DNA from: Nitrososphaera sp.
GTDB lineage: Archaea > Thermoproteota > Nitrososphaeria > Nitrososphaerales > Nitrososphaeraceae
Assembly: GCA_039938515.1 (NCBI GenBank)
Contig: JBDUUL010000010.1
Coordinates: 248,001 to 312,000 of the forward strand
Length of the DNA: 64,000 bases
Reading direction: 5' to 3'
The position numbers and the translations under genes are program-made. A model generated the notes under the pieces. It had not been told where the DNA came from and searched no databases. It was given only the letters and a program-made list of their open reading frames with translations. Below are positions 1 to 64,000 of the stretch, in pieces (within the stretch, counting starts at the first letter, position 1; every line of letters begins with the position of its first letter).

Positions 1-2
1 TG

Positions 3-677
3 AGCAACCTAGATATTCATATTGTTAGCGCCGCCACCTATTCCGCGTATTATAGTGGCAATACCGTGACACCTTGGGCGCCCAATACTGACCAATTCGG
101 AATCTACCATGCTCCCGAGACTGTCACTTTTGGACTCTACTCAGGCACGCATATTGGATGGACATCATTGAGCCAAATGAAGCACTTGATTGACGCCGGA
201 ATCAAGGCCAGAGGCTGGAGCGTGGTGACACTTCATCCGCAAGACTTTAGCAAGTACACCCCTGACGGGCAAACAGCGCTAAATGTCGTTAACAAGACAT
301 CAACCAACAGACTTGGCGGTCTGCTTAATTTCATTCACGCGCGTGGCTATGCCATCGCTTCATTTCATGACCTCGCTAATTCTGAAGCAAGGCAACATGA
401 CGATGTTGCACCCAATGTTACGGTTTCACCTGAGGGGGGACACTACACTACAATTGTGCACGTAGGATTGACGGCCGACAAGCCCTCCAAGATCTACTAT
501 ACTATTGACGGAAGCATCCCTACAAGCTCAAGCCCGGTGTACCCGAACAAGCTGAAGATTTCAGAGAATACAACACTCAAGTTCTTTGCTGTTGACCGGG
601 ACGGAAATATCAGTCCAATTTTGACGGAGCAGTACCGGATTGAACACAATGTATCCAAATCCGGCCATGGCGAGTAG
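3..677 (+). CDS. Polysaccharide deacetylase C-terminus with chitobiase-type beta domain (5' partial)
   Basis: The reading frame is open from the left edge, so the N-terminus and most of the catalytic NodB-like barrel lie outside the window. The first ~110 visible residues look like the end of a polysaccharide deacetylase: a W-S-V-V-T-L-H-P-Q-D-F strand followed by a helix ending in an I-A-S-F-H-D-L segment. The next ~75 residues form a beta-rich module with the Y-Y-T-I-D-G-S-I-P-T pattern of chitobiase/hexosaminidase C-terminal domains (CHB_HEX_C type), a common carbohydrate-side module in exported archaeal proteins. An internal GTG at 66 is only the first start-like codon seen, not the true start. 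It probably acts on N-acetylated glycans at the cell surface; the substrate cannot be told. Confidence 0.7.
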   Translation, partial: SNLDIHIVSAATYSAYYSGNTVTPWAPNTDQFGIYHAPETVTFGLYSGTHIGWTSLSQMKHLIDAGIKARGWSVVTLHPQDFSKYTPDGQTALNVVNKTSTNRLGGLLNFIHARGYAIASFHDLANSEARQHDDVAPNVTVSPEGGHYTTIVHVGLTADKPSKIYYTIDGSIPTSSSPVYPNKLKISENTTLKFFAVDRDGNISPILTEQYRIEHNVSKSGHGE

Positions 678-895
678 ACCCTCGTCAGACATAGATTTTA
701 GCAACAGCAAATGTGGGTACAGGACGCATCGCCCTAGCAGTCTAATTCAATATTGCAAATCCTGGCTTGATTGTCAATACCCGGAGACATTGCAAGACGT
801 TGGCCCAAAGTTTGCCAAGTAATCTATTGTCTGTTTAGGGAAATACTGGCATCCGAATAATGGTTCGTCAATGGCAGAGTGGCTAGTAGATTACG

Positions 896-1837
896 TTGAC
901 TGAATGCGGGGAGAAAGAAGCCATCGGAGATGCTGCCTTTGATATCCTTGAAGCGGAAAGTAATGGCCAGGATTTGCAAGGGCCTGATTCTGCAAGGCTC
1001 GAATTGCGTCGGCGGCAAGAGTTTGTTTCAATGATGAGCCATGAGTTAAAAAATGCACTTACTCCTATCGTCGCATTCTCTGACATGCTCAATAAGAAAA
1101 TCAAAGTCGGATATCAGCTGACCGACAATGATGTTAAATCATTACAGATAATACGCGACAGCGGTCATAGAATGAAGCATCAAATCGAAGACCTTATGTC
1201 AGCGTACAAATTGGACATGCATCTAAGGTTCTATTTCAGGTCAGTAGATCTGGTTCAACTTATCGAGGAATCCGTTAGCGACTTTTCCACTCTTTTATCC
1301 GAAAGGGGAATAACAGTTGAGAAGGCATTTCGGCTGAATCTAGGTAACAAAGATGCAAGATTATCAAGTGAGTCGGAGACAAAGCAGCAAGTACACTTGA
1401 ACTGCGACCCTCAGAAGATAAAGGAGGTGTTTGCGAACCTGCTGACAAATGCAATAGACTTTGTTCCTGCTGGTTATGGCAAGATAGCGATTGAAGTAGA
1501 GATAGTCTCACACGATGCCCTGGGTCCATCAACAAAGTTGACAAAAAACACTGGATCGACGTTATTGCTCTTCTCGATTAGCGATAATGGACCTGGCATT
1601 CCTGATAACGCCGTGCCCAATATTTTCAAAAAGTTCTATCAGGTTGATCCAAGCAAGGCGCGCAGATTTGGGGGCACAGGCCTTGGCCTGCCAATCTGCA
1701 AGGGAATCATTGAAGCACATGGAGGAAGCATATGGTACGAGTCACCCGCGTCAGAATCTGAAATGAAAGGCGCGTGTTTCAAGTTTTGTTTGCCTCAAGA
1801 CTCTAGTGGAAATGCTATTGCTTCTAGCGCAATCTGA
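896..1837 (+). CDS. Histidine kinase (HisKA + HATPase_c), no visible sensor domain
   Basis: This is a 313-residue sensor-type histidine kinase. The H box is S-H-E-L-K-N with phospho-acceptor His49. The N box (N-L-L-T-N-A-I), G1 box (D-N-G-P-G-I-P), F box (F-K-K-F-Y) and G2 box (G-G-T-G-L-G-L-P-I) are all present, so it should be catalytically competent. Only ~40 residues precede the H box, and an in-frame stop lies just upstream at 887-889, so no PAS, GAF or membrane sensor is encoded. The start used is TTG at 896. It may be a soluble kinase taking its signal from a partner, or a larger kinase whose 5' part has been lost. No response regulator is adjacent; the nearest is at 8673. Confidence 0.85.
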   Translation: MTECGEKEAIGDAAFDILEAESNGQDLQGPDSARLELRRRQEFVSMMSHELKNALTPIVAFSDMLNKKIKVGYQLTDNDVKSLQIIRDSGHRMKHQIEDLMSAYKLDMHLRFYFRSVDLVQLIEESVSDFSTLLSERGITVEKAFRLNLGNKDARLSSESETKQQVHLNCDPQKIKEVFANLLTNAIDFVPAGYGKIAIEVEIVSHDALGPSTKLTKNTGSTLLLFSISDNGPGIPDNAVPNIFKKFYQVDPSKARRFGGTGLGLPICKGIIEAHGGSIWYESPASESEMKGACFKFCLPQDSSGNAIASSAI

Positions 1838-2072
1838 AGCGTTTGGCCTGTAATCATAATGGCTTTTCTTGGATGTCCTGCTCTCGATCTATTTCTGACC
1901 TTCCCCGGCAATCCGAGGCATAGTCGCAAGTCTGTATCCTTTGCCTTGTAGTTGCTTGATTATCTTTTGGTGAATCTACAATAATCGAAATCCACCTACG
2001 ATTATGTTAATCTATAATCAAATCTGGCAATTTGTGCCAAGGCTTTTCTAGCTCGGCAATTGCCCGAAATTC

Positions 2073-2444
2073 ATGGCCCGAGAAAAGCTCTCGCTCCCGT
2101 TTGAAGTCGAGTATTCCGAGAAGCCTGGCAAAAAATCAAAGAACATGAAACGACTTGCGATAATTGTCAAGCCAGAAAATGTCAACGCGATTACATCGTC
2201 GCTTTCAGAGGTGGGCCTTGACTCTACTATTTATGATGTAAAGAGGGCGACAAAGGACAAGGAAAAAGTCATGACAGGCAGAGGCAGCGGCACCGCAGAA
2301 CTTGCCTACTCGAACAGAAAGCTAATAGCCACTGTAGTTAACGCTGACGACGTTGAAGGGGTGACTTCTAGAATAAAGAAGGCACTTGATGGCGACAAGG
2401 CAGTTGTGTTGATTTCTGCAGTTGACGATTTGGTAATCATTTAG
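2073..2444 (+). CDS. PII-like (GlnB-fold) signalling protein with shortened T-loop
   Basis: A 123-residue protein whose residues 25-123 follow the PII ferredoxin-like fold: a first strand L-A-I-I-V-K-P-E, a helix, a D-V-K-R strand, then I-A-T-V-V-N-A-D-D and a closing V-L-I-S-A-V-D-D strand that matches the C-terminal beta strand of GlnB/GlnK. The segment where the T-loop should be (G-R-G-S-G-T-A-E-L-A-Y) is several residues shorter than in classical PII and lacks the uridylylated Tyr signature. Starts at ATG 2073 or at ATG 2145, where the fold begins. There is no neighbouring ammonium transporter. PII proteins sense 2-oxoglutarate and ATP/ADP; whether this one does is unknown. Confidence 0.65.
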   Translation: MAREKLSLPFEVEYSEKPGKKSKNMKRLAIIVKPENVNAITSSLSEVGLDSTIYDVKRATKDKEKVMTGRGSGTAELAYSNRKLIATVVNADDVEGVTSRIKKALDGDKAVVLISAVDDLVII

Positions 2445-4028
2445 CGCATATTACCCTTCAGTTGTAGAGGACGACTTGTCCGCGTTCTATTACACACACC
2501 TTATCAAACTCTGACGTGGCGTGTTATGAAAAATGGTGGTCTTTAGAATACGCCAGATAATGTTCAAACTTGACAAACAAAAGGTCCCTGTGCATCAAGA
2601 TGGCTATTCAATTCACTCATGCCTCCGGCGAATGCTTGATTGAATCTTATGGATCTGTAATTCGGACTTGGCAGAATCAATTTGAAAGACTCTATGTTAT
2701 CCTGCTTTGCAGTAAGGAAAGCCTGTATGTCCTCGTTCTCTAGCGGTCTTTCCTCCCGATAACGTAGGACTAACTGCTAGTCTAGGATTTCACACTACAT
2801 CTCGGGCTTTTCTCCTTCAGATAAAATGTCGCATAGTCTTCCTTCCGCTCTTGACAAATATTCGATGCCCTGATGGAATTCTTCCTTCCAAGTAGGGCCT
2901 TTAAGGTTGGGAAACTTCTTCCACTAGGAAGTACGAGATCTTCCAGGTTCTCCGGAATATTCTTTCTACAAGTAATCTTCCGATGGGAAGAAGAGAAATA
3001 ACTGGAAGGGCATAACTACCTCGAAAAGCTTCCATTGGCTGGAATGCAGGAAGAGTACAAGTAATTGAAATCTAAAAAGACAAAATCAGATGTAGCAAGT
3101 GTCCCGGGCCCGAACATGACAAGATGCGATAGTGCCGCAATATCCTCTGTCATTGGTAGAACCACTTTTGTAACAACACAGCCGCTGTCGGAAAAGACTG
3201 ACTTAGGGCCACGCATCTTGCAATTGGCATGGCATTCCAGCTGTCAGCTGTATGTACATCCACTTCGATTAGCCGCTATGCCCCGCCATACTTTCTCGCC
3301 ATGCCAGTTTTCCACACAGTTTTTGCGGCCTTGACAGCCTGCCATGCGCCAAGCCCATAGCACTATTACCCGTGGTACTATCGAAAATACAGCGTGTTCT
3401 CTAGCAGAAGAGGGGGTCCGCCTGCCTGCTGTATGAGCACGGGGGGCAGGGTAATACGCCGCAAAGCCGCAGTTTGTGTGGAAAACCCTAGCTCCTGGGT
3501 GATAGAATCACCCTTTTCTCAATCTCAATGTATCTATACTAGCCATGAAAATCAGGCGAGTCTTTGACCGCTAAGGCCTGTCTATAGGCTTGGCTGATAC
3601 AATCACCTTTCTTTCTTTGTATACAACAGCCACGATGGCGGCTGAAAGTCTAAGGGAGGTCTTGGCCTCAGCAGTCTGCAAAGTGCCAAGTGACACTTTC
3701 GCTTTGGAAGGCCTAGGGCGTCAGGCATAGGGCCATAGCCAGCTCTTCAAGGCCTAGGCCTTATGGTACACTAGCAGCCCTGCCAGCTAACAGGCATGGT
3801 GGATCCATACAGTTTTCCAGTTGGCATAGCTGCCTGCCAAGCGCCATCCTCACAACTATAGTTATTGGAAGATCATATTCTTGTATGATCCAAAGGTACT
3901 CCGGAATGGAAGATCTTCCTAAACAGTAACGGAAGAACGGCGTAAGATTCTTCCGTAGAGAATTATGGAAGATCAAGAAGATAGAATAGCAAATCTATTC
4001 TGAGATCTTCCTGGAAGATACCGATTTC
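2445..4028. other. 1.6-kb non-coding, palindrome-rich island
   Basis: No convincing protein gene is present on either strand. What it holds is structure. Two clusters (about 2870-3060 and 3860-4020) are rich in GAAGATC/GATCTTCC half-sites, including the 12-bp palindrome GGAAGATCTTCC near 3906-3920. Between them are short hairpins: GGGTGAT-AGA-ATCACCC at 3497-3513 followed by a T-rich run, a related stem at 3592-3607 also followed by T-rich sequence, and the perfect 14-bp palindrome AAGGCCTAGGCCTT at 3749-3762. Segments around 3300-3350 and 3810-3850 resemble one another. It may be a decayed mobile element with subterminal repeats, or a structured RNA region. Confidence 0.5.
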
Positions 4029-4223
4029 TTGTCAATAATATGGGATGACATTCCACTAAGCGACCTACTCTCATACATGAAGCATGTTGGCGTTGACCCC
4101 TGCCGAGTTTCCAAAACACCTACGAAGTTGCCCGAAGACGTCCTCCGAGGGTACCTGGAAGCGATGTTGTTTCTTTATCTGATGCCTCAAGAATATGCAA
4201 TATTTACTCCAGGTGCCGCATAA
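4029..4223 (+). CDS. Small hypothetical protein, 64 aa
   Basis: A short open frame starting with TTG at 4029, directly after the palindrome cluster and 65 bases before the tRNA. Composition is protein-like, with an acidic amphipathic N-terminal half, a V-D-P-C-R motif and a hydrophobic C-terminal helix ending in P-G-A-A. The frame is closed upstream by a TAG at 3987. I recognise no family. It could also be a fragment of a larger decayed gene, so the call rests only on composition and codon pattern. Confidence 0.35.
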   Translation: MSIIWDDIPLSDLLSYMKHVGVDPCRVSKTPTKLPEDVLRGYLEAMLFLYLMPQEYAIFTPGAA

Positions 4224-4253
4224 CATGGATGTTTGTAGCACAATTAGCAAACC

Positions 4254-4266
4254 AATGCCTAAATAG
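4254..4266 (+). promoter_or_regulatory. TATA-box-like promoter element for tRNA-Phe
   Basis: The AT-rich stretch around 4258-4265 (CTAAATAG) sits about 24-30 bases upstream of the mature tRNA 5' end at 4288, the expected distance for an archaeal TBP-binding box. It is the only such element in the immediate upstream region. Confidence 0.5.
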
Positions 4267-4287
4267 TGCCATATCACTTGTAGACAA

Positions 4288-4402
4288 GCCGCTGTAGCTC
4301 AGCCCGGGAGAGCACTCGACCTTTCTTTCCTTTCCTAAACAAAGAGAAGAGGGAGTGAAGCTGAAGACCGAGCTGTCGTAAGTTCAAATCTTACCGGCGG
4401 CA
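4288..4402 (+). tRNA. tRNA-Phe(GAA) with 41-nt intron at non-canonical position 30/31
   Basis: The acceptor arms GCCGCTG (4288-4294) and CGGCGGC (4395-4401) pair fully, with one G-U, and A73 is at 4402. The D-arm GCTC/GAGC and T-arm GTAAG/CTTAC around TTCAAAT are intact. The anticodon loop CTGAAGA gives GAA (Phe), and the overall sequence matches archaeal tRNA-Phe. The anticodon stem closes only if bases 4319-4359 are removed: exon 1 ends ...CTCG at 4318, and exon 2 starts with the G at 4360 that pairs with C39. The intron therefore lies between positions 30 and 31, not at the canonical 37/38. It has a pyrimidine-rich 5' half and purine-rich 3' half able to form a hairpin. CCA is not encoded. 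Confidence 0.93.
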
Positions 4403-4619
4403 CTAGTCTTCGCTGACTTTTGGCAATTCGCTATTGCAGGACAAAACAGTCATCCAGATAAGCAGAACTTGTGAAATTGCAATCCCTGCATCAAGCGCAT
4501 AACTCCAAGTCCAAGCAAGGTTAAGAAAATTGGTGAGACTAGTACTCCTATTGCCTCAAATTATGTGGGTGGCCGTCACATGTGTACGGGTCATTGGCTC
4601 AAGGCTAAAGGGATAGCCC

Positions 4620-4940
4620 TTACTCAAGGAGTACTACTCGGACCTTTCTGCCGGCCCAGCTCTTTGGAACCAGGACCGCGCCGGACTTGCCGTCAGACTC
4701 TACGCAGCGCTCGAGCTCGCTTACAACACTGCCCGGTGCCTTCTTTCGCTCCTGCGCTTCTTTGCCTGGCTGGCAGTACCTGCATGTAGGCTCAAAGCCG
4801 GCCTCGCCGTTTCTGACGTGGCTTCGCTCGTGGAGGTTTATCAGCGCGATCTCTCGCTGGAGTGATGTTATTTTTTCAAGTACGGCAGACGCACCCGGAC
4901 TCCTACTAAATTCGCACGCCATCAAGGTGGAAACGACCAT
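4620..4940 (-). CDS. DUF2080-like transposon-associated small protein (orphan)
   Basis: The last ~25 of 106 residues read S-G-A-V-L-V-P-K-S-W-A-G-R-K-V-R-V-V-L-L-E. This matches the core of DUF2080 proteins, small DNA-binding-like proteins found beside archaeal transposases. The upstream part contains a predicted helix (K-I-T-S-L-Q-R-E-I) and a C-R-Y-C pair that could bind a metal. No transposase frame is seen nearby, so it would be an orphan or remnant of an IS-type element next to the tRNA gene. The start may be the first ATG or the internal Met at residue 7. Confidence 0.5.
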   Translation of the reverse strand: MVVSTLMACEFSRSPGASAVLEKITSLQREIALINLHERSHVRNGEAGFEPTCRYCQPGKEAQERKKAPGSVVSELERCVESDGKSGAVLVPKSWAGRKVRVVLLE

Positions 4941-5090
4941 TTTTTTGCACCTGAACTAAATATTCAAAAGTCAACAAAGTCAAGCTACTAGCTCTGCACG
5001 AGCTTACTGGTGTACTGAATTTGACCAATTGGCTATCAATTATCTCACATCTTTTGTTATATGCGCTGACAAGACAGGTGTGTCTCGTTT

Positions 5091-6896
5091 ATGACAGTGA
5101 CTTCCTCGGCTGCCTCAAAAATCGTTTCAATTGAAGAAATCAATGAAGCCTTCAGCAACCTGTCTTCGACAATGGGCGGATCAAAAGATAACTATTTTGG
5201 CCTGATGTATATTGCAAAGCACTTTGGAATTTCCCCGGAAAAAGCAGCCGCCTTTGTTTCGTTTGGCGGCAACAGCTACGGTATAGACGCGTACTATCTC
5301 GACTTGCCCGCAAAAACGCTGTACTTGCTTGCCTTCCGCTGGTCTACGGACCACATGTCGCTCAAGGACCCGCTTGAAAAGCTAGGCTCTGAAGGTATGC
5401 ACAAGATATTCTTCAATCCGATGCGCTCGCAGGACGACAGCCCGATGATCGTCTCCCTGAAGACCACCCTTCACCAGAACTGGAAATCCATTGACAAGGT
5501 GTACGTCAACTTTGTGTTCAACGGCGACCCGGTCGACGCCGAACAGAGCCGGGTGCTGAGTTTCCTCCGCGAAAGCGTGGAGGACAAGCGCAGCTTTGTA
5601 GACAGCTACCTGTCGCGGGTAAACGACACGGAAAGCCTGCACGAGCTGATATTCCAGTATGTATCGAATGAAAAGTCGCTTGGCCACGTCGCTTCTTCCA
5701 GGGAGTCGACCCAGTATGACGTCGAATACGACAACTCGCTTACAGTGTCGCACCACGACAACGAGCTTCGCGTAGTCTTTGTCAAGCTTGAAACGCTGTA
5801 CAGGATGTACGACGACCTTGGCGAGCGGTTCTTTGAAAAGAACATCAGGTCCGGCCTTGACGACGGCAACATGACAAACGTGCAAATCAAAAAGTCGCTG
5901 AAGAACCTGGTCGACGGCATCGAGCCGCCGGAATACTTTACCCTGTACCACAACGGCATAACGCTTACCGCCCAGAACCTCCAGACGCTTGAAGGCGTAA
6001 TCAGGATGGTCGAACCCCGAGTGCTAAACGGCGCCCAGACAATAAAGATCCTAAAGCAGTTTGTCGACGAGTCGTCGAGCGCCGCCAACCCAGAGAAAAT
6101 CGCGCAGCTGCATGAAAGACTTGATCAGACAAAGGTGATGGCACGCGTGATAAAGTCGCACGAGGATGCCTTCCTGAAGAAGGTCACGATAAACAACAAC
6201 AGGCAGAACCCGATAATGCCCTGGAACCTTCGCGCAAACGACCTGGTTCAGATAGGCTTTGAGGAGATGTTCAACAAGCTCGGCATCTACTACGAGCGAC
6301 GCGAAAACGCATACAAGAACCTGACCGACGAGGACCTCGAGGCCTCCGGCACGGAGAAGGGCCTGGTGGAAATCCGCAAGTTTGCCCAGACGCTGCTTGC
6401 AATGCAGGGACAGATTGACAGGATGTCGGAGCTCAAAGAAATATTTGAGAACGAGACCTGGTATGCAGACACGTTCCGCGACCGCTACCTGCAAATCGAC
6501 CCGCGGCTTCATGTGCTGCTCTACAAAATTCAGTTCAGGCTGCCAAGCCTTATCCGGGAAATTAGAAGCGTCGGCAACGAAAAGTACGCCTATGTGGGAA
6601 GGGCCAAGAACCTCCTCTGGTGCCTCGCCATCCAGGGAATACTAAACGACCCCAAGTTCGACAAGTATGTGGAGTACTATGGCAACACCACCTCGCCGGA
6701 AGCAGGCATCACCGAGATTCTAAAGAATATGGCGACTACCAAGCTGCGCTTTATCCTGGCAGACACCTTTGAGAACAAGAAATACCAGGCAAACATCGCC
6801 GAAGCCAAGTTTACGTTCCTCCGCACCAGGGCGACGCTTGGCGACTGCCTCGACACTGCGGCAAGCAGGTTCAACTGGGAGCGCAAGTACCTCTAA
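5091..6896 (+). CDS. AIPR-family protein (abortive infection phage-resistance type)
   Basis: A 601-residue cytosolic protein with the hallmarks of the AIPR family (PF10592): Y-F-T-L-Y-H-N-G-I-T near residue 285, V-L-N-G-A-Q-T-I-K near 310-320, a V-T-I-N-N-N-R-Q-N-P motif near 367 and Y-Y-E-R-R-E near 400. The length is typical for the family. AIPR proteins are encoded with phage-defence loci in bacteria and archaea, but their biochemical activity is poorly defined. It stands alone, with a TATA-like TTATAT about 35 bases before the ATG, and lies just downstream of tRNA-Phe and the DUF2080 remnant. That position is typical of an integrated defence cargo gene. Codon choice looks like the host, so any transfer is not recent. 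Confidence 0.85.
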   Translation: MTVTSSAASKIVSIEEINEAFSNLSSTMGGSKDNYFGLMYIAKHFGISPEKAAAFVSFGGNSYGIDAYYLDLPAKTLYLLAFRWSTDHMSLKDPLEKLGSEGMHKIFFNPMRSQDDSPMIVSLKTTLHQNWKSIDKVYVNFVFNGDPVDAEQSRVLSFLRESVEDKRSFVDSYLSRVNDTESLHELIFQYVSNEKSLGHVASSRESTQYDVEYDNSLTVSHHDNELRVVFVKLETLYRMYDDLGERFFEKNIRSGLDDGNMTNVQIKKSLKNLVDGIEPPEYFTLYHNGITLTAQNLQTLEGVIRMVEPRVLNGAQTIKILKQFVDESSSAANPEKIAQLHERLDQTKVMARVIKSHEDAFLKKVTINNNRQNPIMPWNLRANDLVQIGFEEMFNKLGIYYERRENAYKNLTDEDLEASGTEKGLVEIRKFAQTLLAMQGQIDRMSELKEIFENETWYADTFRDRYLQIDPRLHVLLYKIQFRLPSLIREIRSVGNEKYAYVGRAKNLLWCLAIQGILNDPKFDKYVEYYGNTTSPEAGITEILKNMATTKLRFILADTFENKKYQANIAEAKFTFLRTRATLGDCLDTAASRFNWERKYL

Positions 6897-6983
6897 CTCC
6901 CTTCCTTTCTGTTTTCCGCTAAATCTTTTCTAGAAGCGATAGTCGCGCCGCTTTAATACTCTGCAAGGAAAAATCAGCTTGTC

Positions 6984-7130
6984 ATGTCCTCTAACTTCCG
7001 CTGCCCTGATTGCGGCAACGACCTCAAGAGCGTTATAGTTCCAAAGGGCGAGGTCGCACAGTGGAACTGCGACCCATGCCAGAACGCGTACACTATTGAA
7101 GACCTAAAAGCGTCGATTTACGTTCCGTAA
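6984..7130 (+). CDS. Small CPxC zinc-ribbon protein, 48 aa
   Basis: A 48-residue frame from ATG 6984 to TAA 7128. It carries two metal-binding knuckles, C-P-D-C near the N-terminus and C-D-P-C about 20 residues later, separated by a beta-hairpin-like V-I-V-P-K-G-E-V-A-Q-W. This is the rubredoxin-like fold of the tiny zinc proteins abundant in Thaumarchaeota, often thought to be transcription- or protein-interaction modules. It is convergent with the FtsZ-like gene. Confidence 0.75.
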   Translation: MSSNFRCPDCGNDLKSVIVPKGEVAQWNCDPCQNAYTIEDLKASIYVP

Positions 7131-7159
7131 AAAAAGGAAAAAAAGAGAGCGCGGCTCGC

Positions 7160-8266
7160 TCAGAACATTCCGAGGAAGCGCTTCTTTCTCTCTTCTACTT
7201 GTGCAGTTGGTGCCTGCTGAACTGGGTCAGGCTGGCCAAACGTGCTCTCAACACCCGTGAGGACGACCATCACCCTTGCCTTGCTCTTCATTGATGGGTC
7301 GACCCGTGCACCCCACACGATCCTTACATCCTTTGGAAGGCTTCTTGTGACAAGTTCTCCCGCACGCGTGACTTCCTCGAGCGTGATGTCGTCGCCTCCG
7401 GTGACATGAATGAGTGCGCCGTGTGCCATCGACATGTCCTTGACGTCGAGAAGCTGCGTGTCAAGTGCCATCCGTGTTGCCTGCTCAATCCTGTCAATCC
7501 CGTCGTTATAACCGACGCCGATTGCAGCAAGACCCTTGCCCTCCATGATGGCAGTCAGGTCTGCAAAGTCGATGTTGATAAGGCTGGCAGTAGTGATTGT
7601 CTCGGTTGTGCCCTTGATAAACTGGCCTACAAGTTCGTTCGCTACGCCGAGTGCCTGCTGAAGTGGCAGGTTGCCTGCGACTCTTGTCAGCCTGTTGTTG
7701 TCAAGCGCGACTACTGTATCGCATGACCTCTGCAGGTTCAGGAGTGCCTCCTTTGCCATCGAATATCGGTATCTCTCTACTGCAAAAGGCAGCGTGACGA
7801 CTGCAACTACAAGCGCGCCTGTCGACCGCTTTAGTTCGTCTGAAAGTATCTGAATAGCTCCGGTACCTGTTCCTCCTCCGAGGCCTGCGCACAGGAAAAT
7901 TATGTTAGAGCCCTGCGCCTCTCGGATAATTTCAGGCAGCGACTCGCGTGTTGCCTGCATACCCTTGTCCGGGTATCCTCCGCATCCCCGTCCCTGTGTA
8001 AGCTTGGGACCAATCAGAATTCTCCTGTCTGCTTTTGTAATGCCCAGGTGTGCTGCATCAGTGTTGACCGCCAGCAGTTTGCCTCCAGAGATCCCCTTGC
8101 TCTTGATCCATGAGACGATGTTACTGCCCGCTCCTCCCGCACCGATCACACAAACTTGTGGCTTTGCCATTTCCATGGCTGCTCTTAGTGTCTCTTCTTC
8201 CATCACCGCTTCAGGTGTAAGGTGAGTTGTGTGACTCATGCAGTTTCTACCTGAGGGTAGCGACAT
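7160..8266 (-). CDS. FtsZ/tubulin-family GTPase (divergent thaumarchaeal type)
   Basis: A 368-residue tubulin-superfamily protein. The nucleotide-binding elements are a G-A-G-G-A-G-S-N strand-loop, the tubulin signature G-L-G-G-G-T-G-T-G-A near residue 130, and a T7 catalytic loop N-I-D-F-A-D-L, so GTP hydrolysis on polymerisation should be possible. The core matches FtsZ; the C-terminal tail is short, ending K-K-R-F-L-G-M-F, rather than the usual FtsZ tail peptide. Thaumarchaeota divide with the Cdv/ESCRT machinery and their FtsZ homologues are divergent with uncertain roles, so this may be a cytoskeletal protein rather than the division ring. Starts are possible at 8266 or 8239. Confidence 0.9.
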   Translation of the reverse strand: MSLPSGRNCMSHTTHLTPEAVMEEETLRAAMEMAKPQVCVIGAGGAGSNIVSWIKSKGISGGKLLAVNTDAAHLGITKADRRILIGPKLTQGRGCGGYPDKGMQATRESLPEIIREAQGSNIIFLCAGLGGGTGTGAIQILSDELKRSTGALVVAVVTLPFAVERYRYSMAKEALLNLQRSCDTVVALDNNRLTRVAGNLPLQQALGVANELVGQFIKGTTETITTASLINIDFADLTAIMEGKGLAAIGVGYNDGIDRIEQATRMALDTQLLDVKDMSMAHGALIHVTGGDDITLEEVTRAGELVTRSLPKDVRIVWGARVDPSMKSKARVMVVLTGVESTFGQPDPVQQAPTAQVEERKKRFLGMF

Positions 8267-8672
8267 AAACAGTTGCTCGTATTTGTGTCTCTAATCGTAA
8301 TGCTTAAGTAGGAGATGAAGACGGACCGCCTAAAACTCCGAAAATATGCTCCAGGAATCCTAAAAATAACCGTCAAAAAGCGCGGATCTTCAAACTTTTT
8401 CCAGCAGAAAGCCTGTAGTTCATTGCTAGCGGATCATGCACATCCCGGCCTTCTGATACACCTTCCTCCTGCAGGTTCTGGTAACTTGGCGGGAGATGGA
8501 TGGAAATCTACGCACGAAATTCGAATCATGTCCGGTTAACTTACCAGAGCCCTGCGGCAAGACAAGTTCCCGCGGACTTACGCACATCTGCAGGCCCGGA
8601 ATTATTGCCGGTACGTAGAATATTGGACTAACAAATAATCAATACCCGCCAGCGGAACGATTCTCAATAGTC
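8267..8672. other. Intergenic region between FtsZ-like gene and response regulator
   Basis: These 406 bases separate two divergently transcribed genes. A TACTTAAGC element at about 8301-8309 is a plausible TATA box for the FtsZ-like gene. The rest has no recognisable gene; a 74-codon plus-strand frame starting at 8315 has no protein-like features. Confidence 0.4.
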
Positions 8673-9218
8673 ATGGAGATTCTCGTTGCTGAGGACGAAG
8701 CTCAGATTGCCGAACTTTACAAGATTGCACTTGAAGACCGCGGTCACAGCGTCCAGATTGAGAGCGACGGCGAAAAAGCCGTAAATGCCTACATGAGCGC
8801 GTTTAGAACGAAGACTGTTCCAAACAAGGAAGAAAGAATTCGCAACGGGACCTTTCCATTCGATGCCCTGGTACTGGACTACAGGATGCCCAAAAAAGAC
8901 GGGCTCACAGTTGCCAAGGAAGTCCTCGAGGTAAACCCGCACCAGAGGATAATCTTTGCATCCGCTTACGTTAGAGAAACCCTGGTTGATTCTGTCAAGA
9001 ATCTAAAGCAGATAGTCGAGCTTTTGCAAAAGCCTTTTGACCTGGAAACACTCGTTGACACAATCGAGGATAAAAAAATCTACGAGGAACTTGCCAAGAT
9101 TAACGTCAAGATAAAGTCACTCAAGGAGCTCAACCCGACACACGAGCAACTTCGAGACCTGCTCGAAGGAATCAAAATTCTGCACAAAAACAGCACGGCC
9201 ATGCGCGCGGCTGCCTGA
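8673..9218 (+). CDS. Response regulator receiver protein
   Basis: A 181-residue REC-domain protein. It has the acidic pair E7/D8, phospho-acceptor Asp69 in L-V-L-D-Y-R-M-P, Ser97 in the switch position and Lys120 in L-Q-K-P-F. Between helix 2 and the phospho-acceptor strand there is an insertion of about 15-20 residues (around residues 45-62). The C-terminal ~55 residues are helical with no DNA-binding domain, so output is probably by protein contact. No kinase gene is adjacent; the closest in the window is at 896. Confidence 0.9.
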   Translation: MEILVAEDEAQIAELYKIALEDRGHSVQIESDGEKAVNAYMSAFRTKTVPNKEERIRNGTFPFDALVLDYRMPKKDGLTVAKEVLEVNPHQRIIFASAYVRETLVDSVKNLKQIVELLQKPFDLETLVDTIEDKKIYEELAKINVKIKSLKELNPTHEQLRDLLEGIKILHKNSTAMRAAA

Positions 9219-9303
9219 TCCGGGAATTAGCTTCCCTCAGGGACAGGTTGGCGCTCAACGCCGTTTTATAACAGCAGGGCACTGCATGCAGAGAGAACAA
9301 TAG

Positions 9304-9570
9304 TTGAAAGGCTCATTTGGCCAGCTAATCAATAAACTTGTCCGGTCTGACATTCTTGAGAAAAAATCAGACGTGCTTCATTTTACCCCTGCATTCTGCC
9401 GCTACGTGCTGCAGAACCAGGCGAAAAAACGCTCAAACTCGCTAGAGTCATGGCGCGAGCTCTTGGAGTCGTTTGCGGGCGGCAGGCTCGACATAACCGA
9501 CGAGGAAGTCACAAACGTTATGGTGTATCTTGACTATTACCTTGCCAAGTATTCAAGTCCTGGCCACTAG
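9304..9570 (+). CDS. Hypothetical protein, 88 aa
   Basis: Starts at TTG 9304 directly after a TAG. The sequence is mostly helical with a basic centre (K-K-R-S-N-S) and an acidic segment D-I-T-D-E-E-V, giving a composition like small regulatory or interaction proteins. It follows the response regulator by 85 bases in the same direction and could be co-transcribed. Its 3' end overlaps the convergent gene at 9567 by four bases. I recognise no family. Confidence 0.6.
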   Translation: MKGSFGQLINKLVRSDILEKKSDVLHFTPAFCRYVLQNQAKKRSNSLESWRELLESFAGGRLDITDEEVTNVMVYLDYYLAKYSSPGH

Positions 9571-9866
9571 GCCGGGGTCGAAATTTTTTCCATTTCTTTG
9601 CGTATGCACAAGCTGATTACTTCAGCGCCTGCACCCATGATTTCCTTAAGCGCATTCTCTATGGACTCGAGATCGGTTCCAGGCTTTTTGACATCTACGC
9701 CCTTTTTCTTTAGATGAAAATAAAGCGCATGCCTGACCGGGTCGTCAAAAATCCCAAGTGCAGAGTCTACTGCCATGGGAAGTACCGATTGGCTAGCCGG
9801 GTTCTTCACATACTCACTCCTCTTCTTTTCGGCAGTCATGCTCGATAGTAAAGCATGGTTCAGCAA
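9567..9866 (-). CDS. Hypothetical conserved-type protein, 99 aa
   Basis: A compact helical protein with a D-D-P-V-R-H-A-L-Y-F-H-L segment and a C-terminal amphipathic helix. The likely start is the internal Met at residue 10 (M-T-A-E-K-K-R) rather than the first Met. It is convergent with the 9304 gene and divergent from the TackOD1-like gene. I infer a small thaumarchaeal lineage protein; no function can be assigned. Confidence 0.6.
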   Translation of the reverse strand: MLNHALLSSMTAEKKRSEYVKNPASQSVLPMAVDSALGIFDDPVRHALYFHLKKKGVDVKKPGTDLESIENALKEIMGAGAEVISLCIRKEMEKISTPA

Positions 9867-9969
9867 TATCTTATGATAACATGAGTATGTCTTTTGGAGT
9901 TCATACTAACAGTGAAAACAGCGCCAGGAGGCAGTTTTACTGCAGTTACTCAAAAAGGAACTGAAATTT

Positions 9970-11049
9970 GTGACAGCAGTCGAAAGCAAGCCTGGAAAGG
10001 CATCAAAACGTGGAGCCAAGAATAGCGGGAGCGCTGTCGCGCCTGCCGCTTCTTCGCAGTCACTTGCAGAACTTCTCGAATACATCAAGGCAAACAAGGT
10101 CGCCAAGTTAGAGCCGTCCTTTAGGCCCAAGCTGGGCTTTACGTACCCAGGCCTCGAATCTATGCGCTTTGAGCAGCAGCTCGAAAACCTCGAGTCGCTT
10201 GAAAAGGAAGGGCTTGTGGCCAAGAAAGGTTTTGTCGTTGCTCTGGGCTGCCCGCACTGCTCGTCATACGTGCTAACTCTGAAACTCGCCTGCCAGTCGT
10301 GCAGCTCGGGAAATATTGTCAAGGGAAACGTGATAGAGCACATCACCTGCGGCAATACCGACTTTGAGGAAAAATTTCTGGATTCGTCAGGCAGGCTGGT
10401 TTGCAAAAAGTGCAACAAGCGCCTTAACGCTCTCGGTGTCGACTATTCCCGGCCGGGCTTTTTCTACCGCTGCCAGTCATGCAAGGGTCTCCTGCCCACC
10501 GCCACGGAGCAGTTTGCTTGCTTTGGCTGCGGTAAAGAATCGAACAAGGAGACTCTCCAGACCATAAGGATTCCGATCTTTGCCGTCGAGCACAAGGTGT
10601 TCAACAAGTTTGCAGACGGGATAAAGGCCGCGACTGACGTTCTCTCTGAAGAACTGGCAAAGCGCGGCATCAGGGTAACCCACCCGGCTTCAATCGCGGG
10701 GGCCTCGGGGATAATGCAACAGTTCTCCATTGCCATCTATAATGAACATGACAACACCAACCCTGTCCTTGTTGGCGAAATGGCTGACCAGTATCCGACG
10801 CACGAGACTGCAATCCTGTCAGTCTTTGCAAAATCAATTGACGTCGACGTGCACTGGCAGCTCTTGATAACCCATGAGGATCTGGATGACAAGGCCAACG
10901 TACTTGCAAAGGCATACGGGATGCTTGTAATCAAGGTAGACCCGCTTGACATAGCCGCCTCTGCATGGGAAGGGGCCGACAGGATTTTCGAGCACTATAA
11001 GAGAATTACCCGAACCCCCGGCCACAAGTTCGTAGCAGAGGGACAATAG
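9970..11049 (+). CDS. TackOD1-like (thaumarchaeal output domain) zinc-ribbon protein
   Basis: A 359-residue protein starting at GTG 9970. Residues ~90-190 carry at least four C-x2-C knuckles (C-P-H-C, C-Q-S-C, C-K-K-C, C-Q-S-C) around the motifs V-I-E-H-I-T-C-G and L-G-V-D-Y-S-R-P-G. This matches the thaumarchaeal output domain TackOD1, found at the C-terminus of signalling proteins in this phylum. The C-terminal ~160 residues form an alpha/beta domain reminiscent of restriction-endonuclease-like or receiver-like folds (I-A-I-Y-N-E-H-D... V-L-V-G-E). It is followed closely by the GT2 gene and may be co-transcribed with it. Confidence 0.7.
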   Translation: MTAVESKPGKASKRGAKNSGSAVAPAASSQSLAELLEYIKANKVAKLEPSFRPKLGFTYPGLESMRFEQQLENLESLEKEGLVAKKGFVVALGCPHCSSYVLTLKLACQSCSSGNIVKGNVIEHITCGNTDFEEKFLDSSGRLVCKKCNKRLNALGVDYSRPGFFYRCQSCKGLLPTATEQFACFGCGKESNKETLQTIRIPIFAVEHKVFNKFADGIKAATDVLSEELAKRGIRVTHPASIAGASGIMQQFSIAIYNEHDNTNPVLVGEMADQYPTHETAILSVFAKSIDVDVHWQLLITHEDLDDKANVLAKAYGMLVIKVDPLDIAASAWEGADRIFEHYKRITRTPGHKFVAEGQ

Positions 11050-11099
11050 GTGCAAAGGGCAGGCCACCAAGGTAGCCATGCAGCAAGCATGCTGCATTC

Positions 11100-12665
11100 T
11101 TGCTCGCTTTCGGTGATTGTCAGGTGAACAAGAGGCTTGCGCTTGCAGTTGCAGCCGTTGAGGCCCTCCTTGCGGCAGTTGTAGGCCTTTTTTTTAGCCA
11201 GGTCATTCTAATCTCGCTTGCAGTCTCGCTGGTAATCTGCGCATATTTGCTGTTTGTCATAAAGAAGAACTTTGCAACGGAGCAGCAAAACAACGACCGG
11301 GTGAGCACCCTAGCAAAGGGCAGAAGGAACGGAAGAATCAGGGTGCCTTTCTCACTGGTGTTTGTAACCGCGCTAGCTATCCCTTCCGGCTATTCCATCT
11401 ACCATGCGGCGCTAAATCCGTCCCCGGAGGCAGTCTATTCGGTTGCCATCTCTTTTGGAATAGGCATGACCTTTCTCTTTTCAATGATAAACCTGCCCCT
11501 TTCGATATATCACAAGATCCGGGAAAAAAGCATCCCAAATCCTACTGTCACGCCGCTAATCTCGGTAATCGTCCCGGCGTACAACGAGGAGCTGCTGATT
11601 AGCCGGACAATAGAGTCGCTGCTCGAGTCAAGCTATCCGAGCAAGGAAATTATCATCGTCGATGACGGCTCGACTGACCGGACCCAGAGCATCGCCCTCG
11701 CCTATGAAACCAAGAACGCGGAAAAGGCCAATACGGGAACGCGAGTGATTGTTGCAAAAAAGGAAAACGGCGGCAAGGCGTCGGCGATTAATTATGGCCT
11801 TCATTTTGCGACGGGCGAGATTGTGATTATAGTTGACGCCGATTCGATAATCGGCCGAGAGGCCCTCTTTGAAATGATAAAGCACTTTTCCGACCCGACA
11901 GTTGCGGCGGTAGGCGGCAACGTGCGCGTCATGAACCGCTGGAACCTGATTACAAAGTGCCAGGCGCTCGAGTACATCACCGGCATCAACCTGCTAAAAC
12001 GCGCCTTTGACTATCTTGGCGTGGTGATGATTGTACCTGGCGCCCTGGGCGCTTTTAGAAAAAGTGCGCTGGTTGAGCGCGGAAGCTACGACACCGACAC
12101 TCTGACCGAGGACTTTGACGCGACGCTCAAGGTGCTCAAGTCAGGCAATACCGTCCAGGCAAGCTCCGAGGCGCTTTCTTATACCGAGGCGCCCACCACG
12201 CTCAAGGACCTATACAAGCAGAGGCTGCGGTGGAACAGGGGCAACCTCCAGACCATGATAAAGCACAGGGACATCATGAGAAATCCCAGGCTTGGCATGC
12301 TGCATGACTTTGGCTATCCCGCAGTCCTGCTGACAATGCTTCTCTCGCCGTTTCTTGGCATGATGGTAACGGGATTTACAATTCTTGCATTAATCGACGG
12401 CATGTGGCAGTTCGTCCTTCTTTCGTTCCTGCTTTTTGCCGGCATACAGGCCGCTTTTTCTGCGATCGCGCTTGTGATGGAAGAAAACGAGGACTGGAAG
12501 CTGCTGCTGTACTCGCCCCTGTTTGTCATAGGCTACAAGCAGCTGCAGGACTACATCATTATCAAGAGCATCATTGACGTCGTCTTCAAGAAGAACCTAA
12601 AGTGGACCTCTGTCAAGCGCTCGGGAGTCATTAGAAAGCAAAAGGCTTCGAGCGAGGCGGCCTAG
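11100..12665 (+). CDS. Membrane GT2 family glycosyltransferase (PgaC/NodC/HasA-like)
   Basis: A 521-residue processive-type family 2 glycosyltransferase. It has four N-terminal hydrophobic segments (about residues 9-50 and 80-150), a cytosolic catalytic domain beginning P-L-I-S-V-I-V-P-A-Y-N-E, a V-D-D-G-S-T-D motif, the D-A-D metal site, T-E-D-F-D, and the R-L-R-W-N-R-G motif equivalent to Q/RxxRW. C-terminal membrane helices follow. The set is that of enzymes that polymerise and export polysaccharide such as poly-N-acetylglucosamine or hyaluronan. The start may be GTG at 11124, preceded by AGGTGA-like sequence, rather than TTG at 11100. A role in exopolysaccharide or biofilm matrix is inferred. 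Confidence 0.9.
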   Translation: MLAFGDCQVNKRLALAVAAVEALLAAVVGLFFSQVILISLAVSLVICAYLLFVIKKNFATEQQNNDRVSTLAKGRRNGRIRVPFSLVFVTALAIPSGYSIYHAALNPSPEAVYSVAISFGIGMTFLFSMINLPLSIYHKIREKSIPNPTVTPLISVIVPAYNEELLISRTIESLLESSYPSKEIIIVDDGSTDRTQSIALAYETKNAEKANTGTRVIVAKKENGGKASAINYGLHFATGEIVIIVDADSIIGREALFEMIKHFSDPTVAAVGGNVRVMNRWNLITKCQALEYITGINLLKRAFDYLGVVMIVPGALGAFRKSALVERGSYDTDTLTEDFDATLKVLKSGNTVQASSEALSYTEAPTTLKDLYKQRLRWNRGNLQTMIKHRDIMRNPRLGMLHDFGYPAVLLTMLLSPFLGMMVTGFTILALIDGMWQFVLLSFLLFAGIQAAFSAIALVMEENEDWKLLLYSPLFVIGYKQLQDYIIIKSIIDVVFKKNLKWTSVKRSGVIRKQKASSEAA

Positions 12666-12781
12666 TTCGCAAAGTTAGCACCAGCTCTCTTGTGCGTAAC
12701 CAGGGCTCAAATTAGGTGTAAGAACTACTCCATACCTGTTCATATATACGCGCCATCACGCTCAGAAACCAAAGAATCCAT

Positions 12782-13525
12782 ATGGTGCGCCCAAGCGGCA
12801 GTGAGAGCCAAGGTGCAAAAAGCATCGGGCATGAGGAAGAGGATGAATTTGAAGAGACAGCTCCCGTTGAGGGCCATGGGCCGTCAATTGCGGGAAGCGG
12901 AGACCGTTCAAAGTTGATTGCAGAGCTCGCATCATACGGCGCAAGAATCGAGGAATTTGAGAACGCCAGCCCGCAGGAACTTGAAAGCCTGCTCAAAGGA
13001 ATTAGGTGGCTTCGCAGGACGATGGGTCCGGCCACGCCGGACAGGTCGGGGTCTTCCTTTTCCGGAGTGGACAAGAAAGTGCTCAAGGCTCTTATAACAT
13101 CAAACGGAAGGATATCGTCCCTTGCCCTTTCACGTCAGCTTGACGTTCCACTGACAACCGTCCAGAGGAGGAGAAAGCGACTTGAGAGCGAGTTTATCGA
13201 AATGTATTACGTGCTAAAGCTGGAGCGACTTGGATGGAGGCGCGCAAGCCTGCTGATATCCACAGAGGAGGGCCGCACGCGCCTCATAGGCAAGCAGCTT
13301 CTTTCCAGATCCTCCATAGCCTCAGTCTCTACAACGATTGGGGAGCACACCATAGACCTTCTCGCCGAGGTAATCTTCAAGGACAATGCGGAGCTTTTGA
13401 ACATAATCGAATGGGTCAAGTCCACTGAGGGAGTCAAGCAGGTCGTCTGGACAGAGGCCGTCGAGCGGATTGGCGAGAACAGCGACAAGACCCTCGAAAT
13501 AATCGAAGGCGACAAGAAGCAGTAG
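12782..13525 (+). CDS. Lrp/AsnC-type winged-helix transcription regulator with acidic N-terminal extension
   Basis: Of 247 residues, ~100-155 form a helix-turn-helix (L-K-A-L-I-T-S-N-G-R, then L-A-L-S-R-Q-L-D-V-P and T-T-V-Q-R-R-R-K-R-L). A ligand-binding-like alpha/beta domain follows. The first ~75 residues are low-complexity and acidic (repeated Glu/Asp and Gly/Ser), atypical for bacterial Lrp but seen in thaumarchaeal regulators. It stands alone between the glycosyltransferase and a convergent HTH gene. Target genes cannot be inferred. Confidence 0.8.
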   Translation: MVRPSGSESQGAKSIGHEEEDEFEETAPVEGHGPSIAGSGDRSKLIAELASYGARIEEFENASPQELESLLKGIRWLRRTMGPATPDRSGSSFSGVDKKVLKALITSNGRISSLALSRQLDVPLTTVQRRRKRLESEFIEMYYVLKLERLGWRRASLLISTEEGRTRLIGKQLLSRSSIASVSTTIGEHTIDLLAEVIFKDNAELLNIIEWVKSTEGVKQVVWTEAVERIGENSDKTLEIIEGDKKQ

Positions 13526-13613
13526 CCTCTTTTATTTTACAGACTTTGCCAGCGCGTCAGCCCGGCAGAATCCGGACTTTAGTAAATTCTAGAATTGAGA
13601 AAAGAAGGGGTGT

Positions 13614-13925
13614 CTAGCTTGCGTTTGAAGACGTGTTTAGCTGCGACGGTCTGACCTTGAGAAACCTTGTGTCGTAGTAAAAGTAGTCGATGCCATTCTT
13701 GCCGATACCCTTGACCCTCTTTATCCTTCCATCTTTGGTGAGCTGCGCGATGGCACGGTAAAGGTGCACGCGGCTCGTGTTTCCGCCTTCCACTAGCATC
13801 GTGAACAGGTCCTTGAAATTCAACTTGCCGTTGTTCTTGCTAATCGCTGAAAAAACTGTCTCAATGTATGCTTCAGTCGAAGTGGGTGGGATCTGGTGAT
13901 TGGTGCTGGCCACTGGGCTTATCAA
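13614..13925 (-). CDS. Winged-helix DNA-binding protein, 103 aa
   Basis: A small basic protein with one predicted winged helix. An L-N-F-K-D-L-F-T-M-L-V-E-G-G helix is followed by S-R-V-H-L-Y-R-A-I-A-Q-L-T-K-D-G-R-I-K-R-V as recognition helix and wing, then Y-F-Y-Y-D. This organisation is common in thaumarchaeal transcription regulators. It is convergent with the Lrp-type gene. Confidence 0.7.
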   Translation of the reverse strand: MISPVASTNHQIPPTSTEAYIETVFSAISKNNGKLNFKDLFTMLVEGGNTSRVHLYRAIAQLTKDGRIKRVKGIGKNGIDYFYYDTRFLKVRPSQLNTSSNAS

Positions 13926-14170
13926 ATGTCTGGAGGCCGGTGGGAATCAAAAGTTTGGGTGTGTTGGCCTTTGTACTGACAGAAAAGGCCTCCCGTGCCC
14001 GTTTGGAAGGAACGATTGCGCGGTCCTCCATTCAGACCTCTCTGGGTTTGCTGTATGGCAAGATAACTCGGGGTTCGGCAAGTATTCTGGGTCATATTTT
14101 GCAGAATATTGCTGCGCATGAGACACGTTTCTTTTATAGCTGCCGAATCGATAAAGAATAGTTAGTAATC

Positions 14171-14518
14171 ATGAATACAGCGGATGCATTTCACTTTGCG
14201 ATAATCCGGGGCGTGTCAGTTCTAGGCGAGCCGGTTGGCGACTCGCTAGAGCGACATCTGGAGGCCGACGGCATCGACCTCAATTCACGCCAGCCCGTTG
14301 ATGCCCTGGAACTTGATGAGAAGCTGCGGCAGTTCTTCGGTGCAGGGTCTGGACCGCTCATGCGAGTAATTCATCAAAGATTTCTGGAAAACCTTGGATA
14401 CTCCGAGCCTGCCCTCGTGGACAGGGCACTTGCAAGCCTGTCTTATGCGGAACAGATTGACCTTATTATGCAGTCACACGAAGCAACAGGCCAATTTTCT
14501 GGCGTCTCCGACCGCTAG
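14171..14518 (+). CDS. Hypothetical protein, 115 aa
   Basis: Starts at ATG 14171. Helical and acidic, with no cysteine clusters or membrane segments. The downstream gene at 14528 begins nine bases later on the same strand, so they probably form a two-gene unit. No family is recognised; the composition (I-R-G-V-S-V-L-G-E-P-V-G) is that of a soluble cytosolic protein. Confidence 0.6.
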   Translation: MNTADAFHFAIIRGVSVLGEPVGDSLERHLEADGIDLNSRQPVDALELDEKLRQFFGAGSGPLMRVIHQRFLENLGYSEPALVDRALASLSYAEQIDLIMQSHEATGQFSGVSDR

Positions 14519-14527
14519 CAGGCATAT

Positions 14528-14869
14528 ATGCAAATATTCCAGTCCAAATATTCAAGGCTTGTGTCGTCTGACTTTTTTGAAATGGACAGACTCGTCGAGG
14601 ACCTTGCCAAAATATACGCTACTGCCTGCGCTGCGGCGTGGTTCCGCATGGAGCGAAAAACAAGGCCCACAAGGGAGGAATTTCGAGAAAAAGTGGTGGA
14701 ATTTATGAAGCACATCGACCACACGATGGCGGCATTTCCACAGACGCCCGCGGGCATTGAACTGCGCAAGCACGTGCAGGCCGCATTGGACTTGGAAATC
14801 GCCCACGTGATTTCAGGCGAGAACAAGGAAGTCGAAAAGCGCTACAAGTATTTTGTGGACTATGCCTGA
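14528..14869 (+). CDS. Hypothetical helical protein, 113 aa
   Basis: Starts nine bases after the previous stop and ends overlapping the convergent HD-hydrolase gene by ten bases. The sequence is nearly all alpha-helical with alternating charged residues and an A-T-A-C-A-A-A-W-F-R segment. No recognised domain. Likely translated together with the 14171 protein. Confidence 0.6.
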   Translation: MQIFQSKYSRLVSSDFFEMDRLVEDLAKIYATACAAAWFRMERKTRPTREEFREKVVEFMKHIDHTMAAFPQTPAGIELRKHVQAALDLEIAHVISGENKEVEKRYKYFVDYA

Positions 14870-15492
14870 ATTTCCCGCCTGAGCTCCTCGATAAAGTCGC
14901 GCATAAAGCGGGTGCGCTTGCGGGCCAGCTTTTTCGCGGTCTCGGTGTGCATCGAGTCCTTGACCTTTAGCAGTTTCTTCTGAAAGTGGTCCATCGTCCA
15001 CAGCCGGTCGTCCGGCTCCCTGTCTGCCTCGCAGAGAGGGTCCTTTGGGTTGTAAAACATCCTGTTTTCGCTCCCTCCCACACTAAACGTCCTTGCAACT
15101 CCAATCGCGCCTAGTGCGTCCAGCCTGTCGGCGTCCTGCAGTATCCTGCCTTCAAGCGTGGTTGGAGTGATCTTTTTTGAGTAGCTGTGGGTCCGTATGC
15201 AGTACGAGATTCTTTCAATTTTTTTTTGAGGGAAGCCGTGCCTTCGCAGTATTTCCTCGGCAAGGTCCGCACTGTCGTCTGCGGACTTGGACCTCTTGGC
15301 GCTGCCCTTCGGGTAGACCACGAGGTCGTGCATGAGAGCGGCTGCCAGCAAAACGTCCATGTCGGCATTCTCCTTTTTCCCTATGGCCTCCGCGTTGCGG
15401 TACACCCTCATTATGTGCTCAAAATCATGCGCGGGGTCGCGGCCCTCGAGAATCTTCTCTACCTCCTTTCGTATCTTGCCCAGTGCCGTCAC
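14860..15492 (-). CDS. HD-domain metal-dependent phosphohydrolase (YedJ-like)
   Basis: A 210-residue HD-superfamily hydrolase. The metal ligands are visible in order: A-H-D-F-E-H near residues 21-26, the L-M-H-D-L dyad near 54, an I-R-T-H-S segment near 98 and L-Q-D-A-D-R-L-D-A near 118. Bacterial relatives include YedJ/YpgQ-type phosphohydrolases acting on nucleotides; the substrate here is not known. The C-terminus is a basic helix rich in Arg and Lys. Confidence 0.85.
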   Translation of the reverse strand: MTALGKIRKEVEKILEGRDPAHDFEHIMRVYRNAEAIGKKENADMDVLLAAALMHDLVVYPKGSAKRSKSADDSADLAEEILRRHGFPQKKIERISYCIRTHSYSKKITPTTLEGRILQDADRLDALGAIGVARTFSVGGSENRMFYNPKDPLCEADREPDDRLWTMDHFQKKLLKVKDSMHTETAKKLARKRTRFMRDFIEELRREIQA

Positions 15493-15645
15493 TTGTGCTA
15501 GCAGCTCATCCCGCGGGATTTTGGCGTATTAAGTTATGGTTTGTAGGGCAATCTACCACTGTTTCTTTGGATAGCTGACTTTTTGTCGCGATTGGCACAA
15601 AAGAGCGCCTTTAGATGGTAGGGTGAAATGTACCTGTGAATTATT

Positions 15646-16455
15646 ATGAGTGAAAAATCGGGTAGAAAAAACCAAGAACCGCTTTTGCGGATTTCGCTGT
15701 TTTGTGGTGCAGCGCTTGTCGTCGTCTCCATGATGCTCCTGCCGGCATTTGTCAACTCTGGTCAAACTGCAGCAGCCGCTAGCGGGACAGTTTCGCCCTC
15801 TCCAAAGGTGATCAACATAGTCACAATTACATCAGACCCTGCAACCCAGGCCGTGATAAAGAAGCACCTGAAAAGCACAGACATCGTGAGCAGTTTCTCT
15901 ATCAACACGTTTTCAAAGTTCCCAGGCCAAAAGCACCTGCTTGAAGCAAACTCTATCCCGGTTATCCAGCAGGACATCAAGACCGCTGCAACTAGCGGAG
16001 TAAAGATTGACTATATTGCGTATGACAACGAGGCCTCAAACGGCGCAGGCTCGACTCCCCCGTCTGAACTTGTCAATCCCGCCGCATCAACAAACCAGGC
16101 AATGAGCATAATCAAGGCGGCAGGCTACAGCTCCGGCATTAGCCCTACAAGACGAATCCTGCTGAGCGAATATGCAGGCCTTGACTTTAGCAACATAAAC
16201 CAGGTAGACATCCAGCTGCAAAAGGTGGTCGGCAACTCCCAGTTCCAGAGCGTGCCCGGTACGGTTATACCGTATGCAAAGGCCAAGAACCCTTCAGTGC
16301 AGGTAACAGCGCAGATTAGTCCCAGCCTTGCCACCAATACCGACATTGTCAACTCGCTTAACACCATCAGCAGCCAGATAGACGGCGTATGCATCATGTG
16401 GAACGGGAGCGACGCAACCGTGCTTGAGAGCCTCTTGATAGCGCTTGGCAGGTAA
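15646..16455 (+). CDS. Exported protein of unknown function, 269 aa
   Basis: The N-terminus has a short basic stretch and one hydrophobic segment (about residues 14-35) followed by A-A-A-A-S-G-T, consistent with a signal peptide or anchor. The mature part alternates strands and helices and contains V-K-I-D-Y-I-A-Y-D-N-E near residue 125 and G-V-C-I-M-W-N-G near the end, recalling a TIM-barrel surface enzyme, but no catalytic pair can be fixed. It precedes another exported protein gene. Confidence 0.7.
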   Translation: MSEKSGRKNQEPLLRISLFCGAALVVVSMMLLPAFVNSGQTAAAASGTVSPSPKVINIVTITSDPATQAVIKKHLKSTDIVSSFSINTFSKFPGQKHLLEANSIPVIQQDIKTAATSGVKIDYIAYDNEASNGAGSTPPSELVNPAASTNQAMSIIKAAGYSSGISPTRRILLSEYAGLDFSNINQVDIQLQKVVGNSQFQSVPGTVIPYAKAKNPSVQVTAQISPSLATNTDIVNSLNTISSQIDGVCIMWNGSDATVLESLLIALGR

Positions 16456-16536
16456 GCGGTCAAGGGCCTGAAGCCCTGCTGGCAAATCCGTATTCTGCAG
16501 GCGCGCTCGCCTGCATCTATTTTTGTTATTTCATAT

Positions 16537-17649
16537 ATGGCAAGGTTATATGCTACCCGTAGAAAATTCCAGACTGGAACTCGTTACTTGGCAAACATCC
16601 TGCTCACCGCAAACGAGCTAATCTACTCGAGGAAATTCTACGTTGCTATCGCCGCTGCGGTTGCAGTAGGCGTAGTTCTGTTTGTACCCGTGATGCCATT
16701 CAAGACCACTGAGCAGTATGTCGTTATGCAAAACTCGACCGAGTCATACCCGGTAACGGAGGTTCACCAAGAGGCGTACCAGGAGGCGCAGACGCAGCAG
16801 GTGACATACACCGTTGCCACCCAGATGAGTTCTGACCTGGGAGGCTATGAGAACTATTTGCTCAAGCCCGCGTCAGTACGGTACTGGTCCGGTTACGTCC
16901 CACAGGGCGCCAAGGTAGAGTACGTCTACAGCGCGGAAAAGCCCATAGACTTTTTCATCAGCGCGTCGGCTGACGGCTCGCCCCTGAGCGCTGCTACGCT
17001 TGACAGCGCGGACAGGATGTCGTTCAAACAGGTGACGGCGCAGAGCTATTTTCACGGAACTTTTAACGCGGACCGGACCGGCACTTATTACTTTATCATG
17101 AGGAGCCTTGACAACTCGAACAGCACGTCTGTTCTGTATGCGCGCTCGATAGCTTCGTGGAACGTCCAGACTCCAAGCGTCCGCAGTGAACAGGTCATGG
17201 TCACCAAGTATCACGACGTAAACGGCCCTGTCACGTTGCAGCGCTCCATACAGGTGCCGGTAACAAAGACGCGCGAAGCCTCAACGACGACGTCTGTATT
17301 CCGTTACTTTACGGGCATTGATGTCTGGGGCCAGATCCTTGACAAGGCCCAGGCGATTCCCGGCTTGAAGGACCTGATTCCGGCCGCCAAGCCCGCGCCG
17401 CCCCAGGCTTCCGCACCAAGCTCTGCTAGCCCTCCAGCTCCAACTCTTGGCACGACTCCCGCCCCTTCAGACAACTCTCAAAAGTCGGCTGAAGAAAGAC
17501 AGAAGGAATACCAAAAGCTCGTCCAGCAGCAGGGCGGGGACGACAGCGTCATAGGCCAGGCCAACAAGGACCTGAACAACCTCAGCCCGGGCAAGATAGG
17601 CAGCCTGGCCGGGGCCACTGGCGGAACTGTTGACTGCGGTGCCTGCTAG
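16537..17649 (+). CDS. Membrane-anchored extracellular protein with Pro-rich C-terminal tail
   Basis: A 370-residue protein with one strong transmembrane segment at about residues 36-55. A Gln/Glu-rich stretch and a beta-rich domain (residues ~100-250) follow, where signals such as F-N-A-D-R-T-G-T-Y-Y-F suggest an emp24/GOLD- or immunoglobulin-like sandwich. A Pro/Ala/Ser linker (~280-320) leads to a tail ending D-C-G-A-C. Probably surface exposed. The adjacent downstream gene is a prepilin peptidase, but no class III signal sequence is evident here. Confidence 0.7.
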   Translation: MARLYATRRKFQTGTRYLANILLTANELIYSRKFYVAIAAAVAVGVVLFVPVMPFKTTEQYVVMQNSTESYPVTEVHQEAYQEAQTQQVTYTVATQMSSDLGGYENYLLKPASVRYWSGYVPQGAKVEYVYSAEKPIDFFISASADGSPLSAATLDSADRMSFKQVTAQSYFHGTFNADRTGTYYFIMRSLDNSNSTSVLYARSIASWNVQTPSVRSEQVMVTKYHDVNGPVTLQRSIQVPVTKTREASTTTSVFRYFTGIDVWGQILDKAQAIPGLKDLIPAAKPAPPQASAPSSASPPAPTLGTTPAPSDNSQKSAEERQKEYQKLVQQQGGDDSVIGQANKDLNNLSPGKIGSLAGATGGTVDCGAC

Positions 17650-17744
17650 GCGCTGGAAAAGACCTCAAGCCCTTGCATGGAATACCTGGGAAATAATTAA
17701 ATGCAAACCCGCCCGACGCACGACTGCATCGCAGCGGAGGTCGT

Positions 17745-18500
17745 GTGGCTTTGGTCGTAGGCGTTGATTTTGGCCTTGTCAGGGTAGTCATAGCACTTGC
17801 CATGTTTGCAAGCTCGTCATACTTTGACCTCAAAAAGCGCGAGGTAAGCGACTACCTGTGGATGGTATTTGCCGCCGCAGCCGGCATCGTGTACATTTTC
17901 GACTTTCCGTCAAGCGTCGGCGAAGGCCTCGAGATAATGGTCTCTATGGGCGTGACGGCTGCCGTGGCGTACGGAATCTACCGGGCCGGTCTGTTTGGGG
18001 GCGCCGACATGCTTGCGCTTATCACGCTCTCCGGAATCCTGCCTCTTTATCATGGAAGCCTCCTCGGCATCAAAGGGACTTCAATCCATCCGTTTGCCCC
18101 CATAATCGTTCTTACAAACGCGATAATCCTGTCGGTTGCCCAAGTAGGGTTCAACGTCGCAAGAAACCTCTCGTATTATTCCAAGCACTCTGGCAGGCTC
18201 TTTGAAGGGCTACAGCACGAGCCGGCGTCCCGCAAGGCCTTTGCCATCATAATCGGTCACCGCTCGAGCAACCCTCAGTTTGCGTTTCCAATCGAAAAGG
18301 TATCAAGCAAGGGCAAGCGCGAGTTTGACTTTGCCTTAAAAAACGCCGAAACCGCAGAGTACGAGGTAAAGAAGGACGTATGGGTCACGTCCGGCACACC
18401 GTTTCTGCTCTACTTTTTCGCCGGGTTTGTCGCCATGATCCTTGCAGGCGACCTGCTGGTAGCCGCATTCAAGGCTGCCGGGGCTATTGCAATCCATTAA
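17745..18500 (+). CDS. A24-family prepilin/preflagellin peptidase (FlaK/PibD type)
   Basis: A 251-residue integral membrane aspartyl protease that removes class III signal peptides from archaeal pilins and archaellins. The two catalytic aspartates are visible: Asp28 in S-Y-F-D-L-K-K-R-E-V-S-D and Asp88 in G-G-A-D-M. Several hydrophobic segments surround them. The start is GTG at 17745, preceded by a clear GGAGGT ribosome-binding site at the right distance. A hydrophobic C-terminal helix may be a further membrane anchor. No pilin genes are in the window. Confidence 0.88.
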   Translation: MALVVGVDFGLVRVVIALAMFASSSYFDLKKREVSDYLWMVFAAAAGIVYIFDFPSSVGEGLEIMVSMGVTAAVAYGIYRAGLFGGADMLALITLSGILPLYHGSLLGIKGTSIHPFAPIIVLTNAIILSVAQVGFNVARNLSYYSKHSGRLFEGLQHEPASRKAFAIIIGHRSSNPQFAFPIEKVSSKGKREFDFALKNAETAEYEVKKDVWVTSGTPFLLYFFAGFVAMILAGDLLVAAFKAAGAIAIH

Positions 18501-18506
18501 TTAAGG

Positions 18507-19259
18507 GTGCAGGCGCCTGAGCATGGTAAAATGCCAAAGAGGCTTTATGCGGTAGGCGTCGGACCCGGCTCGCCGGACTACATTACTGACGGAGCAAAGA
18601 AGGCAATCCGCGATTCGGCCTACGTAGTGGGCTACCGCTACACCCTTGCCACCATAGAGCACCTTATCGACCGCTCAGTACAGCAGGTCGTTGAAGTCAC
18701 GATGAGGGACCAGGAAGGCACGTACCAGCGCGTATTTGCCTCAATGAAGGACGGGCAGTCATGCGCCGTACCTTTTACCGGCGACGTGAGTTTTTCCGAG
18801 TCCGAGGTAGTCGACAGGCTGCTTGAAATCTTTGGCGAGGACAACTCGGAGCTTGTGCCTGGAATCAGCTCCGTGCAGGTTGCCGCAGCTCGCGCCAAGG
18901 TGCCGCTTGACAAGTCAATCGTCCTCACCTTCCATGTCACCGGCGACATAGAACAGAAAAAGTCGCTCCTTCTGCAGCAGATAAGGGCCGGCATGAGCGC
19001 GGTCATTATACCGCGGCCTTGGCCCAAAGACCGCTCCAGGCACTTTATGCCAAAGCAGATCTCTGCCTTTCTGAGGGAGGGCGGCGTCGACACGACGAAA
19101 TTGCCCGTCTGGGTTTTTGAGGACCTCACCACTGACAAGGAACGAGCTTTCTTTGGCCGGCTCGACGACCTCGAGTCAAGGCCGGACAGCGACGAGTTTT
19201 CGGACCTGACCGTCATGGTTATCGACCAGGCAAAGAGGCAGACGTACCTCGAGTTCTAG
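18507..19259 (+). CDS. cbiE: Cobalt-precorrin-7 (C5)-methyltransferase CbiE
   Basis: A tetrapyrrole methylase-fold enzyme of the cobalamin pathway that transfers methyl from SAM to C5 of the corrin ring. It has the N-terminal V-G-V-G-P-G-S-P-D-Y SAM loop and the V-P-G-I-S-S-V-Q-V-A-A-A-R-A motif characteristic of CbiE/CobL-N. ATG at 18531 is the more likely start, since family homology begins there; GTG at 18507 would add eight residues. It is a stand-alone gene here, separate from other cbi genes, close behind the prepilin peptidase. Nitrososphaera-type archaea make cobalamin, which fits. Confidence 0.88.
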   Translation: MQAPEHGKMPKRLYAVGVGPGSPDYITDGAKKAIRDSAYVVGYRYTLATIEHLIDRSVQQVVEVTMRDQEGTYQRVFASMKDGQSCAVPFTGDVSFSESEVVDRLLEIFGEDNSELVPGISSVQVAAARAKVPLDKSIVLTFHVTGDIEQKKSLLLQQIRAGMSAVIIPRPWPKDRSRHFMPKQISAFLREGGVDTTKLPVWVFEDLTTDKERAFFGRLDDLESRPDSDEFSDLTVMVIDQAKRQTYLEF

Positions 19260-19325
19260 TCGATGCTAAGCGGTCTATTTCAAAAATGAAATGACTTTAA
19301 ATACACAGACTGCATTTCTTTGCTT

Positions 19326-19451
19326 ATGTCAATGGATAAGCCTGTTGGCATAACGGAGGTCAAGGCCGCTTCCAAGTGTTGCGTCGAATGCGGTGCTCGA
19401 ATGGCTAGATCGCTCAAAGTTTGCCCCGCTTGCGGGGAGATGCAGGCCTGA
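19326..19451 (+). CDS. Tiny double-CxxC zinc protein, 41 aa
   Basis: From ATG 19326 to TGA 19449, preceded by an AT-rich TTTAAATACA box about 30 bases upstream. It encodes two knuckles, C-C-V-E-C and C-P-A-C, separated by ten residues: a minimal zinc ribbon. Small proteins of this type are common in this phylum and easily missed. The upstream TATA element and the leader argue that it is expressed as its own unit. Confidence 0.6.
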   Translation: MSMDKPVGITEVKAASKCCVECGARMARSLKVCPACGEMQA

Positions 19452-19533
19452 TCTGACTATTCCTCCTTTTTATTCTTGCAATAAATTGTAATCAATCCCG
19501 GAATTGCAGAAATTTCTGCAAATCCTGCAGCCG

Positions 19534-20109
19534 CTATGTCCCGAGCCCGGAGGCCGCGTTTATGCCTCCCAGCTGCTGAATAAACGCCCACTCCACGACG
19601 GCCCCCGCATAAAGGACGGCAACCACGATTCCTATTTCTATTAGCGCCGGGACGACCGAGTCGTGGAAGAACAGCCTGGCCCGCCCCTTTATCCACGGCT
19701 TGTCTTTTGCCAGCTTGTAGACTAGCATGCCGCTCCTTGACATTGCAAGGCCGTAGGAGAACAGCTCCATCGCCCCAAAGGGGGTCAGGAGTATGACAAT
19801 AGGAGGCACGCTTGAAAGGGCCGGAGACGATTTTGCCATGGCAGAAAATACAGAGCCGGTCTCAAACCCCGAAAACATCCCAAGCACGGTACCGGCGGCC
19901 GGGATAAACATGCCAAGAGCAATGCGAGCATTGTTTGCAAAAATCCCGTTCTGGTCTATGTTGCCTATCTGGTCCTGGAACTGCTTTTTGAGATCCTTTG
20001 CATCCTGCTCGCTTAGCGGAGTCGCGGCTCCAACCGAGTATGCTATCATAAAAGCCGCCATGCCAATTACAAGGTACAGAACGCGACGGCCCCTAATTTT
20101 CGGGCGCAC
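19534..20109 (-). CDS. SpoIIM-like (stage II sporulation protein M family) membrane protein
   Basis: A 191-residue integral membrane protein with four to five hydrophobic segments. The pattern F-A-N-N-A-R-I-A-L-G-M-F-I-P, followed by G-T-V-L-G-M-F-S-G-F-E-T-G, then L-L-T-P-F-G-A-M-E-L-F-S-Y, matches the SpoIIM/DUF95 family. In archaea the family has no known sporulation role; membrane remodelling or transport is possible. It is divergent from the antiporter gene. Confidence 0.7.
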   Translation of the reverse strand: MRPKIRGRRVLYLVIGMAAFMIAYSVGAATPLSEQDAKDLKKQFQDQIGNIDQNGIFANNARIALGMFIPAAGTVLGMFSGFETGSVFSAMAKSSPALSSVPPIVILLTPFGAMELFSYGLAMSRSGMLVYKLAKDKPWIKGRARLFFHDSVVPALIEIGIVVAVLYAGAVVEWAFIQQLGGINAASGLGT

Positions 20110-20199
20110 GAATGCTTCAGCGGCGGGCGCATTCTATAATGGTTTTGTCATGTTCCTACGGAAGCTTGTTTTTATTAGCGGTATGCGCAATCACTGCCG

Positions 20200-21474
20200 G
20201 TGAATTCGACAGCCACCCAGATCACACACCAACTGTTTCCGCAGTTCTTCAACCCCACGACCGACGTTGTAAAGCTGGTTGTACAGGACTTTGCAGTGAT
20301 CATGGTAGTCGCCGCCATCATGCTCGCCATAACGTACAAGCTCCGCCAGCCCATGGTAATAGGCTACATTCTTGCCGGCATGGTCATAGGCCCGTACACA
20401 AATCCCTTCGGGCTGGTTCACAGCATAAGCACTCTCAATCTTTTCGCACAGCTTGGAATAATCATGCTCCTCTTTGTCACCGGCACAGAGTTTCCCGTGG
20501 CAAAGCTGCGTTCGCTTGGCCGCATTTCGCTTGTAGTGGCCCTTGGCGAGTCGATAGGCACGCTTTTGATAGTCTTTTTCACTGCGCAATACCTTGGATT
20601 TTCAACCACAGACTCGCTCTTTCTGGCGCTTGCGCTTTCGGTGACAAGCACGGTAATAACAATAAGAATCCTCGAAGACATCGGGCTTATCCGGGACAGG
20701 TCGACCAACCTTATTCTCGGAATCCTGATAGTCGAGGACATTATCGCAATCAGCCTTTTGGGTGTCCTCCAGTCAGTTGCCGTTGCAAACGGGGTGTCGA
20801 TTGTAAACATTGCAATAACGCTTGCCATAGTAGGCGGGTTCATCGGGGGAGTAATTATCATCGGCTCAAGGGTAGTCCCCCGGCTGATAGACAGGGCGGG
20901 CAGAACAAACGACTATGCGCTGCTGCTGATTAGCATCCTCGGCCTTGCATTTGGCCTCTCTTATGTAGCAAGCAGCCTGGGCATGTCTGTCGTGATTGGC
21001 GCGTTTTTGGCCGGCGTGCTGGTCGCCGAGTCTAGAAGCGCCGCTGTGGCCAGGATAATAACCATCCCGCTCCGGGACATGTTCTCTGCCATATTTTTCA
21101 TCTCCATAGGCGCGCTGATGGACGTCTCGGTGATTCCGCGCTACATAGTTCCGGCAGTAATTCTCATACTCACCTCGTTCTCGTCCAAGCTCCTCATAGT
21201 AACAGGCATGCTCATGCGCGCCAAGTTTGACAGCGCAACGGCTCTTCGGACGGGCTTTGGAATTTCGGCCACAAAGGGAGAGATGTCGCTTGTGATTGGA
21301 AAGGGAGGTCAGGATGTAAATGCCATTTCGGCCTCGATTCTCCCGATCCTAGGCGTCGTGACAATAGTGACCACTTTTCTCGGGCCGTTTATCATCCGCA
21401 TTGGGACGAGGTTCCGCGTCTCAGAGCCCGAGCCTGCCGAGGAAGGCTCGAACAGGCCCGAGGGTGAAGCCTGA
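20200..21474 (+). CDS. CPA2-family cation/proton antiporter (Kef/NapA-like)
   Basis: A 424-residue membrane protein with about 12 hydrophobic segments. It has the family's first-helix pattern R-Q-P-M-V-I-G-Y-I-L-A-G and the glycine-rich V-T-G-T-E-F segment in TM3. The likely ion-binding element is I-V-E-D-I-I-A-I near residue 180, where CPA2 members use a single Asp. No TrkA-N/RCK domain is attached, so it differs from full-length KefB/C. The start is GTG at 20200. Expected to exchange Na+ or K+ for H+ across the membrane. Confidence 0.88.
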   Translation: MNSTATQITHQLFPQFFNPTTDVVKLVVQDFAVIMVVAAIMLAITYKLRQPMVIGYILAGMVIGPYTNPFGLVHSISTLNLFAQLGIIMLLFVTGTEFPVAKLRSLGRISLVVALGESIGTLLIVFFTAQYLGFSTTDSLFLALALSVTSTVITIRILEDIGLIRDRSTNLILGILIVEDIIAISLLGVLQSVAVANGVSIVNIAITLAIVGGFIGGVIIIGSRVVPRLIDRAGRTNDYALLLISILGLAFGLSYVASSLGMSVVIGAFLAGVLVAESRSAAVARIITIPLRDMFSAIFFISIGALMDVSVIPRYIVPAVILILTSFSSKLLIVTGMLMRAKFDSATALRTGFGISATKGEMSLVIGKGGQDVNAISASILPILGVVTIVTTFLGPFIIRIGTRFRVSEPEPAEEGSNRPEGEA

Positions 21475-22119
21475 CTACTGCATTATTGTCATCAGGTGCA
21501 GGTTGCGTCCTACGATGTCAAACTGCTCCGAGGGCCTGTCGGGGAACATGGCCAGAATCTTTTCTCTCTCCTTGCGCCTTTTCTGCTCAAGCAGCAGGCC
21601 GGCGATGTTTCGCGACCTGTTAAGGTGGTCAAACACCAGCGTGTATTTTATTTTTGAGAGAAGCTTTGCGATGCCGTCCTTTATCCTCTTCATGAGCGAG
21701 TCTCGTATCTCGCATAGCCCGCGTAGCTGTTCTACGGTTGATTTGCTGTCGCTTCTGACCGCGATGATTACCCGTCGCTTTTTGCGCCTTCCGCCGCTCA
21801 TCTTCACAATGTTTGTCAGGTTGTCTGCTATTGCAAAATAAATTGCAAGCATCTCCATCCTCTGCACGCCAAACTTTTCGTTCTTGGTCGCGGGTCGGAT
21901 GTTTCGAATCCTGCTGGTCTCGGTGTAGTGGTTGTACCAGGCAATGGAACCGGAGGGCGAGGCGTCAGCATCTATAACAATGCTGTGCAGCTGCAACTGG
22001 TGATTATAGGCATAGATGTGTATTTGAGGATATCCAATAGTCTCGCCATGAGGAATGTAGAAGCTATTGATATGATATAGATAATATAGAAAATTTCTAC
22101 AAAATCCGTGTAAATCCAC
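21475..22119 (-). CDS. RNase H-fold protein
   Basis: Residues ~45-180 of this frame show the acidic set of the ribonuclease H fold: V-I-D-A-D-A-S-P-S-G (first strand and turn), Q-R-M-E-M-L-A-I-Y-F-A (helix A Glu) and V-R-S-D-S-K-S-T-V (second Asp), then N-R-S-R-N-I-A-G. This is an RNase HI-like arrangement. The N-terminal ~40 residues from the GTG at 22119 look unconvincing (Tyr/His rich); the true start may be an internal TTG before Q-L-H-S-I-V-I-D. It abuts the end of the antiporter gene and lies back to back with a small ORF at 22120. Confidence 0.65.
   Translation of the reverse strand: MDLHGFCRNFLYYLYHINSFYIPHGETIGYPQIHIYAYNHQLQLHSIVIDADASPSGSIAWYNHYTETSRIRNIRPATKNEKFGVQRMEMLAIYFAIADNLTNIVKMSGGRRKKRRVIIAVRSDSKSTVEQLRGLCEIRDSLMKRIKDGIAKLLSKIKYTLVFDHLNRSRNIAGLLLEQKRRKEREKILAMFPDRPSEQFDIVGRNLHLMTIMQ
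22075..22095 (+). promoter_or_regulatory. TATA-rich promoter region for the small ORF at 22120
   Basis: The run GATATAGATAATATAG lies 25-45 bases before ATG 22120, the right distance for an archaeal TATA box. It falls inside the questionable N-terminal extension of the opposite-strand RNase H-fold gene, which supports a shorter start for that gene. Confidence 0.45.
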
Positions 22120-22245
22120 ATGGCTGATTTAGCTGTGGAAAAATACACAATTGAGGTTGATGGTGTGGCCCCAAAGCGTCATCGTTCTCCAGCCGGTGGT
22201 CACGGCATCGGCTATCGGGGTTTCCAGTCAACCTCTAAGGAATGA
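22120..22245 (+). CDS. Small basic hypothetical protein, 41 aa
   Basis: An ATG-to-TGA frame of 42 codons. The N-terminus is acidic (A-D-L-A-V-E-K-Y-T-I-E-V-D-G) and the C-terminal half basic, rich in His and Gly (R-H-R-S-P-A-G-G-H-G-I-G-Y-R-G). A TATA-like run sits at the expected distance upstream. It is divergent from the RNase H-fold gene. Codon use and composition are protein-like, but the family is unknown to me. Confidence 0.5.
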   Translation: MADLAVEKYTIEVDGVAPKRHRSPAGGHGIGYRGFQSTSKE

Positions 22246-22294
22246 CTTGCAGTTCTATAGCATGAAGTGGAGAACAAAAACCTATCTGCCATAT

Positions 22295-22314
22295 ACTATA
22301 GGACTCAATATAGT
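22295..22314. promoter_or_regulatory. Inverted repeat ACTATA-N8-TATAGT
   Basis: A perfect 6-bp inverted repeat with an eight-base spacer (arms 22295-22300 and 22309-22314). It lies between the small ORF and the 3' end of the CHAD gene at the edge of the phosphate/polyphosphate block. Related CTATA elements recur between the pst genes, so it may be a regulator site, although its position downstream of the CHAD gene is unusual. Confidence 0.35.
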
Positions 22315-22340
22315 GTAGGTTCATCTATGCAGGTCTTCGT

Positions 22341-23180
22341 TCAGCGGACCATGAAGGCCGAAAACTTTTGAAATTCCTGCTTCCTGTGAGCCCTTTCCAG
22401 TGCAAGCAATTTTCGCGCGTCCTTTGAGTCGTGGACCGACAAAAAGTCGATGGTGATGTCAGAATCGTGCACGTTGCCAAGCAGATCCTGGAGTTCATGG
22501 AGCACGTCCTCCGGGTCCTTCTTGCTGTCCAGCGGGTGGCCCGCTTCTGCCAGTATGTCCACGAGCTTTTCCACATAGGGCTTTTTGAGATCCTCAGAGA
22601 TGACATCAAGGGCGTACCTGAGCTTCTTGCAGTCCTTGCGGGCCTCGTGAAGCTCGCTAACCTTTGTCTCGTCCCCGAGAACCTGCGGCAGCAGCTTCTT
22701 CAGATTCTTGTTGAGCCGGCGGATCACCTTGTCGACCCTGTCCTCAACCTTGGAGTTGCTCAGGCTGTCAAGCGCGATGGCCTTCTGCCCCTTGCCTTCT
22801 GAAGAAGCCATCGCCTCAAGCGAGTGGCCGAGTTTTATTGCCCTGTTAAGTTCAGCCTTCCTCCTGGCCTCTATGTCTCTGAGAAGCGTCTGGCTGTTTG
22901 CCTCGGTGCCATAGGAGAGTATCCTGCTTTTTATCACGTCGCAGTCGCGCACCCTGCTGTTTGCGCGGAAAAACTCTTTGTACGTTTTGATGTATTTGGA
23001 ATTTGCTTCGCGGACCTTCTTTGGCGTCAGGGAAAATGCTGCGTCTAGCTTTCGGAGGGACGTACGGGCGTCGTGGACGTTTTCCTGCTTCTGCGGGTCA
23101 TCGAGGTAGGCGGCAAGCCTCGTGGCCATCTTTCCCTGGCTCCTTTCGAGCTTTGTCTCAACCTCCTTCTTGATTGCCAA
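22341..23180 (-). CDS. CHAD-domain protein (polyphosphate-binding type)
   Basis: A 279-residue all-helical CHAD protein. It has conserved His and basic clusters: V-H-D-A-R-T-S-L-R-K-L-D-A near residue 35, N-S-R-V-R-D-C-D-V near 75, and E-L-H-E-A-R-K-D-C-K-K-L-R-Y near 197. CHAD domains bind polyphosphate through these basic faces. The gene starts at TTG 23180, seven bases after the stop of the dTMP-kinase-like gene, and so belongs to the same minus-strand unit (SixA, Ppx/GppA, kinase-like, CHAD). A role in polyphosphate storage or localisation is inferred from family and context. Confidence 0.88.
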   Translation of the reverse strand: MAIKKEVETKLERSQGKMATRLAAYLDDPQKQENVHDARTSLRKLDAAFSLTPKKVREANSKYIKTYKEFFRANSRVRDCDVIKSRILSYGTEANSQTLLRDIEARRKAELNRAIKLGHSLEAMASSEGKGQKAIALDSLSNSKVEDRVDKVIRRLNKNLKKLLPQVLGDETKVSELHEARKDCKKLRYALDVISEDLKKPYVEKLVDILAEAGHPLDSKKDPEDVLHELQDLLGNVHDSDITIDFLSVHDSKDARKLLALERAHRKQEFQKFSAFMVR

Positions 23181-23187
23181 GCGAACA

Positions 23188-23967
23188 TCACTGGTGCGTC
23201 GAGTGGATGGGTCCTAGGAAGGTGTCTATCCTGCCCTGCAGGTCGGCGTTGAGTTCCTGTATGGACCTGTTGCCGTTTATCAGCACCAGGTTGTACTGCT
23301 TTTGCATGCTCAGAAACTGCTTGCTAATCATTTTCTGGTAAATCAAAAACGACTCGAACATGTCGTCGGAGAGCCCAAGGTCTGCCCCAGACTCGTAATA
23401 GTCAAGGAAGGTGTTTTTCTGAAATACCCGATGCACAAGTTCATTTGCATCAACGTCAAGGTAGAATACAAGGTCCGGCACTAGCGCAAAGCCGTACAGG
23501 TCGTGCGACCACTTTTTGCTAATGCCCCTCACGGCGTCGCGTGCCATGAGCGTATAGATGTACCTGTCAGCAAGTACGATGTAGCCGGCCCTGAGTGCTG
23601 GTATGATCTTGTTTTCAAGCTGGTCAGCAAAATCCGCGGCATAGAAAAGGCTCATCGTGCGCCTTCCAAGCATGTGCTCGCGCTTGGCGTCCAGTATTCC
23701 CTCGCCTATCAGCTCGGACCTGCGCAGGCCGGTGTTAAGCACTGCATGGCCGTCAGCCTCCAGCTTAGTGGTTATGAGGGCTATCTGGGTGCTTCGCCCG
23801 GAGGCGTCAGGTCCCTCTATTACAATTAGCCTTCCCTTCATCTCTGTGTCCTTGATGTACGAAATGCCCTTGCCGTAAAAGCGGGCCATTCTGCTGTTGC
23901 CCTTGTTGTCGGAGCCGCGCTTTGCACGAATCTTGCTGGCTCTTTCAGTAACCGACTGCTGGCTCAT
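23188..23967 (-). CDS. dTMP-kinase-like P-loop protein with Arg in place of Walker A Lys
   Basis: A 259-residue P-loop kinase of the thymidylate kinase family. Strand and P-loop read V-I-E-G-P-D-A-S-G-R-S-T-Q, where the usual Walker A lysine is arginine. The D-R-Y motif (L-A-D-R-Y-I-Y-T) and an A-R-D-A-V-R-G segment follow. Its ATG overlaps the stop of ppx/gppA by four bases, so the two are translationally coupled. Position inside a polyphosphate unit suggests the substrate may not be dTMP; transfer to or from polyphosphate is one possibility (inference). The ~45-residue basic N-terminal extension is also unusual. Confidence 0.8.
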   Translation of the reverse strand: MSQQSVTERASKIRAKRGSDNKGNSRMARFYGKGISYIKDTEMKGRLIVIEGPDASGRSTQIALITTKLEADGHAVLNTGLRRSELIGEGILDAKREHMLGRRTMSLFYAADFADQLENKIIPALRAGYIVLADRYIYTLMARDAVRGISKKWSHDLYGFALVPDLVFYLDVDANELVHRVFQKNTFLDYYESGADLGLSDDMFESFLIYQKMISKQFLSMQKQYNLVLINGNRSIQELNADLQGRIDTFLGPIHSTHQ

Positions 23968-25502
23968 ATCGCAAGCCTTTCCGTAAGTTTTGAGCCCCCT
24001 TGGTGCCAGTGCTGATTGCGGACTTCGAGCTTTAGCGCCACCGGGATACCAAAAGCCTGTTCAAAGTTTGCGACCGCATTTTTGAGGAGCATCTGGGGCA
24101 TGTACCTCTTTGATGGCGAAGTCACCTTCATATCTATTTTTTTTCCCTTCATGACCCGGAACTGAAGCCTAATCCCGGTGCGCTCGATTATCGAGGAAAG
24201 AGTCAGGCAGGCGGCTATCTTTTCTATCGACCTCTTGTTCTGCGACTCAAGTATCGTGCGGTAGCGAGAAAATATCCAGTCGGCAGTCTTGCCCTTTCTT
24301 GTGTAGATTATAGAAAGCGCGAGTATGAGCTGCTCACGGTGGGTGAGGAACCTGTTGTCTTCGTCAATCATCATGTAGAATAGGTTGTTCAGGTTTGCAG
24401 TCGGCGGAAGCGTATGCAGCTCGCGAATGGCATGGGTGAGTATCATTTTTTCGCGCTCGCGCATAAGGCCGGCATCCTGCAGGGGCATTACCATCGAACG
24501 CGTCCGGGCCGGCAGGACCTCCGGCCTGCATGAGGCCAACACGAACGACCTTGCCCGCTCAGCAGTTATTGGTTCCTTAAAGCCATCAGGGTCACGGATA
24601 TAGACTGAAAGTATCCCTTCGCGCAGTCCCTGCGCGCTTACAATGATATTCTCAAAGCCCATCTTTTGCATGAGTATTGTAATCGCGGTAGAGCCGGCGA
24701 TTATGGTCTGTATCCTGTTGCTTCCGATTGCCTTGACAGACTCTATCTTTTCCGGCCCCATCCTGTACAGGTCCTCGCTTATGGAAGAAACATCAGAGTA
24801 CTCCATGCGATAGTTGTGGATTTTATCAAGCTCGTAAGCGATAACCTCCTGGTCGTAGCGCGCTATGGCTCGAAGAGCCCCGCCGACGCCGACGAGCTCG
24901 GTATCGGGGCTCAGCCCAAGGTCATCGACGCCGGGAAGGGTCTGCTCGACGTGCCTGCGCATCCTGCCGTACGCCTTTTTTGAAAAACTGCCGTCGCTTT
25001 TGCCAAACATCTGCGTGAGCCTCAGCGCGCCCAGCGGGTATGACTTGATTCGCTTGATGGAATAATTTTCAGTGTAGACAAGTTCCAGGCTGCCCCCGCC
25101 GATGTCGAAAAAAAGAGCAGTCGGAATGCAGGTTGACTGCAATGCCCCGATGTAAGAGTAAATGGCCTCCTCCTGCTCCGAGAGAACCTTGAATCTAAAA
25201 CCGGTATTGCGCTCGATATAACTTAGAAACTCGTCGCGGTTTGCAGCCTCTCTGACGGCGCTTGTGGCGACTGGCAGCACATGGGAAATCCTGTCGAATT
25301 TTATCATATCGCGGAACAGCCTCAGCGCCTCTGCGGTCCTTGCGGCAGGCTCGCTTGCTATCCTGCCGGTCTCCTGCATTCCCTCGCCGAGACGGACCTT
25401 GACTCCCTCCTGCTGATAAGCGCGAAAGCAGCCGTCCTCCTTGACGTCGTAGTTTACAAGCTTGACGGAATTAAAACCGAGGTCAATGACGGAGACCTTC
25501 AT
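23964..25502 (-). CDS. ppx: Exopolyphosphatase / guanosine pentaphosphatase (Ppx/GppA family)
   Basis: A 512-residue ASKHA-fold phosphatase. It has the phosphate-1 motif V-I-D-L-G-F-N-S-V-K-L, catalytic-base region S-E-Q-E-E-A-I-Y-S-Y-I-G-A (Glu in the E-E-A segment), and phosphate-2 motif F-F-D-I-G-G-G-S-L-E-L. The C-terminal ~200 residues form the helical HD-like domain of long Ppx proteins. It releases phosphate from polyphosphate ends. It sits in one minus-strand unit with the kinase-like and CHAD genes, with SixA just upstream, and beside the Pst uptake system: a phosphate storage and recovery module. Confidence 0.9.
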   Translation of the reverse strand: MKVSVIDLGFNSVKLVNYDVKEDGCFRAYQQEGVKVRLGEGMQETGRIASEPAARTAEALRLFRDMIKFDRISHVLPVATSAVREAANRDEFLSYIERNTGFRFKVLSEQEEAIYSYIGALQSTCIPTALFFDIGGGSLELVYTENYSIKRIKSYPLGALRLTQMFGKSDGSFSKKAYGRMRRHVEQTLPGVDDLGLSPDTELVGVGGALRAIARYDQEVIAYELDKIHNYRMEYSDVSSISEDLYRMGPEKIESVKAIGSNRIQTIIAGSTAITILMQKMGFENIIVSAQGLREGILSVYIRDPDGFKEPITAERARSFVLASCRPEVLPARTRSMVMPLQDAGLMREREKMILTHAIRELHTLPPTANLNNLFYMMIDEDNRFLTHREQLILALSIIYTRKGKTADWIFSRYRTILESQNKRSIEKIAACLTLSSIIERTGIRLQFRVMKGKKIDMKVTSPSKRYMPQMLLKNAVANFEQAFGIPVALKLEVRNQHWHQGGSKLTERLAI

Positions 25503-25590
25503 CGGGAAATTACGCCCTCCGAATTACTGGCGGCGCGCAGCAACGAAAAAAATGAAAACCGTACTTTGTTATTAACATTATCTACATAGG

Positions 25591-26124
25591 TCATTTTTTC
25601 TGAATCTTTTTCAGGTGTCGCGGGGTCAACAACCATCGGAGTTCTCCCTGCGCCTTCGGCTGAAAGGATGTTACCGCGACTTTTGCGAGACCCGATTTCT
25701 TTAGCACTATCCTTCCCTGCGCCGAGCTGTTGCCGCCACTGAAAACAAGGTCGCCTATCATGCTTGACAGAAACGGCTCATGGCCAACTAGCAGGACTGA
25801 TGATTCTCGCTTTACCTGAGACAGGCGCTTGTAAAAGTCAGAATGGCTCGATTCTGGCTTGAGCTCGTCCCACAGCTCGATTTTCTTTTTCGCCTTGAGC
25901 ACTTTGGCGACAATTTCCGCGGTCTGGAGCGCTCTCTTTAGCGGGCTTGATATAATGGCATCAAACTTGAGGCCCAGGTCCGACAGAGATTCTGCTACCT
26001 CCTCCACCTCCTGTTCCCCTGTTACTGTAAGCGGCCTCTCAGAATCCTTGTTGCCGGAAGGGAGCCTTTTCCCTGCTTCGCCGTGCCGTAGAATGTAGAG
26101 CTCCACACCTATTGCCAAAGCCAC
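25591..26124 (-). CDS. SixA-type histidine phosphatase
   Basis: A 177-residue histidine phosphatase. It has the R-H-G motif in Y-I-L-R-H-G-E-A, a second catalytic segment S-S-P-L-K-R-A-L-Q-T-A, and the late V-G-H-E-P-F motif carrying the second His. Its size matches SixA, which dephosphorylates phosphohistidine on signalling proteins; related proteins also attack polyphosphate-linked substrates. It heads the minus-strand polyphosphate unit, about 90 bases upstream of ppx. Confidence 0.85.
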   Translation of the reverse strand: MALAIGVELYILRHGEAGKRLPSGNKDSERPLTVTGEQEVEEVAESLSDLGLKFDAIISSPLKRALQTAEIVAKVLKAKKKIELWDELKPESSHSDFYKRLSQVKRESSVLLVGHEPFLSSMIGDLVFSGGNSSAQGRIVLKKSGLAKVAVTSFQPKAQGELRWLLTPRHLKKIQKK

Positions 26125-26159
26125 AAGCTATATCAAATTTTGTCCCGCGCGGCAAAAGC

Positions 26160-26387
26160 TCAAGCGGCTATCGCCCTGCGGCCGGTCAAATTCCACGAAG
26201 GGCGGATGGTGTGAAAGGAGACATCGTCATTGCACGCAGGACATCGAATCCTCCGGGATCCGCTGGCGCCTTGCCTCAAGATAGTTGACGTCCAAAAGCA
26301 CGAATGGCATATTGCAAAGCTGGCAGAAGTATAGTATAACGGGGCTGAATTATCACTTGAGGGGGATAATTGCGATATTGTGCTCAT
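26160..26387 (-). CDS. Small zinc-ribbon protein, possibly frameshifted
   Basis: A 75-residue frame carries C-H-S-C and, about 20 residues later, C-P-A-C-N-D-D-V-S-F-H. However, over roughly 26240-26350 another minus-strand frame reads more naturally: Y-F-C-Q-L-C-N-M-P-F-V-L-L-D-V-N-Y-L-E-A, with preferred codons, and runs into a stop beside the C-P-A-C knuckle of the first frame. A single indel would join the two into one typical zinc ribbon. Either the intact 75-aa frame is real, or the gene is a recent pseudogene, or a sequencing error is present. Confidence 0.4.
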   Translation of the reverse strand: MSTISQLSPSSDNSAPLYYTSASFAICHSCFWTSTILRQGASGSRRIRCPACNDDVSFHTIRPSWNLTGRRAIAA

Positions 26388-26773
26388 TTAACCAAAAATG
26401 ACGCTTGGCGTTGATATGCATTGTCTCCGATGTGCATGTGGCTGACGTGTAACTATGATCTTTCATATAGATTATGTTGGATATCCTTTTTTTGCGCGTC
26501 GGAAAATATTGATTTTGAAGTTACAGGTTGATGCACCTCCCGCTCTTGCCGTGCATGCCATCCCCAACCCCCACAAGGCGGGGCATCAACCGGTATTGTT
26601 AGCGGTTATTTGTGTGGTCGCTCATAATGGAACAATTAGTTGTTCGATTCGATTTTGAGAGCGCGGAAGTTTACGGTGGCAAATATATAGAAACTCTATG
26701 AGCTATAGTCTCTATAGTTACCATGTGGACTATGAGGATTAGAAATTAATCCAATACCTTTTTTCTCGATCAT
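26388..26773. promoter_or_regulatory. pstS upstream region with tandem CTATAGT repeats
   Basis: No gene is seen in this 386-base stretch. Close to pstS there are two direct CTATAGT copies (26703-26709 and 26712-26718) about 35-55 bases upstream of an AATTAAT box near 26745, which is itself about 30 bases from the pstS ATG. A TATATAGAAA element lies just before them. The arrangement suggests an activator or repressor site controlling phosphate uptake (inference). Confidence 0.45.
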
Positions 26774-28000
26774 ATGTATCACGCAAAGGCAATTTTTCCG
26801 CCCTTACTTGTCATGGGGCTCATTTCGGCTATGGCACTGCCGATCGCCATGACATCGCAGGCATCCGCACAAAGCAGCATAACCCTAAACGGCGCAGGAG
26901 CGACTTTCCCTGCTCCTCTGATAAAAGAATGGACACTCAAGTACCAGACCGTGACACCTAATGTGAACATCAATTACCAGGCAATTGGAAGTGGCGCTGG
27001 CATTAAGCAGTTGACCGCCAAGACCGTTGACTTTGGTGCATCGGATGCACCTTTGAGTGCGGGACAGCGTGCCAACTTCACCGGTCCAGTCGTGCACATT
27101 CCAGAGACCATTGGTTCTGTCGTCGTTGCATACAACATTCCCGAGTTTCCAAACAAGGGCCTGAAGTTCACTGGCTCTGTTCTTGGTGATATTTTCCTTG
27201 GAAAAGTCAAGAACTGGAATGACCCGGAAATTACCCAGCTTAATCCAGGTGCAAACCTGCCAAACCAGCCAATCGTAGTCGTTCACAGGTCTGACGGCTC
27301 TGGAACAACATTCGTCTGGACAAGCTATCTGTCTAAGGTCAGTCCAGCTTGGAACACCACTGTTGGTCACGGAACTGCAGTTCAATGGCCGACAGGACTG
27401 GGTCAGAGCGGAAACCAGGGCGTGGCAAACACTGTAGGCGTGCCGAACAGCGGCTCTGGAACCGCCTACTCTATCGGCTATGTTGAGCTTGCGTATGCTC
27501 TCACCAGCAAGATGACCTACGGAGACATCCAGAACCAGGCAGGCAACTTTATCGAGCCAACTCTTGACAGCACAAAGCAGGCGGTCCAGAATGCCGCTAC
27601 CCAACTGCCATCCGGTGATGGTGACTGGAGCAAAGTCTCGCTGCTCAACGCTCCTGGGAATCAATCCTATCCAATAGCCACATTCACCTACATAATCCTG
27701 TACAAAGACATGTCTGCAAACGTCAAGACGCAAGCACAAGCTCAGGCAGTTGTTGACTTTATCAAGTGGGCCGTTACAGACGGTCAGCAGCAGTCATCTG
27801 CACTTGGATATGTACCTCTGCCCGACTCTATTGTCCAAGCCGACCTCCAGACCTTGGGCTCGCTCTCTTTCGGCCAAACTCAACTTACTGTACCTGAATT
27901 TCCGTTCGTTCCAGTCCTTATGGCATTCTCCTTCGTTGGGGTAATTGCATACCTTAGGTTGGCTGGAAAAATCGGCAGCAAGTTCGGACTCGGGATCTAA
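26774..28000 (+). CDS. pstS: Phosphate ABC transporter, phosphate-binding protein PstS
   Basis: A 408-residue periplasmic-type binding protein. It has a signal sequence (about residues 1-33, ending S-Q-A-S-A-Q) and then the PstS opening L-N-G-A-G-A-T-F-P-A-P-L. The phosphate-contacting motif H-R-S-D-G-S-G-T-T is near residue 175, and S-G-S-G-T-A-Y near 230. A C-terminal hydrophobic helix (F-P-F-V-P-V-L-M-A-F-S-F...) anchors the protein in the membrane, as expected for archaeal binding proteins. First gene of the pst cluster. Confidence 0.95.
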   Translation: MYHAKAIFPPLLVMGLISAMALPIAMTSQASAQSSITLNGAGATFPAPLIKEWTLKYQTVTPNVNINYQAIGSGAGIKQLTAKTVDFGASDAPLSAGQRANFTGPVVHIPETIGSVVVAYNIPEFPNKGLKFTGSVLGDIFLGKVKNWNDPEITQLNPGANLPNQPIVVVHRSDGSGTTFVWTSYLSKVSPAWNTTVGHGTAVQWPTGLGQSGNQGVANTVGVPNSGSGTAYSIGYVELAYALTSKMTYGDIQNQAGNFIEPTLDSTKQAVQNAATQLPSGDGDWSKVSLLNAPGNQSYPIATFTYIILYKDMSANVKTQAQAQAVVDFIKWAVTDGQQQSSALGYVPLPDSIVQADLQTLGSLSFGQTQLTVPEFPFVPVLMAFSFVGVIAYLRLAGKIGSKFGLGI

Positions 28001-28141
28001 GCACTTCCCACCTTTTCTTATTTTTTCATCTATATAGTTCATGGTGTTCTGTTAGAGAAGCGTAAAATATCGTTTATCCATGGTAAAAAATGGTGGCCCT
28101 GCCTGGTAACCGTTGATGCTCCGCAGACACGAAAAAGCTTT

Positions 28142-29098
28142 TTGTCAAGCCATTTTCTCGCTGGCAAGCGCCGTGGCGACCGGGTGTTTAGGTGGATCGT
28201 CATTGGTGCAGCGTGCTATACTCTTCTAATGATTGCTCTCGTGGTATATTCGGTCGCCCAGGGGTCCGTGCCCATTTTGTCAAGAGAAGGTCTGAACTTT
28301 TTCATTGGGACTGATTGGAATCCTGTTGAAGGCCGCGAGTCTTTTGGTGCCCTTCCATATATCATAGGAACATTGGTGACCGCAGGAATTGCCATGGCTA
28401 TTGCTGTGCCTATCAGCATCGGAATTGCCGCATTTATCTCTGAAATAGCACCACCCCGCGTTGGAACACCCGTATCATTTGTAGTTGAACTCTTGGCCGC
28501 AATTCCAAGCGTTGTATATGGTCTCTGGGCGCTATTTGTTTTCCGGCTGTTCATGGTAAACTATATCGAGGCTCCGATTCACAACCTGCTTGGGCAGATA
28601 TCGATCTTTGCCCGGACACCCTTTGGCCTCGACATTTTCACGGCTGGAGTTGTACTATCGATCATGATTATTCCCATTATTACGTCAATTACACGAGAGA
28701 TCTTTAAGGCAATACCGAACACTCAGCGCGAAGCAGCCTACAGCCTTGGGGCCACGCGCTTTGAAACCGTCCGGAGATTCCTCATTCCATACGGCCGGGC
28801 TGGAATCCTTGGGGCATCAATCATTGGCCTGGGACGAGCAGTCGGCGAAACACTGCTAGTTACCATGGTAATTGGCAATGCTATCGGCATTTCCGCTATT
28901 CCAAATTCCTTGTTCAGCCCAAGCCAGACACTGTCAAGCCTCGTAGCAAATGAGTTTAATGAGGCTGTGACTGTTACTCATACGTCTGCACTAATCGCGC
29001 TTGGCGCTACGTTATTTGTGCTTACAATGGCCATTAACATCGGTGCGCAAATTCTTGTGTCACGAATGGTCAAGGTGTCTCCCGGAGCCCGAGAGTAA
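28142..29098 (+). CDS. pstC: Phosphate ABC transporter permease PstC
   Basis: A 318-residue permease with about six hydrophobic segments and the EAA-type coupling loop R-E-A-A-Y-S-L-G-A-T-R-F-E-T. The start is TTG at 28142. Its stop overlaps the pstA start (TAATG at 29096-29100), so translation is coupled. A CTATATAGTT element lies about 105 bases upstream in the pstS-pstC gap. Confidence 0.95.
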   Translation: MSSHFLAGKRRGDRVFRWIVIGAACYTLLMIALVVYSVAQGSVPILSREGLNFFIGTDWNPVEGRESFGALPYIIGTLVTAGIAMAIAVPISIGIAAFISEIAPPRVGTPVSFVVELLAAIPSVVYGLWALFVFRLFMVNYIEAPIHNLLGQISIFARTPFGLDIFTAGVVLSIMIIPIITSITREIFKAIPNTQREAAYSLGATRFETVRRFLIPYGRAGILGASIIGLGRAVGETLLVTMVIGNAIGISAIPNSLFSPSQTLSSLVANEFNEAVTVTHTSALIALGATLFVLTMAINIGAQILVSRMVKVSPGARE

Positions 29099-30003
29099 TG
29101 TCTGACAAGTCACAGCAAAGACGGGACGAGATCCAGGCCTCCATCCTGCGCACCAATGCCCGAAGAAGGCTGCTTGACAAAGTCTTTACCATTGGCACAA
29201 TAGGTGCAGTACTTGCAGCATTCATTCCACTTGGAAGTATCCTTTTTGAAGTCATAAAAAATGGTGCTGCAGCACTAAGCGCAGAATTTCTGACACAACC
29301 GCAGGGGTCAATGATCTATGGCGGTGGGGGCATCGGACCGGCCATCCAGGGCACTATTATCGTAGTAGCTTATGCATCGCTGATAGGAATCCCTGTTGGC
29401 ATACTTACAGGAATCTATCTCGCCGAGTATGCAGGCAACAACCGCTTTGCGCGGACTGTCCGATTCTTTAACAACGTCATGACGGGTCTGCCATCGATTG
29501 TGATAGGCATCGTCGGCTACATCATTCTTGTCGTGCCCCTAGGCGGCTTTAATGTCACGGCGGGCGCGGTTGCACTCTCGATAATAATGATTCCAATTGT
29601 GGTCGGCGTCACTGAAGAAACCTTGAAGCTTGTTCCCAACTCGCTGCGCGAAGCGGGCCACTCGCTTGGTATACCAAAATGGAAAGTGACTCTCTTTATA
29701 ACGCTCAAAAGCGCGAAAAATGGCGTCCTTACCGGCATCGTTCTTGCTGTCTCCCGAATTGCCGGCGAAACTGCACCTTTGATAATGACAATCCTCGGAA
29801 CCGACCTATTCTTCCAAGGAGTTTCAAACCCTGTCGACGCTTTGCCGTTAAGAATCTGGAGATTGTCCTCCACTCCTTACGATTATGCCCATCTCTACGG
29901 ATGGGGAGCGGCGCTTGTCCTGATTTTGCTAATATTGGCCTTCAGTGTCGGTTTGCGATTTGTCGCTATTGAGAGAAGCTCTCGGGCTCGAGCGAGGCAA
30001 TAA
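29098..30003 (+). CDS. pstA: Phosphate ABC transporter permease PstA
   Basis: A 301-residue permease of the PstA type with the coupling loop L-R-E-A-G-H-S-L-G-I-P-K-W-K and six hydrophobic segments. It pairs with PstC to form the membrane channel. It overlaps pstC by one base. Confidence 0.95.
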   Translation: MSDKSQQRRDEIQASILRTNARRRLLDKVFTIGTIGAVLAAFIPLGSILFEVIKNGAAALSAEFLTQPQGSMIYGGGGIGPAIQGTIIVVAYASLIGIPVGILTGIYLAEYAGNNRFARTVRFFNNVMTGLPSIVIGIVGYIILVVPLGGFNVTAGAVALSIIMIPIVVGVTEETLKLVPNSLREAGHSLGIPKWKVTLFITLKSAKNGVLTGIVLAVSRIAGETAPLIMTILGTDLFFQGVSNPVDALPLRIWRLSSTPYDYAHLYGWGAALVLILLILAFSVGLRFVAIERSSRARARQ

Positions 30004-30057
30004 AATATGGTTCACCGCTTTCTATATTCAACTAAAGGAACTATTTAGAGAATTATT

Positions 30058-30915
30058 ATGTATGAGTCTCGTCCCGGACTATGTATGGGTAGGGGGCAGT
30101 TTGCGCTGTCAGACGATAAGCTAGATTACCTCGAAGTAAAGCGGGACAATGTTGCTCCTCACTACAAAGTATCGATAAAGAACTTTAATTCCTGGTTTGG
30201 TCCAAAGCAGGCTCTCAAGAACATCAACTTTGACGTTATGGAAAACACTGTAACTGCGCTTATCGGACCTTCGGGATGTGGCAAAACCACTCTGATTCGC
30301 TCGCTGAATAGAATGAACGAAATGACTCCTGGAGCGAGTGTGTCTGGCAGCGTTTACCTTGACGATACCGACATTTACGGAGGGAAGGTCGACCCAGTAA
30401 TAATAAAAAGAAGAATCGGAATGGTATTCCAAAAGCCCAATCCCTTTCCGACCATGAGCATTCATGATAACGTCGCAGCCGGTCTCAAGCTGAACGGTGT
30501 CAAGGACAAGAACATGATTAATGAAATAGTTGAAGAAAGCTTGAAGGGCGCTGCTTTGTGGCAGGAAGTAAAGGACGAGCTGGACAAGCCGGGCATGAGC
30601 CTCTCAGGGGGCCAGCAGCAGAGACTGTGCATAGCACGTGCACTTGCAATGCAACCCGAGGTGCTATTAATGGACGAGCCAACATCTGCGCTTGACCCAA
30701 TTGCGTCGGCTAAGATTGAAGAGCTAATCCATGATCTCAAGAAAGACCTGACGATTATCATTGTAACGCACAACATGCAGCAGGCGGCCAGGGTCTCCGA
30801 CTATACTGCCTTTATGTACCTAGGCGAGCTTGTAGAATACGGCCCAACCAAACAGATTTTCGAGAACCCGACCAAAGAACTCACAGAGAACTATATCTCT
30901 GGCAAGTTTGGCTAG
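30058..30915 (+). CDS. pstB: Phosphate ABC transporter ATPase PstB
   Basis: A 285-residue ABC ATPase. It has Walker [11 protein letters not shown]-loop in [10 protein letters not shown], signature L-S-G-G-Q-Q-Q-R, Walker [13 protein letters not shown] and switch His in V-T-H-N. All are in the PstB-specific form. The true start may be the second Met (30085), since a CTATTTAG box lies only ~10-17 bases before the first ATG. It supplies energy for phosphate uptake. Confidence 0.95.
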
Positions 30916-30960
30916 TAGCGCAAACATCATTACATAGTTGTCAGTCAGTGTACCTGACAC

Positions 30961-31620
30961 TTGACACGACTCCTAGACCTGGGCCTTACGCGGATTACAA
31001 ACGTTATTTTGAACATGGCCGAGATTTCCGAGCGTTCGGTGGCAAAGGCTATCGAGTCGTATGAAGAAGGCTCAGTGAACAAGGATGAAATTTTTGAGTG
31101 GGCCAAACAATTGCAACTCCTGCAGGAGGAAGTATCCGAGCTTGCAGTGGAACTTTTTGCACGCTACCAACCCGTGGCAACAGACCTGCGCTTCATAAAG
31201 TCAAGCATGGAAATAGCTTACGGGTTTGCGCGGTTTGGCGGCTATGCACACGACATTGTTGACATTATCAGCACCATGGGTTCTGTTTCACACTGCGACA
31301 AAAGGGCTGTCCTTGAAGTCTCGCAAATAGCGATAAAGATGACGCGGATGAGTGTGCTTGCCCTGCAGACTGCAGACAAGGATGCGGCAGACAAGCTGTA
31401 TGAAATGGACGAGACCGTCGAAGCACTTTACCGCAAATTCCTGCGAGAGGCGATAACGCCGCATGGCAAGCGTGGTTCGAATAAATTGTATGCTGATCCA
31501 CGCTGCTACGTTTCTGGACTGCTAATCCTTCGATATCTGGAGAGAATATCTGACCATGCGTGCTCGATTGCAAGCGCAGTCAAATACATTGCTACTGGTA
31601 CTCCTGCAAGAAGGCTTTAG
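30961..31620 (+). CDS. phoU: PhoU family phosphate-uptake regulator
   Basis: A 219-residue two-bundle helical protein with the PhoU metal-binding type motifs Y-G-F-A-R-F-G-G-Y-A-H-D-I-V and L-R-Y-L-E-R-I-S-D-H-A, one in each half. The start is TTG at 30961, 45 bases after pstB. PhoU modulates PstSCAB activity and, in bacteria, PhoR signalling; with no PhoR/PhoB pair here it probably acts on the transporter or on the PhoU/AbrB regulator that follows. Confidence 0.9.
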   Translation: MTRLLDLGLTRITNVILNMAEISERSVAKAIESYEEGSVNKDEIFEWAKQLQLLQEEVSELAVELFARYQPVATDLRFIKSSMEIAYGFARFGGYAHDIVDIISTMGSVSHCDKRAVLEVSQIAIKMTRMSVLALQTADKDAADKLYEMDETVEALYRKFLREAITPHGKRGSNKLYADPRCYVSGLLILRYLERISDHACSIASAVKYIATGTPARRL

Positions 31621-31628
31621 CTCCTACT

Positions 31629-31666
31629 CTATATAGTTAACACTGACCCCTATAGCACAATATAGT
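31629..31666. promoter_or_regulatory. CTATATAGTT box and imperfect CTATAG/TATAGT pair upstream of PhoU-AbrB gene
   Basis: CTATATAGTT at 31629-31638 is identical to the element at 28030-28039 in the pstS-pstC gap. Immediately downstream, CTATAG (31650-31655) and TATAGT (31661-31666) form a second cluster, ending about 28 bases before the GTG start of the PhoU-AbrB gene. Some of this sequence may serve as TATA box; the repetition across the cluster suggests an operator. Confidence 0.4.
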
Positions 31667-31693
31667 CTATTCTCGCAAACCGTTTAACCAATA

Positions 31694-32812
31694 GTGGCAC
31701 GTCAAATCACGTTGAAAACGACTGGCGCCGCGGATCACAAGGAAGTTAGAAAAGTTCAGTTTACTGGCAGGTCGACTTATGTCCTTTCGTTACCCAAAAA
31801 GTGGATTGAGGAAATGCACATTCGTCCGGGGGACCAGGTAACGCTTGTACGCGAAACGGATAACTCACTTTCAATTGTCCCAGTAGCAGCGGCTGCCGGA
31901 GCTGACATACTCGCAGAAGCTACGGCGATTATCACTCCTAATGAGGGTAGTAGTACGCTCAAACGGAAGGTAGTTTCGATGTACCTTGCAGGTTACAATA
32001 TAATTAATTTGAAGCTCAAGTCGGGCAGGATTAGTCCGCCTCTGAGAGACGCAGTACGTGAAGTGGTCAGGCGCAACCTTGTGGGTACTGAAATGATTGC
32101 CGACGCATCAGACAACATTACACTACAGGTTCTGCTTTCACTGCCTGAACTTTCCGTAAATACGGCAATCAGGCGAATGTACCTCATAGCCTCGTCAATG
32201 CACTCTGACGCCATGTCGTCGCTGGGGGAACTCAACCAGGACCTGGCCAAGGAAGTGATAAAGTCCGACGACGAGGTAGACCGCTTCAGCCTGTATATTC
32301 TCAGAAACCTTGTAATGGCTACTCAGAATGGAAGGGTTTTGCGGGAGATGGGCCTGAAGAACCCGTCTGATTGCCTGTCCTACAGGGTGGCAGTCAAAAG
32401 CATCGAGCGCGTGGCCGACCATGCTTGCGGTATAGCAGAAAAAACTATAATGCTTAAGGAAAAACTGCCAAGAGAGACGATGCAAAAGGTGGAAAAAATG
32501 AGCCAGCTCGCCCTCTCTGTACTTGCAGACTCGGTAGAATCACTCTTGAGGCGCGATTACCATCTTGCGGATAAGACGGTTGACACTGTCGATGCTATTT
32601 ACAGCTTGGAAGAAGATGCAATGGCGGCTGCAGAGAGACTCCATGACTCAGCCAGCGTAAAACTTATTCTTGAAGACATCAGGCGCACAGCAGAATATGC
32701 AAGCGACATTGCCGAGGCCGCAATGAACGAGACTATAAACGAGGTAATTGACAAGCAAAGCTCGGGCAAGAAATCAGTGGCTGCCACATCTGCATCGGCA
32801 GGGCATCTTTAG
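31694..32812 (+). CDS. AbrB/SpoVT-domain PhoU regulator
   Basis: A 372-residue protein with an N-terminal AbrB/SpoVT-type swapped-hairpin DNA-binding domain (residues ~17-62; R-S-T-Y-V-L-S-L-P-K-K-W-I, then G-D-Q-V-T-L-V-R). It is followed by two PhoU repeats, each with the S-x-x-R/E-x-x-D-H-A type motif (I-E-R-V-A-D-H-A-C-G). The start is GTG 31694. It joins a DNA-binding head to a phosphate-signalling fold and could be the transcriptional regulator of the pst block, replacing PhoB. This fusion is typical of archaea. Confidence 0.9.
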   Translation: MARQITLKTTGAADHKEVRKVQFTGRSTYVLSLPKKWIEEMHIRPGDQVTLVRETDNSLSIVPVAAAAGADILAEATAIITPNEGSSTLKRKVVSMYLAGYNIINLKLKSGRISPPLRDAVREVVRRNLVGTEMIADASDNITLQVLLSLPELSVNTAIRRMYLIASSMHSDAMSSLGELNQDLAKEVIKSDDEVDRFSLYILRNLVMATQNGRVLREMGLKNPSDCLSYRVAVKSIERVADHACGIAEKTIMLKEKLPRETMQKVEKMSQLALSVLADSVESLLRRDYHLADKTVDTVDAIYSLEEDAMAAAERLHDSASVKLILEDIRRTAEYASDIAEAAMNETINEVIDKQSSGKKSVAATSASAGHL

Positions 32813-32852
32813 TCGGGCAATCCTTTTACGATGGCACTGGCAATCTCTCCGC

Positions 32853-33032
32853 ATGACGCTCTGCTACATCTGCAATACAAGGACGTCTACAATGACATGC
32901 CCACAGTGCAAGAACCCCGTCTGCAAAAAGGACACAAAGGACTTTCCGTTTTCGGCTAGTCTGTGCCTGGAGTGCGCTGCTACTGTAAAGACCGGGCTTG
33001 GCGGCGTCAGAAAGGACGAAGAGATTTTCTAA
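32853..33032 (+). CDS. Small multi-Cys zinc-finger protein, 59 aa
   Basis: From ATG 32853. Seven cysteines are arranged as C-Y-I-C, C-P-Q-C, a single C in V-C-K-K, then C-L-E-C, enough for two zinc sites in a B-box or treble-clef-like fold. It follows the PhoU-AbrB gene by 40 bases in the same direction and may be co-transcribed. Upstream in-frame extension overlaps the previous gene and is unlikely to be used. Confidence 0.65.
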   Translation: MTLCYICNTRTSTMTCPQCKNPVCKKDTKDFPFSASLCLECAATVKTGLGGVRKDEEIF

Positions 33033-33098
33033 GTGAGTGATGAGCCTCAATGTCGGGCTTTGAGCAATCTTAAGATGAGGTGGATTTCCTGCTTTCTG

Positions 33099-34457
33099 TC
33101 ATGCCAAAGTGTGGCTGGCAATATCGATCGTTACACTATCTGCAGTGGGAGGAGGTGATGCGTTATTGTCAGCAGCATGAAAGTCAATCCGCAGGAGCTT
33201 GTTGTCTGCTGTTAAGCGCAGGTAGCCGTAGTGCTGGTCGTCAAAGTTATCGATAGTGAGCTCCGTGGAATTGACGGCCGGAATGCTATCCAGGTAGGTT
33301 ACACGCGCGCCACGTTTCGGCTTTGGCGGTGTCACACCTCCTCGAGATTCAACAAGACTAAGGACGTTGTGGCCGCCATCACCCGAAATGATGAATGGTA
33401 CGCTGTATTCACTTCCGCCAAATCTTAGCTTACGGGTAAACCGCTGATAATTATGCACATGGCCCGAAATGAAAGCGTGCGGATATACTCCCTGTGCGCT
33501 ACAGATGGAGTCTATGTCTCTAAGCATTGTTGTGCTGCCAGAATGATGGCCGCCCGCACCGTGCTGGCCTTGTGGTGGAGCATATGCAAAAGGAGGATGG
33601 TGAACTGCAATGATTAGCGCGCCAGCATACTTTTCTGATTTTACTCGTTTCAGTTGCGCTGCCAGGAAATTAAGCTGGTAATTGGGCACGCCGGGCCATT
33701 TAGCCTGTTGACCAGCCTGGCTTGAGATTACTCCCGGGTCCTCGAGGGCATTGCTAAAGAGCCCTATAATTCGCACAAAAGGCGCGTCAAGCGCAAAGTA
33801 CACCCCCGGTTGCGTCATAGCGGTACGGTGCAAAGACCCTGCTTCCTTTGTAACAACCGGCGCTTTGGAGCAAAAGTTGCGCATAAAGGTGTTGAGCGGG
33901 GCGTCATTCGCACTAGTCCCTGGAACTACAAACGAGTCGTGATTTCCCGGGATTGCGAAGATGGGAGCGGCATAGTTTCGAAATGGTTCGTAGAATTGGT
34001 CATAGTAGTACTGCGACTCTCCAAAGTTGTAGATTAGATCGCCCAGATGGAACAAGAACGACGGCCTATCGTCAAGTTTTGAAGTGTGAAAATCATTTGT
34101 AAGGTGGTCAGCCACACTCAGTTCGTTTCGCAACTTTGACTGTATTGAGGCTCCAGTGTCTCCTGCCATGTGCAGGACAATCTTGCCCGAGTCCTGGATA
34201 GCCTTGATTTCAGCGGGTCCGTGCGAACCAAAAGCAGCTGACAACTGGAACACATCGGACTGGTTGCCCCGCAGAGCTGGAAAAGACACGGTATCTTTTG
34301 TCAGGAGCGCTCCAATTTGCTTGTAAAGTTGGCTGTCCTTCGTTTGATCATGAGGGGTCCGAAATGTCTGCGGGTCAGGAGTGGGCTTGCCATCCTCATT
34401 GAACTTGGGCTCGGAAAACAACGGCTGCGGAAGTCGAGCACCGGCTTTTCGTGGCAT
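33099..34457 (-). CDS. Calcineurin-like metallophosphoesterase
   Basis: A 452-residue enzyme with the metallophosphoesterase motifs in order: H-L-G-D-L-I-Y (metal Asp), I-P-G-N-H-D-S, V-H-H-P-P-F and the final G-H-V-H-N-Y. The spacing is that of purple-acid-phosphatase-like single-domain enzymes. No signal peptide is visible, so it appears cytosolic. It may remove phosphate from phosphoesters and lies beside the phosphate block, though its substrate is unknown. Confidence 0.88.
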   Translation of the reverse strand: MPRKAGARLPQPLFSEPKFNEDGKPTPDPQTFRTPHDQTKDSQLYKQIGALLTKDTVSFPALRGNQSDVFQLSAAFGSHGPAEIKAIQDSGKIVLHMAGDTGASIQSKLRNELSVADHLTNDFHTSKLDDRPSFLFHLGDLIYNFGESQYYYDQFYEPFRNYAAPIFAIPGNHDSFVVPGTSANDAPLNTFMRNFCSKAPVVTKEAGSLHRTAMTQPGVYFALDAPFVRIIGLFSNALEDPGVISSQAGQQAKWPGVPNYQLNFLAAQLKRVKSEKYAGALIIAVHHPPFAYAPPQGQHGAGGHHSGSTTMLRDIDSICSAQGVYPHAFISGHVHNYQRFTRKLRFGGSEYSVPFIISGDGGHNVLSLVESRGGVTPPKPKRGARVTYLDSIPAVNSTELTIDNFDDQHYGYLRLTADNKLLRIDFHAADNNASPPPTADSVTIDIASHTLA

Positions 34458-34669
34458 TCTATCGATCAGCTATGGAGGTGAATTCTTTAAGGATATCGCT
34501 AGATTTAGGAACCACTGATTACAAACATTTGGCTGAATCGTCTTCAAATGGAAGAACTTCTGGTCAATTGGGTCTCTTGAAAGACTTGCCGCATTAGCAA
34601 AAGCCCTTGCTGCTAGCGAGTTTGTGTCGCGCAAGAATTAGTACACAGACCTGTCTCGCCAATGCAGTT

Positions 34670-34951
34670 TTATGGTTTTACGTGTACTACCCAGCGTTCC
34701 AATTTTGCAGCCTCTGGTTCCCAAGAGCGCTTGTACGCCAGGCCGATTTCGAAATCTCCTGCTTTCAGAGTTCCAAATTCAAGCAGTTGGCTACCCGGAC
34801 TGCCTGTCAGTTCCGAGTCAGGTTCGAATCTGGAAGACAACAGTTCCAAAGCGCTTGTGTCAAACTTCGGATACCACCTGAAACCCGTAGTAGGATTCGA
34901 ATTAACCTCAAGGACAAATTTCTGGCCAATCTTGGTTGTGATTTCTTGCAT
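34670..34951 (-). CDS. Chagasin-family (I42) cysteine protease inhibitor
   Basis: A 93-residue beta-sandwich inhibitor. All three papain-binding loops are visible: N-P-T-T-G-F-R-W (BC loop), a Gly-containing loop T-G-S-P-G-S-Q-L-L-E-F (DE loop), and Y-K-R-S-W-E-P in the place of the R-P-W FG loop. The start is taken at ATG 34951, because a TTAATAGA box lies about 20-28 bases upstream; a longer frame to 35038 would run through that box. It is divergent from a papain-like peptidase at 35071 with ~120 bases between starts, so inhibitor and protease likely form a pair. Confidence 0.8.
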   Translation of the reverse strand: MQEITTKIGQKFVLEVNSNPTTGFRWYPKFDTSALELLSSRFEPDSELTGSPGSQLLEFGTLKAGDFEIGLAYKRSWEPEAAKLERWVVHVKP

Positions 34952-35070
34952 GCACAATAATTGGCGAGCCTCTATTAAGTCCTCGCAGTTTTTCGCCTCA
35001 TGGATAACAGTGCATGAATCGCGGTGCAAGAGATACAATTGTTAAATAATACCTCGATGTGGACACTCCC

Positions 35071-35850
35071 ATGAGTTACAAGATCCAGAAATACGGTTGG
35101 ATTCCAGACCTTCCAGACCATCGAGATTTTATGTACTCCGCGCCCCCTGCTGTCTTGCAGAAACTGCCCGATTCGGTGGATCTCACACAAGGTAGTAGTT
35201 TCATGCCGCCTGTTTACGACCAAGGTCAGGTGGGAAGCTGTACCGCAAATGCGATAGCAGGTGGCTTTCAATACGCACGGAGAAAGAACAATGAAGCGCC
35301 GGACTTTGTCCCGTCTAGGCTTTTCATATACTATAACGAACGCGTAATCGAAGGAACGGTGAGCCAGGACAGCGGGGCACAAATCCGCGACGGCATAAAG
35401 ACCATAGCAAAGAGTGGGGTTTGCCCCGAAACCCCGGACTGGCCCTACGATCCTTCGAAGGTTACAGTAAAGCCTTCCCCGACTGCATTCCACGATGCTT
35501 CGAAGTACAAGGCTGTGCAATATCAGCGCCTAAACCAAGATCTGGCCCAGCTTAAGGGATGCTTGGCGTCCGGCTATCCCTTCGTATTTGGTTTCATGGT
35601 ATACGAGAGCTTTGAATCGCAGCATGTAGCCCAAACCGGAAATGTCCCAATGCCTGCTCCCAGCGAATCTGCAATCGGGGGTCACGCCGTTCTTGCAGTT
35701 GGGTACGATGACAAGCACCGGCAGTTTCTGGTAAGAAACTCTTGGGGCTCTAGTTGGGGTAAGAAAGGCTATTGTCACATGCCTTATGAGTACCTGATAA
35801 ACACAAACTTGGCAAGCGACTTTTGGACAATAAGCTTGATCAAAGCCTAG
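35071..35850 (+). CDS. Papain-like (C1A) cysteine peptidase
   Basis: A 259-residue mature-type papain fold. It has oxyanion Gln and catalytic Cys in D-Q-G-Q-V-G-S-C-T-A-N-A, catalytic His in G-G-H-A-V-L-A-V-G-Y, and Asn in V-R-N-S-W-G-S-S-W-G. There is no long propeptide and no signal sequence, so the protease is probably intracellular and held in check by its neighbour inhibitor. The start is ATG 35071, with a TTAAATAATA box at 35042-35051; GTG at 35059 is an alternative. Confidence 0.9.
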   Translation: MSYKIQKYGWIPDLPDHRDFMYSAPPAVLQKLPDSVDLTQGSSFMPPVYDQGQVGSCTANAIAGGFQYARRKNNEAPDFVPSRLFIYYNERVIEGTVSQDSGAQIRDGIKTIAKSGVCPETPDWPYDPSKVTVKPSPTAFHDASKYKAVQYQRLNQDLAQLKGCLASGYPFVFGFMVYESFESQHVAQTGNVPMPAPSESAIGGHAVLAVGYDDKHRQFLVRNSWGSSWGKKGYCHMPYEYLINTNLASDFWTISLIKA

Positions 35851-35864
35851 AAACCACCGCAAGT

Positions 35865-35905
35865 GGATTCCCATTAATGTGGTCGACTTCCACATTAATG
35901 AATCC
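35865..35905. terminator. Strong inverted repeat downstream of the papain-like gene
   Basis: Perfect 11-bp arms CATTAATGTGG (35872-35882) and CCACATTAATG (35890-35900) with a 7-base loop. The stem extends to about 16 bp if a two-base bulge is allowed (GGATT with AATCC). It lies 15-50 bases after the peptidase stop, so terminator or mRNA 3'-end protection is likely; a protein-binding site is also possible. Confidence 0.5.
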
Positions 35906-36166
35906 ATTACCGAATCGTCGCCTCGGCAAGCTTACTCGAGGCTGCTGCATGAACATCGTTAGTTATGTACAAGACCCTGACTCGTCGTGGCGAAAGTCAT
36001 AGGATTCGTTGGTGGGGTAAGTAGCTAGCTGAAGTCCGCCGCTCTGCAAGTAAATGCCCGCGTAGATAGGAAATCGCCGCGCAAGCACTTGCGCAAGTGA
36101 ACGTCGACTAACTAACCCCGCCCGCATAACGAAAATCCTTTTAACTTCAAATCTTAGCTATTCACA
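35906..36166. other. Intergenic region upstream of the nucleotide cyclase
   Basis: No gene or clear repeat is visible here beyond a TTTTAACTTCAAATC stretch near 36139-36152 that could act as promoter element for the cyclase. Together with the inverted repeat it fills the 316-base gap. Confidence 0.3.
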
Positions 36167-36958
36167 TTGGTGCTTTCTGGCCCCGCTGAGATTCGAAGTT
36201 CCTTGCGACCAGCGGAGCGCACGAGCAGTTTTGCCCCCGCCGAGCTGAGCGATTTTCCGGTATCAGGTCTTGGGCAGATCGAGAGGGGGCAGCCAGACCC
36301 GATTGAAATCTCTTTTTCTGGCGACTCGGCAGAGTACGCCATTTGCTTTGTAGACATGGTCAATTCCACGATGATATCAGCCACTCTTACTCACGAGGAG
36401 TTAACCCGATACTACTCGATATTTTTGAATAACATCGCCACGATTGTCGTAAAGCACGGTGGCAGGGTCCTCAAAAACGGGGGCGACGCCTTGATATTCT
36501 GTTTCAAATCAAAAAGTGAAAAACTAGAAAATGATAAAGTTCTCCGATCGGTTCTCGATTGCGGGTTATCTATAGTCGATGCTTGGATACACCTTAATGC
36601 ATCGACCCCGGCCGGAAAACATAAGATTAACTATAGAGTAAGCGCCGACTATGGTATGGTGAATATAGGCAAGTCAGTCGCAGTCGGGAGCGATGACTTG
36701 TTCGGACTGACCGTGAATTTGTGCGCCAAGATAAACTCGATGGCCCCTCTTAATGGAATGGTTATTGGCAATAGTCTTTATGACAAGGTGAAGGACTTTC
36801 CTGACTATGAGTTCAATTTGGTCGGTACCTATAGCCCTAAAATCGCAGACAAGTCCACAATCGGACTTCCAGACTTCCTGAAGAGTGGTTATCACGCATT
36901 CAGCGTGAAATCTGCAACAGGCAAAAAATCGCTAAATCCCTTTGACCCCGTGAGGTAG
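36167..36958 (+). CDS. Class III nucleotide cyclase homologue with altered catalytic residue
   Basis: A 263-residue protein with one cyclase homology domain. Metal Asp is in F-V-D-M-V-N-S-T (near residue 65) and the second Asp in K-N-G-G-D-A-L-I (near 107). The helix that normally reads V-N-x-A-A-R-L reads V-N-L-C-A-K-I, so the transition-state Arg is Lys. The first ~60 residues are a non-conserved extension with no membrane segment. Possible cAMP/cGMP synthase with reduced activity, or a nucleotide-sensing pseudo-cyclase. The start is TTG 36167 or GTG 36170. Confidence 0.8.
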   Translation: MVLSGPAEIRSSLRPAERTSSFAPAELSDFPVSGLGQIERGQPDPIEISFSGDSAEYAICFVDMVNSTMISATLTHEELTRYYSIFLNNIATIVVKHGGRVLKNGGDALIFCFKSKSEKLENDKVLRSVLDCGLSIVDAWIHLNASTPAGKHKINYRVSADYGMVNIGKSVAVGSDDLFGLTVNLCAKINSMAPLNGMVIGNSLYDKVKDFPDYEFNLVGTYSPKIADKSTIGLPDFLKSGYHAFSVKSATGKKSLNPFDPVR

Positions 36959-37060
36959 CTAGTTTTAGCAAATCTGTAACCAAAGTCTACAAAAATGCAT
37001 TTTAATCTCAAAAAGTTCGTGATAGTCGCCATTATATCGGAAAGTCACCAACTTTTCTAA

Positions 37061-37076
37061 GATCTTCTAGAAGATC
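37061..37076. repeat. GATCTTCTAGAAGATC palindrome
   Basis: A perfect 16-bp palindrome between the cyclase and MFS genes. It is built from the same GATCTTC/GAAGATC units that are clustered at 2.9-4.0 kb. The presence of the unit at two distant sites suggests a dispersed repeat or regulator-binding sequence. Confidence 0.45.
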
Positions 37077-37173
37077 CTTTATATTATTACAATTCGTTGC
37101 AGTATTTCGGTGGAACGTCATTCAGACTCCCCCTGAGCAGGCCAGTAGAAAGATCTTTTGGAGAATCGTTCCA

Positions 37174-38412
37174 GTGATGTTCATCCTGCAAACAATCGGG
37201 GTTCTGGATACTGCCAATGTTAGTTACGCAGCGCTGACAATGGCTGGGAACCTTCAGTTCACCGCGACGACGTTCGGAATAGGAGCCGGCATTTTCTTCA
37301 TCGGGTACCTGCTGTTTCAATTGCCAGTGTCCGTACTTGCTGAGAACCGCAGTGCCCGCAAGTGCATTTCCATAGTTGTAGCAAGTTCGGGAGCAGTTGC
37401 CATGGGCACGGCGTTAATCAACAATGATTGGCAGTTCTACATTATGCGCTTCGCCCTTGGAGCCTGTGCTGCGGGTTTGTTCCCCGCTCTTGTTGTCTAT
37501 TCATCCCACTGGTTCGGGGCAAGACAGAGGGGCTTGGTTTACTCGGTCCTAATTGCAGCATTTGCCGTATCGCAGATTATTGCAGGCCCTGTCTCCACTC
37601 AGATCTTGAGCAATAATTGGATTGGCATCCAAGGTTGGCGCTGGATGTTTATTCTTGAGGGCCTACCGGCGCTCCTAATGGCTCCTGTAGCCTATAAAGT
37701 ACTGAGCGACAGGCCGGGTTCTGCAGAGTGGTTAACCCCTAGTGAGAGGCGATCGGTAGAGGGACGACTAGCCGCTGAGCACAAGTTAAAGTCGAGTGCA
37801 GCGGCCCATACATGGAAAATAGCAATTAGGGAACGCGAAGTACTTACGCTGGCCGCTATCTATGGCTTATGGCTTGCAGCCAATTACGGTCTGCTATTCT
37901 TCCTTCCCACCATGGTAGGCGAAATCACCGCGCTCCCACTTACGTCCATCGGTCTTATACTGGCCGCCATTTCGACGGCGGCGTTCATTGCGCTGATACT
38001 GTTCGGTAAATTATCGGACCGAAGCCGGGACAAGAAATTACTCGCACTCGTCCCTCTGGTAATAGGAGCTGCGGCTCTTATTGTGTGCACGCTTACCCAC
38101 CAGAATGCAACGGTATCAATAGTTCTACTTGGTGTAACCGTGGTTGGATTCGGCTCCGCCTTTGGAGTATTCTGGACGCTTCCGACGCTTTTCCTTAGCG
38201 AAACTTCGGCCGCTGTGTCAATTGGTCTTATAGGCGCAATAGGAAATCTGGGCGGCTTTATCGGTCCATCTGTCTCTGGTTATTTGCGATCCTCCACAGG
38301 CGCATTTACAAGCTCGAACATTCTCTTTGTTGTTCTGGCAGTGTCAGCTGCCTTGCTCATACTGACTCTGAAAAAAACGCGAGTCCCAAGTATAGAGTCC
38401 ATTCATGGCTGA
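37174..38412 (+). CDS. MFS transporter (ACS-like), N-terminus uncertain
   Basis: A 412-residue transporter with 12 hydrophobic segments and the motif G-A-G-I-F-F-I-G-Y-L-L-F-Q-L-P, characteristic of the anion:cation symporter branch of MFS. The first usable start (GTG 37174 or ATG 37177) falls inside the first membrane helix. The frame continues open upstream to 37006 and encodes a fitting family N-terminus (R-K-I-F-W-R-I-V-P-V), but contains no ATG, GTG or TTG. The annotated start may thus be truncated. Substrate probably an organic anion; not known. Confidence 0.85.
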   Translation: MMFILQTIGVLDTANVSYAALTMAGNLQFTATTFGIGAGIFFIGYLLFQLPVSVLAENRSARKCISIVVASSGAVAMGTALINNDWQFYIMRFALGACAAGLFPALVVYSSHWFGARQRGLVYSVLIAAFAVSQIIAGPVSTQILSNNWIGIQGWRWMFILEGLPALLMAPVAYKVLSDRPGSAEWLTPSERRSVEGRLAAEHKLKSSAAAHTWKIAIREREVLTLAAIYGLWLAANYGLLFFLPTMVGEITALPLTSIGLILAAISTAAFIALILFGKLSDRSRDKKLLALVPLVIGAAALIVCTLTHQNATVSIVLLGVTVVGFGSAFGVFWTLPTLFLSETSAAVSIGLIGAIGNLGGFIGPSVSGYLRSSTGAFTSSNILFVVLAVSAALLILTLKKTRVPSIESIHG

Positions 38413-38506
38413 GTTGCGAAGCTAAATGCCAAGGGGCCATGGCATCGAACGCGTAGCGGATGACGTGGGAAGTCTAGTCGGAGGGCTTTTTGGAAGCATT
38501 GATGAC

Positions 38507-41500
38507 CTAATTATGTCGCTTTGTCCATGAGTCAACTAGCTTTTTGGTTTCATCATCCAAGTATTCTATGCGAGTTGCGAGCCCTTCCACCAGTCCAATT
38601 TCAAAGATTGCCCCTTTGTTTTCCACGGTTGCACCGCTGGAGTCATTATCGTGTTCCAAAGTTGATAAAACCTCGCGCTGAGTGGCGCGCTCTAAAGTCG
38701 TAAATGAATGCCCTATTTCAAAGGCAAGCTCCTTGCATCCGGGGCCGCCTTCACTTGCCCAGCGAAGAATTTCCCTTTGAAGCGTAATGTCTAGAAGGCT
38801 AAATGTCCTGCCTATCCCCTGTCCAAGCCCAACCACGAAACGGGCTGCGCAGTCTCCAAGCGATGAAGACTTTGGCCAATCCAGAAGCACTTCGCGCTTT
38901 TGGTTATCATCGAGCATCGGAAACATGGTTCCGATCGAGATCCCTGCAGAGGCTGCCAGTTCACAGTTACTCCGGATCATTTCTTTTAGGAGCACTTGGA
39001 ACTTTGGAGGTCCGTATTTGTAGCCAAATCCCGCTCCTGTTCCAAGACCTCGCGCAAGTGCAAAATTGCCTTTCGCGGTTTCCATGATCTGGGCTAATAT
39101 GCCCTCATGATCCGATGCAAGATAGGGAGCAGCAAAACCTAACCCGATTCCAAAGCCCTCAGAGAATGCGGAGTCGAGCTCGAGCGCCGGAATAATTTTA
39201 GTTTGAAAATCATTTTCGTAATAGGAAAAATACCTGCCGATTCCGGTGCCAAGGCCCCTGCAGAACTCGGCATGAAATTCGGAATCCCTCATTGAACTTT
39301 GCATAATCTCGTTATCCTGCAGCCAAACCTCCACATCGCCCGGGTCGGTTGAACTCTCGCCACATACTGGCAGTTGGAGCCGGCACAGATTTGATAGCAA
39401 CTGTTGAGTCACCTGGCTGGAGTGGGGATACCTCCTTCCTATGCCCGTTCCAAATCCGCGGGCAAGCCCCCTGATTGAAGCGATTCTTTTCAAAAAGTCA
39501 TTCTGTGAGTCCTGTTCCAGTGAGGCAAAAATTCTGCCAGCCCCGATGCCAAGCCCTATAGACAAGCCCGGATTGTCATGCGTCCATGAATAGAGGTCTT
39601 GCTTGAGCTTGCCGTCAAGGTAGGGCAGATTCGTTCCAAGGCCAGCACCTGCACCCCGTGTAAACGCAGAATCCGTCCGCATATGCTTCAATATTTCTTT
39701 TCGTTCAGGAATTGGAATGAACGAAAGCACCTTGGCAATCCCAAAGCCAAGTCCCTGCGCAAACTGGACGTCTGTCTCGGCGCGCTTGAATAGCACTTTC
39801 TGACGCTCCTTGTCGTAATACAAGAAGGTATAGCCGAATCCCAGTCCAAGGCCTTCCGAAAGCGAGCTGTTTGTTTTCGCGTGGGCAAAGATTACAGCAA
39901 TCTCCGCCCCAGACATGTACGTGGAACTGTATGCTATGCCAGATCCCAATCCGTGGGAAAGAGAGCTGTCCTTTTGAATATGGTCTACCAATAGCTGCTC
40001 CTGAACTTCTTCATCAAGCGTGGAGAAAAGGTAGCCTATTCCAAAGCCAAGTCCCTGCGCAAACTGGACGTCTGTCTCGGCGCGCTTGAATAGAGACTTC
40101 CTTTCGACCTCAGAAAGGTATGTGAAACTGTAGCCAAAGCCCATCCCCAGGCCTTCAGCAAGTTCCCCATTTGAAGCGGCTAGACACCTTGTCTCGTCTT
40201 GGGTTTCCTTGCTCAGGTACGAAAAATTATAGGCCAGCCCCATGCCCAGTCCACGCGCAAACTGCAGGTCACTCTTCATAGTCTTTGAGATCCGGGCTTG
40301 CAAATCTGCCCCGAGATAACGGTAAATGTAGCCGATGCCAATTCCCAGCCCTTCAGAGAGTTCAGTATTTGACTTTGATAGCTGGAAAGCTTCGTCCTGA
40401 GTTTTCTTTTCGTGGTACCTAAAGCCATATCCGATTCCCATGCCGACTCCCCGGGCAAACTGCGGATTACTTGAAGCCATCTCGACAATGAACTGCTGAC
40501 GGGACGCAGAATCTAGGTACTTTAGATTGAAACCGATACCAATACCTATTCCATGGCTCAGTTGGTGATTTCGCTCCGCCAGTTTCAGGAAATTGGATTG
40601 AATAGCCGCGCCCAGGAATGAAAATCTCATTGCAGCCCCAAAGCCAAGCCCGATGGAAAAGCCCGCATTGCCGTTAGCGTAAGCCAATAGTTTCGCCTGC
40701 TCTACTTCCTCAAGCGACGAAAAGACCTGGCCAATGCCAAAGCCAAAACCATGAGCAAACTGGGGGTTCCTGTCTGATTCTTCAATAAGCGTCTCCTTGA
40801 CTAGCTGGTCTTCCATCGTTTTGAAATTCTGACCCAGCCCTGTACTGAGGCCTCTTGCAAACTCGCTGTGTTTCTTTGCCAGGGCAAATACTTCGCGCCT
40901 GAAGGAATCCTTCATGAACGCAAAGACGTCGCTGACTCCGGCTCCAAGCCCCCTCGCAAACTCGCTATTCCTGTCGCCGCGATTGAATAGCTCCGTTCTT
41001 TCTGACTTTCGCAGCTGGTAGCAACCCCTGCCAAGCCCGACTCCCAGCCCGTAAGCAAACTGGACGTTTTCTTCGGCGAGTCCGAAGAGGCTCGCCTTTT
41101 GCTTGGCTTTGAGAGTTGAGAAACCTGTTCCTAGGCCATCCCCTAGTCCGCTTGCGAGATGTATGTTTCTCCTGGCTTCAGAAATTATCGATCCGTAAAC
41201 GTCGGTGTCCGCTGAACGCAATACCTCTGCCAGCCCGGAACCAAGTCCAAAAGAGAACTCGCCACTCAGCCCTGAGGCCTGCAGAACCGACTTCTGGAGC
41301 GGCTGCTCCAACTCAATGAACGCCTCTCCAATTCCCTTCCCGAGCCCAAGCGCGAAATCAATGTTTGACTTGATCTGGGCCGTTATGGCATCAGGAAGTT
41401 TGATTTCCGAAGTTCTCGGGGCATTGAGAATTGACGCAATGTTTCTTCCCATAAAGCGGGCGATCGAAAAACTTGCAGCACGAGTTGACACGAGACCTGG

Positions 41501-42628
41501 GAACTCGCGAGACAAGTACATGGCTATCTCCAGCGTTGTCTCGGCGTCGAACTTGCATGATTCGAGTGCCAGAGCATGCATCGAGTAATAGTCTCCGGCC
41601 AGATAGACCCAGGTAGTCAGCCTGCGGGCGGGAGACGGGGCTGGCTCAGATCCAAATATAGCCTTTTGCAGCCGGGAGACCGTGTTGAAATTCCTTTCGA
41701 GCCTCAGGTCGTAGCAGAGCTTCAGTGTCAGGAGAAACTCTGCATCGTGGCGCCGGGAAGGGATTCTGGACAATGTTTGAAACTGCGCTACAAAGTAGGC
41801 GCGCCGTGATGCCAATTCCTTCGCCTGAACTATCGCGCCTGTTCCAACCCGTGCCTTGCCTGCTGCAATTTGACCTACAAGCGATCTGTAGTAAAGGAGA
41901 ACAGTCGCAGGATACGGGTCGTTGTGCCAGAGCGTGCTCGCAACCTTGTTCAGACTCCCGGCCACGTACTTGCCGTACGCCTTGTGAAATAGTGATATGT
42001 TTTCTCCAAATTCAGAAAGCATCTTTGTCAGCGCCGACTTGTCGTACGACATCAAATGTGGCTGGAGTTCGGGGATCGAATCGGCGAGGTCCGAAAAGGC
42101 TTCAAAGTAATTTGCATTGAGCGAAATCAGAATGCTTCTGGCCCTAGACGACAGGAGGAGTTCAATGGATTCGCCGACGGTAAAGATGTCCCTCTTTCTG
42201 AGGTCGTCAGGAAAGTTGTCCCAGACCACAAGGTCTGCTGTGGTGATTCGCTGGATAAGGTCCTGAATGCTCACCCTCCCGTATTCGTCACCCGCGCTTG
42301 TCTTGGGATTCAAGACGTAGACGTTTTCGACCTCGTCAAACGACTCCTTTACAAGCTCAAATATGGCCCTTGATTTGCCGGAGCCATTTGGCCCCATAAG
42401 AAACGAGACGCGTGTGTTCTGAAAGACCTCATAGTCAGGAGGTTTTACAAATGGTATCGGAGAGCCATCGCTCTCCTCTAGTTGAAGATTCAGGGCGGTG
42501 GCTATGGCTTGCAAGGCCCGATCAGCCGCGGGTTTTTCCTTCAGCCGAGTGCCTGCTCTGGTCATCGAAAATGATAATTCTAGGCGCAATGCCAATTCTA
42601 AGGCAGAAGCAGAACCAGACCTTTGCAT
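38507..42628 (-). CDS. Giant P-loop NTPase with ~27 glycine-rich 33-residue repeats
   Basis: A 1373-residue cytosolic protein with no membrane segment. Residues ~70-210 form a P-loop domain with Walker A G-P-N-G-S-G-K-S (79-86) and Walker B L-V-V-W-D-N (133-138). A helical segment (~210-420) follows. From ~425 to ~1360 there are about 27 tandem units of mostly 33 residues with the pattern [F/L]-[A/S]-x-G-[L/I/F]-G-x-G-[I/L]-G, then an aromatic-Leu turn and a helix with conserved Gln and Ala/Asn. The repeat class is not one I recognise (not TPR, HEAT, ANK or WD40). The head-helical-repeats layout resembles STAND-type signalling ATPases. Start ATG 42628; alternative 42565. Confidence 0.75.
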   Translation of the reverse strand: MQRSGSASALELALRLELSFSMTRAGTRLKEKPAADRALQAIATALNLQLEESDGSPIPFVKPPDYEVFQNTRVSFLMGPNGSGKSRAIFELVKESFDEVENVYVLNPKTSAGDEYGRVSIQDLIQRITTADLVVWDNFPDDLRKRDIFTVGESIELLLSSRARSILISLNANYFEAFSDLADSIPELQPHLMSYDKSALTKMLSEFGENISLFHKAYGKYVAGSLNKVASTLWHNDPYPATVLLYYRSLVGQIAAGKARVGTGAIVQAKELASRRAYFVAQFQTLSRIPSRRHDAEFLLTLKLCYDLRLERNFNTVSRLQKAIFGSEPAPSPARRLTTWVYLAGDYYSMHALALESCKFDAETTLEIAMYLSREFPGLVSTRAASFSIARFMGRNIASILNAPRTSEIKLPDAITAQIKSNIDFALGLGKGIGEAFIELEQPLQKSVLQASGLSGEFSFGLGSGLAEVLRSADTDVYGSIISEARRNIHLASGLGDGLGTGFSTLKAKQKASLFGLAEENVQFAYGLGVGLGRGCYQLRKSERTELFNRGDRNSEFARGLGAGVSDVFAFMKDSFRREVFALAKKHSEFARGLSTGLGQNFKTMEDQLVKETLIEESDRNPQFAHGFGFGIGQVFSSLEEVEQAKLLAYANGNAGFSIGLGFGAAMRFSFLGAAIQSNFLKLAERNHQLSHGIGIGIGFNLKYLDSASRQQFIVEMASSNPQFARGVGMGIGYGFRYHEKKTQDEAFQLSKSNTELSEGLGIGIGYIYRYLGADLQARISKTMKSDLQFARGLGMGLAYNFSYLSKETQDETRCLAASNGELAEGLGMGFGYSFTYLSEVERKSLFKRAETDVQFAQGLGFGIGYLFSTLDEEVQEQLLVDHIQKDSSLSHGLGSGIAYSSTYMSGAEIAVIFAHAKTNSSLSEGLGLGFGYTFLYYDKERQKVLFKRAETDVQFAQGLGFGIAKVLSFIPIPERKEILKHMRTDSAFTRGAGAGLGTNLPYLDGKLKQDLYSWTHDNPGLSIGLGIGAGRIFASLEQDSQNDFLKRIASIRGLARGFGTGIGRRYPHSSQVTQQLLSNLCRLQLPVCGESSTDPGDVEVWLQDNEIMQSSMRDSEFHAEFCRGLGTGIGRYFSYYENDFQTKIIPALELDSAFSEGFGIGLGFAAPYLASDHEGILAQIMETAKGNFALARGLGTGAGFGYKYGPPKFQVLLKEMIRSNCELAASAGISIGTMFPMLDDNQKREVLLDWPKSSSLGDCAARFVVGLGQGIGRTFSLLDITLQREILRWASEGGPGCKELAFEIGHSFTTLERATQREVLSTLEHDNDSSGATVENKGAIFEIGLVEGLATRIEYLDDETKKLVDSWTKRHN
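39741..40093 (-). repeat. 53-bp identical segments in two repeats of the giant gene
   Basis: Bases 39741-39793 and 40041-40093 are identical over 53 positions, 300 bases apart, which is three repeat units including one of 34 residues. Neighbouring units are far more diverged, so this points to a recent duplication or gene conversion within the repeat array. Confidence 0.85.
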
Positions 42629-42798
42629 GGGGCGGTTTTTTAGAGCTTTGCAAGCCCCTTAGATAAGGTTATTGACGTTAGACCGTGTCGTTATGTTATG
42701 CTGCGGCGCGATTGTATGTAAAATATGCTGGAAAGTCGATTTATGTTGCGAGAAAATGACGATCACCCCAAATGCGGCGACTCTACGAGCAGATACTA

Positions 42799-42811
42799 TA
42801 CTTAAATAAAT
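42799..42811 (+). promoter_or_regulatory. TATA box of the HExxE protein gene
   Basis: TACTTAAATAAAT lies 20-32 bases before the ATG at 42831. The spacing implies a leaderless or very short-leader transcript. Confidence 0.6.
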
Positions 42812-42830
42812 CTGAAGGGATTATTCCCTA

Positions 42831-43667
42831 ATGTCGAAAAAGAATGAGCGTCCAAACGCTGACGGCGAGAGCCAGAACTCGCTCTCAATCCACGACCTTA
42901 TCCCACCAGCTCCCGGAGACCCCATCCGCATAGTCCCACCCATGATCGCACAAGATGTCGCCGCGGCGGATCTGAAGGCTTCGCCTCCAGCGAATGCTGT
43001 CTATCTAGGCGGTCCACTGATAAAGAACGTCGAAGTCTTTACTGTATTCTGGGGCTACTGGTGGCAGTCCCCAACACAGCAGCCACTCATTGACAGCATC
43101 AACTCGTTTTTCAAGACCATCCTCCAAAGCCCGCTTATCGATCAGATAAGCAAAGACTACAGCACGCCGCAATATCCTATAGGCCAAGGTAAGTTCATAG
43201 GAACTGCTACAATAACGACCCCCAAGATCACCCACAGCATTAGCGATGCCGCGATACAGACGGTCATTCAGTCCGAGATTGCAAACGGGACACTGCCTGC
43301 TCCTGACATGAACAAGCTTTACTTTGTTTACCTTCCGCTGGGAGTAGTTGCAGTTCAAGGCGGCAGCAGGTCCTGCCAGTCATTCTGCGGATATCATGGC
43401 GACATTTCGGGCAAGATATTCTATGCAGTAATGCCATACGCGGGCTGCCAGGGCTGCGTCGGAGGCATGGTGACATTGGACGCGCTGACTGCAACAAGCT
43501 CACACGAACTTTGCGAGGCGATAACAGATCCGATTCCGGGCACAGGTTGGTACAACAACTACCATGGCGAAATTGGAGATTACTGCGCCTGGCAGATGAA
43601 GCCTGCAAGAATAGGGGGCTACATGGTCCAGAAGGAATGGTCAAACTCGGCGAACGGATGCGTCTAG
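42831..43667 (+). CDS. Putative zinc-metallopeptidase-like protein, HExxE motif (EXORDIUM/phi-1-like)
   Basis: A 278-residue protein. The C-terminal part contains S-S-H-E-L-C-E-A-I-T-D-P followed ~20 residues later by G-E-I-G-D-Y-C-A-W. This pairing resembles the HE-L-x-E-A-x-T-D/N-P plus GEI(A/G)D-C pattern of phosphate-induced/EXORDIUM family proteins and related putative zinc proteases. Eight Cys in the last 120 residues may form disulfides, which would fit an exported protein, yet no signal peptide is seen. The N-terminal ~45 residues are Pro-rich and probably disordered. It is divergent from the giant repeat NTPase gene. Confidence 0.6.
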   Translation: MSKKNERPNADGESQNSLSIHDLIPPAPGDPIRIVPPMIAQDVAAADLKASPPANAVYLGGPLIKNVEVFTVFWGYWWQSPTQQPLIDSINSFFKTILQSPLIDQISKDYSTPQYPIGQGKFIGTATITTPKITHSISDAAIQTVIQSEIANGTLPAPDMNKLYFVYLPLGVVAVQGGSRSCQSFCGYHGDISGKIFYAVMPYAGCQGCVGGMVTLDALTATSSHELCEAITDPIPGTGWYNNYHGEIGDYCAWQMKPARIGGYMVQKEWSNSANGCV

Positions 43668-43730
43668 AAAGTATTGATTTGAAAGAAAAAACACGAAGGA
43701 GCGCGTCCGCTCCTTTATCGTTTTTCAGCG

Positions 43731-45332
43731 CTACGTCTTGGTTGGCTTTACCTTAGATATCTTTGGATCATCTTGGGGCGCTTTGGAGCCATCGAGTGGA
43801 GTTGGCATAGAATCTGCGGTGGCTTGAACGCTTCGAATTTCATTCCATGTTCGTAGCGAATCGGCCTGTCCTCGCTCTATGAGAGATTGGATTGTCTTGG
43901 TGGAATAGTCTCCAAATTTGTTTGCGATAGAGTTGCCATCGTCAACCAGTTCCACTCTAAAGACATCTCTAATTGGGAATTTAGAGTAGACAAGCTGCTT
44001 TCTAACTTTGGGGGTGTCAGCAGGGTTGTAGGTAATATTTGCGCTAAGAGATGGAGTAGAAAGTATCTTTTCTACTGCATCCTTGTCTTGCTTTTTCGCT
44101 ATTTCGACTAGCTGCCGGACCATGTCGACATAATCTGTGATTAGCTTTGCAGATTTTTCGTCGTTGTATGTGGTGTCCTGGTAAACAAGGTCCCATAGCC
44201 TGTCCAGCACAAAATCATTGTCCGTCCTCACGCGTCTTTCCTTCAATCGAGAAGGCCACAGGTCAACGATGTATATCTCGAGTTCAGGGATAGTTCCAAT
44301 CTTCTCCATATCTTCTACAATGCCGCGTGTCATCTCCCGTTCGACGGGGGTGAAATTGAGCTTTGGATCCAGCCAGAAATCTCGGTGCTGGTTAGTAAGC
44401 TGGCGGAGTGGCGTATTATTCAAAAGAGCGCCGTCCCAGAACGTTCGCGGTTCGTCAGGATTATTCTTGTCTGCCAGTTGCAAATAGGCAGAATTGATTG
44501 GGAGCGTAGTACTAGCCATAACATGGTCTATTGTGAGTCCATCAGGGTATGAAATTACCACCGGACGCTTGCTTCCTGAGACTCTTTTTGCGTCATTCGA
44601 CTGATCGATAAAGTAGACAGTCTTGCTGTCAAAACTATCAAAAGTAACAAAGCTTCCAGCCTGGACATCGACTGCGCCTAGCAGGAGCCTTGGCTCATTT
44701 TTCGAAAAGTTGGACTGAATTGGAAATTCTGCATACCTTGAGACCGAGCTTCGCAAGGGCGAGCTGTCAAACCTGTATCTAAAATTCAACAGGTTGTCAA
44801 GGTACCGCTGGTCAAAGTATGGAACGATGCCGAAGACGTTTGGGGCTCCAAATAGTGAGAACTGCCTTGCCGCATAGTAGCGTCGGGCCGCTTCGGAAGT
44901 AGGAACAGCTGCTTTCATTTCTGGCGTTCCCCATGTGCTGGCCCAAGTCTTCCAACCCTGCCACCACTCTGCCCAGGTCTTTTCGAAAAATGGAGTCATC
45001 TCCAAGAATGGCTCCGAAGAGAGATCCCTCCAAAAGGTTGCTAGGTGCTCAGCTGAGCCTTTCCAGCTCTCAAGCGCACTTTTGCCCTGCCGTCTTTTTG
45101 CTAAAACGTAAGAAACAACAATAGCAGCGTTTATTGCGCCGCTTGAAATGCCCGCAACAACATCAAATAGGTTTTGATCCTGAGGGTTAGGTCCAGCCGT
45201 CTTTTCAATCTGAGACGTAAGCCGCTCAACTAGGGTACTGTAGACGCCGGCTTCATATGCGCCGAGTGAACCACCACCTTGGAAGATTAATGCCCTCTGC
45301 TTCGTTGGCACTTCCTTTCCGTTTTGGGACAT
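43731..45332 (-). CDS. Patatin-like phospholipase
   Basis: A 533-residue protein with the patatin dyad: glycine-rich oxyanion loop F-Q-G-G-G-S-L-G-A-Y-E-A-G near residue 15, nucleophile in G-I-S-S-G near 67, and the D-G-A motif in F-W-D-G-A-L-L-N-N near 300. The length is greater than the ~300-residue core, with a C-terminal helical extension. Patatins hydrolyse acyl chains from lipids; archaeal lipids are ether-linked, so the target may be foreign or substrate-limited (inference). No signal peptide. Confidence 0.9.
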   Translation of the reverse strand: MSQNGKEVPTKQRALIFQGGGSLGAYEAGVYSTLVERLTSQIEKTAGPNPQDQNLFDVVAGISSGAINAAIVVSYVLAKRRQGKSALESWKGSAEHLATFWRDLSSEPFLEMTPFFEKTWAEWWQGWKTWASTWGTPEMKAAVPTSEAARRYYAARQFSLFGAPNVFGIVPYFDQRYLDNLLNFRYRFDSSPLRSSVSRYAEFPIQSNFSKNEPRLLLGAVDVQAGSFVTFDSFDSKTVYFIDQSNDAKRVSGSKRPVVISYPDGLTIDHVMASTTLPINSAYLQLADKNNPDEPRTFWDGALLNNTPLRQLTNQHRDFWLDPKLNFTPVEREMTRGIVEDMEKIGTIPELEIYIVDLWPSRLKERRVRTDNDFVLDRLWDLVYQDTTYNDEKSAKLITDYVDMVRQLVEIAKKQDKDAVEKILSTPSLSANITYNPADTPKVRKQLVYSKFPIRDVFRVELVDDGNSIANKFGDYSTKTIQSLIERGQADSLRTWNEIRSVQATADSMPTPLDGSKAPQDDPKISKVKPTKT

Positions 45333-45416
45333 GCCATTGCTCCCAAGCTGTCTTATTTAACTATACATGGATTTTCTAGAAGGAAATTAATTTCCTCAGA
45401 CTGCAAGTGCATCTGA

Positions 45417-45734
45417 TTACTCTGACAATATTCCTAAACTTGGTAGCTGTGGCGCTTTTTGGAGACCAACTTGGTGCTTTCTGATGGCAAAGGTCGTACG
45501 CCTAGCGCAGAACTTGAATGGCCAATTTGGACTGTTGTCGGTATGGGGGGCAGAATTCATGGCTCGAGCGAGATTCCACTGAGGTGTCACGGCTAAATTT
45601 GCAATTTTGAATGAGTTAATGCTAGGGAATGCCATCAGAAGCGATAGGGCTTCTGCGCGATTCGCATGACGCTTGCAACTTCGAAGCTCATCGATATAAT
45701 CCTCAAGGCTTAGGTCACCGGGGAAATTGGACAA
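45417..45734 (-). CDS. Hypothetical protein or fragment, 105 aa
   Basis: The N-terminal ~50 residues (S-L-E-D-Y-I-D-E-L-R-S-C-K-R-H-A...) look protein-like, but the second half is Pro/Arg rich with unusual codon use. The upstream region to the next gene (45809) contains no clear promoter. It may be a remnant of a larger gene. No family is recognised. Confidence 0.3.
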   Translation of the reverse strand: MSNFPGDLSLEDYIDELRSCKRHANRAEALSLLMAFPSINSFKIANLAVTPQWNLARAMNSAPHTDNSPNWPFKFCARRTTFAIRKHQVGLQKAPQLPSLGILSE

Positions 45735-45809
45735 ACAGGAATGGTGGTAAGCCCGAGGGCAGTATATGGCTCGATGTTCTCAGGTTCACAAACTCGACTC
45801 AGCCACTGG

Positions 45810-47090
45810 TTAGCCATTCGTATCGTGTGTTGATAAGTGGTTGACAAAAAGCTCTTCAAGGAAACTGGAGAACTGATGTGCCCCTGGATTGTCGCCGAGT
45901 GCTGCTTTGATTTTCCAAATCTTGTCGAGGTGGTCTTGTTGAATAGCTCCCATAATCGACTTAGCTGTAGCAATGACTGCCTTTTGCGCCGTTTCGGTTA
46001 GAATTTGTTCTACCTGTGATGTCGATAGGGTGATCTCCCTTTGAGGATTTGTCGCGTTTTCCTCACCGCCACTCTTTCGCCCCTCGCAGACTCTGGAATT
46101 TAGATTTTGCGCGGAATTATCAGGCGTGTCATTCTTTGCCCTGGGTGGCTCGTTTGTGCTGCTCTTTCTATCAAGTGTGTAATTTCGAATGCTTGATTGC
46201 ATTGTAGATGGTTGCGGTCTTGCTTGTTTAGCTAACTCGCTGCAGGCACGGCTATCGAGGAAATTGTTTACCGTTTCAACTGTTTTGATGTCTTTTGCTA
46301 TCTGTTCAATTGAGTTCAGTGGTTCGGGGAGCTTGTAATCAAGTATTTTTTTAATAGCCTTTAATTCACTAACATGGTCTTTTTGAATCTTAAGAACATC
46401 CTTGCGGAATTCACCATCAGATTCGTTGACCCTCTTAAGATGTTCTACAAGCTTAAGCATAGAATTCGATAGCTCCCGAATTGCCGAATCGGCAGCCGCC
46501 TTTTGAGCGGATATTTCTTTAAGGATCCTCGTGCTCATGGCGAGGAACAACGTCTCATTAGAGATGCCTAGAACAGGTCTGCTTTCATTTCTCTTGGTTT
46601 CAGAAACTGACGCCTCTTGTTCTTCAACAGGTTTCTGAAATCCTGTATACTTACTTTCAATTGGAATAGACCTTCTTCCTCGTTTTTTGCCTTTTGATGC
46701 GCGCTGAACTGCTGCCCATTCCTGTGGGTGTGACTTGATGTACCTGCGTTTTAGAAGCTCAGCTTGAGCAGAATCGATGTGCTTGCCTATTGTAAAGAGA
46801 TACACCTCACGCGGGTTACTTTTGTTGATAAACTGCAAGCACCTGTCACTACCATGATGGAGAAGGTAGTAGCGGTTTTGCTCCAGAGGCCTAATCTTGA
46901 ATCGGTTAGAATTGCTGACATCTGATACCGAGGGCCCAGAGCCGGCGGGAAAGATTCGACTGTGGTCAGAACGACTGTCCTGTCGAGAAGTCTCTGATGT
47001 AAAGATTGGAAGACTCTTTGATGTCAAGAATTGACTGCGCTCTCCTGACCAGAGACTGTTGATGGCATCTAGTCTCTGGTAGTAAAGCAA
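45810..47090 (-). CDS. Coiled-coil protein of unknown function
   Basis: A 426-residue hydrophilic protein starting at TTG 47090. A basic R/K-rich segment (residues ~120-145, K-G-K-K-R-G-R-R-S-I) follows a compact N-terminal domain. Residues ~185-270 form heptad-rich coiled coil, and a low-complexity Asn/Ser/Arg linker leads to a C-terminal helical domain. It might bind nucleic acid through the basic segment. The upstream region carries a striking inverted repeat and iterated ATATAGC units, suggesting tight regulation. Confidence 0.6.
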   Translation of the reverse strand: MLYYQRLDAINSLWSGERSQFLTSKSLPIFTSETSRQDSRSDHSRIFPAGSGPSVSDVSNSNRFKIRPLEQNRYYLLHHGSDRCLQFINKSNPREVYLFTIGKHIDSAQAELLKRRYIKSHPQEWAAVQRASKGKKRGRRSIPIESKYTGFQKPVEEQEASVSETKRNESRPVLGISNETLFLAMSTRILKEISAQKAAADSAIRELSNSMLKLVEHLKRVNESDGEFRKDVLKIQKDHVSELKAIKKILDYKLPEPLNSIEQIAKDIKTVETVNNFLDSRACSELAKQARPQPSTMQSSIRNYTLDRKSSTNEPPRAKNDTPDNSAQNLNSRVCEGRKSGGEENATNPQREITLSTSQVEQILTETAQKAVIATAKSIMGAIQQDHLDKIWKIKAALGDNPGAHQFSSFLEELFVNHLSTHDTNG

Positions 47091-47125
47091 ACGACATAAA
47101 ACAGAGTGTCAATTTATCTTGTCCG

Positions 47126-47185
47126 AATATAGCGATGTTCGCTATATTGTGAGTGACTATATTCTGCTATATCTGCTATATTCAC
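47126..47185. promoter_or_regulatory. Perfect 10-bp inverted repeat plus iterated ATATAGC elements
   Basis: AATATAGCGA (47126-47135) and TCGCTATATT (47139-47148) form a perfect inverted repeat with a 3-base spacer. Further GCTATAT / CTATATT copies follow at about 47158-47163, 47166-47172 and 47175-47182. In the direction of the minus-strand gene they form a row of ATATAGC-like units ending about 35 bases from its start, as expected for an operator overlapping the promoter. Confidence 0.65.
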
Positions 47186-47414
47186 TGATGCGCTCAGGAC
47201 TCTCTTTCGTCTCGCTAGTTTGGCTCCGTGTTATTGCAGCAGTGTCGCTTGTAGATTGGTCCTAGCGTTCAAGAAGTGTAAGCCGAACCTGGATTCCTGC
47301 CGGGAGCACATTGTTCATTGCAAAAATCGAAACAGTCTAGACTACCAAGGTTGGGATAAGTGATGATACTAAAGGTCAATAGTCTATCTTTGACATTGAG
47401 CTTTGATGATTAGC
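47186..47414. other. Remainder of the intergenic region before the PLC-type gene
   Basis: No gene or distinct repeat is seen. This stretch lies between the ATATAGC operator and the 3' end of the minus-strand phosphoesterase gene. Confidence 0.3.
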
Positions 47415-48806
47415 TCAGTGGTTGCTGCTTTGCAATTTAGTATCCGGGAGCAGACCAGTCCGGTGCCGCAGGAACGCCGCAAACCGATCGAATGCGGCAT
47501 CAATCTGACTCGCGGGTCCGCTAAGAACCTGACTACTCCTTGCAGCTACTATAGCGGCATCTTCCTCTGCCATTGATTCTAAAGCATGGGACAAGGAGAT
47601 CAATGACATCTGATGCTCTGATAGTCGTTGTAATGGAATCGCTTGAATAGGGCGAGGAGGTGACGAGGGTAAGGACGCGGGGGTATCTGTGCGAGATTCT
47701 GTCGATATTGCCTCGCCAATCGAGTTCGCATTCGCTGTTCTCGATCCTAGGGGGCCAAGACCCCACAATTCTGTCAGGTATTTCAAAAGACTGGTATGAT
47801 CAAAGGTTTTGGAGATGACGGTATTCTGTACCCAGGGAGAAATCAAGATTGCCGGAACGCGAACCCCCAATCTGTCAAAGGTCCATTCTTCGTTATGGTG
47901 GTCAGGTGAAATGGCAGCTGGAGGTACGACGTGGTCGAAAAAGCCTCCATGCTCGTCAAAAAGCAGTACAAACAATGTCGAGTTCCAAAGCCGTGAGTTT
48001 GAGCGCAATGCATTGTATACGCTTCGAACAAGCTCCTCGCCATCAAACATGTCGTGAGGTGGATGGTAGTCATTAGCGCTAGGCGGAAGGTAACTGGGTT
48101 CTATCCATGCGAAGCTTGGGAAATCATCTAAATTCTCTGCAGAAGCATGAAGTGGAAACTCTACCATAGGCCTATGTCGCGCAGAGTTTTCAGGCTCCCA
48201 TTGGTGCACAAGAATCTCCGAGACTGGTATATCTCCAAAGTATACTTTCCAAGAAATTCCCTTTTCATTTAGCCTGTCAAATACGGTTGGCTGGTCATAC
48301 CAATGTAGATTGAGGTCCATAATGCCTTCAGGCATAGTCACCCTGCCCTGTGAGGTTCCGGTCATGGCAAAAAGGCGGTTAGGCCAGGTGGGCCCGGGGA
48401 TCGAAGAAAACCAGCGATCGCAGACTGCAAATTCAGACGCAAGCTGATGCAGGGCTGGAAGGCTGTTGAGCGGGTAGTAGCTCATTACTTGCCCAAGCTT
48501 GTCGCCTGAAAGCTGGGGATAAGACTCGGCAAAGTTCCTGACAAATCCGCTCATTTCGTTACCGTCGTTGTCCTTGCTGCACTGGATCAGGACATCCTTT
48601 AGATCGTGCTTCGGATCTGGGCTAACAGTTCTGGTGTCATCAGGTGCCTGAGCATAGCTATGCCCCGAATAGTTGTTTGTAAACGGAGAATTGGGACTGA
48701 TGCCATCAACAGGCTTTACTTGCGACAATGAGCCGAGAATGCGATCAAATGAATTGTTCTCAAGCATTAATACGACTACGTGTTTTATCGGGTTGTCCTT
48801 TGCCAT
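47415..48806 (-). CDS. PLC/acid-phosphatase-type phosphoesterase (PF04185 family)
   Basis: A 463-residue alkaline-phosphatase-superfamily enzyme. The metal and nucleophile region is V-V-V-L-M-L-E-N-N-S-F-D-R-I-L-G at residues ~9-24, followed by G-P-T-W-P-N-R near 133, the mid-domain H-P-P-H-D segment, and D-E-H-G-G-F-F-D-H-V near 280, all features of bacterial non-haemolytic phospholipase C and acid phosphatase AcpA. Unlike those, no export signal is visible. Substrates could be phospholipids or other phosphoesters. Confidence 0.88.
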   Translation of the reverse strand: MAKDNPIKHVVVLMLENNSFDRILGSLSQVKPVDGISPNSPFTNNYSGHSYAQAPDDTRTVSPDPKHDLKDVLIQCSKDNDGNEMSGFVRNFAESYPQLSGDKLGQVMSYYPLNSLPALHQLASEFAVCDRWFSSIPGPTWPNRLFAMTGTSQGRVTMPEGIMDLNLHWYDQPTVFDRLNEKGISWKVYFGDIPVSEILVHQWEPENSARHRPMVEFPLHASAENLDDFPSFAWIEPSYLPPSANDYHPPHDMFDGEELVRSVYNALRSNSRLWNSTLFVLLFDEHGGFFDHVVPPAAISPDHHNEEWTFDRLGVRVPAILISPWVQNTVISKTFDHTSLLKYLTELWGLGPLGSRTANANSIGEAISTESRTDTPASLPSSPPRPIQAIPLQRLSEHQMSLISLSHALESMAEEDAAIVAARSSQVLSGPASQIDAAFDRFAAFLRHRTGLLPDTKLQSSNH

Positions 48807-49413
48807 TACGGTTCAGAACCCTTCCGCAATGGCTTTCTCGGGCAATTATAATAATATTCTGTGAAGGGTCAGGACAAATCTATTCCCTCCTTTTTTAATT
48901 AGAACTAGGCAAGCAACGCCTTCCTAGGGCTCCAAATGGCTAAAGACAATAACTGATTTCTAATGTTTAATAATCAAAGGTGTGAATTTACGAACAGACA
49001 CACCCCAAGCTAGCTTGGAAAAAGGGAAGCCCGCCAGCTAGCTATCCTTTCAATTGGAGAGGGATCTTGAGACGCTCATTTTCTGGGTTTCCGGAAGTAA
49101 TGCGAGAGCCCAAGGAACTTTGACGACTGATTCAACTGGCTGTGTAAAGTCATATGCTATTACATCGGTATACGACCAATGCCACCGCTCCGAGCCGAGT
49201 CAGTTGAAAACCAGCGGTGCTTGTAACATGTTCGAGCGTGAATCTCGAGTTTGGCCAAAGAATAGGATAAGTCCTACAAGTTAAGATCCACTCTTGCTTG
49301 CGCGGTAAAGCGTATTAGCCCCTGCCTGAATTGGCGCAAAATGAAGCCAATCTCATCATGGCTGCCTATCCTATGTCTTCTGCAAGGAAAACGATCGTCG
49401 AAGAACTGCACTT
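48807..49413. other. Intergenic region before the first caspase gene
   Basis: There is no convincing gene; a 76-codon frame from 49054 lacks protein-like features. An AT-rich TGTTTAATAATCAAA element near 48964-48978 could be a promoter, but it is far from the caspase start. It marks the transition into AT-richer accessory DNA. Confidence 0.35.
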
Positions 49414-51618
49414 TTGCTAATAATGAAAACGACTAGTTGTAGAGAAATCTTAAGTAATACAATGCCTGATTCACGGCAAAGCGAATTTGGATTGGTTTCT
49501 CTAAAGGATCTGTACCGAAAGAGCCATGCTGTTATCATTGGAATTTCGAACTATAAAGAACCTGACCTAAAGTTGAACAATGCCGTAAATGACGCTCGGG
49601 ATATGGCTATAATACTTGAGGAAAAGTATGGCTTTGAAAAGGAGAACATTAAAGTTCTGTTAAATGAGGAAGCGACGCGTGCAACTCTTGCAGACCTATT
49701 TGAAAATTACCTTGGGAGCAGTGAGATTTCCAATCAAGATCGTCTCTTAGTTTATTATTCAGGGCACGGCACCATTAGGCTCAGAACGGATCCGTCGGGC
49801 AAAAGCGCAGAACAATCTTACTTAATCCCCCAGGACGCCACCCCGGGCAAATACGACACATACTATGACCTAGACGTGATCAGATCAAGCTGCGCATTCT
49901 GCTCGGCTAAGCACATTTTGATTGTATTTGACAGTTGTTTTAGCGGTACCCTTTTTGCGCGCGTAAGAAATTTGGAGGGCCCGGATGCTGGGGCAACAGA
50001 TGACAAGTTCCTAGCATGGAATATGGCCAAGAAAGCAATTCAGGCAATTGCAGCGACAGACAAGAACCAGGTTGCGCTGGATGATAATATGAACCAAAAT
50101 ACAATGCAAAATGGAGATGGAGCTCACCACGGGGCGTTCACGGGTTATTTACTGGATTATCTTAACAATCCAAATGTTCTGGATCAGAATGGGATCCTTA
50201 CCGCAACTCAAGTTGGTTCCTATCTGCAAAAGGCAGTCCCACGAGGACAGATAAGCCAAAATCCTGTTTATGGTCCGCTTTATGGCACCGAAGGCGCCGA
50301 ATTTATCTTCCAGATATTCGCACAATCGAAAACCAACTCTATCGATGATCAGCCAGTAAACCAGCCTCTCTCAGATTTGCTAAGAGCTGAAGACGTCGAG
50401 CAATTTAACCTACTTCGCGGAGAAGCTCCAAACTTAGCGAAACAAAGTTTTCGACGAAGAAACCTCGAGCATGCCAATTTCAAAAATGCAATCCTGTGTG
50501 ATGTCAACCTGAGCGAAGCTGATGCAAAAGGAGCAGACTTTTCAGGAGCTGATCTCTCTGACGCTTGCTTGGACTTTGCCGATCTCAGAACCGCAGAGTT
50601 TAAAGGCTCAGTTCTTGAGAAAGCATCCTTCCAATTCGCGCTACTAAGCGGGGCAAAAAACCTAGAGCGTGCAGGATTGGATCCTCAATCTTTTGATGGG
50701 GCCAATTTCGACTCCCCTGAGGTGGACGGTGATGCACAAACTCACTCCGGAATTGCCTCATTCTTTGATCTTAAATCTGCACCCGCAAAATACGTCGAGG
50801 TTGGATCGTACAAGACACGCTACCTTGATTATCCCCGTCCAATTTGCGAAAACAAGACGGCACAAGAACCCATTCCTACAGTCCTTCTACATGGCCTCCT
50901 TGGGTCTGCCGACACATGGCTTTTGATGACGAACTCGTTATCAAAGTACCTAAGGTTAATTGTGCCTGACATTATCGGCTCTGGAGATAGCGACAAACCT
51001 AATGTCAAGTATGATCTCGAATTCTTCATGAAATTTCTTTCAGATTTTTTTGCAAGCTTGTCTATAGGGAAGGCAAACATTGTAGCGATGTCAGTAGGCG
51101 CGCGTCAAGCAATTGAATTTACGTTAAGATTTCCTTCGCTGGTAAACAAGTTAGTTTTATGCAGCCCTCAAATACTATATCCTGGCTTTCCCATAGACGG
51201 AGTAATCAATGCTGTGACAAGCATGGATGGACCCGCGCTAATGAAGGCACTTATTCAAGGTACCAATGTAAACGACTATTACGCTAGAGATATTGACGCA
51301 GGAAAGGCTGTCCGGTCCTCTGTGGATTATTTCGTTCAGAATATACAGCAGCCTGAGCTACGCCACTCTTATGCTTCGACGCTATGCGAACTCCAAAATT
51401 ATCCTGCGCTTCCGGGTAGGTTGTCCAAGATATCCGTCCCAACTTTGCTAGTTTGGGGTGAGGAGGACTCTATGTCGCCGATTTCGTATGCGGCTCAGTT
51501 TAATGAAATCCCAAACTTGCAATACCTAAAGATGGAGGATTGTGGGCATGCCATACCTCTTGAGAAGCCACTCGAATTAAGCAAAGCCATCCTGAAATTT
51601 CTCCTCAACCTCGGATAG
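49414..51618 (+). CDS. Caspase-pentapeptide repeat-alpha/beta hydrolase fusion
   Basis: A 734-residue three-part protein. Residues ~35-300 are a C14 caspase domain with catalytic His118 (Y-Y-S-G-H-G) and Cys175 (D-S-C-F-S-G). Residues ~345-435 are pentapeptide repeats (A-N-F-x-N, A-D-L/F-x-x type). Residues ~460-734 are an alpha/beta hydrolase with oxyanion H-G-L-L-G, nucleophile elbow V-A-M-S-V-G-A (Ser560; first Gly replaced by Ala), Asp685 and His712. Thus a protease and an esterase or lipase-like enzyme are joined by a solenoid linker. Possible starts: TTG 49414, ATG 49423, ATG 49462. No signal peptide. Confidence 0.88.
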   Translation: MLIMKTTSCREILSNTMPDSRQSEFGLVSLKDLYRKSHAVIIGISNYKEPDLKLNNAVNDARDMAIILEEKYGFEKENIKVLLNEEATRATLADLFENYLGSSEISNQDRLLVYYSGHGTIRLRTDPSGKSAEQSYLIPQDATPGKYDTYYDLDVIRSSCAFCSAKHILIVFDSCFSGTLFARVRNLEGPDAGATDDKFLAWNMAKKAIQAIAATDKNQVALDDNMNQNTMQNGDGAHHGAFTGYLLDYLNNPNVLDQNGILTATQVGSYLQKAVPRGQISQNPVYGPLYGTEGAEFIFQIFAQSKTNSIDDQPVNQPLSDLLRAEDVEQFNLLRGEAPNLAKQSFRRRNLEHANFKNAILCDVNLSEADAKGADFSGADLSDACLDFADLRTAEFKGSVLEKASFQFALLSGAKNLERAGLDPQSFDGANFDSPEVDGDAQTHSGIASFFDLKSAPAKYVEVGSYKTRYLDYPRPICENKTAQEPIPTVLLHGLLGSADTWLLMTNSLSKYLRLIVPDIIGSGDSDKPNVKYDLEFFMKFLSDFFASLSIGKANIVAMSVGARQAIEFTLRFPSLVNKLVLCSPQILYPGFPIDGVINAVTSMDGPALMKALIQGTNVNDYYARDIDAGKAVRSSVDYFVQNIQQPELRHSYASTLCELQNYPALPGRLSKISVPTLLVWGEEDSMSPISYAAQFNEIPNLQYLKMEDCGHAIPLEKPLELSKAILKFLLNLG

Positions 51619-51891
51619 TCCGGATTCTTCGACGGGAAGTAAGTGCAAAACCTGGCATGGGTTGCCTACCTTGCCCTTTTTTTCTTTGCGCCTTAGAGAC
51701 AATTTAAAGAACCTGTGCACAGCATCATCTTTATGCAACCGAGATTTACAAATTTCCATTAGTTGTCATTATTATAATCATGGCAAGTTACCATTCGCCT
51801 CAAGTGTTCAATTATTCAAACAATCTTTCTGTCTCCAGTGTCTTTCACACCAACCCCCGGATTCAAACGTCTGTGACTACACTTGTTTCCC

Positions 51892-52662
51892 TTATGTCAA
51901 GGCGATGTGGCACACTAAGTTCGATGCCCTGATTTGAACCTGAACTGCAGTCGTTGTCCATTCGTAACTTGCATTGACATTCGGTGTCAACGCTCGAGTG
52001 ACAGAAGTCTCATCAGTCATCGCCGAAAGAAATTTGTCTAGTTCGCCTGGAATACCACGAGTGACATCGCCCCTTCTAGTCACGGGCATTTGGTCCAGCG
52101 GGGGAAGCAAAAGCGGACGAAAACTAGAAGCGCCCAGCGTCCCAAAGACCTTGAGTACATCTGTCCCTAATTTGTAACCATTGGGCAAACTTGGTGTGAG
52201 AAAGACATCTTCAAACTTGCCAGCATCTATACTGAAAAAGTCGGCGGCGGTCGGGTAAATCTGAGAAATCTCCCAATCCGGCGCTAGATCTAATGCAGTC
52301 ACATTGAGAGTACTGTCTGAGTCATTTCGTATCCTGAACACAAGGGGTAAACCTGATGTAATCGTGTAAGTGCCATCCGCTGCTGCCTTCAGCCCTGTCA
52401 GCATAGGCTTGTCTCCCGTTTCAAAACCCTTCTGCAGGCTATAAATCTCAACGGATATTCTTCTCGCTAAAGGCGAAGCTGTGTTGAAATTGTCGAGCGC
52501 AAGGATATTACTATACTTTGAAAGGTGGACAAGCCGCTGAAGCACTTTGGCTGCCGCGGACTCGTCCGTGATTTTCAACGACGGGCTTATGTTTGGAATT
52601 ACGACGCCCGCGGGGTCCTGAATTTCAAACTCATCTCTGCCGTCTGCCCCATCTATGATCAC
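51892..52662 (-). pseudogene. Truncated C-terminal domain of a metacaspase (59089-type)
   Basis: The frame matches residues ~472-708 of the protein at 59089 almost from end to end (D-E-F-x-I-Q-D, L-V-H-L-S-K-Y, D-A-G-K-F-E-D-V, S-Y-E-W-T-T-T/M), but the caspase domain and everything before it are missing. The first residues before D-E-F-E-I-Q-D are unrelated. It is closer to the fragment at 61287-62139 than to the intact gene. Immediately to the right, on the other strand, lies a piece of the partner gene, showing a deletion scar. Confidence 0.8.
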
Positions 52663-52663
52663 T

Positions 52664-52745
52664 TTTCAATAATTGTGAGTATGATTCAGGAGAGTGAATT
52701 GAAGAAAGCGCAGGACAGCATTTCAAATACGCTGATACTCTTGGT
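52664..52745 (+). pseudogene. Fragment of the 58171-type partner gene
   Basis: About 27 codons (F-S-I-I-V-S-M-I-Q-E-S-E-L-K-K...) match residues ~121-147 of the minus-strand protein at 58171 (F-S-I-I-V-N-V-I-Q-E-S-Q-L). The similarity stops after ~S-I-S-N-T-L-I-L. It touches the metacaspase fragment on the opposite strand, preserving the divergent orientation of the intact pair. Confidence 0.7.
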
Positions 52746-53185
52746 GTTCCGGCAGTCGTCGCGCCTTCGGCGCTCCTACTTTCTGCCGGAGCCTCGAAGG
52801 GTGCCAACGATTAACCATCGGTCAGAGGGTCAGCTTGAAAGAATGAAACCTTATGTTCATTCTGTCGTCGCCAGCGATGCGCGGAATATTCATTCACCCG
52901 ATAACGGCATTATTGGTTCTTCATAAAAGTTAGTTCGTGAAGTCAAGTTAACCGGTGTTAACAATACCCATTCGTATTAGTTCTCTGAAAAGGTATATTT
53001 GAATAAGTGATATACTACAATCGCCGCCGTTTCAGAATGCAGCGGGGCGTCACTGATTGGACCCAACGTCATGCAGGGACAGCGCTTAGCTAGGGAAGGT
53101 ATTTGCACAGGTTATATGCCTAGCGACAGTCAGCGAGTACGAGCGACAGAAAACGTTAATTCTAAGGTGACGATTCTTTCAATAA
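52746..53185. other. Decayed region between metacaspase scar and the next caspase gene
   Basis: No gene is recognised. It contains a GCGCC-TTC-GGCGC hairpin near 52760-52772, AT-rich sequence around 52985-53010 that may include the promoter of the 53186 gene, and otherwise nothing distinct. Confidence 0.35.
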
Positions 53186-55711
53186 TTGCCTCATAGCTCT
53201 GCGGGTGACCTTTCAATTAGAGAGCTTTATACAAAAAGCCACGCAATTGTGATCGGTATATCAAATTATCGAGACGAAAAACTGCGGTTAAAGAATCCTG
53301 TAAATGATGCCAATGCTATCGCGAAAGTTTTAAGAGAAAATCATGGTTTTGACGACGTAGAGCTCATTATCGAAGAGGATGCATCCAAGCAAAAACTCGA
53401 GCTCCTCTTTGAGGACAGAATTAGGAGCAGTGAAATCACAAAAGATGATAGACTTCTCATCTACTATTCGGGACATGGCGAAGTCCGGCAGAGTACTGAT
53501 CAGCAGGGGAGACATTATGAGGAATCCTATATTCTTCCATACGACGCCAGACTAGGTTCGTTTGGATCTTATCTAAATCTGAATACAGTGACAGATAATT
53601 GTCAAAGGTGTAGTGCTAAGCACGTTCTCCTGATCTTAGACAGCTGCTATAGCGGAACGGCACTAATTCAAGGAAGGAATTTGAAACCAGATGAACAGAT
53701 CACAGATGAGTACCTAAGGAGGATTACCAGCAAGAGATCGTTGCAGGCTCTAGCTGCAACTGATAGAACGCAATTAGCGTTGGATAGCGGTTCTGGAATA
53801 GTCGGTCTATCTATGGAACACGGAGCATTTAGCGGATGTCTACTTGACGTATTGTCAAGGAAATTTGATCCTGATAACGATGGTATTCTGACAGCCAGTG
53901 AGGTTGGATCTTTCTTGCAAAAAAACATCCCACGCAGCAAGATACCCCAGAACCCACTTTATGGCTATATGCCAGGAAGTGAAAACGGAGAATTTATCTT
54001 TAACATCTACAAGGTGTCACAATCTCGAGATGCGGTTTCCTCGCCGCTGTCATCATTCGTCAATGAACTGTCTCCACTGGCAAAGGCAGCCTTAGATTAT
54101 TTCAAAAGAAGAGACTATGATAGGGCAATTATCTTTTATGATAGAATACTTGAGATAAACCCCAACCACGTCGAATCTCTTAACCGAAAAGGTATTTCCT
54201 ATTTGAGGTTAAATCGCTTTAACGAAGCGCGTGAATGTTTTGAGCAGGTTCTAAAAATAGAGGCCGATAATTTTGAGGCCCTAGATAATATGGATAGGCT
54301 CAAGCAGGTGGCCGCGTTTGACCACACCAATCTCAGCAAGTCTAATATTTTGGGAATTTTGGCGATTATAGGGCCGTCAAACAAAGGAAAACCGTTTCTT
54401 CCGAGAAGAATTTCAAGTATTGATGAATGTAAAGAACATTTTGGCGATACAGGATCGTTAACAAGAGACATTGCTTTGGCATTTGACAACGGCGCCACCG
54501 AAATTTTGGCAATGCGCGTCGTGAATCAAACATCCCACTTTCCTTCAGGAATACTCAGAGGACGCAAAAGAGATTTGGTTAAGTTTACAGCTAGGAGGAA
54601 ATTCAAGCGGTTAGTAGTCCAAGTTCTGCCCGGAGCGACGGATGATACAGTGAGGTTGCAAGTCGAGGCAGACGGAGAAATCGAAGATTATGATAATCTA
54701 ACGATGGTACCTATTTCCACACTTAACCTTGTAAATATCATAAATACAAATTCAAAGTCTATCTCAGCCGAGTCATTAATTTCAGACCCCCAGCAAAATC
54801 CAATTCCTCAGAGAATCGAGTTCCAAGAGGAAGAGCTGGATCCTTTAATCCGTGACTATGAACGAGCGTTTGAAATACTTGAAAACGAACCTGAGGTAGG
54901 CATTTTGTATTTATCTAACGTCTTTGATCCGGCGGTACATCGACTTGCAGACGCTCATTGCCAGATCATGAGCAATGCACAATCTAACCGCGGTCATTTG
55001 CCTAGTCCCCGACTAGCCATATGCTCTGTGTCGGCGCTTGAGCCGGTAGGGCAAGCGGTTCTGAGAACTCAGATTTTAGCTTCAGATTCAACAATTTTGG
55101 TAGCTCCCTCTCCATATGGCGCTGCCGTTGCTGCACTAATTAGCCGACTCGAATACCCTGAGACTGTTACCAATAAAGAGATAGTCGTTAATGAAACTAC
55201 CCCAGTATATAATGAAAATGAACTCGCGTTGTTAGCTCAAAATGGAATCCTTGCAGTAAAATCCAACATGCACGGAGGAGTAATAGCTAATGGGAGAACG
55301 ACGAGCAAAGAGGATATTCGCGTTATGCGAATCGCGTATCACGCAGTTCGAGGAATAATTAATGCCGTCATACAATTTTCGAAGAACAAACTCGAAACGA
55401 AAGTTAGAGTAAGCCCAAGGATCCGGTTGGAAGCCGTCAAAGGCTTCTCCCCGCCGCGAAGCGCATATTTGCCCGACTTATTACTTGATCTGAAGAAGGA
55501 GATAACCAATCTCCTTATTTCAATGGAGAAAGATGGCGCTATAACCGAGAATAAGAAAAGCAATAGCCCCGAAGCATTCCTGTTTAACATTAGCACTGAA
55601 TCTCTTGAAGATTTTATTGACCAGATTGTCAGAATAGATATTTCGCTCAGAATTACGCAAGATTCGATATTAAGTTCAGTAAACTTCCGGTTGGAAGTCA
55701 AATTTGGCTAG
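53186..55711 (+). CDS. Caspase-TPR-phage tail sheath-like fusion protein
   Basis: 841 residues. Residues ~15-275: caspase domain with His97 (Y-Y-S-G-H-G) and Cys154 (D-S-C-Y-S-G), plus a canonical EF-hand loop at 228-239 (D-P-D-N-D-G-I-L-T-A-S-E). Residues ~297-372: two TPR motifs. Residues ~387-841 resemble a phage tail sheath protein: start I-L-A-I-I-G-P-S-N-K-G-K, F-D-N-G-A-T-E-I-L-A-M-R-V-V, a later P-S-P-Y-G-A-A-V-A segment, then I-A-N-G-R-T-T-S and a closing D-I-S-L-R-I...F-R-L-E-V-K-F strand. Sheath identification is by eye. Start TTG 53186; no other tail genes are in the window. Confidence 0.8.
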   Translation: MPHSSAGDLSIRELYTKSHAIVIGISNYRDEKLRLKNPVNDANAIAKVLRENHGFDDVELIIEEDASKQKLELLFEDRIRSSEITKDDRLLIYYSGHGEVRQSTDQQGRHYEESYILPYDARLGSFGSYLNLNTVTDNCQRCSAKHVLLILDSCYSGTALIQGRNLKPDEQITDEYLRRITSKRSLQALAATDRTQLALDSGSGIVGLSMEHGAFSGCLLDVLSRKFDPDNDGILTASEVGSFLQKNIPRSKIPQNPLYGYMPGSENGEFIFNIYKVSQSRDAVSSPLSSFVNELSPLAKAALDYFKRRDYDRAIIFYDRILEINPNHVESLNRKGISYLRLNRFNEARECFEQVLKIEADNFEALDNMDRLKQVAAFDHTNLSKSNILGILAIIGPSNKGKPFLPRRISSIDECKEHFGDTGSLTRDIALAFDNGATEILAMRVVNQTSHFPSGILRGRKRDLVKFTARRKFKRLVVQVLPGATDDTVRLQVEADGEIEDYDNLTMVPISTLNLVNIINTNSKSISAESLISDPQQNPIPQRIEFQEEELDPLIRDYERAFEILENEPEVGILYLSNVFDPAVHRLADAHCQIMSNAQSNRGHLPSPRLAICSVSALEPVGQAVLRTQILASDSTILVAPSPYGAAVAALISRLEYPETVTNKEIVVNETTPVYNENELALLAQNGILAVKSNMHGGVIANGRTTSKEDIRVMRIAYHAVRGIINAVIQFSKNKLETKVRVSPRIRLEAVKGFSPPRSAYLPDLLLDLKKEITNLLISMEKDGAITENKKSNSPEAFLFNISTESLEDFIDQIVRIDISLRITQDSILSSVNFRLEVKFG

Positions 55712-55911
55712 TGAACGCAACCTTCATGCACGAGACCCCTCTTTAGTTCAGTTAATGTACTTGCAATCTTTTTGCTCTGCTGCACGAACCAGTTCTTTGC
55801 TCTCTGCATGTTTCCTTTGCCGAGGCTTCGGCTTAAGACTGTGAGGAATTCGTAATTCAATCGCGGCGAAAATAAGCTAAGCTGTGCGGGAGTTGCGACA
55901 CGAGAATTCAT
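55708..55911 (-). CDS. Small basic hypothetical protein, 67 aa
   Basis: Overlaps the end of the caspase-sheath gene by four bases on the opposite strand. Composition is basic and helical (N-M-Q-R-A-K-N-W-F-V-Q-Q-S-K-K), with one ATG start and a T-rich element upstream. It could be a real small protein or a remnant; no family is recognised. Confidence 0.4.
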   Translation of the reverse strand: MNSRVATPAQLSLFSPRLNYEFLTVLSRSLGKGNMQRAKNWFVQQSKKIASTLTELKRGLVHEGCVH

Positions 55912-56088
55912 GTAATAAAAAGACTCTTAGATCCCAAATATCCACCCTTCAAAGGCTCATCTACAGCGTTGGTTGCTGTTTGGGCTCGAACCGGAATATT
56001 TAAAGATCCGCCCGTTTTTCGATTCCTAATGATCGCATCCAGATCGAGGTGCTCTGGAGAAGTCACAGCCACCGTTTCTGGGTGTCAA

Positions 56089-57243
56089 TCAACGTTCAAA
56101 TTTTCCATATATTTCCTCGGGCGCCTCCCAGTCATCCGCGGGCGTACCGTCCTCATGAAAAAATCGAATAGGGTGGGGCAGGGTAATTGTCAGTGGGTTC
56201 CCACTTACGCTGCCATAATTATAGTTTAATCTAGGTTGCAGTTTCCATCGGGCAAAAACACCGGTTCCCAACTCTCTGGCAGTAAGTACAACAGCAAATC
56301 GGTCAATTTCTCGGGGTCTAATCTCTTGAGCCAGAGTTAGATTTGCTACTTGTCCTTTCTTCATCAAATTGCTAATATCTAGATCATATTTGTGAGAATA
56401 TTCCTTGAAACCTAGTGTGTACACGATCCCCACATCCAGAACGACCAAATCGAGACTGTTTATCAAGATAGTTGAGTCGCCGTCGTTTTGTGCACGAATA
56501 TCTAGAGTACACGACCACGACCCCTCGCCTTCATACGCCATTCTAATGTCAGATATCCGAAGATTCCCTGAACTCATTCCAATCTCGCTCTGTTTATCTG
56601 AAACCGACGTGTTGGAGCGATTTGCATTTATGAAGTCAATTCGATTGGGATCAATATTTTCGCGATGAACTAACTTGACTATTTTTTCATCTACGTTCTC
56701 GGATAACTGAAGCTGGTTTCGACCCAAATCAAAAGCGGCTTGTGCACTCATTCCATAAGACAGACCTCTGTAGAAGCTAGTTGAGAAAACGATTGCACTC
56801 TCGTCCTTTATCGCTCTTGATACCCCAACAACACAATCCACATACCGAGAGATTGCCTCGGCCTGCTCCAATGAATAACAAGCGCTCAAAACTATACATC
56901 TGAGGATATTCGTTGGATCAATTGGAGTACGATTACTATTGAGTATTTCGAATAACGAAGCTATTGCCAATGATGGCGCTTCATCACCCCCTCCATTCTG
57001 GTTTTCAAAAATTAGTCGTCCCTGATCACTCCCATGACCTGAAAAGTGTAATATGTTAGGTCTGAACCTAAGCATATGCTCCTGAAGCTCAAGTAGTGTG
57101 ACTGCATTTCTCTGCTCAAGTTCGAATTCTCTTCCAAAATCACCTAGTCTAAGGGCATAGTCTATTGATTTGAACTCCCTATCGATTTGCAATTTTTGAG
57201 TACTGGCAGGATTGGCTGAGAGAAAAAGTATCCGTGTAACCAA
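56089..57243 (-). CDS. CHAT-domain caspase-like protein with C-terminal beta domain
   Basis: 384 residues. The first ~190 form a CHAT domain, a caspase-fold peptidase module: L-F-L-S-A-N-P-A-S-T opening, D-R-E-F-K-S-I, catalytic His70 in H-F-S-G-H-G, and Cys122 in L-S-A-C-Y-S. The rest (about residues 230-384) is a beta-rich domain of unknown family ending in charged residues. CHAT proteins act as proteases in bacterial conflict or cell-death systems. It stands alone on the minus strand among the caspase genes. Confidence 0.85.
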   Translation of the reverse strand: MVTRILFLSANPASTQKLQIDREFKSIDYALRLGDFGREFELEQRNAVTLLELQEHMLRFRPNILHFSGHGSDQGRLIFENQNGGGDEAPSLAIASLFEILNSNRTPIDPTNILRCIVLSACYSLEQAEAISRYVDCVVGVSRAIKDESAIVFSTSFYRGLSYGMSAQAAFDLGRNQLQLSENVDEKIVKLVHRENIDPNRIDFINANRSNTSVSDKQSEIGMSSGNLRISDIRMAYEGEGSWSCTLDIRAQNDGDSTILINSLDLVVLDVGIVYTLGFKEYSHKYDLDISNLMKKGQVANLTLAQEIRPREIDRFAVVLTARELGTGVFARWKLQPRLNYNYGSVSGNPLTITLPHPIRFFHEDGTPADDWEAPEEIYGKFER

Positions 57244-58170
57244 GTTAGAAGATATTTATCACACATACTAATAAGATATCTCCGCAATTTTTAGGCGTCG
57301 ACTTCGGTCATAAGAATGTAGTAAAGTCGAAGCTCTGCGACCAAAATCCTGATAGCTGGACGATTTAACCTGCAGTTATTATTGAATCCCGAGCAGAGCG
57401 CCCGGGAGAATCCGCATCCGCCGTTTACGATTCAACGATTAATTCCGCACATTCCTCGAGGCGAATAAACTGCGCAACCATACTGATTGCTGTAAACCGC
57501 CACTAGTTGCAGGTCCTCTACTTATTTAGCGCGACTCGTGATATCAGGCTTTTGAGCGCTTCAACTGAAGTCTACGCGTCCTTCGGCTGGTCTTCAACCG
57601 AGTCGCTTAATTGATGAGGCTGGCTTCCCTGAAGCCAATATTGAAAGCTTCACTCCTCAAACTTCAATTCCAAACTTTGCCAAATCATCCGTGTTGTTCA
57701 ACAAGTACGGCATTACAGTAGTTGTTTAAAACATGAAAGTCGCATCTGGAGGTTAAGCGGATCATGCCAAGCGGGGAATAAGCCTCATATACTCGGGCTG
57801 TTGGATGTATTTCTCTGAAGACGCTCAGATACGGACAACGTGTGAAGCGCTCACAATCCCGGCGAGCCAAATGTCACCAGATCTCTAAGCGAGGCTAAAT
57901 ATCATCCGAAATCATTAGCACAACGAAATCGAAACCTCCAGCGAAACTGAGCAGCCAGGTAATTTCCTGCTATCGAATCTGATAAACTCGCGGAAATAAT
58001 CGCGTGGATCATGGTACTGGTAATAGCCCCAATGGTATAACGATATCAGTAGCACAGATTAGGGAGATTGAGGACTGGTAGGTACCTAATTCATGCAAGA
58101 ACCTTACGCGCGCAGCAAACACGTCCCACTGCCTGCACAATTCGGACGCGCGTGGCTGTGCGCGAAATCC
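57244..58170. other. Non-coding spacer inside the caspase island
   Basis: 927 bases with no recognisable gene on either strand. AT- and CG-rich patches alternate, and I see no repeat or hairpin strong enough to name. It may be decayed sequence; no homology to neighbouring genes was recognised by eye. Confidence 0.35.
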
Positions 58171-58950
58171 TCACGCGCTCTTGATGCTGGGCCTGAGAAG
58201 CTCGATAATAAGCCTAGTCGGCTCCGCAGGTTGATCATTATCCTCACTATAGAACTTGCCGTCCTTGTGATAGTACCCGTCTTCGCAGATGATATATCTT
58301 CCCAATCTAAGATATTCTAGGCCGCTATTGGGATAAAGCTGTTTGTCAATTATTCCCGGGTATCTCGTCTCGTCCACGATGTAGGTGTTGCCCTCACCGA
58401 TAATGGCATAGTCAGGGCGCAACGCTACAATCAAGTTGATAATATCTCCAACAACCCCGGCACTTGCAGGACCTATCTTTTCAAGTCCTGGTATGAAGCC
58501 GCTTACGTCACTGGCCAGAGTAAGAGCTTTTTTTATGCTGTCCTGAGCCTTGGCGAGCTGGCTTTCTTGGATCACATTAACAATAATCGAAAAGTAATCG
58601 GACACCGGAGTGGGCGGCAAAAGTACAACATTTTGAAAGGGTAAATAATCATTTAGTTGGACCGTAAAGGATCCTAGAGGTATCGAAAATGAGCTGGTGC
58701 CAGTCTTGATTGAAAAAACAATGTCGATGTTTGGGTCGCCCTTAATCTTATTGTCGCTTCGGATATACCCCTCTCTGAATAATACCATGATGGGGTCACC
58801 GTGATTGACTGCGGCCGCATCTTGCGAGAAGGAAATTTCCCTGGGTGTGGGACCTTTCGCGGCAGCCGTGGGTGGAGAACTCATCCTCATTTTTATTTTT
58901 TCTGGGCGCTCATCCCGCTGGCTCTCTGACTCGATTGCAGTTAGGGTCAT
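58171..58950 (-). CDS. Hypothetical partner protein divergent from the metacaspase
   Basis: A 259-residue protein with no signal peptide. An N-terminal Ser/Pro/Ala linker (to ~35) is followed by a beta-rich domain (~50-120). A helical segment (F-S-I-I-V-N-V-I-Q-E-S-Q-L-A-K-A-Q-D-S-I, ~121-140) leads to a hydrophobic G/A-rich stretch (~150-180) and a C-terminal beta domain with several Tyr. No family is recognised. It starts at ATG 58950, with a TCTTAAATAATA box about 25-35 bases upstream, and is divergent from the metacaspase at 59089. A fragment of a paralogue is preserved beside a metacaspase fragment at 52664, implying a conserved pair. Confidence 0.65.
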   Translation of the reverse strand: MTLTAIESESQRDERPEKIKMRMSSPPTAAAKGPTPREISFSQDAAAVNHGDPIMVLFREGYIRSDNKIKGDPNIDIVFSIKTGTSSFSIPLGSFTVQLNDYLPFQNVVLLPPTPVSDYFSIIVNVIQESQLAKAQDSIKKALTLASDVSGFIPGLEKIGPASAGVVGDIINLIVALRPDYAIIGEGNTYIVDETRYPGIIDKQLYPNSGLEYLRLGRYIICEDGYYHKDGKFYSEDNDQPAEPTRLIIELLRPSIKSA

Positions 58951-58967
58951 GTGCTCGGTTTACCCTG

Positions 58968-58981
58968 ACTATTATTTAAGA
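58968..58981 (-). promoter_or_regulatory. TATA box of the metacaspase partner gene
   Basis: On the minus strand TTCTTAAATAATAG ends about 20 bases before the ATG at 58950, the normal placement for an archaeal TATA box with a leaderless transcript. The divergent metacaspase start lies ~110 bases to the right. Confidence 0.55.
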
Positions 58982-59088
58982 AATCCGGAATGAATGCTTG
59001 AAATATCTCGGTCGTATACATTTTGATTGCTTGACATGTCAAATGCTCCGAATTAGTTAAGTAAAACCATCTGATAATACCGCTTGTT

Positions 59089-61215
59089 ATGGACAAGCAA
59101 AACACTACTTTGCATGCGCTTTTGATTGGCGTCGACTTTTACTATCCAAATGTGATTGAGTGCAACGGCACATACGGCACATATGAATCGCTTACCGGCT
59201 CAGTGCGCGACATTTCCTATGTTGAAAAGTACTTGACAACCCAACTAAACGTCTCGCCAAAAAATATCATCAAACTTACCGCTTCACCGGCTGGCTTTAA
59301 CGCAAAGCAACCAATGGAATCCGAATCGGACTTGCCGACTTATGAAAACATGGTATCCTCTTTCAATCGCATAACTGAAACGTCGGAAAAAGGCGACCAA
59401 GTGTACATACATTACTCCGGGCACGGGGGACGAGCGACGACAATCTACTCCGAAATAAAAGAACATGTAGGAGGTGGGCTGGATGAAGCACTGGTGCCAA
59501 CCGACATTGGCGATCCTAAAAAGCGCTATCTTAGAGATGTTGAATTGGCAACTATACTAAAAAGGATGGTTGACAAAGGTCTCATTGTCACCATAGTTCT
59601 GGATTGCTGTCATTCGGGCGGAGCGACCAGAGGTACGCCTAGAGCCCGAGGTTTGTCAAAAGTTCCGTACGATGCGACAAAGAGACCAACCGACAGCCTA
59701 GTTGCTTCGCCGCAGGAGCTAATGGAGAATTGGCAGAATTTGAAGTCTAATCCTGGTCAGTCAGCAAGATCGGGCACTACCAGAGACATGACAGCTGGAC
59801 CCAGCTTTGTGCCGTACCCAGAGGGATATACGCTCTTGGCCGCTTGTATGCCTGAGCAGAGCGCTTGGGAGGACACACTTGAAAACGAGCAGAGAGGAGT
59901 ACTCACGTACCATTTCCTGAGGTCGTTGAGGCAGGTTGGCCCCAACTCTCAATATTCTTATCAGATGCTTTTTGACCAGATCTCCCCTCAAATCAGAGCT
60001 ATGTATCCCGCTCAAACTCCAATGATTGATGGTGAAGCAGACCGCATTGTGTTTGGCGTGGACAAACTGGAATCCACGGGGCAGTTCGCTTACAATGTAA
60101 CCGAGGTAGATGATGCGGGTCGTAGAATCAAGATCGGCGCTGGTAAGGTCGATATGGTTTCCAAGGATGACCATTTTGCGATTTATGCTCAAAATGCAAA
60201 TGTCTTTTCAAAGGAGACCAAGATTGCTTTAATCAATGCTACAGAGGTTGGCGCCACAGAATCTTGGGGAATAGTCATTGATCCCAAGGGATCCATGCCG
60301 AAGGTGAATATTGGTGACAGAGCAGCCCCATTGGAGTCGGCTTCTGTAACGCTGATCAAGCGTGTCGCAATGGTCGAAACACAATCATCTGCTAGATCCG
60401 CCGCTCTTCAAAAATTGCAGGGTCTAATTGCAAGCACAGGCAAAATGGTTCAAGTGGGCGAGGCACAGAATGCCGAGTTCTTTGTTGCGGTCAACGAGAA
60501 AGATGAATTCGTCATCCAGGACAAAACCGGTACTCCAATAGCAAATATTAGCCCCCCGGTAAAGATTTCGGACCCGTCGGCGCAAGATCAGGTATTGAAG
60601 CGACTGGTACACCTATCAAAATACAACAACTTTTTGGAACTTGCCAACCATAACGGAGATTCACCACTCGCGGGCAAGCTCACGGTAGAAGTCTACACCC
60701 TGCAGGACGGCTATGAACAAGGGGATAAGGTCGTGCCCACGCTATTAAAATCCGAAAAAGGAGCTTACGTTGTAAAGCATGGCACTTGGTTACTCTTCCG
60801 CATAAAGAATGGCTCTGACCGGACACTAAAGGTTACAGCAATGGACCTTGCACCTGACTGGAAAGTCTCAAAGGTCTACCCCAGAAACTCTGATTTCAAT
60901 CCGATAGATGCTGGAAAGTTCGAGGATGTCATCCTCTCTGCGAACCTGCCGAACGGCTACTCGTCTGGTATGGACACGCTCAAAGTATTCGGGACCCTTG
61001 GGACAGCAAGCTTCAGGCAGCTTGAGCTGCCTTCGCTTGATCAGAAGCCTCTTGTGAGCAAGGGCGCGGTCACTAGGGGTGCTGCAAGTGAGCTGGACAC
61101 ATTCTTGGCTGCAATATCTGCTGACGCGCCCCCCACTAGATCCCTAGATCAGCCTGTGAATGCCAGCTATGAATGGACCATGACTTCCGTGCAGGTACAG
61201 ATAAGCTCGAGTTAA
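59089..61215 (+). CDS. Metacaspase-like C14 peptidase with large C-terminal beta domains
   Basis: 708 residues. Residues ~8-330 form a metacaspase-like domain with H-Y-S-G-H-G-G (His112) and L-D-C-C-H-S-G-G (Cys174); the insert between the catalytic elements and the rest is larger than in the other caspases here. Residues ~340-430 form a middle beta domain. Residues ~435-708 form a conserved module (D-E-F-V-I-Q-D..., L-V-H-L-S-K-Y, D-L-A-P-D-W-K-V-S, D-A-G-K-F-E-D-V) that also occurs as degraded copies at 51892 and 61287. No export signal. Start ATG 59089. It is paired with the divergent gene at 58171. Confidence 0.85.
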   Translation: MDKQNTTLHALLIGVDFYYPNVIECNGTYGTYESLTGSVRDISYVEKYLTTQLNVSPKNIIKLTASPAGFNAKQPMESESDLPTYENMVSSFNRITETSEKGDQVYIHYSGHGGRATTIYSEIKEHVGGGLDEALVPTDIGDPKKRYLRDVELATILKRMVDKGLIVTIVLDCCHSGGATRGTPRARGLSKVPYDATKRPTDSLVASPQELMENWQNLKSNPGQSARSGTTRDMTAGPSFVPYPEGYTLLAACMPEQSAWEDTLENEQRGVLTYHFLRSLRQVGPNSQYSYQMLFDQISPQIRAMYPAQTPMIDGEADRIVFGVDKLESTGQFAYNVTEVDDAGRRIKIGAGKVDMVSKDDHFAIYAQNANVFSKETKIALINATEVGATESWGIVIDPKGSMPKVNIGDRAAPLESASVTLIKRVAMVETQSSARSAALQKLQGLIASTGKMVQVGEAQNAEFFVAVNEKDEFVIQDKTGTPIANISPPVKISDPSAQDQVLKRLVHLSKYNNFLELANHNGDSPLAGKLTVEVYTLQDGYEQGDKVVPTLLKSEKGAYVVKHGTWLLFRIKNGSDRTLKVTAMDLAPDWKVSKVYPRNSDFNPIDAGKFEDVILSANLPNGYSSGMDTLKVFGTLGTASFRQLELPSLDQKPLVSKGAVTRGAASELDTFLAAISADAPPTRSLDQPVNASYEWTMTSVQVQISSS

Positions 61216-61286
61216 GGGTTATTCTATTGGACTAGTCCCATATCTTTCATCTATCAAGAAAGCAGCGCTCGGCAGCATGTAAGAAA

Positions 61287-62139
61287 GTGGCGATACCTCC
61301 CACACAAGGGGCACCACAGACGGCGGCTCTTGCAAAATTAAGAGACATTATTCCGAGGTCAGGCAAGATTGTAGAGATTGGTCAGCCGCAGGAAGCCGAC
61401 TTCTTTGTGGTAATCAATAACAGAGACGAGTTTGAGATCCAAGATCCTTCAGGGGTGGCAATCCCAAAGATTAACCCTCAATTGAAAATCTCGGACGAAT
61501 TTGCGGCGGGCAAAGTACTCGGGGCTGATCCATCTTTCAAAATACAAGAACGTCCTTATGCTGGATAATTTCAACGCCGCTTCTCTTCTAGCAAGAAAAT
61601 TATCCGTCGAGCTTTACAGCCTGCAAAAGGGTTTCGAGATTGGAGACAGGCCTATATTGACCCCCCTAGAGGCCGCAGCGGATGGTACTTTCACCGTGAC
61701 GTCTGGCTCGCAGCTAGTATTCAGGATGCGGAATAACTCGGACAGAACGCTGAATGTAACCGCATTAGATCTAGCACCAGATTGGAAGATATCACAAGTA
61801 TACCCGGTTGGCTCTGACTTTTTCAGTATTGATGCCGGCAAGTTTGAAGACGTATTCCTAACCTGCGGACTGCCAGACGGCTACAAGTCCGGAATAGACG
61901 TCTTCAAAGTCTTCGGCACGATGGGAGCGGCTAGCTTTCGCCCGCTGATACTCCCGACACTTGACCAAAAGCCTATGATTCAGAAGGGCGTTGTAACTCG
62001 CGGCATCCCAAGCGAACTAGACAAGTTCTTGTTGGCAATGACAGACGAGGCTTCGGTTACACGGGCATTGACACCAAATGTGAATGCGAATTATGAGTGG
62101 ACAACGACAGCTGTTCAGGTTCAGATAGTGTCATCATAA
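61287..62139 (+). pseudogene. Frameshifted copy of the metacaspase C-terminal domain
   Basis: Two overlapping frames together match the C-terminal ~275 residues of the protein at 59089. The first (61287-61568) runs K-V-A-I-P-P-T-Q-G... through D-E-F-E-I-Q-D to K-V-L-G, then goes off. The second resumes at L-I-H-L-S-K-Y-K-N-V and continues to the end of the domain. The shift lies at the run of four G at 61521-61524, with a net loss of two bases relative to paralogues. The caspase domain is absent. The copy is more similar to the 51892 fragment than to the adjacent intact gene. Confidence 0.8.
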
Positions 62140-62321
62140 AACCACGAGAGAATTGTTATTTTCTTCACAATTCTCACTCTTGGTGATATTGGATTCTTAA
62201 GGTGCTTTAATGGCTTCCGAGATTGCCTCTAGGATTAATTGCGTTGAAGCCATCTAATCTCGCTCGACCAATTGCTTAATTAATAGCATGTTCATCCATA
62301 ATCTGGTTCGAGTTTACTGAA

Positions 62322-64000
62322 ATGGCAACACGAGACCTTTTGCCAGCAGTTGGCGCGGAGAAGAAATTGATCGCAACAAATGACGCTCGCTTTATCTCCG
62401 TCAAGGAACTTTATACTCGCAGTTATGCCATCGTAATAGGAATATCTAGCTACAAGGATGAGAGGCTCAAACTAAAGAATCCTGTAAACGACGCTAAAGA
62501 GGTTGCAAGAGTCTTGAAAGAAAAACACGGATTCGATGAGGTGCAATTAATACTTGATTCGGAGGCGACACGTGAAAATCTCGCTTCGATTTTTGATGAC
62601 AAAATTAGAAGTAAAGAAGTTACAAGAGACGACAGGCTTCTAGTTTACTACTCTGGTCATGGCGATATTAGGGCGAGTGCGGACCAACAGGAGAATACCT
62701 ACTCTGAATCGTTCCTAATACCGTTCGACGCAAAATATGGCACATATAGCAGCTACCTTAACCTTGATATCATAACTAGGAACTGTCGACTTTGTAGTGC
62801 GAAACACGTTTTACTCATACTTGACAGCTGCTATAGCGGTACTGCGTTAATAGATAGACGCAGCCCTCCACGACCAGACATCGTAAATGATGAATATCTC
62901 AAATCAATAACGAATAAGAGGTCTATACAAGCAGTAGCAGCGACTGACAAGAGCCAGTTGGCTCTGGACTCCGGAGTTGGTCTTGGTCAACTAAGTTCTT
63001 CACATGGTGCATTCACAGGCTGCCTGCTCGAGATATTGGACAGTGATTTTGACCCCGACAATGATGGAATCCTAACTGCCAGCGAGTTGGGACAATATTT
63101 GGTAAAAAACGTACCGCGCAACGATATACCTCAGAATCCGCTTTATGGTTACCTTCCAGGCAGTGAGATTGGTGATTTTATTTTCAATATTTACACTAGA
63201 CCCGCTGTTAAGATTGGGTCGACTGGAGCTGTATCTGAAGTCCCAGTTGCTCAGTCATTCGACGAAATGTCACCACTTGTCAAAGCAGCTAGCGAGTATT
63301 ATGCGAGAAGGGAATACGAACGAGCAATTACCTTCTTGGATAGGATATTGGAGATTAATCCAAAGCATATCGGATCGCTAACTCGAAAGGGAATTTCCTC
63401 GATGAAAATTAACAGAATTGAGGATGCAAGAAATTGTTTCAGGCAGGTCCTATCGCTTGAGAAGGATAATGTCGAGGCATTGGACTACTTGGAAAGGCTT
63501 GACCAATTAGCTGCAAAGTCAAACCCGACATCAGAGGATTCGCCTCAGGAAAAAAAGATTCCATCTGCTGGTTCCGAAATGCATCCTAAACAGACCATCA
63601 GATTGTATGAACAGGGAAGGAAACTCTATGATGAAGGTAATTCGAGAAAGGCTATAGAATTCTACGACAAAGCAATTGAGCAGAACCCCGAATTTGCGGC
63701 TGCGTGGAATGGCAAGGGTCTTGCACTCTTCCATCAACGCGAGTACCAGGAAGCCATTTCTTGCTATAACAAAGCCATTGAGATAAAACCTGATTATTAT
63801 GAGACATACAATGACAAGGGAGTTCTTCTGAAAGAATTGGGTCGAATCGAAGAGGCCATTTCTTGCTATAACAAAGCCATTGAAATAAAACCTGACTATG
63901 CTAAAGCATACAACAACAAGGGTCTTGCTCTAAACAAGCTTGGCAAGTATATGGAAGCAATTGCGAATTTTCAGACTGCGCTCAAATTAGAGCCGAGCAA
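62322..64000 (+). CDS. Caspase-TPR protein (3' partial)
   Basis: Starts at ATG 62322 and is still open at the window edge. Residues ~25-285: caspase domain with His113 (Y-Y-S-G-H-G) and Cys170 (D-S-C-Y-S-G), and the same canonical EF-hand loop as the 53186 protein (D-P-D-N-D-G-I-L-T-A-S-E). From ~305 on: TPR units, first a degenerate pair, a Ser/Pro/Lys linker, then canonical 34-residue repeats (E-A-I-S-C-Y-N-K-A-I-E-I-K-P-D-Y) to the edge. The N-terminal 300 residues are close to the 53186 protein, so they are paralogues with different C-terminal parts. What follows the TPR array is unknown. Confidence 0.9.
   Translation, partial: MATRDLLPAVGAEKKLIATNDARFISVKELYTRSYAIVIGISSYKDERLKLKNPVNDAKEVARVLKEKHGFDEVQLILDSEATRENLASIFDDKIRSKEVTRDDRLLVYYSGHGDIRASADQQENTYSESFLIPFDAKYGTYSSYLNLDIITRNCRLCSAKHVLLILDSCYSGTALIDRRSPPRPDIVNDEYLKSITNKRSIQAVAATDKSQLALDSGVGLGQLSSSHGAFTGCLLEILDSDFDPDNDGILTASELGQYLVKNVPRNDIPQNPLYGYLPGSEIGDFIFNIYTRPAVKIGSTGAVSEVPVAQSFDEMSPLVKAASEYYARREYERAITFLDRILEINPKHIGSLTRKGISSMKINRIEDARNCFRQVLSLEKDNVEALDYLERLDQLAAKSNPTSEDSPQEKKIPSAGSEMHPKQTIRLYEQGRKLYDEGNSRKAIEFYDKAIEQNPEFAAAWNGKGLALFHQREYQEAISCYNKAIEIKPDYYETYNDKGVLLKELGRIEEAISCYNKAIEIKPDYAKAYNNKGLALNKLGKYMEAIANFQTALKLEPS
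63753..63899 (+). repeat. Near-identical 102-bp TPR DNA repeats
   Basis: The 29 bases 63753-63781 recur exactly at 63855-63883, and the following ~16 bases differ at only two positions. The offset of 102 bases equals one 34-residue TPR, so it is recent tandem duplication in the TPR array of the 62322 gene. Confidence 0.8.

What the first reader, a model, noticed from the sequence alone, without database searches (positions are those of the whole stretch)
34670..35850. Divergent chagasin inhibitor and papain-like peptidase pair
All three inhibitor loops are recognisable, and the peptidase has intact Cys/His/Asn with no propeptide. Head-to-head genes with ~120 bases between starts indicate a protease held in check by its own inhibitor, a toxin-antidote-like logic.
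Basis: partly seen in the sequence, partly recalled or inferred. Interest (0 to 1): 0.6.

Follow-up and report, generated by a model that had tools for sequence, protein, structure and literature searches.

The report
Protease and inhibitor gene pair, archaeon
An ammonia-oxidising archaeon carries, back to back, a gene for a papain-like protein-cutting enzyme of bacterial type and a gene for an inhibitor of such enzymes; the same two kinds of gene lie side by side in many unrelated microbes, so they probably work together, but nobody has yet shown that the inhibitor blocks this enzyme or that the pair is a toxin and antidote.

Summary
The pair is real. Minus-strand 34951-34670 encodes a 93-aa chagasin-family (I42) inhibitor (Pfam E 1e-16). 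Plus-strand 35071-35850 encodes a 259-aa papain-family (C1A) peptidase with Gln/Cys/His/Asn intact. The ATGs are 119 bases apart, each with a TATA-like box ending 21 bases upstream. The genome has archaeal AmoA: an ammonia-oxidising archaeon. The peptidase is xylellain-type (52% identical to 3ois, Z 38), closest relatives bacterial (67%), probably horizontally acquired. 'No propeptide' needs correcting: it keeps the xylellain N-terminal segment reported to block the active site. The stated refuter fails: I42 and C1 genes lie within 1.5 kb of each other in 5 of 8 other genomes holding both (chance about 2e-13), and pairs also occur in Planctomycetota and Deinococcota, in divergent, convergent and co-directional layouts. 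Best reading: a cytosolic latent protease kept off by a dedicated cytosolic inhibitor. Toxin-antidote logic is unproven: most xylellain-type genes lack an adjacent I42, and most I42 genomes lack C1. Side find: five of five proteins fusing an M78 (ImmA/IrrE) domain to an I42 domain have a C1 peptidase gene directly downstream; that cassette is more novel than the pair itself.

The parts
34670..34951 (-). Chagasin-family (I42) cysteine peptidase inhibitor, 93 aa, no signal peptide; stop 34670-34672 (an alternative TTG start at 35038 would lie just beside the C1 TATA-like box)
   Evidence: Pfam PF09394 E 9.8e-17; phmmer to chagasin/PaICP; AF2 model pLDDT 96.5, Z 12.4-13.5 to chagasin and EhICP2
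34880..34897 (-). Inhibitor loop L4 NPTTGF (the loop that enters the active site in chagasin complexes)
   Evidence: alignment A2
34793..34807 (-). Inhibitor loop L2, TGSPG (degenerate against GxGG)
   Evidence: alignment A2
34721..34729 (-). Inhibitor loop L6, RSW (consensus RPW; RSW also in archaeal relatives)
   Evidence: alignment A2
34973..34978 (-). TATA-like box TTAATA for the inhibitor, ending 21 bases upstream of its ATG (leaderless transcript inferred)
   Evidence: sequence
35042..35049 (+). TATA-like box TTAAATAA for the peptidase, ending 21 bases upstream of ATG 35071 (leaderless transcript inferred)
   Evidence: sequence
35071..35850 (+). Papain-family (C1A) peptidase, xylellain-type, 259 aa, no signal peptide
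   Evidence: Pfam PF00112 E 1.1e-15; phmmer 3ois E 2.5e-80; model pLDDT 92, Z 38 to 3ois, 52% id
35071..35175 (+). Xylellain-type N-terminal segment (YGWIPDLPDHRD), propeptide-like, predicted to lie across the active-site cleft
35221..35241 (+). Oxyanion Gln (35221-35223) and catalytic Cys (35239-35241), QGQVGSC
   Evidence: alignment A1: Gln column invariant, Cys nearly invariant
35683..35739 (+). Catalytic His (35683-35685, GGHAV) and Asn (35737-35739, NSWG)
   Evidence: alignment A1 invariant columns

Best explanation
A dedicated protease-inhibitor pair in the cytosol of an ammonia-oxidising archaeon. The peptidase is a xylellain-type papain-like enzyme, very likely acquired from bacteria, made as a latent form whose N-terminal ~35 residues lie across the active site. 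The chagasin-type inhibitor is made from the other strand of the same 119-base promoter region. It would bind peptidase molecules whose N-terminal segment has been displaced or cut off, pushing loop L4 (NPTTGF) into the catalytic site with L2 and L6 on either side, as chagasin does on papain and cathepsins. It thus sets a threshold that activity must exceed. Shown: the genes, the folds (as models), intact catalytic residues, recurrence of the pairing. Inferred: cytosolic location, leaderless divergent expression, acquisition from bacteria, binding, threshold role. Unknown: substrate and activating signal.
For: Only C1 peptidase found in its genome. The genome's other I42 is the C-terminal domain of a SIMPL protein with an N-terminal hydrophobic stretch, so by elimination the neighbour is the only I42 likely to be cytosolic. 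Genomes holding both families: 6 of 70 in its own family (expected 1.7, hypergeometric p 0.001) and 4 of 398 Pseudomonadota (expected 1.4, p 0.04). Where both occur the genes lie within 1.5 kb in 7 of 10 genomes, or 5 of 8 leaving out G000 and G070 (chance 2e-13). More pairs: G515, G843 and G759, G075 and G078, Deinococcus aetherius plasmid with both named by NCBI. Xylellain-type pairs in the window, G070, G515 and G843 all have inhibitors without a recognisable signal peptide. [quoted passage not shown]
Against: No binding or inhibition data. Most xylellain-type relatives have no adjacent I42. In G016 the neighbouring I42 is broken by a frameshift (or the assembly is) while the peptidase is intact. 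L2 is degenerate. The N-terminal segment may already suffice for control, and it would have to move for the inhibitor to bind.
Confidence: 0.62

Rival explanations
1. Toxin-antidote or regulated-suicide module: free peptidase harms the cell, and loss of inhibitor or surplus activation after stress or virus attack lets it kill or arrest its host.
For: Tight pairing, patchy distribution, bacterial origin. Related cassettes put an I42 domain on an M78 protein directly upstream of a C1 peptidase, one with a CapH-like repressor in front, and a Deinococcus plasmid places the pair beside a caspase-family gene.
Against: Divergent rather than operonic; most xylellain-type peptidases stand without an adjacent I42; intact peptidase beside a broken inhibitor in G016; no PADLOC hit for either window protein; built-in N-terminal block.
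Confidence: 0.15
2. The inhibitor is aimed at foreign cysteine peptidases (grazing protists, predatory bacteria), as proposed for lone bacterial I42 proteins, and adjacency to a peptidase is incidental.
For: 25 of 29 I42-bearing Pseudomonadota genomes in the survey show no C1 match, and many of their I42 proteins start with lipoprotein-like signals. The title and abstract of PMC5014320 report a secreted Pseudomonas syringae protein that inhibits tomato immune proteases; the full text names chagasin-like proteins.
Against: The window's inhibitor has no recognisable signal peptide from either start; adjacency recurs far beyond chance.
Confidence: 0.12
3. Two unrelated horizontally acquired genes that happen to sit side by side in a variable region.
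For: The stretch (33.1-38.4 kb) was not found downstream of phoU in five relatives of the same genus, so this is a variable region.
Against: Recurrence of the pairing in several phyla and in all three orientations.
Confidence: 0.06

Closest known systems
Xylellain (PDB 3ois), Xylella fastidiosa C1A peptidase
   Same: 52% identity over the whole chain including the N-terminal segment; Z 38, rmsd 1.8 over 250 residues
   Different: Archaeal host and a chagasin gene next door; a few extra residues (SSFMPP region) before the DQG motif; ribonucleotide binding reported for xylellain not tested
Chagasin family (MEROPS I42; T. cruzi chagasin, P. aeruginosa ICP 2wgn, EhICP2)
   Same: Ig-like fold and three loops at the expected places
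   Different: 22-32% identity; L2 GSPG and L6 RSW; no signal peptide; neighbour of its presumed target
Protease-inhibitor gene pairs: staphopain-staphostatin, and Bacteroides C10 protease genes studied together with staphostatin-like inhibitors (PMC2873492)
   Same: Cysteine protease gene linked to the gene of a small dedicated inhibitor (from knowledge of these systems)
   Different: Other peptidase and inhibitor families, secreted enzymes, operons rather than divergent genes
CapH-CapP regulators and M78 repressor-protease pairs (lead for the side cassette only)
   Same: HTH repressor plus ImmA/IrrE-like peptidase in the side cassette
   Different: Not present in the window; the side cassette adds an I42 domain and a C1 peptidase

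Membership tests
Papain family C1A, xylellain type | Pfam PF00112 above cut-off and closest solved structure xylellain | tested here: met
   58.7 bits against 20.7; 3ois E 2.5e-80 with the next structures at 1e-10; Z 38 against 27.7 for the next
Papain family C1A, xylellain type | Catalytic Gln-Cys-His-Asn | tested here: met
   alignment A1
Papain family C1A, xylellain type | N-terminal cleft-blocking segment | tested here: met
   sequence motif and alignment of model residues 1-257 with 3ois 26-290; blocking itself is inferred
Chagasin family I42 | Pfam PF09394 above cut-off and chagasin Ig fold | tested here: met
   61.5 bits against 27.2; Z 12.4 to 2h7w
Chagasin family I42 | Loops NPTTG(Y/F), GxGG, RP(W/F/Y) | tested here: inconclusive
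   NPTTGF met; GSPG and RSW are variants
Chagasin family I42 | Inhibits clan CA cysteine peptidases | not testable with these tools
   needs an inhibition assay
Type II toxin-antitoxin system | Bicistronic operon with antitoxin gene next to toxin gene on one strand | tested here: not met
   Divergent genes, not an operon
Type II toxin-antitoxin system | Toxic partner neutralised by the other | not testable with these tools
   needs an expression test

The most novel reading that the evidence does not exclude
The pair is one form of a widespread, unrecognised class of prokaryotic cell-fate modules in which a latent papain-like protease is held by a chagasin-type domain; the XRE - M78-I42 - C1 cassettes would be the stress-triggered form, and the archaeal pair a two-gene form.
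Probability: 0.12. Interest if true: 0.78.

Novelty: new variant of a known kind. Interest (0 to 1): 0.45.

Why it matters
Chagasin-type inhibitors are widespread in prokaryotes, but in the one paper found here that discusses it (PMC2784779, 2009) experimental inhibition by a bacterial chagasin was known only against a eukaryotic cathepsin, so their natural targets are largely open. A locus where inhibitor and candidate target sit together, each apparently the only cytosolic member of its family in the genome, makes that question directly testable. The recurrent linkage also gives a rule for finding cognate pairs.

Tried and rejected
Original papers on xylellain and on the chagasin family (2002) are not held, so the active-site block and the nucleotide binding of xylellain rest on memory plus the paper's title cited in PMC10380794. 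Virus-borne pair: two viral contigs and five phage records carry relatives, and the two viral contigs fetched have no I42 within 4 kb. Plasmid-borne source: no plasmid record above 60% identity. GC content does not mark the pair as foreign (48% and 51% against 49%). Whether the inhibitor is of archaeal stock: favoured by the trees (93/81 and 90/98 support) but an alternative grouping with the Acetobacteraceae inhibitors is not rejected (p-AU 0.20). Single archaeal origin of the xylellain-type peptidases of the window and G016: weakly rejected (p-AU 0.039). A wrong-frame row (L103) in the first inhibitor tree was dropped in the second; L141's inhibitor was also mis-framed there and was left out. 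NCBIfam and PADLOC add no name to the window pair.

Full report
Observation. On the minus strand, ATG 34951 to stop 34670 encodes 93 residues that match Pfam Inhibitor_I42 (E 9.8e-17, 61.5 bits, cut-off 27.2); on the plus strand, ATG 35071 to stop 35850 encodes 259 residues that match Peptidase_C1 (E 1.1e-15, 58.7 bits, cut-off 20.7). The starts are 119 bases apart. A TATA-like TTAAATAA ends 21 bases before the peptidase ATG and a TTAATA ends 21 bases before the inhibitor ATG, a spacing that suits leaderless archaeal transcripts (inference). The longer TTG-started inhibitor ORF (35038) would begin right beside the peptidase's TATA-like box and adds no hydrophobic signal sequence.

Host. The window is part of a 2.56 Mb assembly that contains archaeal AmoA (PF12942, E 2.8e-117), so it is an ammonia-oxidising archaeon. 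It has one C1 peptidase and two I42 domains above cut-off; the second is fused to a SIMPL domain in a protein with an N-terminal hydrophobic stretch.

The peptidase. Its nearest solved relative is xylellain, 3ois (phmmer E 2.5e-80, the next at 1e-10). The AlphaFold2 model (pLDDT 92.2, pTM 0.91) superposes on 3ois over 250 residues with Z 38, rmsd 1.8 and 52% identity, model residues 1-257 on 3ois 26-290. Gln, His and Asn of the active site are invariant in 20 aligned relatives and Cys is nearly so. The N-terminal motif YGWIPDLPDHRD is conserved in the xylellain-type relatives listed, and the next-best structures are proforms of cathepsins, with the model's N-terminus aligned to their propeptide region. 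From knowledge of the xylellain work (Leite et al. 2013, cited in PMC10380794; the paper is not held), this segment blocks the active site. So the enzyme is not 'without propeptide': it has a short one of another kind.

Origin. The peptidase's closest relatives in 84,980 species genomes are bacterial: Limobrevibacterium 67%, Amantichitinum 64%, Pseudomonas 62%; the archaeal G016 copy is 58%. Trees place the window in the mainly bacterial xylellain group, apart from most other archaeal C1 peptidases. Horizontal gain is the likely reading, in line with the finding in PMC10380794 that 56% of short archaeal C1A peptidases came from bacteria. The test against a single archaeal clade is borderline (p-AU 0.063).

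The inhibitor. The model (pLDDT 96.5) matches EhICP2 and T. cruzi chagasin (Z 13.5 and 12.4). L4 NPTTGF is perfect, L6 is RSW, L2 is GSPG. By sequence it is nearest to I42 proteins of the same archaeal family (35-41%), several of which carry signal peptides; the window's copy has none. Trees favour archaeal stock without proving it.

In 70 genomes of the archaeal family, 10 have I42, 12 have C1 and 6 have both (expected 1.7, p 0.001); in 4 of the 6 the two lie within 1.5 kb. In 398 Pseudomonadota genomes 29 have I42, 19 C1 and 4 both (expected 1.4, p 0.04); in 3 of these 4 they are neighbours. Under random placement, 5 or more of the 8 genomes left after leaving out G000 and G070 would be adjacent with probability 2e-13. 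Further pairs: G075 and G078, G515, G843 and G759 in the planctomycete survey, and a Deinococcus aetherius plasmid where NCBI names both products, one gene apart. Layouts differ: divergent here, convergent in Limobrevibacterium, G515, G843 and G016, co-directional elsewhere. Several C1 subfamilies are involved. Linkage kept through different orientations and partners points to function rather than to one inherited block.

Limits. Of the xylellain-type genes found only five have an I42 next door (window, G016, Limobrevibacterium, G515, G843). In G016 the I42 reading frame is broken while the peptidase is intact. 25 of 29 I42-bearing Pseudomonadota genomes have no C1 match. So neither partner needs the other in general, which argues against an obligate toxin-antidote. 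Relatives in the same genus have other genes downstream of phoU, and none of the genes from 33.1 to 38.4 kb was found in the 7 kb examined in five of them: the pair lies in a variable region.

Mechanism. Likeliest: a latent cytosolic protease with a second, in-trans safety catch. The N-terminal segment covers the site; when it is displaced or cut, the inhibitor competes for the same cleft. [quoted passage not shown]). Binding, activation and substrate are not shown.

Side result. Five proteins (L034/L105/L154, L073, L104, L152, L153) join an M78 (ImmA/IrrE) domain to an I42-like domain, and each is followed directly by a C1 peptidase gene. Pfam confirms both domains above cut-off in the three tested. 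In L104 a helix-turn-helix gene similar to CapH lies upstream, and the M78 part resembles CapP. A search of 299 genomes of the order found three such proteins, all with the peptidase next door. This looks like a repressor-sensor-protease module and deserves its own study. No paper describing I42-C1 pairs in prokaryotes turned up in the library searched; that library is incomplete.

Noticed in passing
L104:59-2103; L034/L105/L154 (G070:C34); L073 (G397); L152 (G1098); L153 (G510): Cassette in which a protein fusing an M78 (ImmA/IrrE) domain to a C-terminal I42/chagasin domain is followed directly by a C1 papain-like peptidase gene; in L104 a CapH-like HTH gene lies upstream. Five of five M78-I42 proteins have the peptidase next door; I found no description of it.
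   Followed up: partly
L157 (Deinococcus aetherius plasmid NZ_AP026562.1, 308361-312678): C1 peptidase, hypothetical protein, I42 inhibitor and caspase-family protein genes in a row on one strand.
   Followed up: partly
L001 (G000:C15:179333-179593) and L005 (G041): I42 domain fused to the C-terminus of a SIMPL (DUF541) protein with an N-terminal hydrophobic stretch in ammonia-oxidising archaea, including the window's own genome.
   Followed up: partly
L039:2-1198 (G069:C462): Archaeal C1 peptidase interrupted after NSWGAEWGE by an intein-like splicing domain (Pfam Intein_splicing E 4e-6, below its cut-off), near the catalytic Asn.
   Followed up: partly
window 38507-42628 (-): 1373-aa ORF with an N-terminal P-loop (GPNGSGKS) and many repeats of the type FAxGLGxGxGxxFxxL; no Pfam family above cut-off.
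   Followed up: no
window 36167-36958 (+): Class III adenylate/guanylate cyclase domain protein (PF00211, 35 bits) near the pair in an archaeon.
   Followed up: no
window 42831-43667 (+): 278-aa ORF with a TTAAATAA box upstream of its ATG and no Pfam or NCBIfam match.
   Followed up: no

Follow-up and report, generated by a model that had tools for sequence, protein, structure and literature searches.

A caspase-TPR protein of a soil Nitrososphaera carries a strongly diverged contractile-tail sheath domain

Background

In E. coli, one anti-phage defence protein combines a RelE-like region with another that resembles a phage tail sheath, and it has been shown to protect against phage (PMC9519451). 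It shares with the archaeal fusion described here the presence of a toxic enzyme type and a sheath-like region in one protein, but its toxin is of RNase type, its host is bacterial and its sheath similarity is called distant, and we liken the two by description. Protease-bearing, defence-like machinery is also linked to phage-like particles in the CARD-NLR-like LypABC system, which is reported to control the release of gene transfer agents (PMC13236601); unlike the fusion, it is made up of three distinct proteins, and its peptidases are of other types.

Prokaryotic caspase and caspase-TPR conflict proteins (PADLOC PDLC02987; EACC1-type NF047832) resemble the fusion in their catalytic dyad, variable C-terminal module and clustered paralogues, but no member carrying a sheath module was found, and the fusion matches NF047832 (residues 18-248) at a score under that model's curated cut-off. 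For archaeal caspases of this type we know of no established trigger. Stand-alone archaeal sheaths (PHROG_279 / PF04984-PF17482; for example L026 of Nitrososphaeraceae and L032 of Methanosuratincola) are homologous to the other half of the fusion over the whole domain and have the same predicted fold; unlike the fusion, they keep an N-terminal arm and C-terminal motifs, adjoin tube genes in the neighbourhoods that were read, and are in no instance fused to a caspase. Here we describe a caspase-TPR paralogue that holds a strongly diverged archaeal contractile-tail sheath domain whose frame is still open and whose core can still be recognised. A search of a literature library brought up no caspase-sheath precedent, but did bring up the E. 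coli RelE-sheath case.

Results and discussion

A caspase gene with an in-frame sheath domain

The fusion gene occupies 53186..55711 on the forward strand (the strand of every feature given below with both coordinates and residue numbers) of the window, the whole stretch of 64,000 nucleotides that was analysed. It is located inside a 327 kb contig in the genome (2.56 Mb, 24 contigs, 99.84% complete) of a soil ammonia-oxidising archaeon, Nitrososphaera. The gene forms one uninterrupted frame (841 aa), starting with a TTG at 53186 immediately 3' of an in-frame TAA and ending with a stop at 55711. Re-reading the sequence reproduced the coordinates, frame and residue numbers (His97, Cys154) of a preliminary description, and its domain call of an intact caspase followed by TPRs and a tail sheath agrees with Pfam, PHROG, homologues and AlphaFold/Foldseek. 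The open sheath frame is not a product of chance, since none of 2000 shuffles of the sheath region remained open (about 28 in-frame stops per shuffle). The two parts of the sheath half both have a coding-like base composition, which matches that of the caspase half (caspase vs sheath: GC 0.425 vs 0.428; GC3 0.396 vs 0.398).

The caspase (Peptidase_C14) domain, delimited with Pfam, NCBIfam and PADLOC, covers residues 18-248 (53237..53929), within which Peptidase_C14 matches residues 18-236 (E=2.6e-20); the PADLOC caspase model matches with E=1.2e-15. Judged by the motifs SGHG (residues 95-98), containing the predicted catalytic His97 (53474..53476), and DSCYSG (residues 152-157), containing the predicted catalytic Cys154 (53645..53647), the fusion is a Peptidase C14 caspase with a His/Cys dyad. 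Both dyad motifs are intact in the fusion and in 5/5 aligned paralogues; the full-length AlphaFold model renders the caspase part at low confidence. An EF-hand-like loop, DPDNDGILTASE (residues 228-239; 53867..53902), has a weak Pfam EF-hand match (E=0.018) and is kept in four of the five aligned paralogues. Two TPRs at residues 296-366 (54071..54283), recognised by Pfam, which places them at about residues 300-366, and by the paralogue alignment, are common to most paralogues.

Four of these paralogues share the first 370 residues of the fusion at 53-63%, the fifth aligns at 45% over residues 4-294, and all five caspase paralogues lie within ~22 kb. Because their C-termini past the shared part differ, comprising TPRs, other sequence, or pentapeptide repeats with an alpha/beta hydrolase, the sheath can be said to occupy a variable C-terminal slot. 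The paralogue with pentapeptide repeats and hydrolase (49414..51618, forward strand; Pfam and paralogue comparison) is another unusual fusion. One with a TPR array (62322..63998, forward strand) extends beyond the window end, and past it three more paralogues follow within ~11 kb on the contig.

A tail-sheath-derived domain

Residues 387-841 (54344..55708) form the tail-sheath-derived domain, as identified with PHROG_279, homologue alignment and AlphaFold with Foldseek. Of the sheath profiles proposed earlier as a check, neither PF04984 nor PF17482 (Pfam) matches the fused domain itself, but PHROG_279 'tail sheath' matches residues 361-841 with E=6.9e-14 (over fragment residues 24-346), and the stand-alone homologues, with which the fused domain aligns full length, match both Pfam families (PF17482 partly under its curated cut-off). 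Identity between the fused domain and stand-alone archaeal sheaths is 27-38% over the aligned domain and at most 42% over the best-matching part, the 42% stretch being to L002, itself a PF04984 match. Searching PDB sequences with the sheath half directly gave no match. Structure prediction, also proposed as a check, supports a sheath: all of the best 50 PDB matches listed by Foldseek are sheath or sheath-containing phage/contractile-tail entries (best E=2.1e-16), among them the sheath of the archaeon Halogeometricum borinquense (PMC11566945). For the domain, AlphaFold gave a model with a mean pLDDT of 71, rising to ~90 over approximately the first 210 residues after the joint; whole-domain TM-scores are only ~0.3-0.4, which leaves the packing of sub-domains uncertain. 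On this model, the C-terminal domain has a sheath fold.

A protein search of 101 related genomes returned stand-alone proteins of ~460 residues with 30-42% identity over the main matched stretches; in the aligned rows the stand-alone sheaths measure about 445-460 aa. Tube genes of one family directly adjoin three of them (G005, G025 and G054, a cut-off copy). In Methanosuratincola (L032) the sheath stands first in a cluster whose other genes match DNA_circ_N, phage-base-V/OB, sheath-initiator (weak) and Baseplate_J, and because of this gene cluster we regard the family as true contractile-tail sheaths. An alignment-based scan across genomes of 84,980 species yielded 29 loci, 27 archaeal (Nitrososphaeria, Bathyarchaeota, Methanomethylicota and several euryarchaeal lineages) and 2 weak bacterial, and every archaeal frame read from it was a stand-alone sheath. 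Single-sequence scanning of the same genome contigs found nothing; the pattern-based collection scan may miss diverged copies. Among phage-record proteins the fused domain had no match, and a stand-alone homologue matched only distant phage sheaths (<32% identity). The cognate sheath occurs together with its tube in relatives of the same genus and family, and a close sheath was found on a predicted viral contig, so a possible trigger is nearby.

No other caspase-sheath fusion was found in several hundred genomes of the phylum, class and family, and the fusion is a singleton among the sampled genomes of all collections searched. The window holds no contractile apparatus, as the preliminary description had said, and the search for contractile injection genes that it proposed for the rest of the genome gave the same outcome: at 99.84% completeness, the genome has no second (PF04984) sheath, no Baseplate_J and no tube of the family linked to stand-alone sheaths, with positive controls for both the tube search (matches in relatives) and the Pfam searches (matches in control genomes). 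The fusion is not part of a complete contractile injection cluster in this genome.

At L106:4913-6448 (G011, same genus), L110:3748-5349 (G044) and L127 (G015) there are sheath genes that differ in type and encode about 511-540 aa. By eye, no tube or baseplate gene was recognised in the ORFs neighbouring those of L106 and L110, and the L106 sheath adjoins a DNA-ligase-like gene; orphan sheaths may recur in Nitrososphaeraceae. A contractile-tail-like cluster at L111:1507-12000 (G040, same family) combines, again by eye, a sheath of another type with tube-like, ATPase-like and LysM-like genes.

Divergence and losses

Alignment with 24 stand-alone sheaths shows that the N-terminal arm (PGVExxVVKEIVPQ) is missing from the fused domain, at the position where the TPR joins, and that motifs such as FIGTLNN and VDVYSSQxDFAQG have been replaced. 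A 25-residue insert (residues 744-768; 55415..55489), absent from stand-alone sheaths in the alignment, adjoins the lost FIGTLNN motif. The fusion keeps 73/149 columns that are at least 90% conserved in the family, divided unevenly between the N-terminal arm plus C-terminal domain (19/60) and the remainder (54/89; p=0.0008, with the two regions set by eye on the alignment). Conserved C-terminal positions, counted on the sequence, are kept at 17 of 50. At columns conserved at 95% it keeps 66/137, compared to 117/137 for L051, a divergent but genuine sheath. At 2.81 changes per column, where the median is 0.15, its branch is so long that the fused sheath cannot be placed on the tree; this length also fits relaxed constraint.

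The arms and handshake strands of contractile sheaths make the mesh between subunits. Going by its sequence, the fused domain does not appear to be a functional sheath subunit. With the arm and most conserved C-terminal positions lost, it is unlikely to co-polymerise in the ordinary way as a complete subunit; capping, binding from one side, or simply acting as a scaffold would fit better than the co-assembly with an invading sheath suggested in the preliminary description.

Possible roles of the fusion

Since no contractile tail was detected in the genome, the virus-derived part has probably taken on a new use, in recognition or as a scaffold. We lean, at somewhat under even confidence, to the view that the sheath module of this caspase has been exapted to sense incoming contractile tails or to act as a decoy for them, a sensing step that we infer. 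Our reasons are that cognate sheaths occur in relatives as well as on a contig predicted to be viral, and that E. coli has the RelE-sheath defence protein (PMC9519451). The sheath domain would then be a non-contractile binding module whose partner is a related sheath, or a tube/sheath intermediate, from an infecting virus or a neighbour's contractile injection system; binding would cluster or unmask the attached caspase, and the active enzyme would cleave host proteins, leading to cell death or arrest in the manner of abortive infection. The concentration of losses in the arm and C-terminal domain counts for such a binding module, as do the sheath fold and family, the intact dyad motifs, the absence of a resident contractile system by three markers and the differing C-termini of the clustered paralogues, whereas the lack of an orthologue in the genomes searched, the long branch and the absence of a classical defence operon count against a sensor or decoy. 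In a stronger formulation, possible but doubtful, the fusion would be an innate-immune protein of archaea, and a captured sheath that can no longer assemble would serve as the antigen-mimic receptor of its caspase, so that an invader's sheath binding the decoy would trigger the caspase and regulated cell death. If the sheath half does sense tails, a structural protein of viruses has become the receptor of a cell-death protease. Contractile tails would then be linked directly, and in a testable way, to caspase immunity in archaea, and the fusion and the E. coli RelE-sheath protein (PMC9519451) would together make up a pattern of defence proteins derived from sheaths.

The same domain might instead be a scaffold, its core self-associating to gather caspases like an apoptosome hub, with the trigger elsewhere (Ca2+ via the EF-hand-like loop, or TPR partners) and no present link to tails. 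The sheath does fill the slot held by TPR arrays or pentapeptide repeats in paralogues, its core is better kept than its arms, and the EF-hand-like loop is widely retained, but the arms normally used for sheath polymerisation are lost and self-association of the core is putative; we consider a scaffold somewhat unlikely. Singleton status, the very long branch and the lost conserved positions would also be expected of a decaying chimera, a contractile-tail remnant recombined onto a caspase gene and heading for loss, with a functionless sheath half. Against this stand 841 codons without a stop, coding-like composition in both sheath parts as in the caspase half, preferential retention of core positions and a core modelled at high confidence by AlphaFold. 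The open frame, core retention and high-confidence core lead us to disfavour simple decay, which we rate as improbable, although these features come from one genome and are no proof of selection.

Effectors joined to parts of contractile systems are known in principle, and the family is one of true contractile-tail sheaths, so the caspase could conceivably ride on a special sheath subunit and be delivered or released at firing. The assembly arms are lost, and the genome, at 99.8% completeness, has neither a tube of the family nor baseplate J nor another sheath, while the tube search gave matches in relatives and the Pfam searches in control genomes; this role as an injection-system part is disfavoured and very improbable. 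We think it equally far-fetched that two unrelated genes were joined in assembly: a singleton invites that suspicion, but the join is in frame directly after the shared TPRs, the sheath's N-terminal arm is missing at the joint, base composition is nearly identical on either side, and the joint lies inside a 327 kb contig.

Gene neighbourhood

No classical defence operon surrounds the fusion; besides the caspases, its neighbours are a CHAT protein, lipases (a patatin and a PC-PLC-like enzyme) and a large protein that weakly resembles ATPases. A short C-terminal motif, ENPTLP/KPTLP, is found in two caspase paralogues (L008:2323-4338 and L008:7930-9477), with three copies in one and a single copy near the extreme end of the other, and is absent from the fusion. 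A more divergent caspase at 59089-61215 matches the PADLOC caspase model over nearly its full length (E=1.6e-35). Its C-terminal region recurs in two shorter flanking ORFs, 51892-52662 and 61501-62139, one per strand, which look like partial duplicates of that region.
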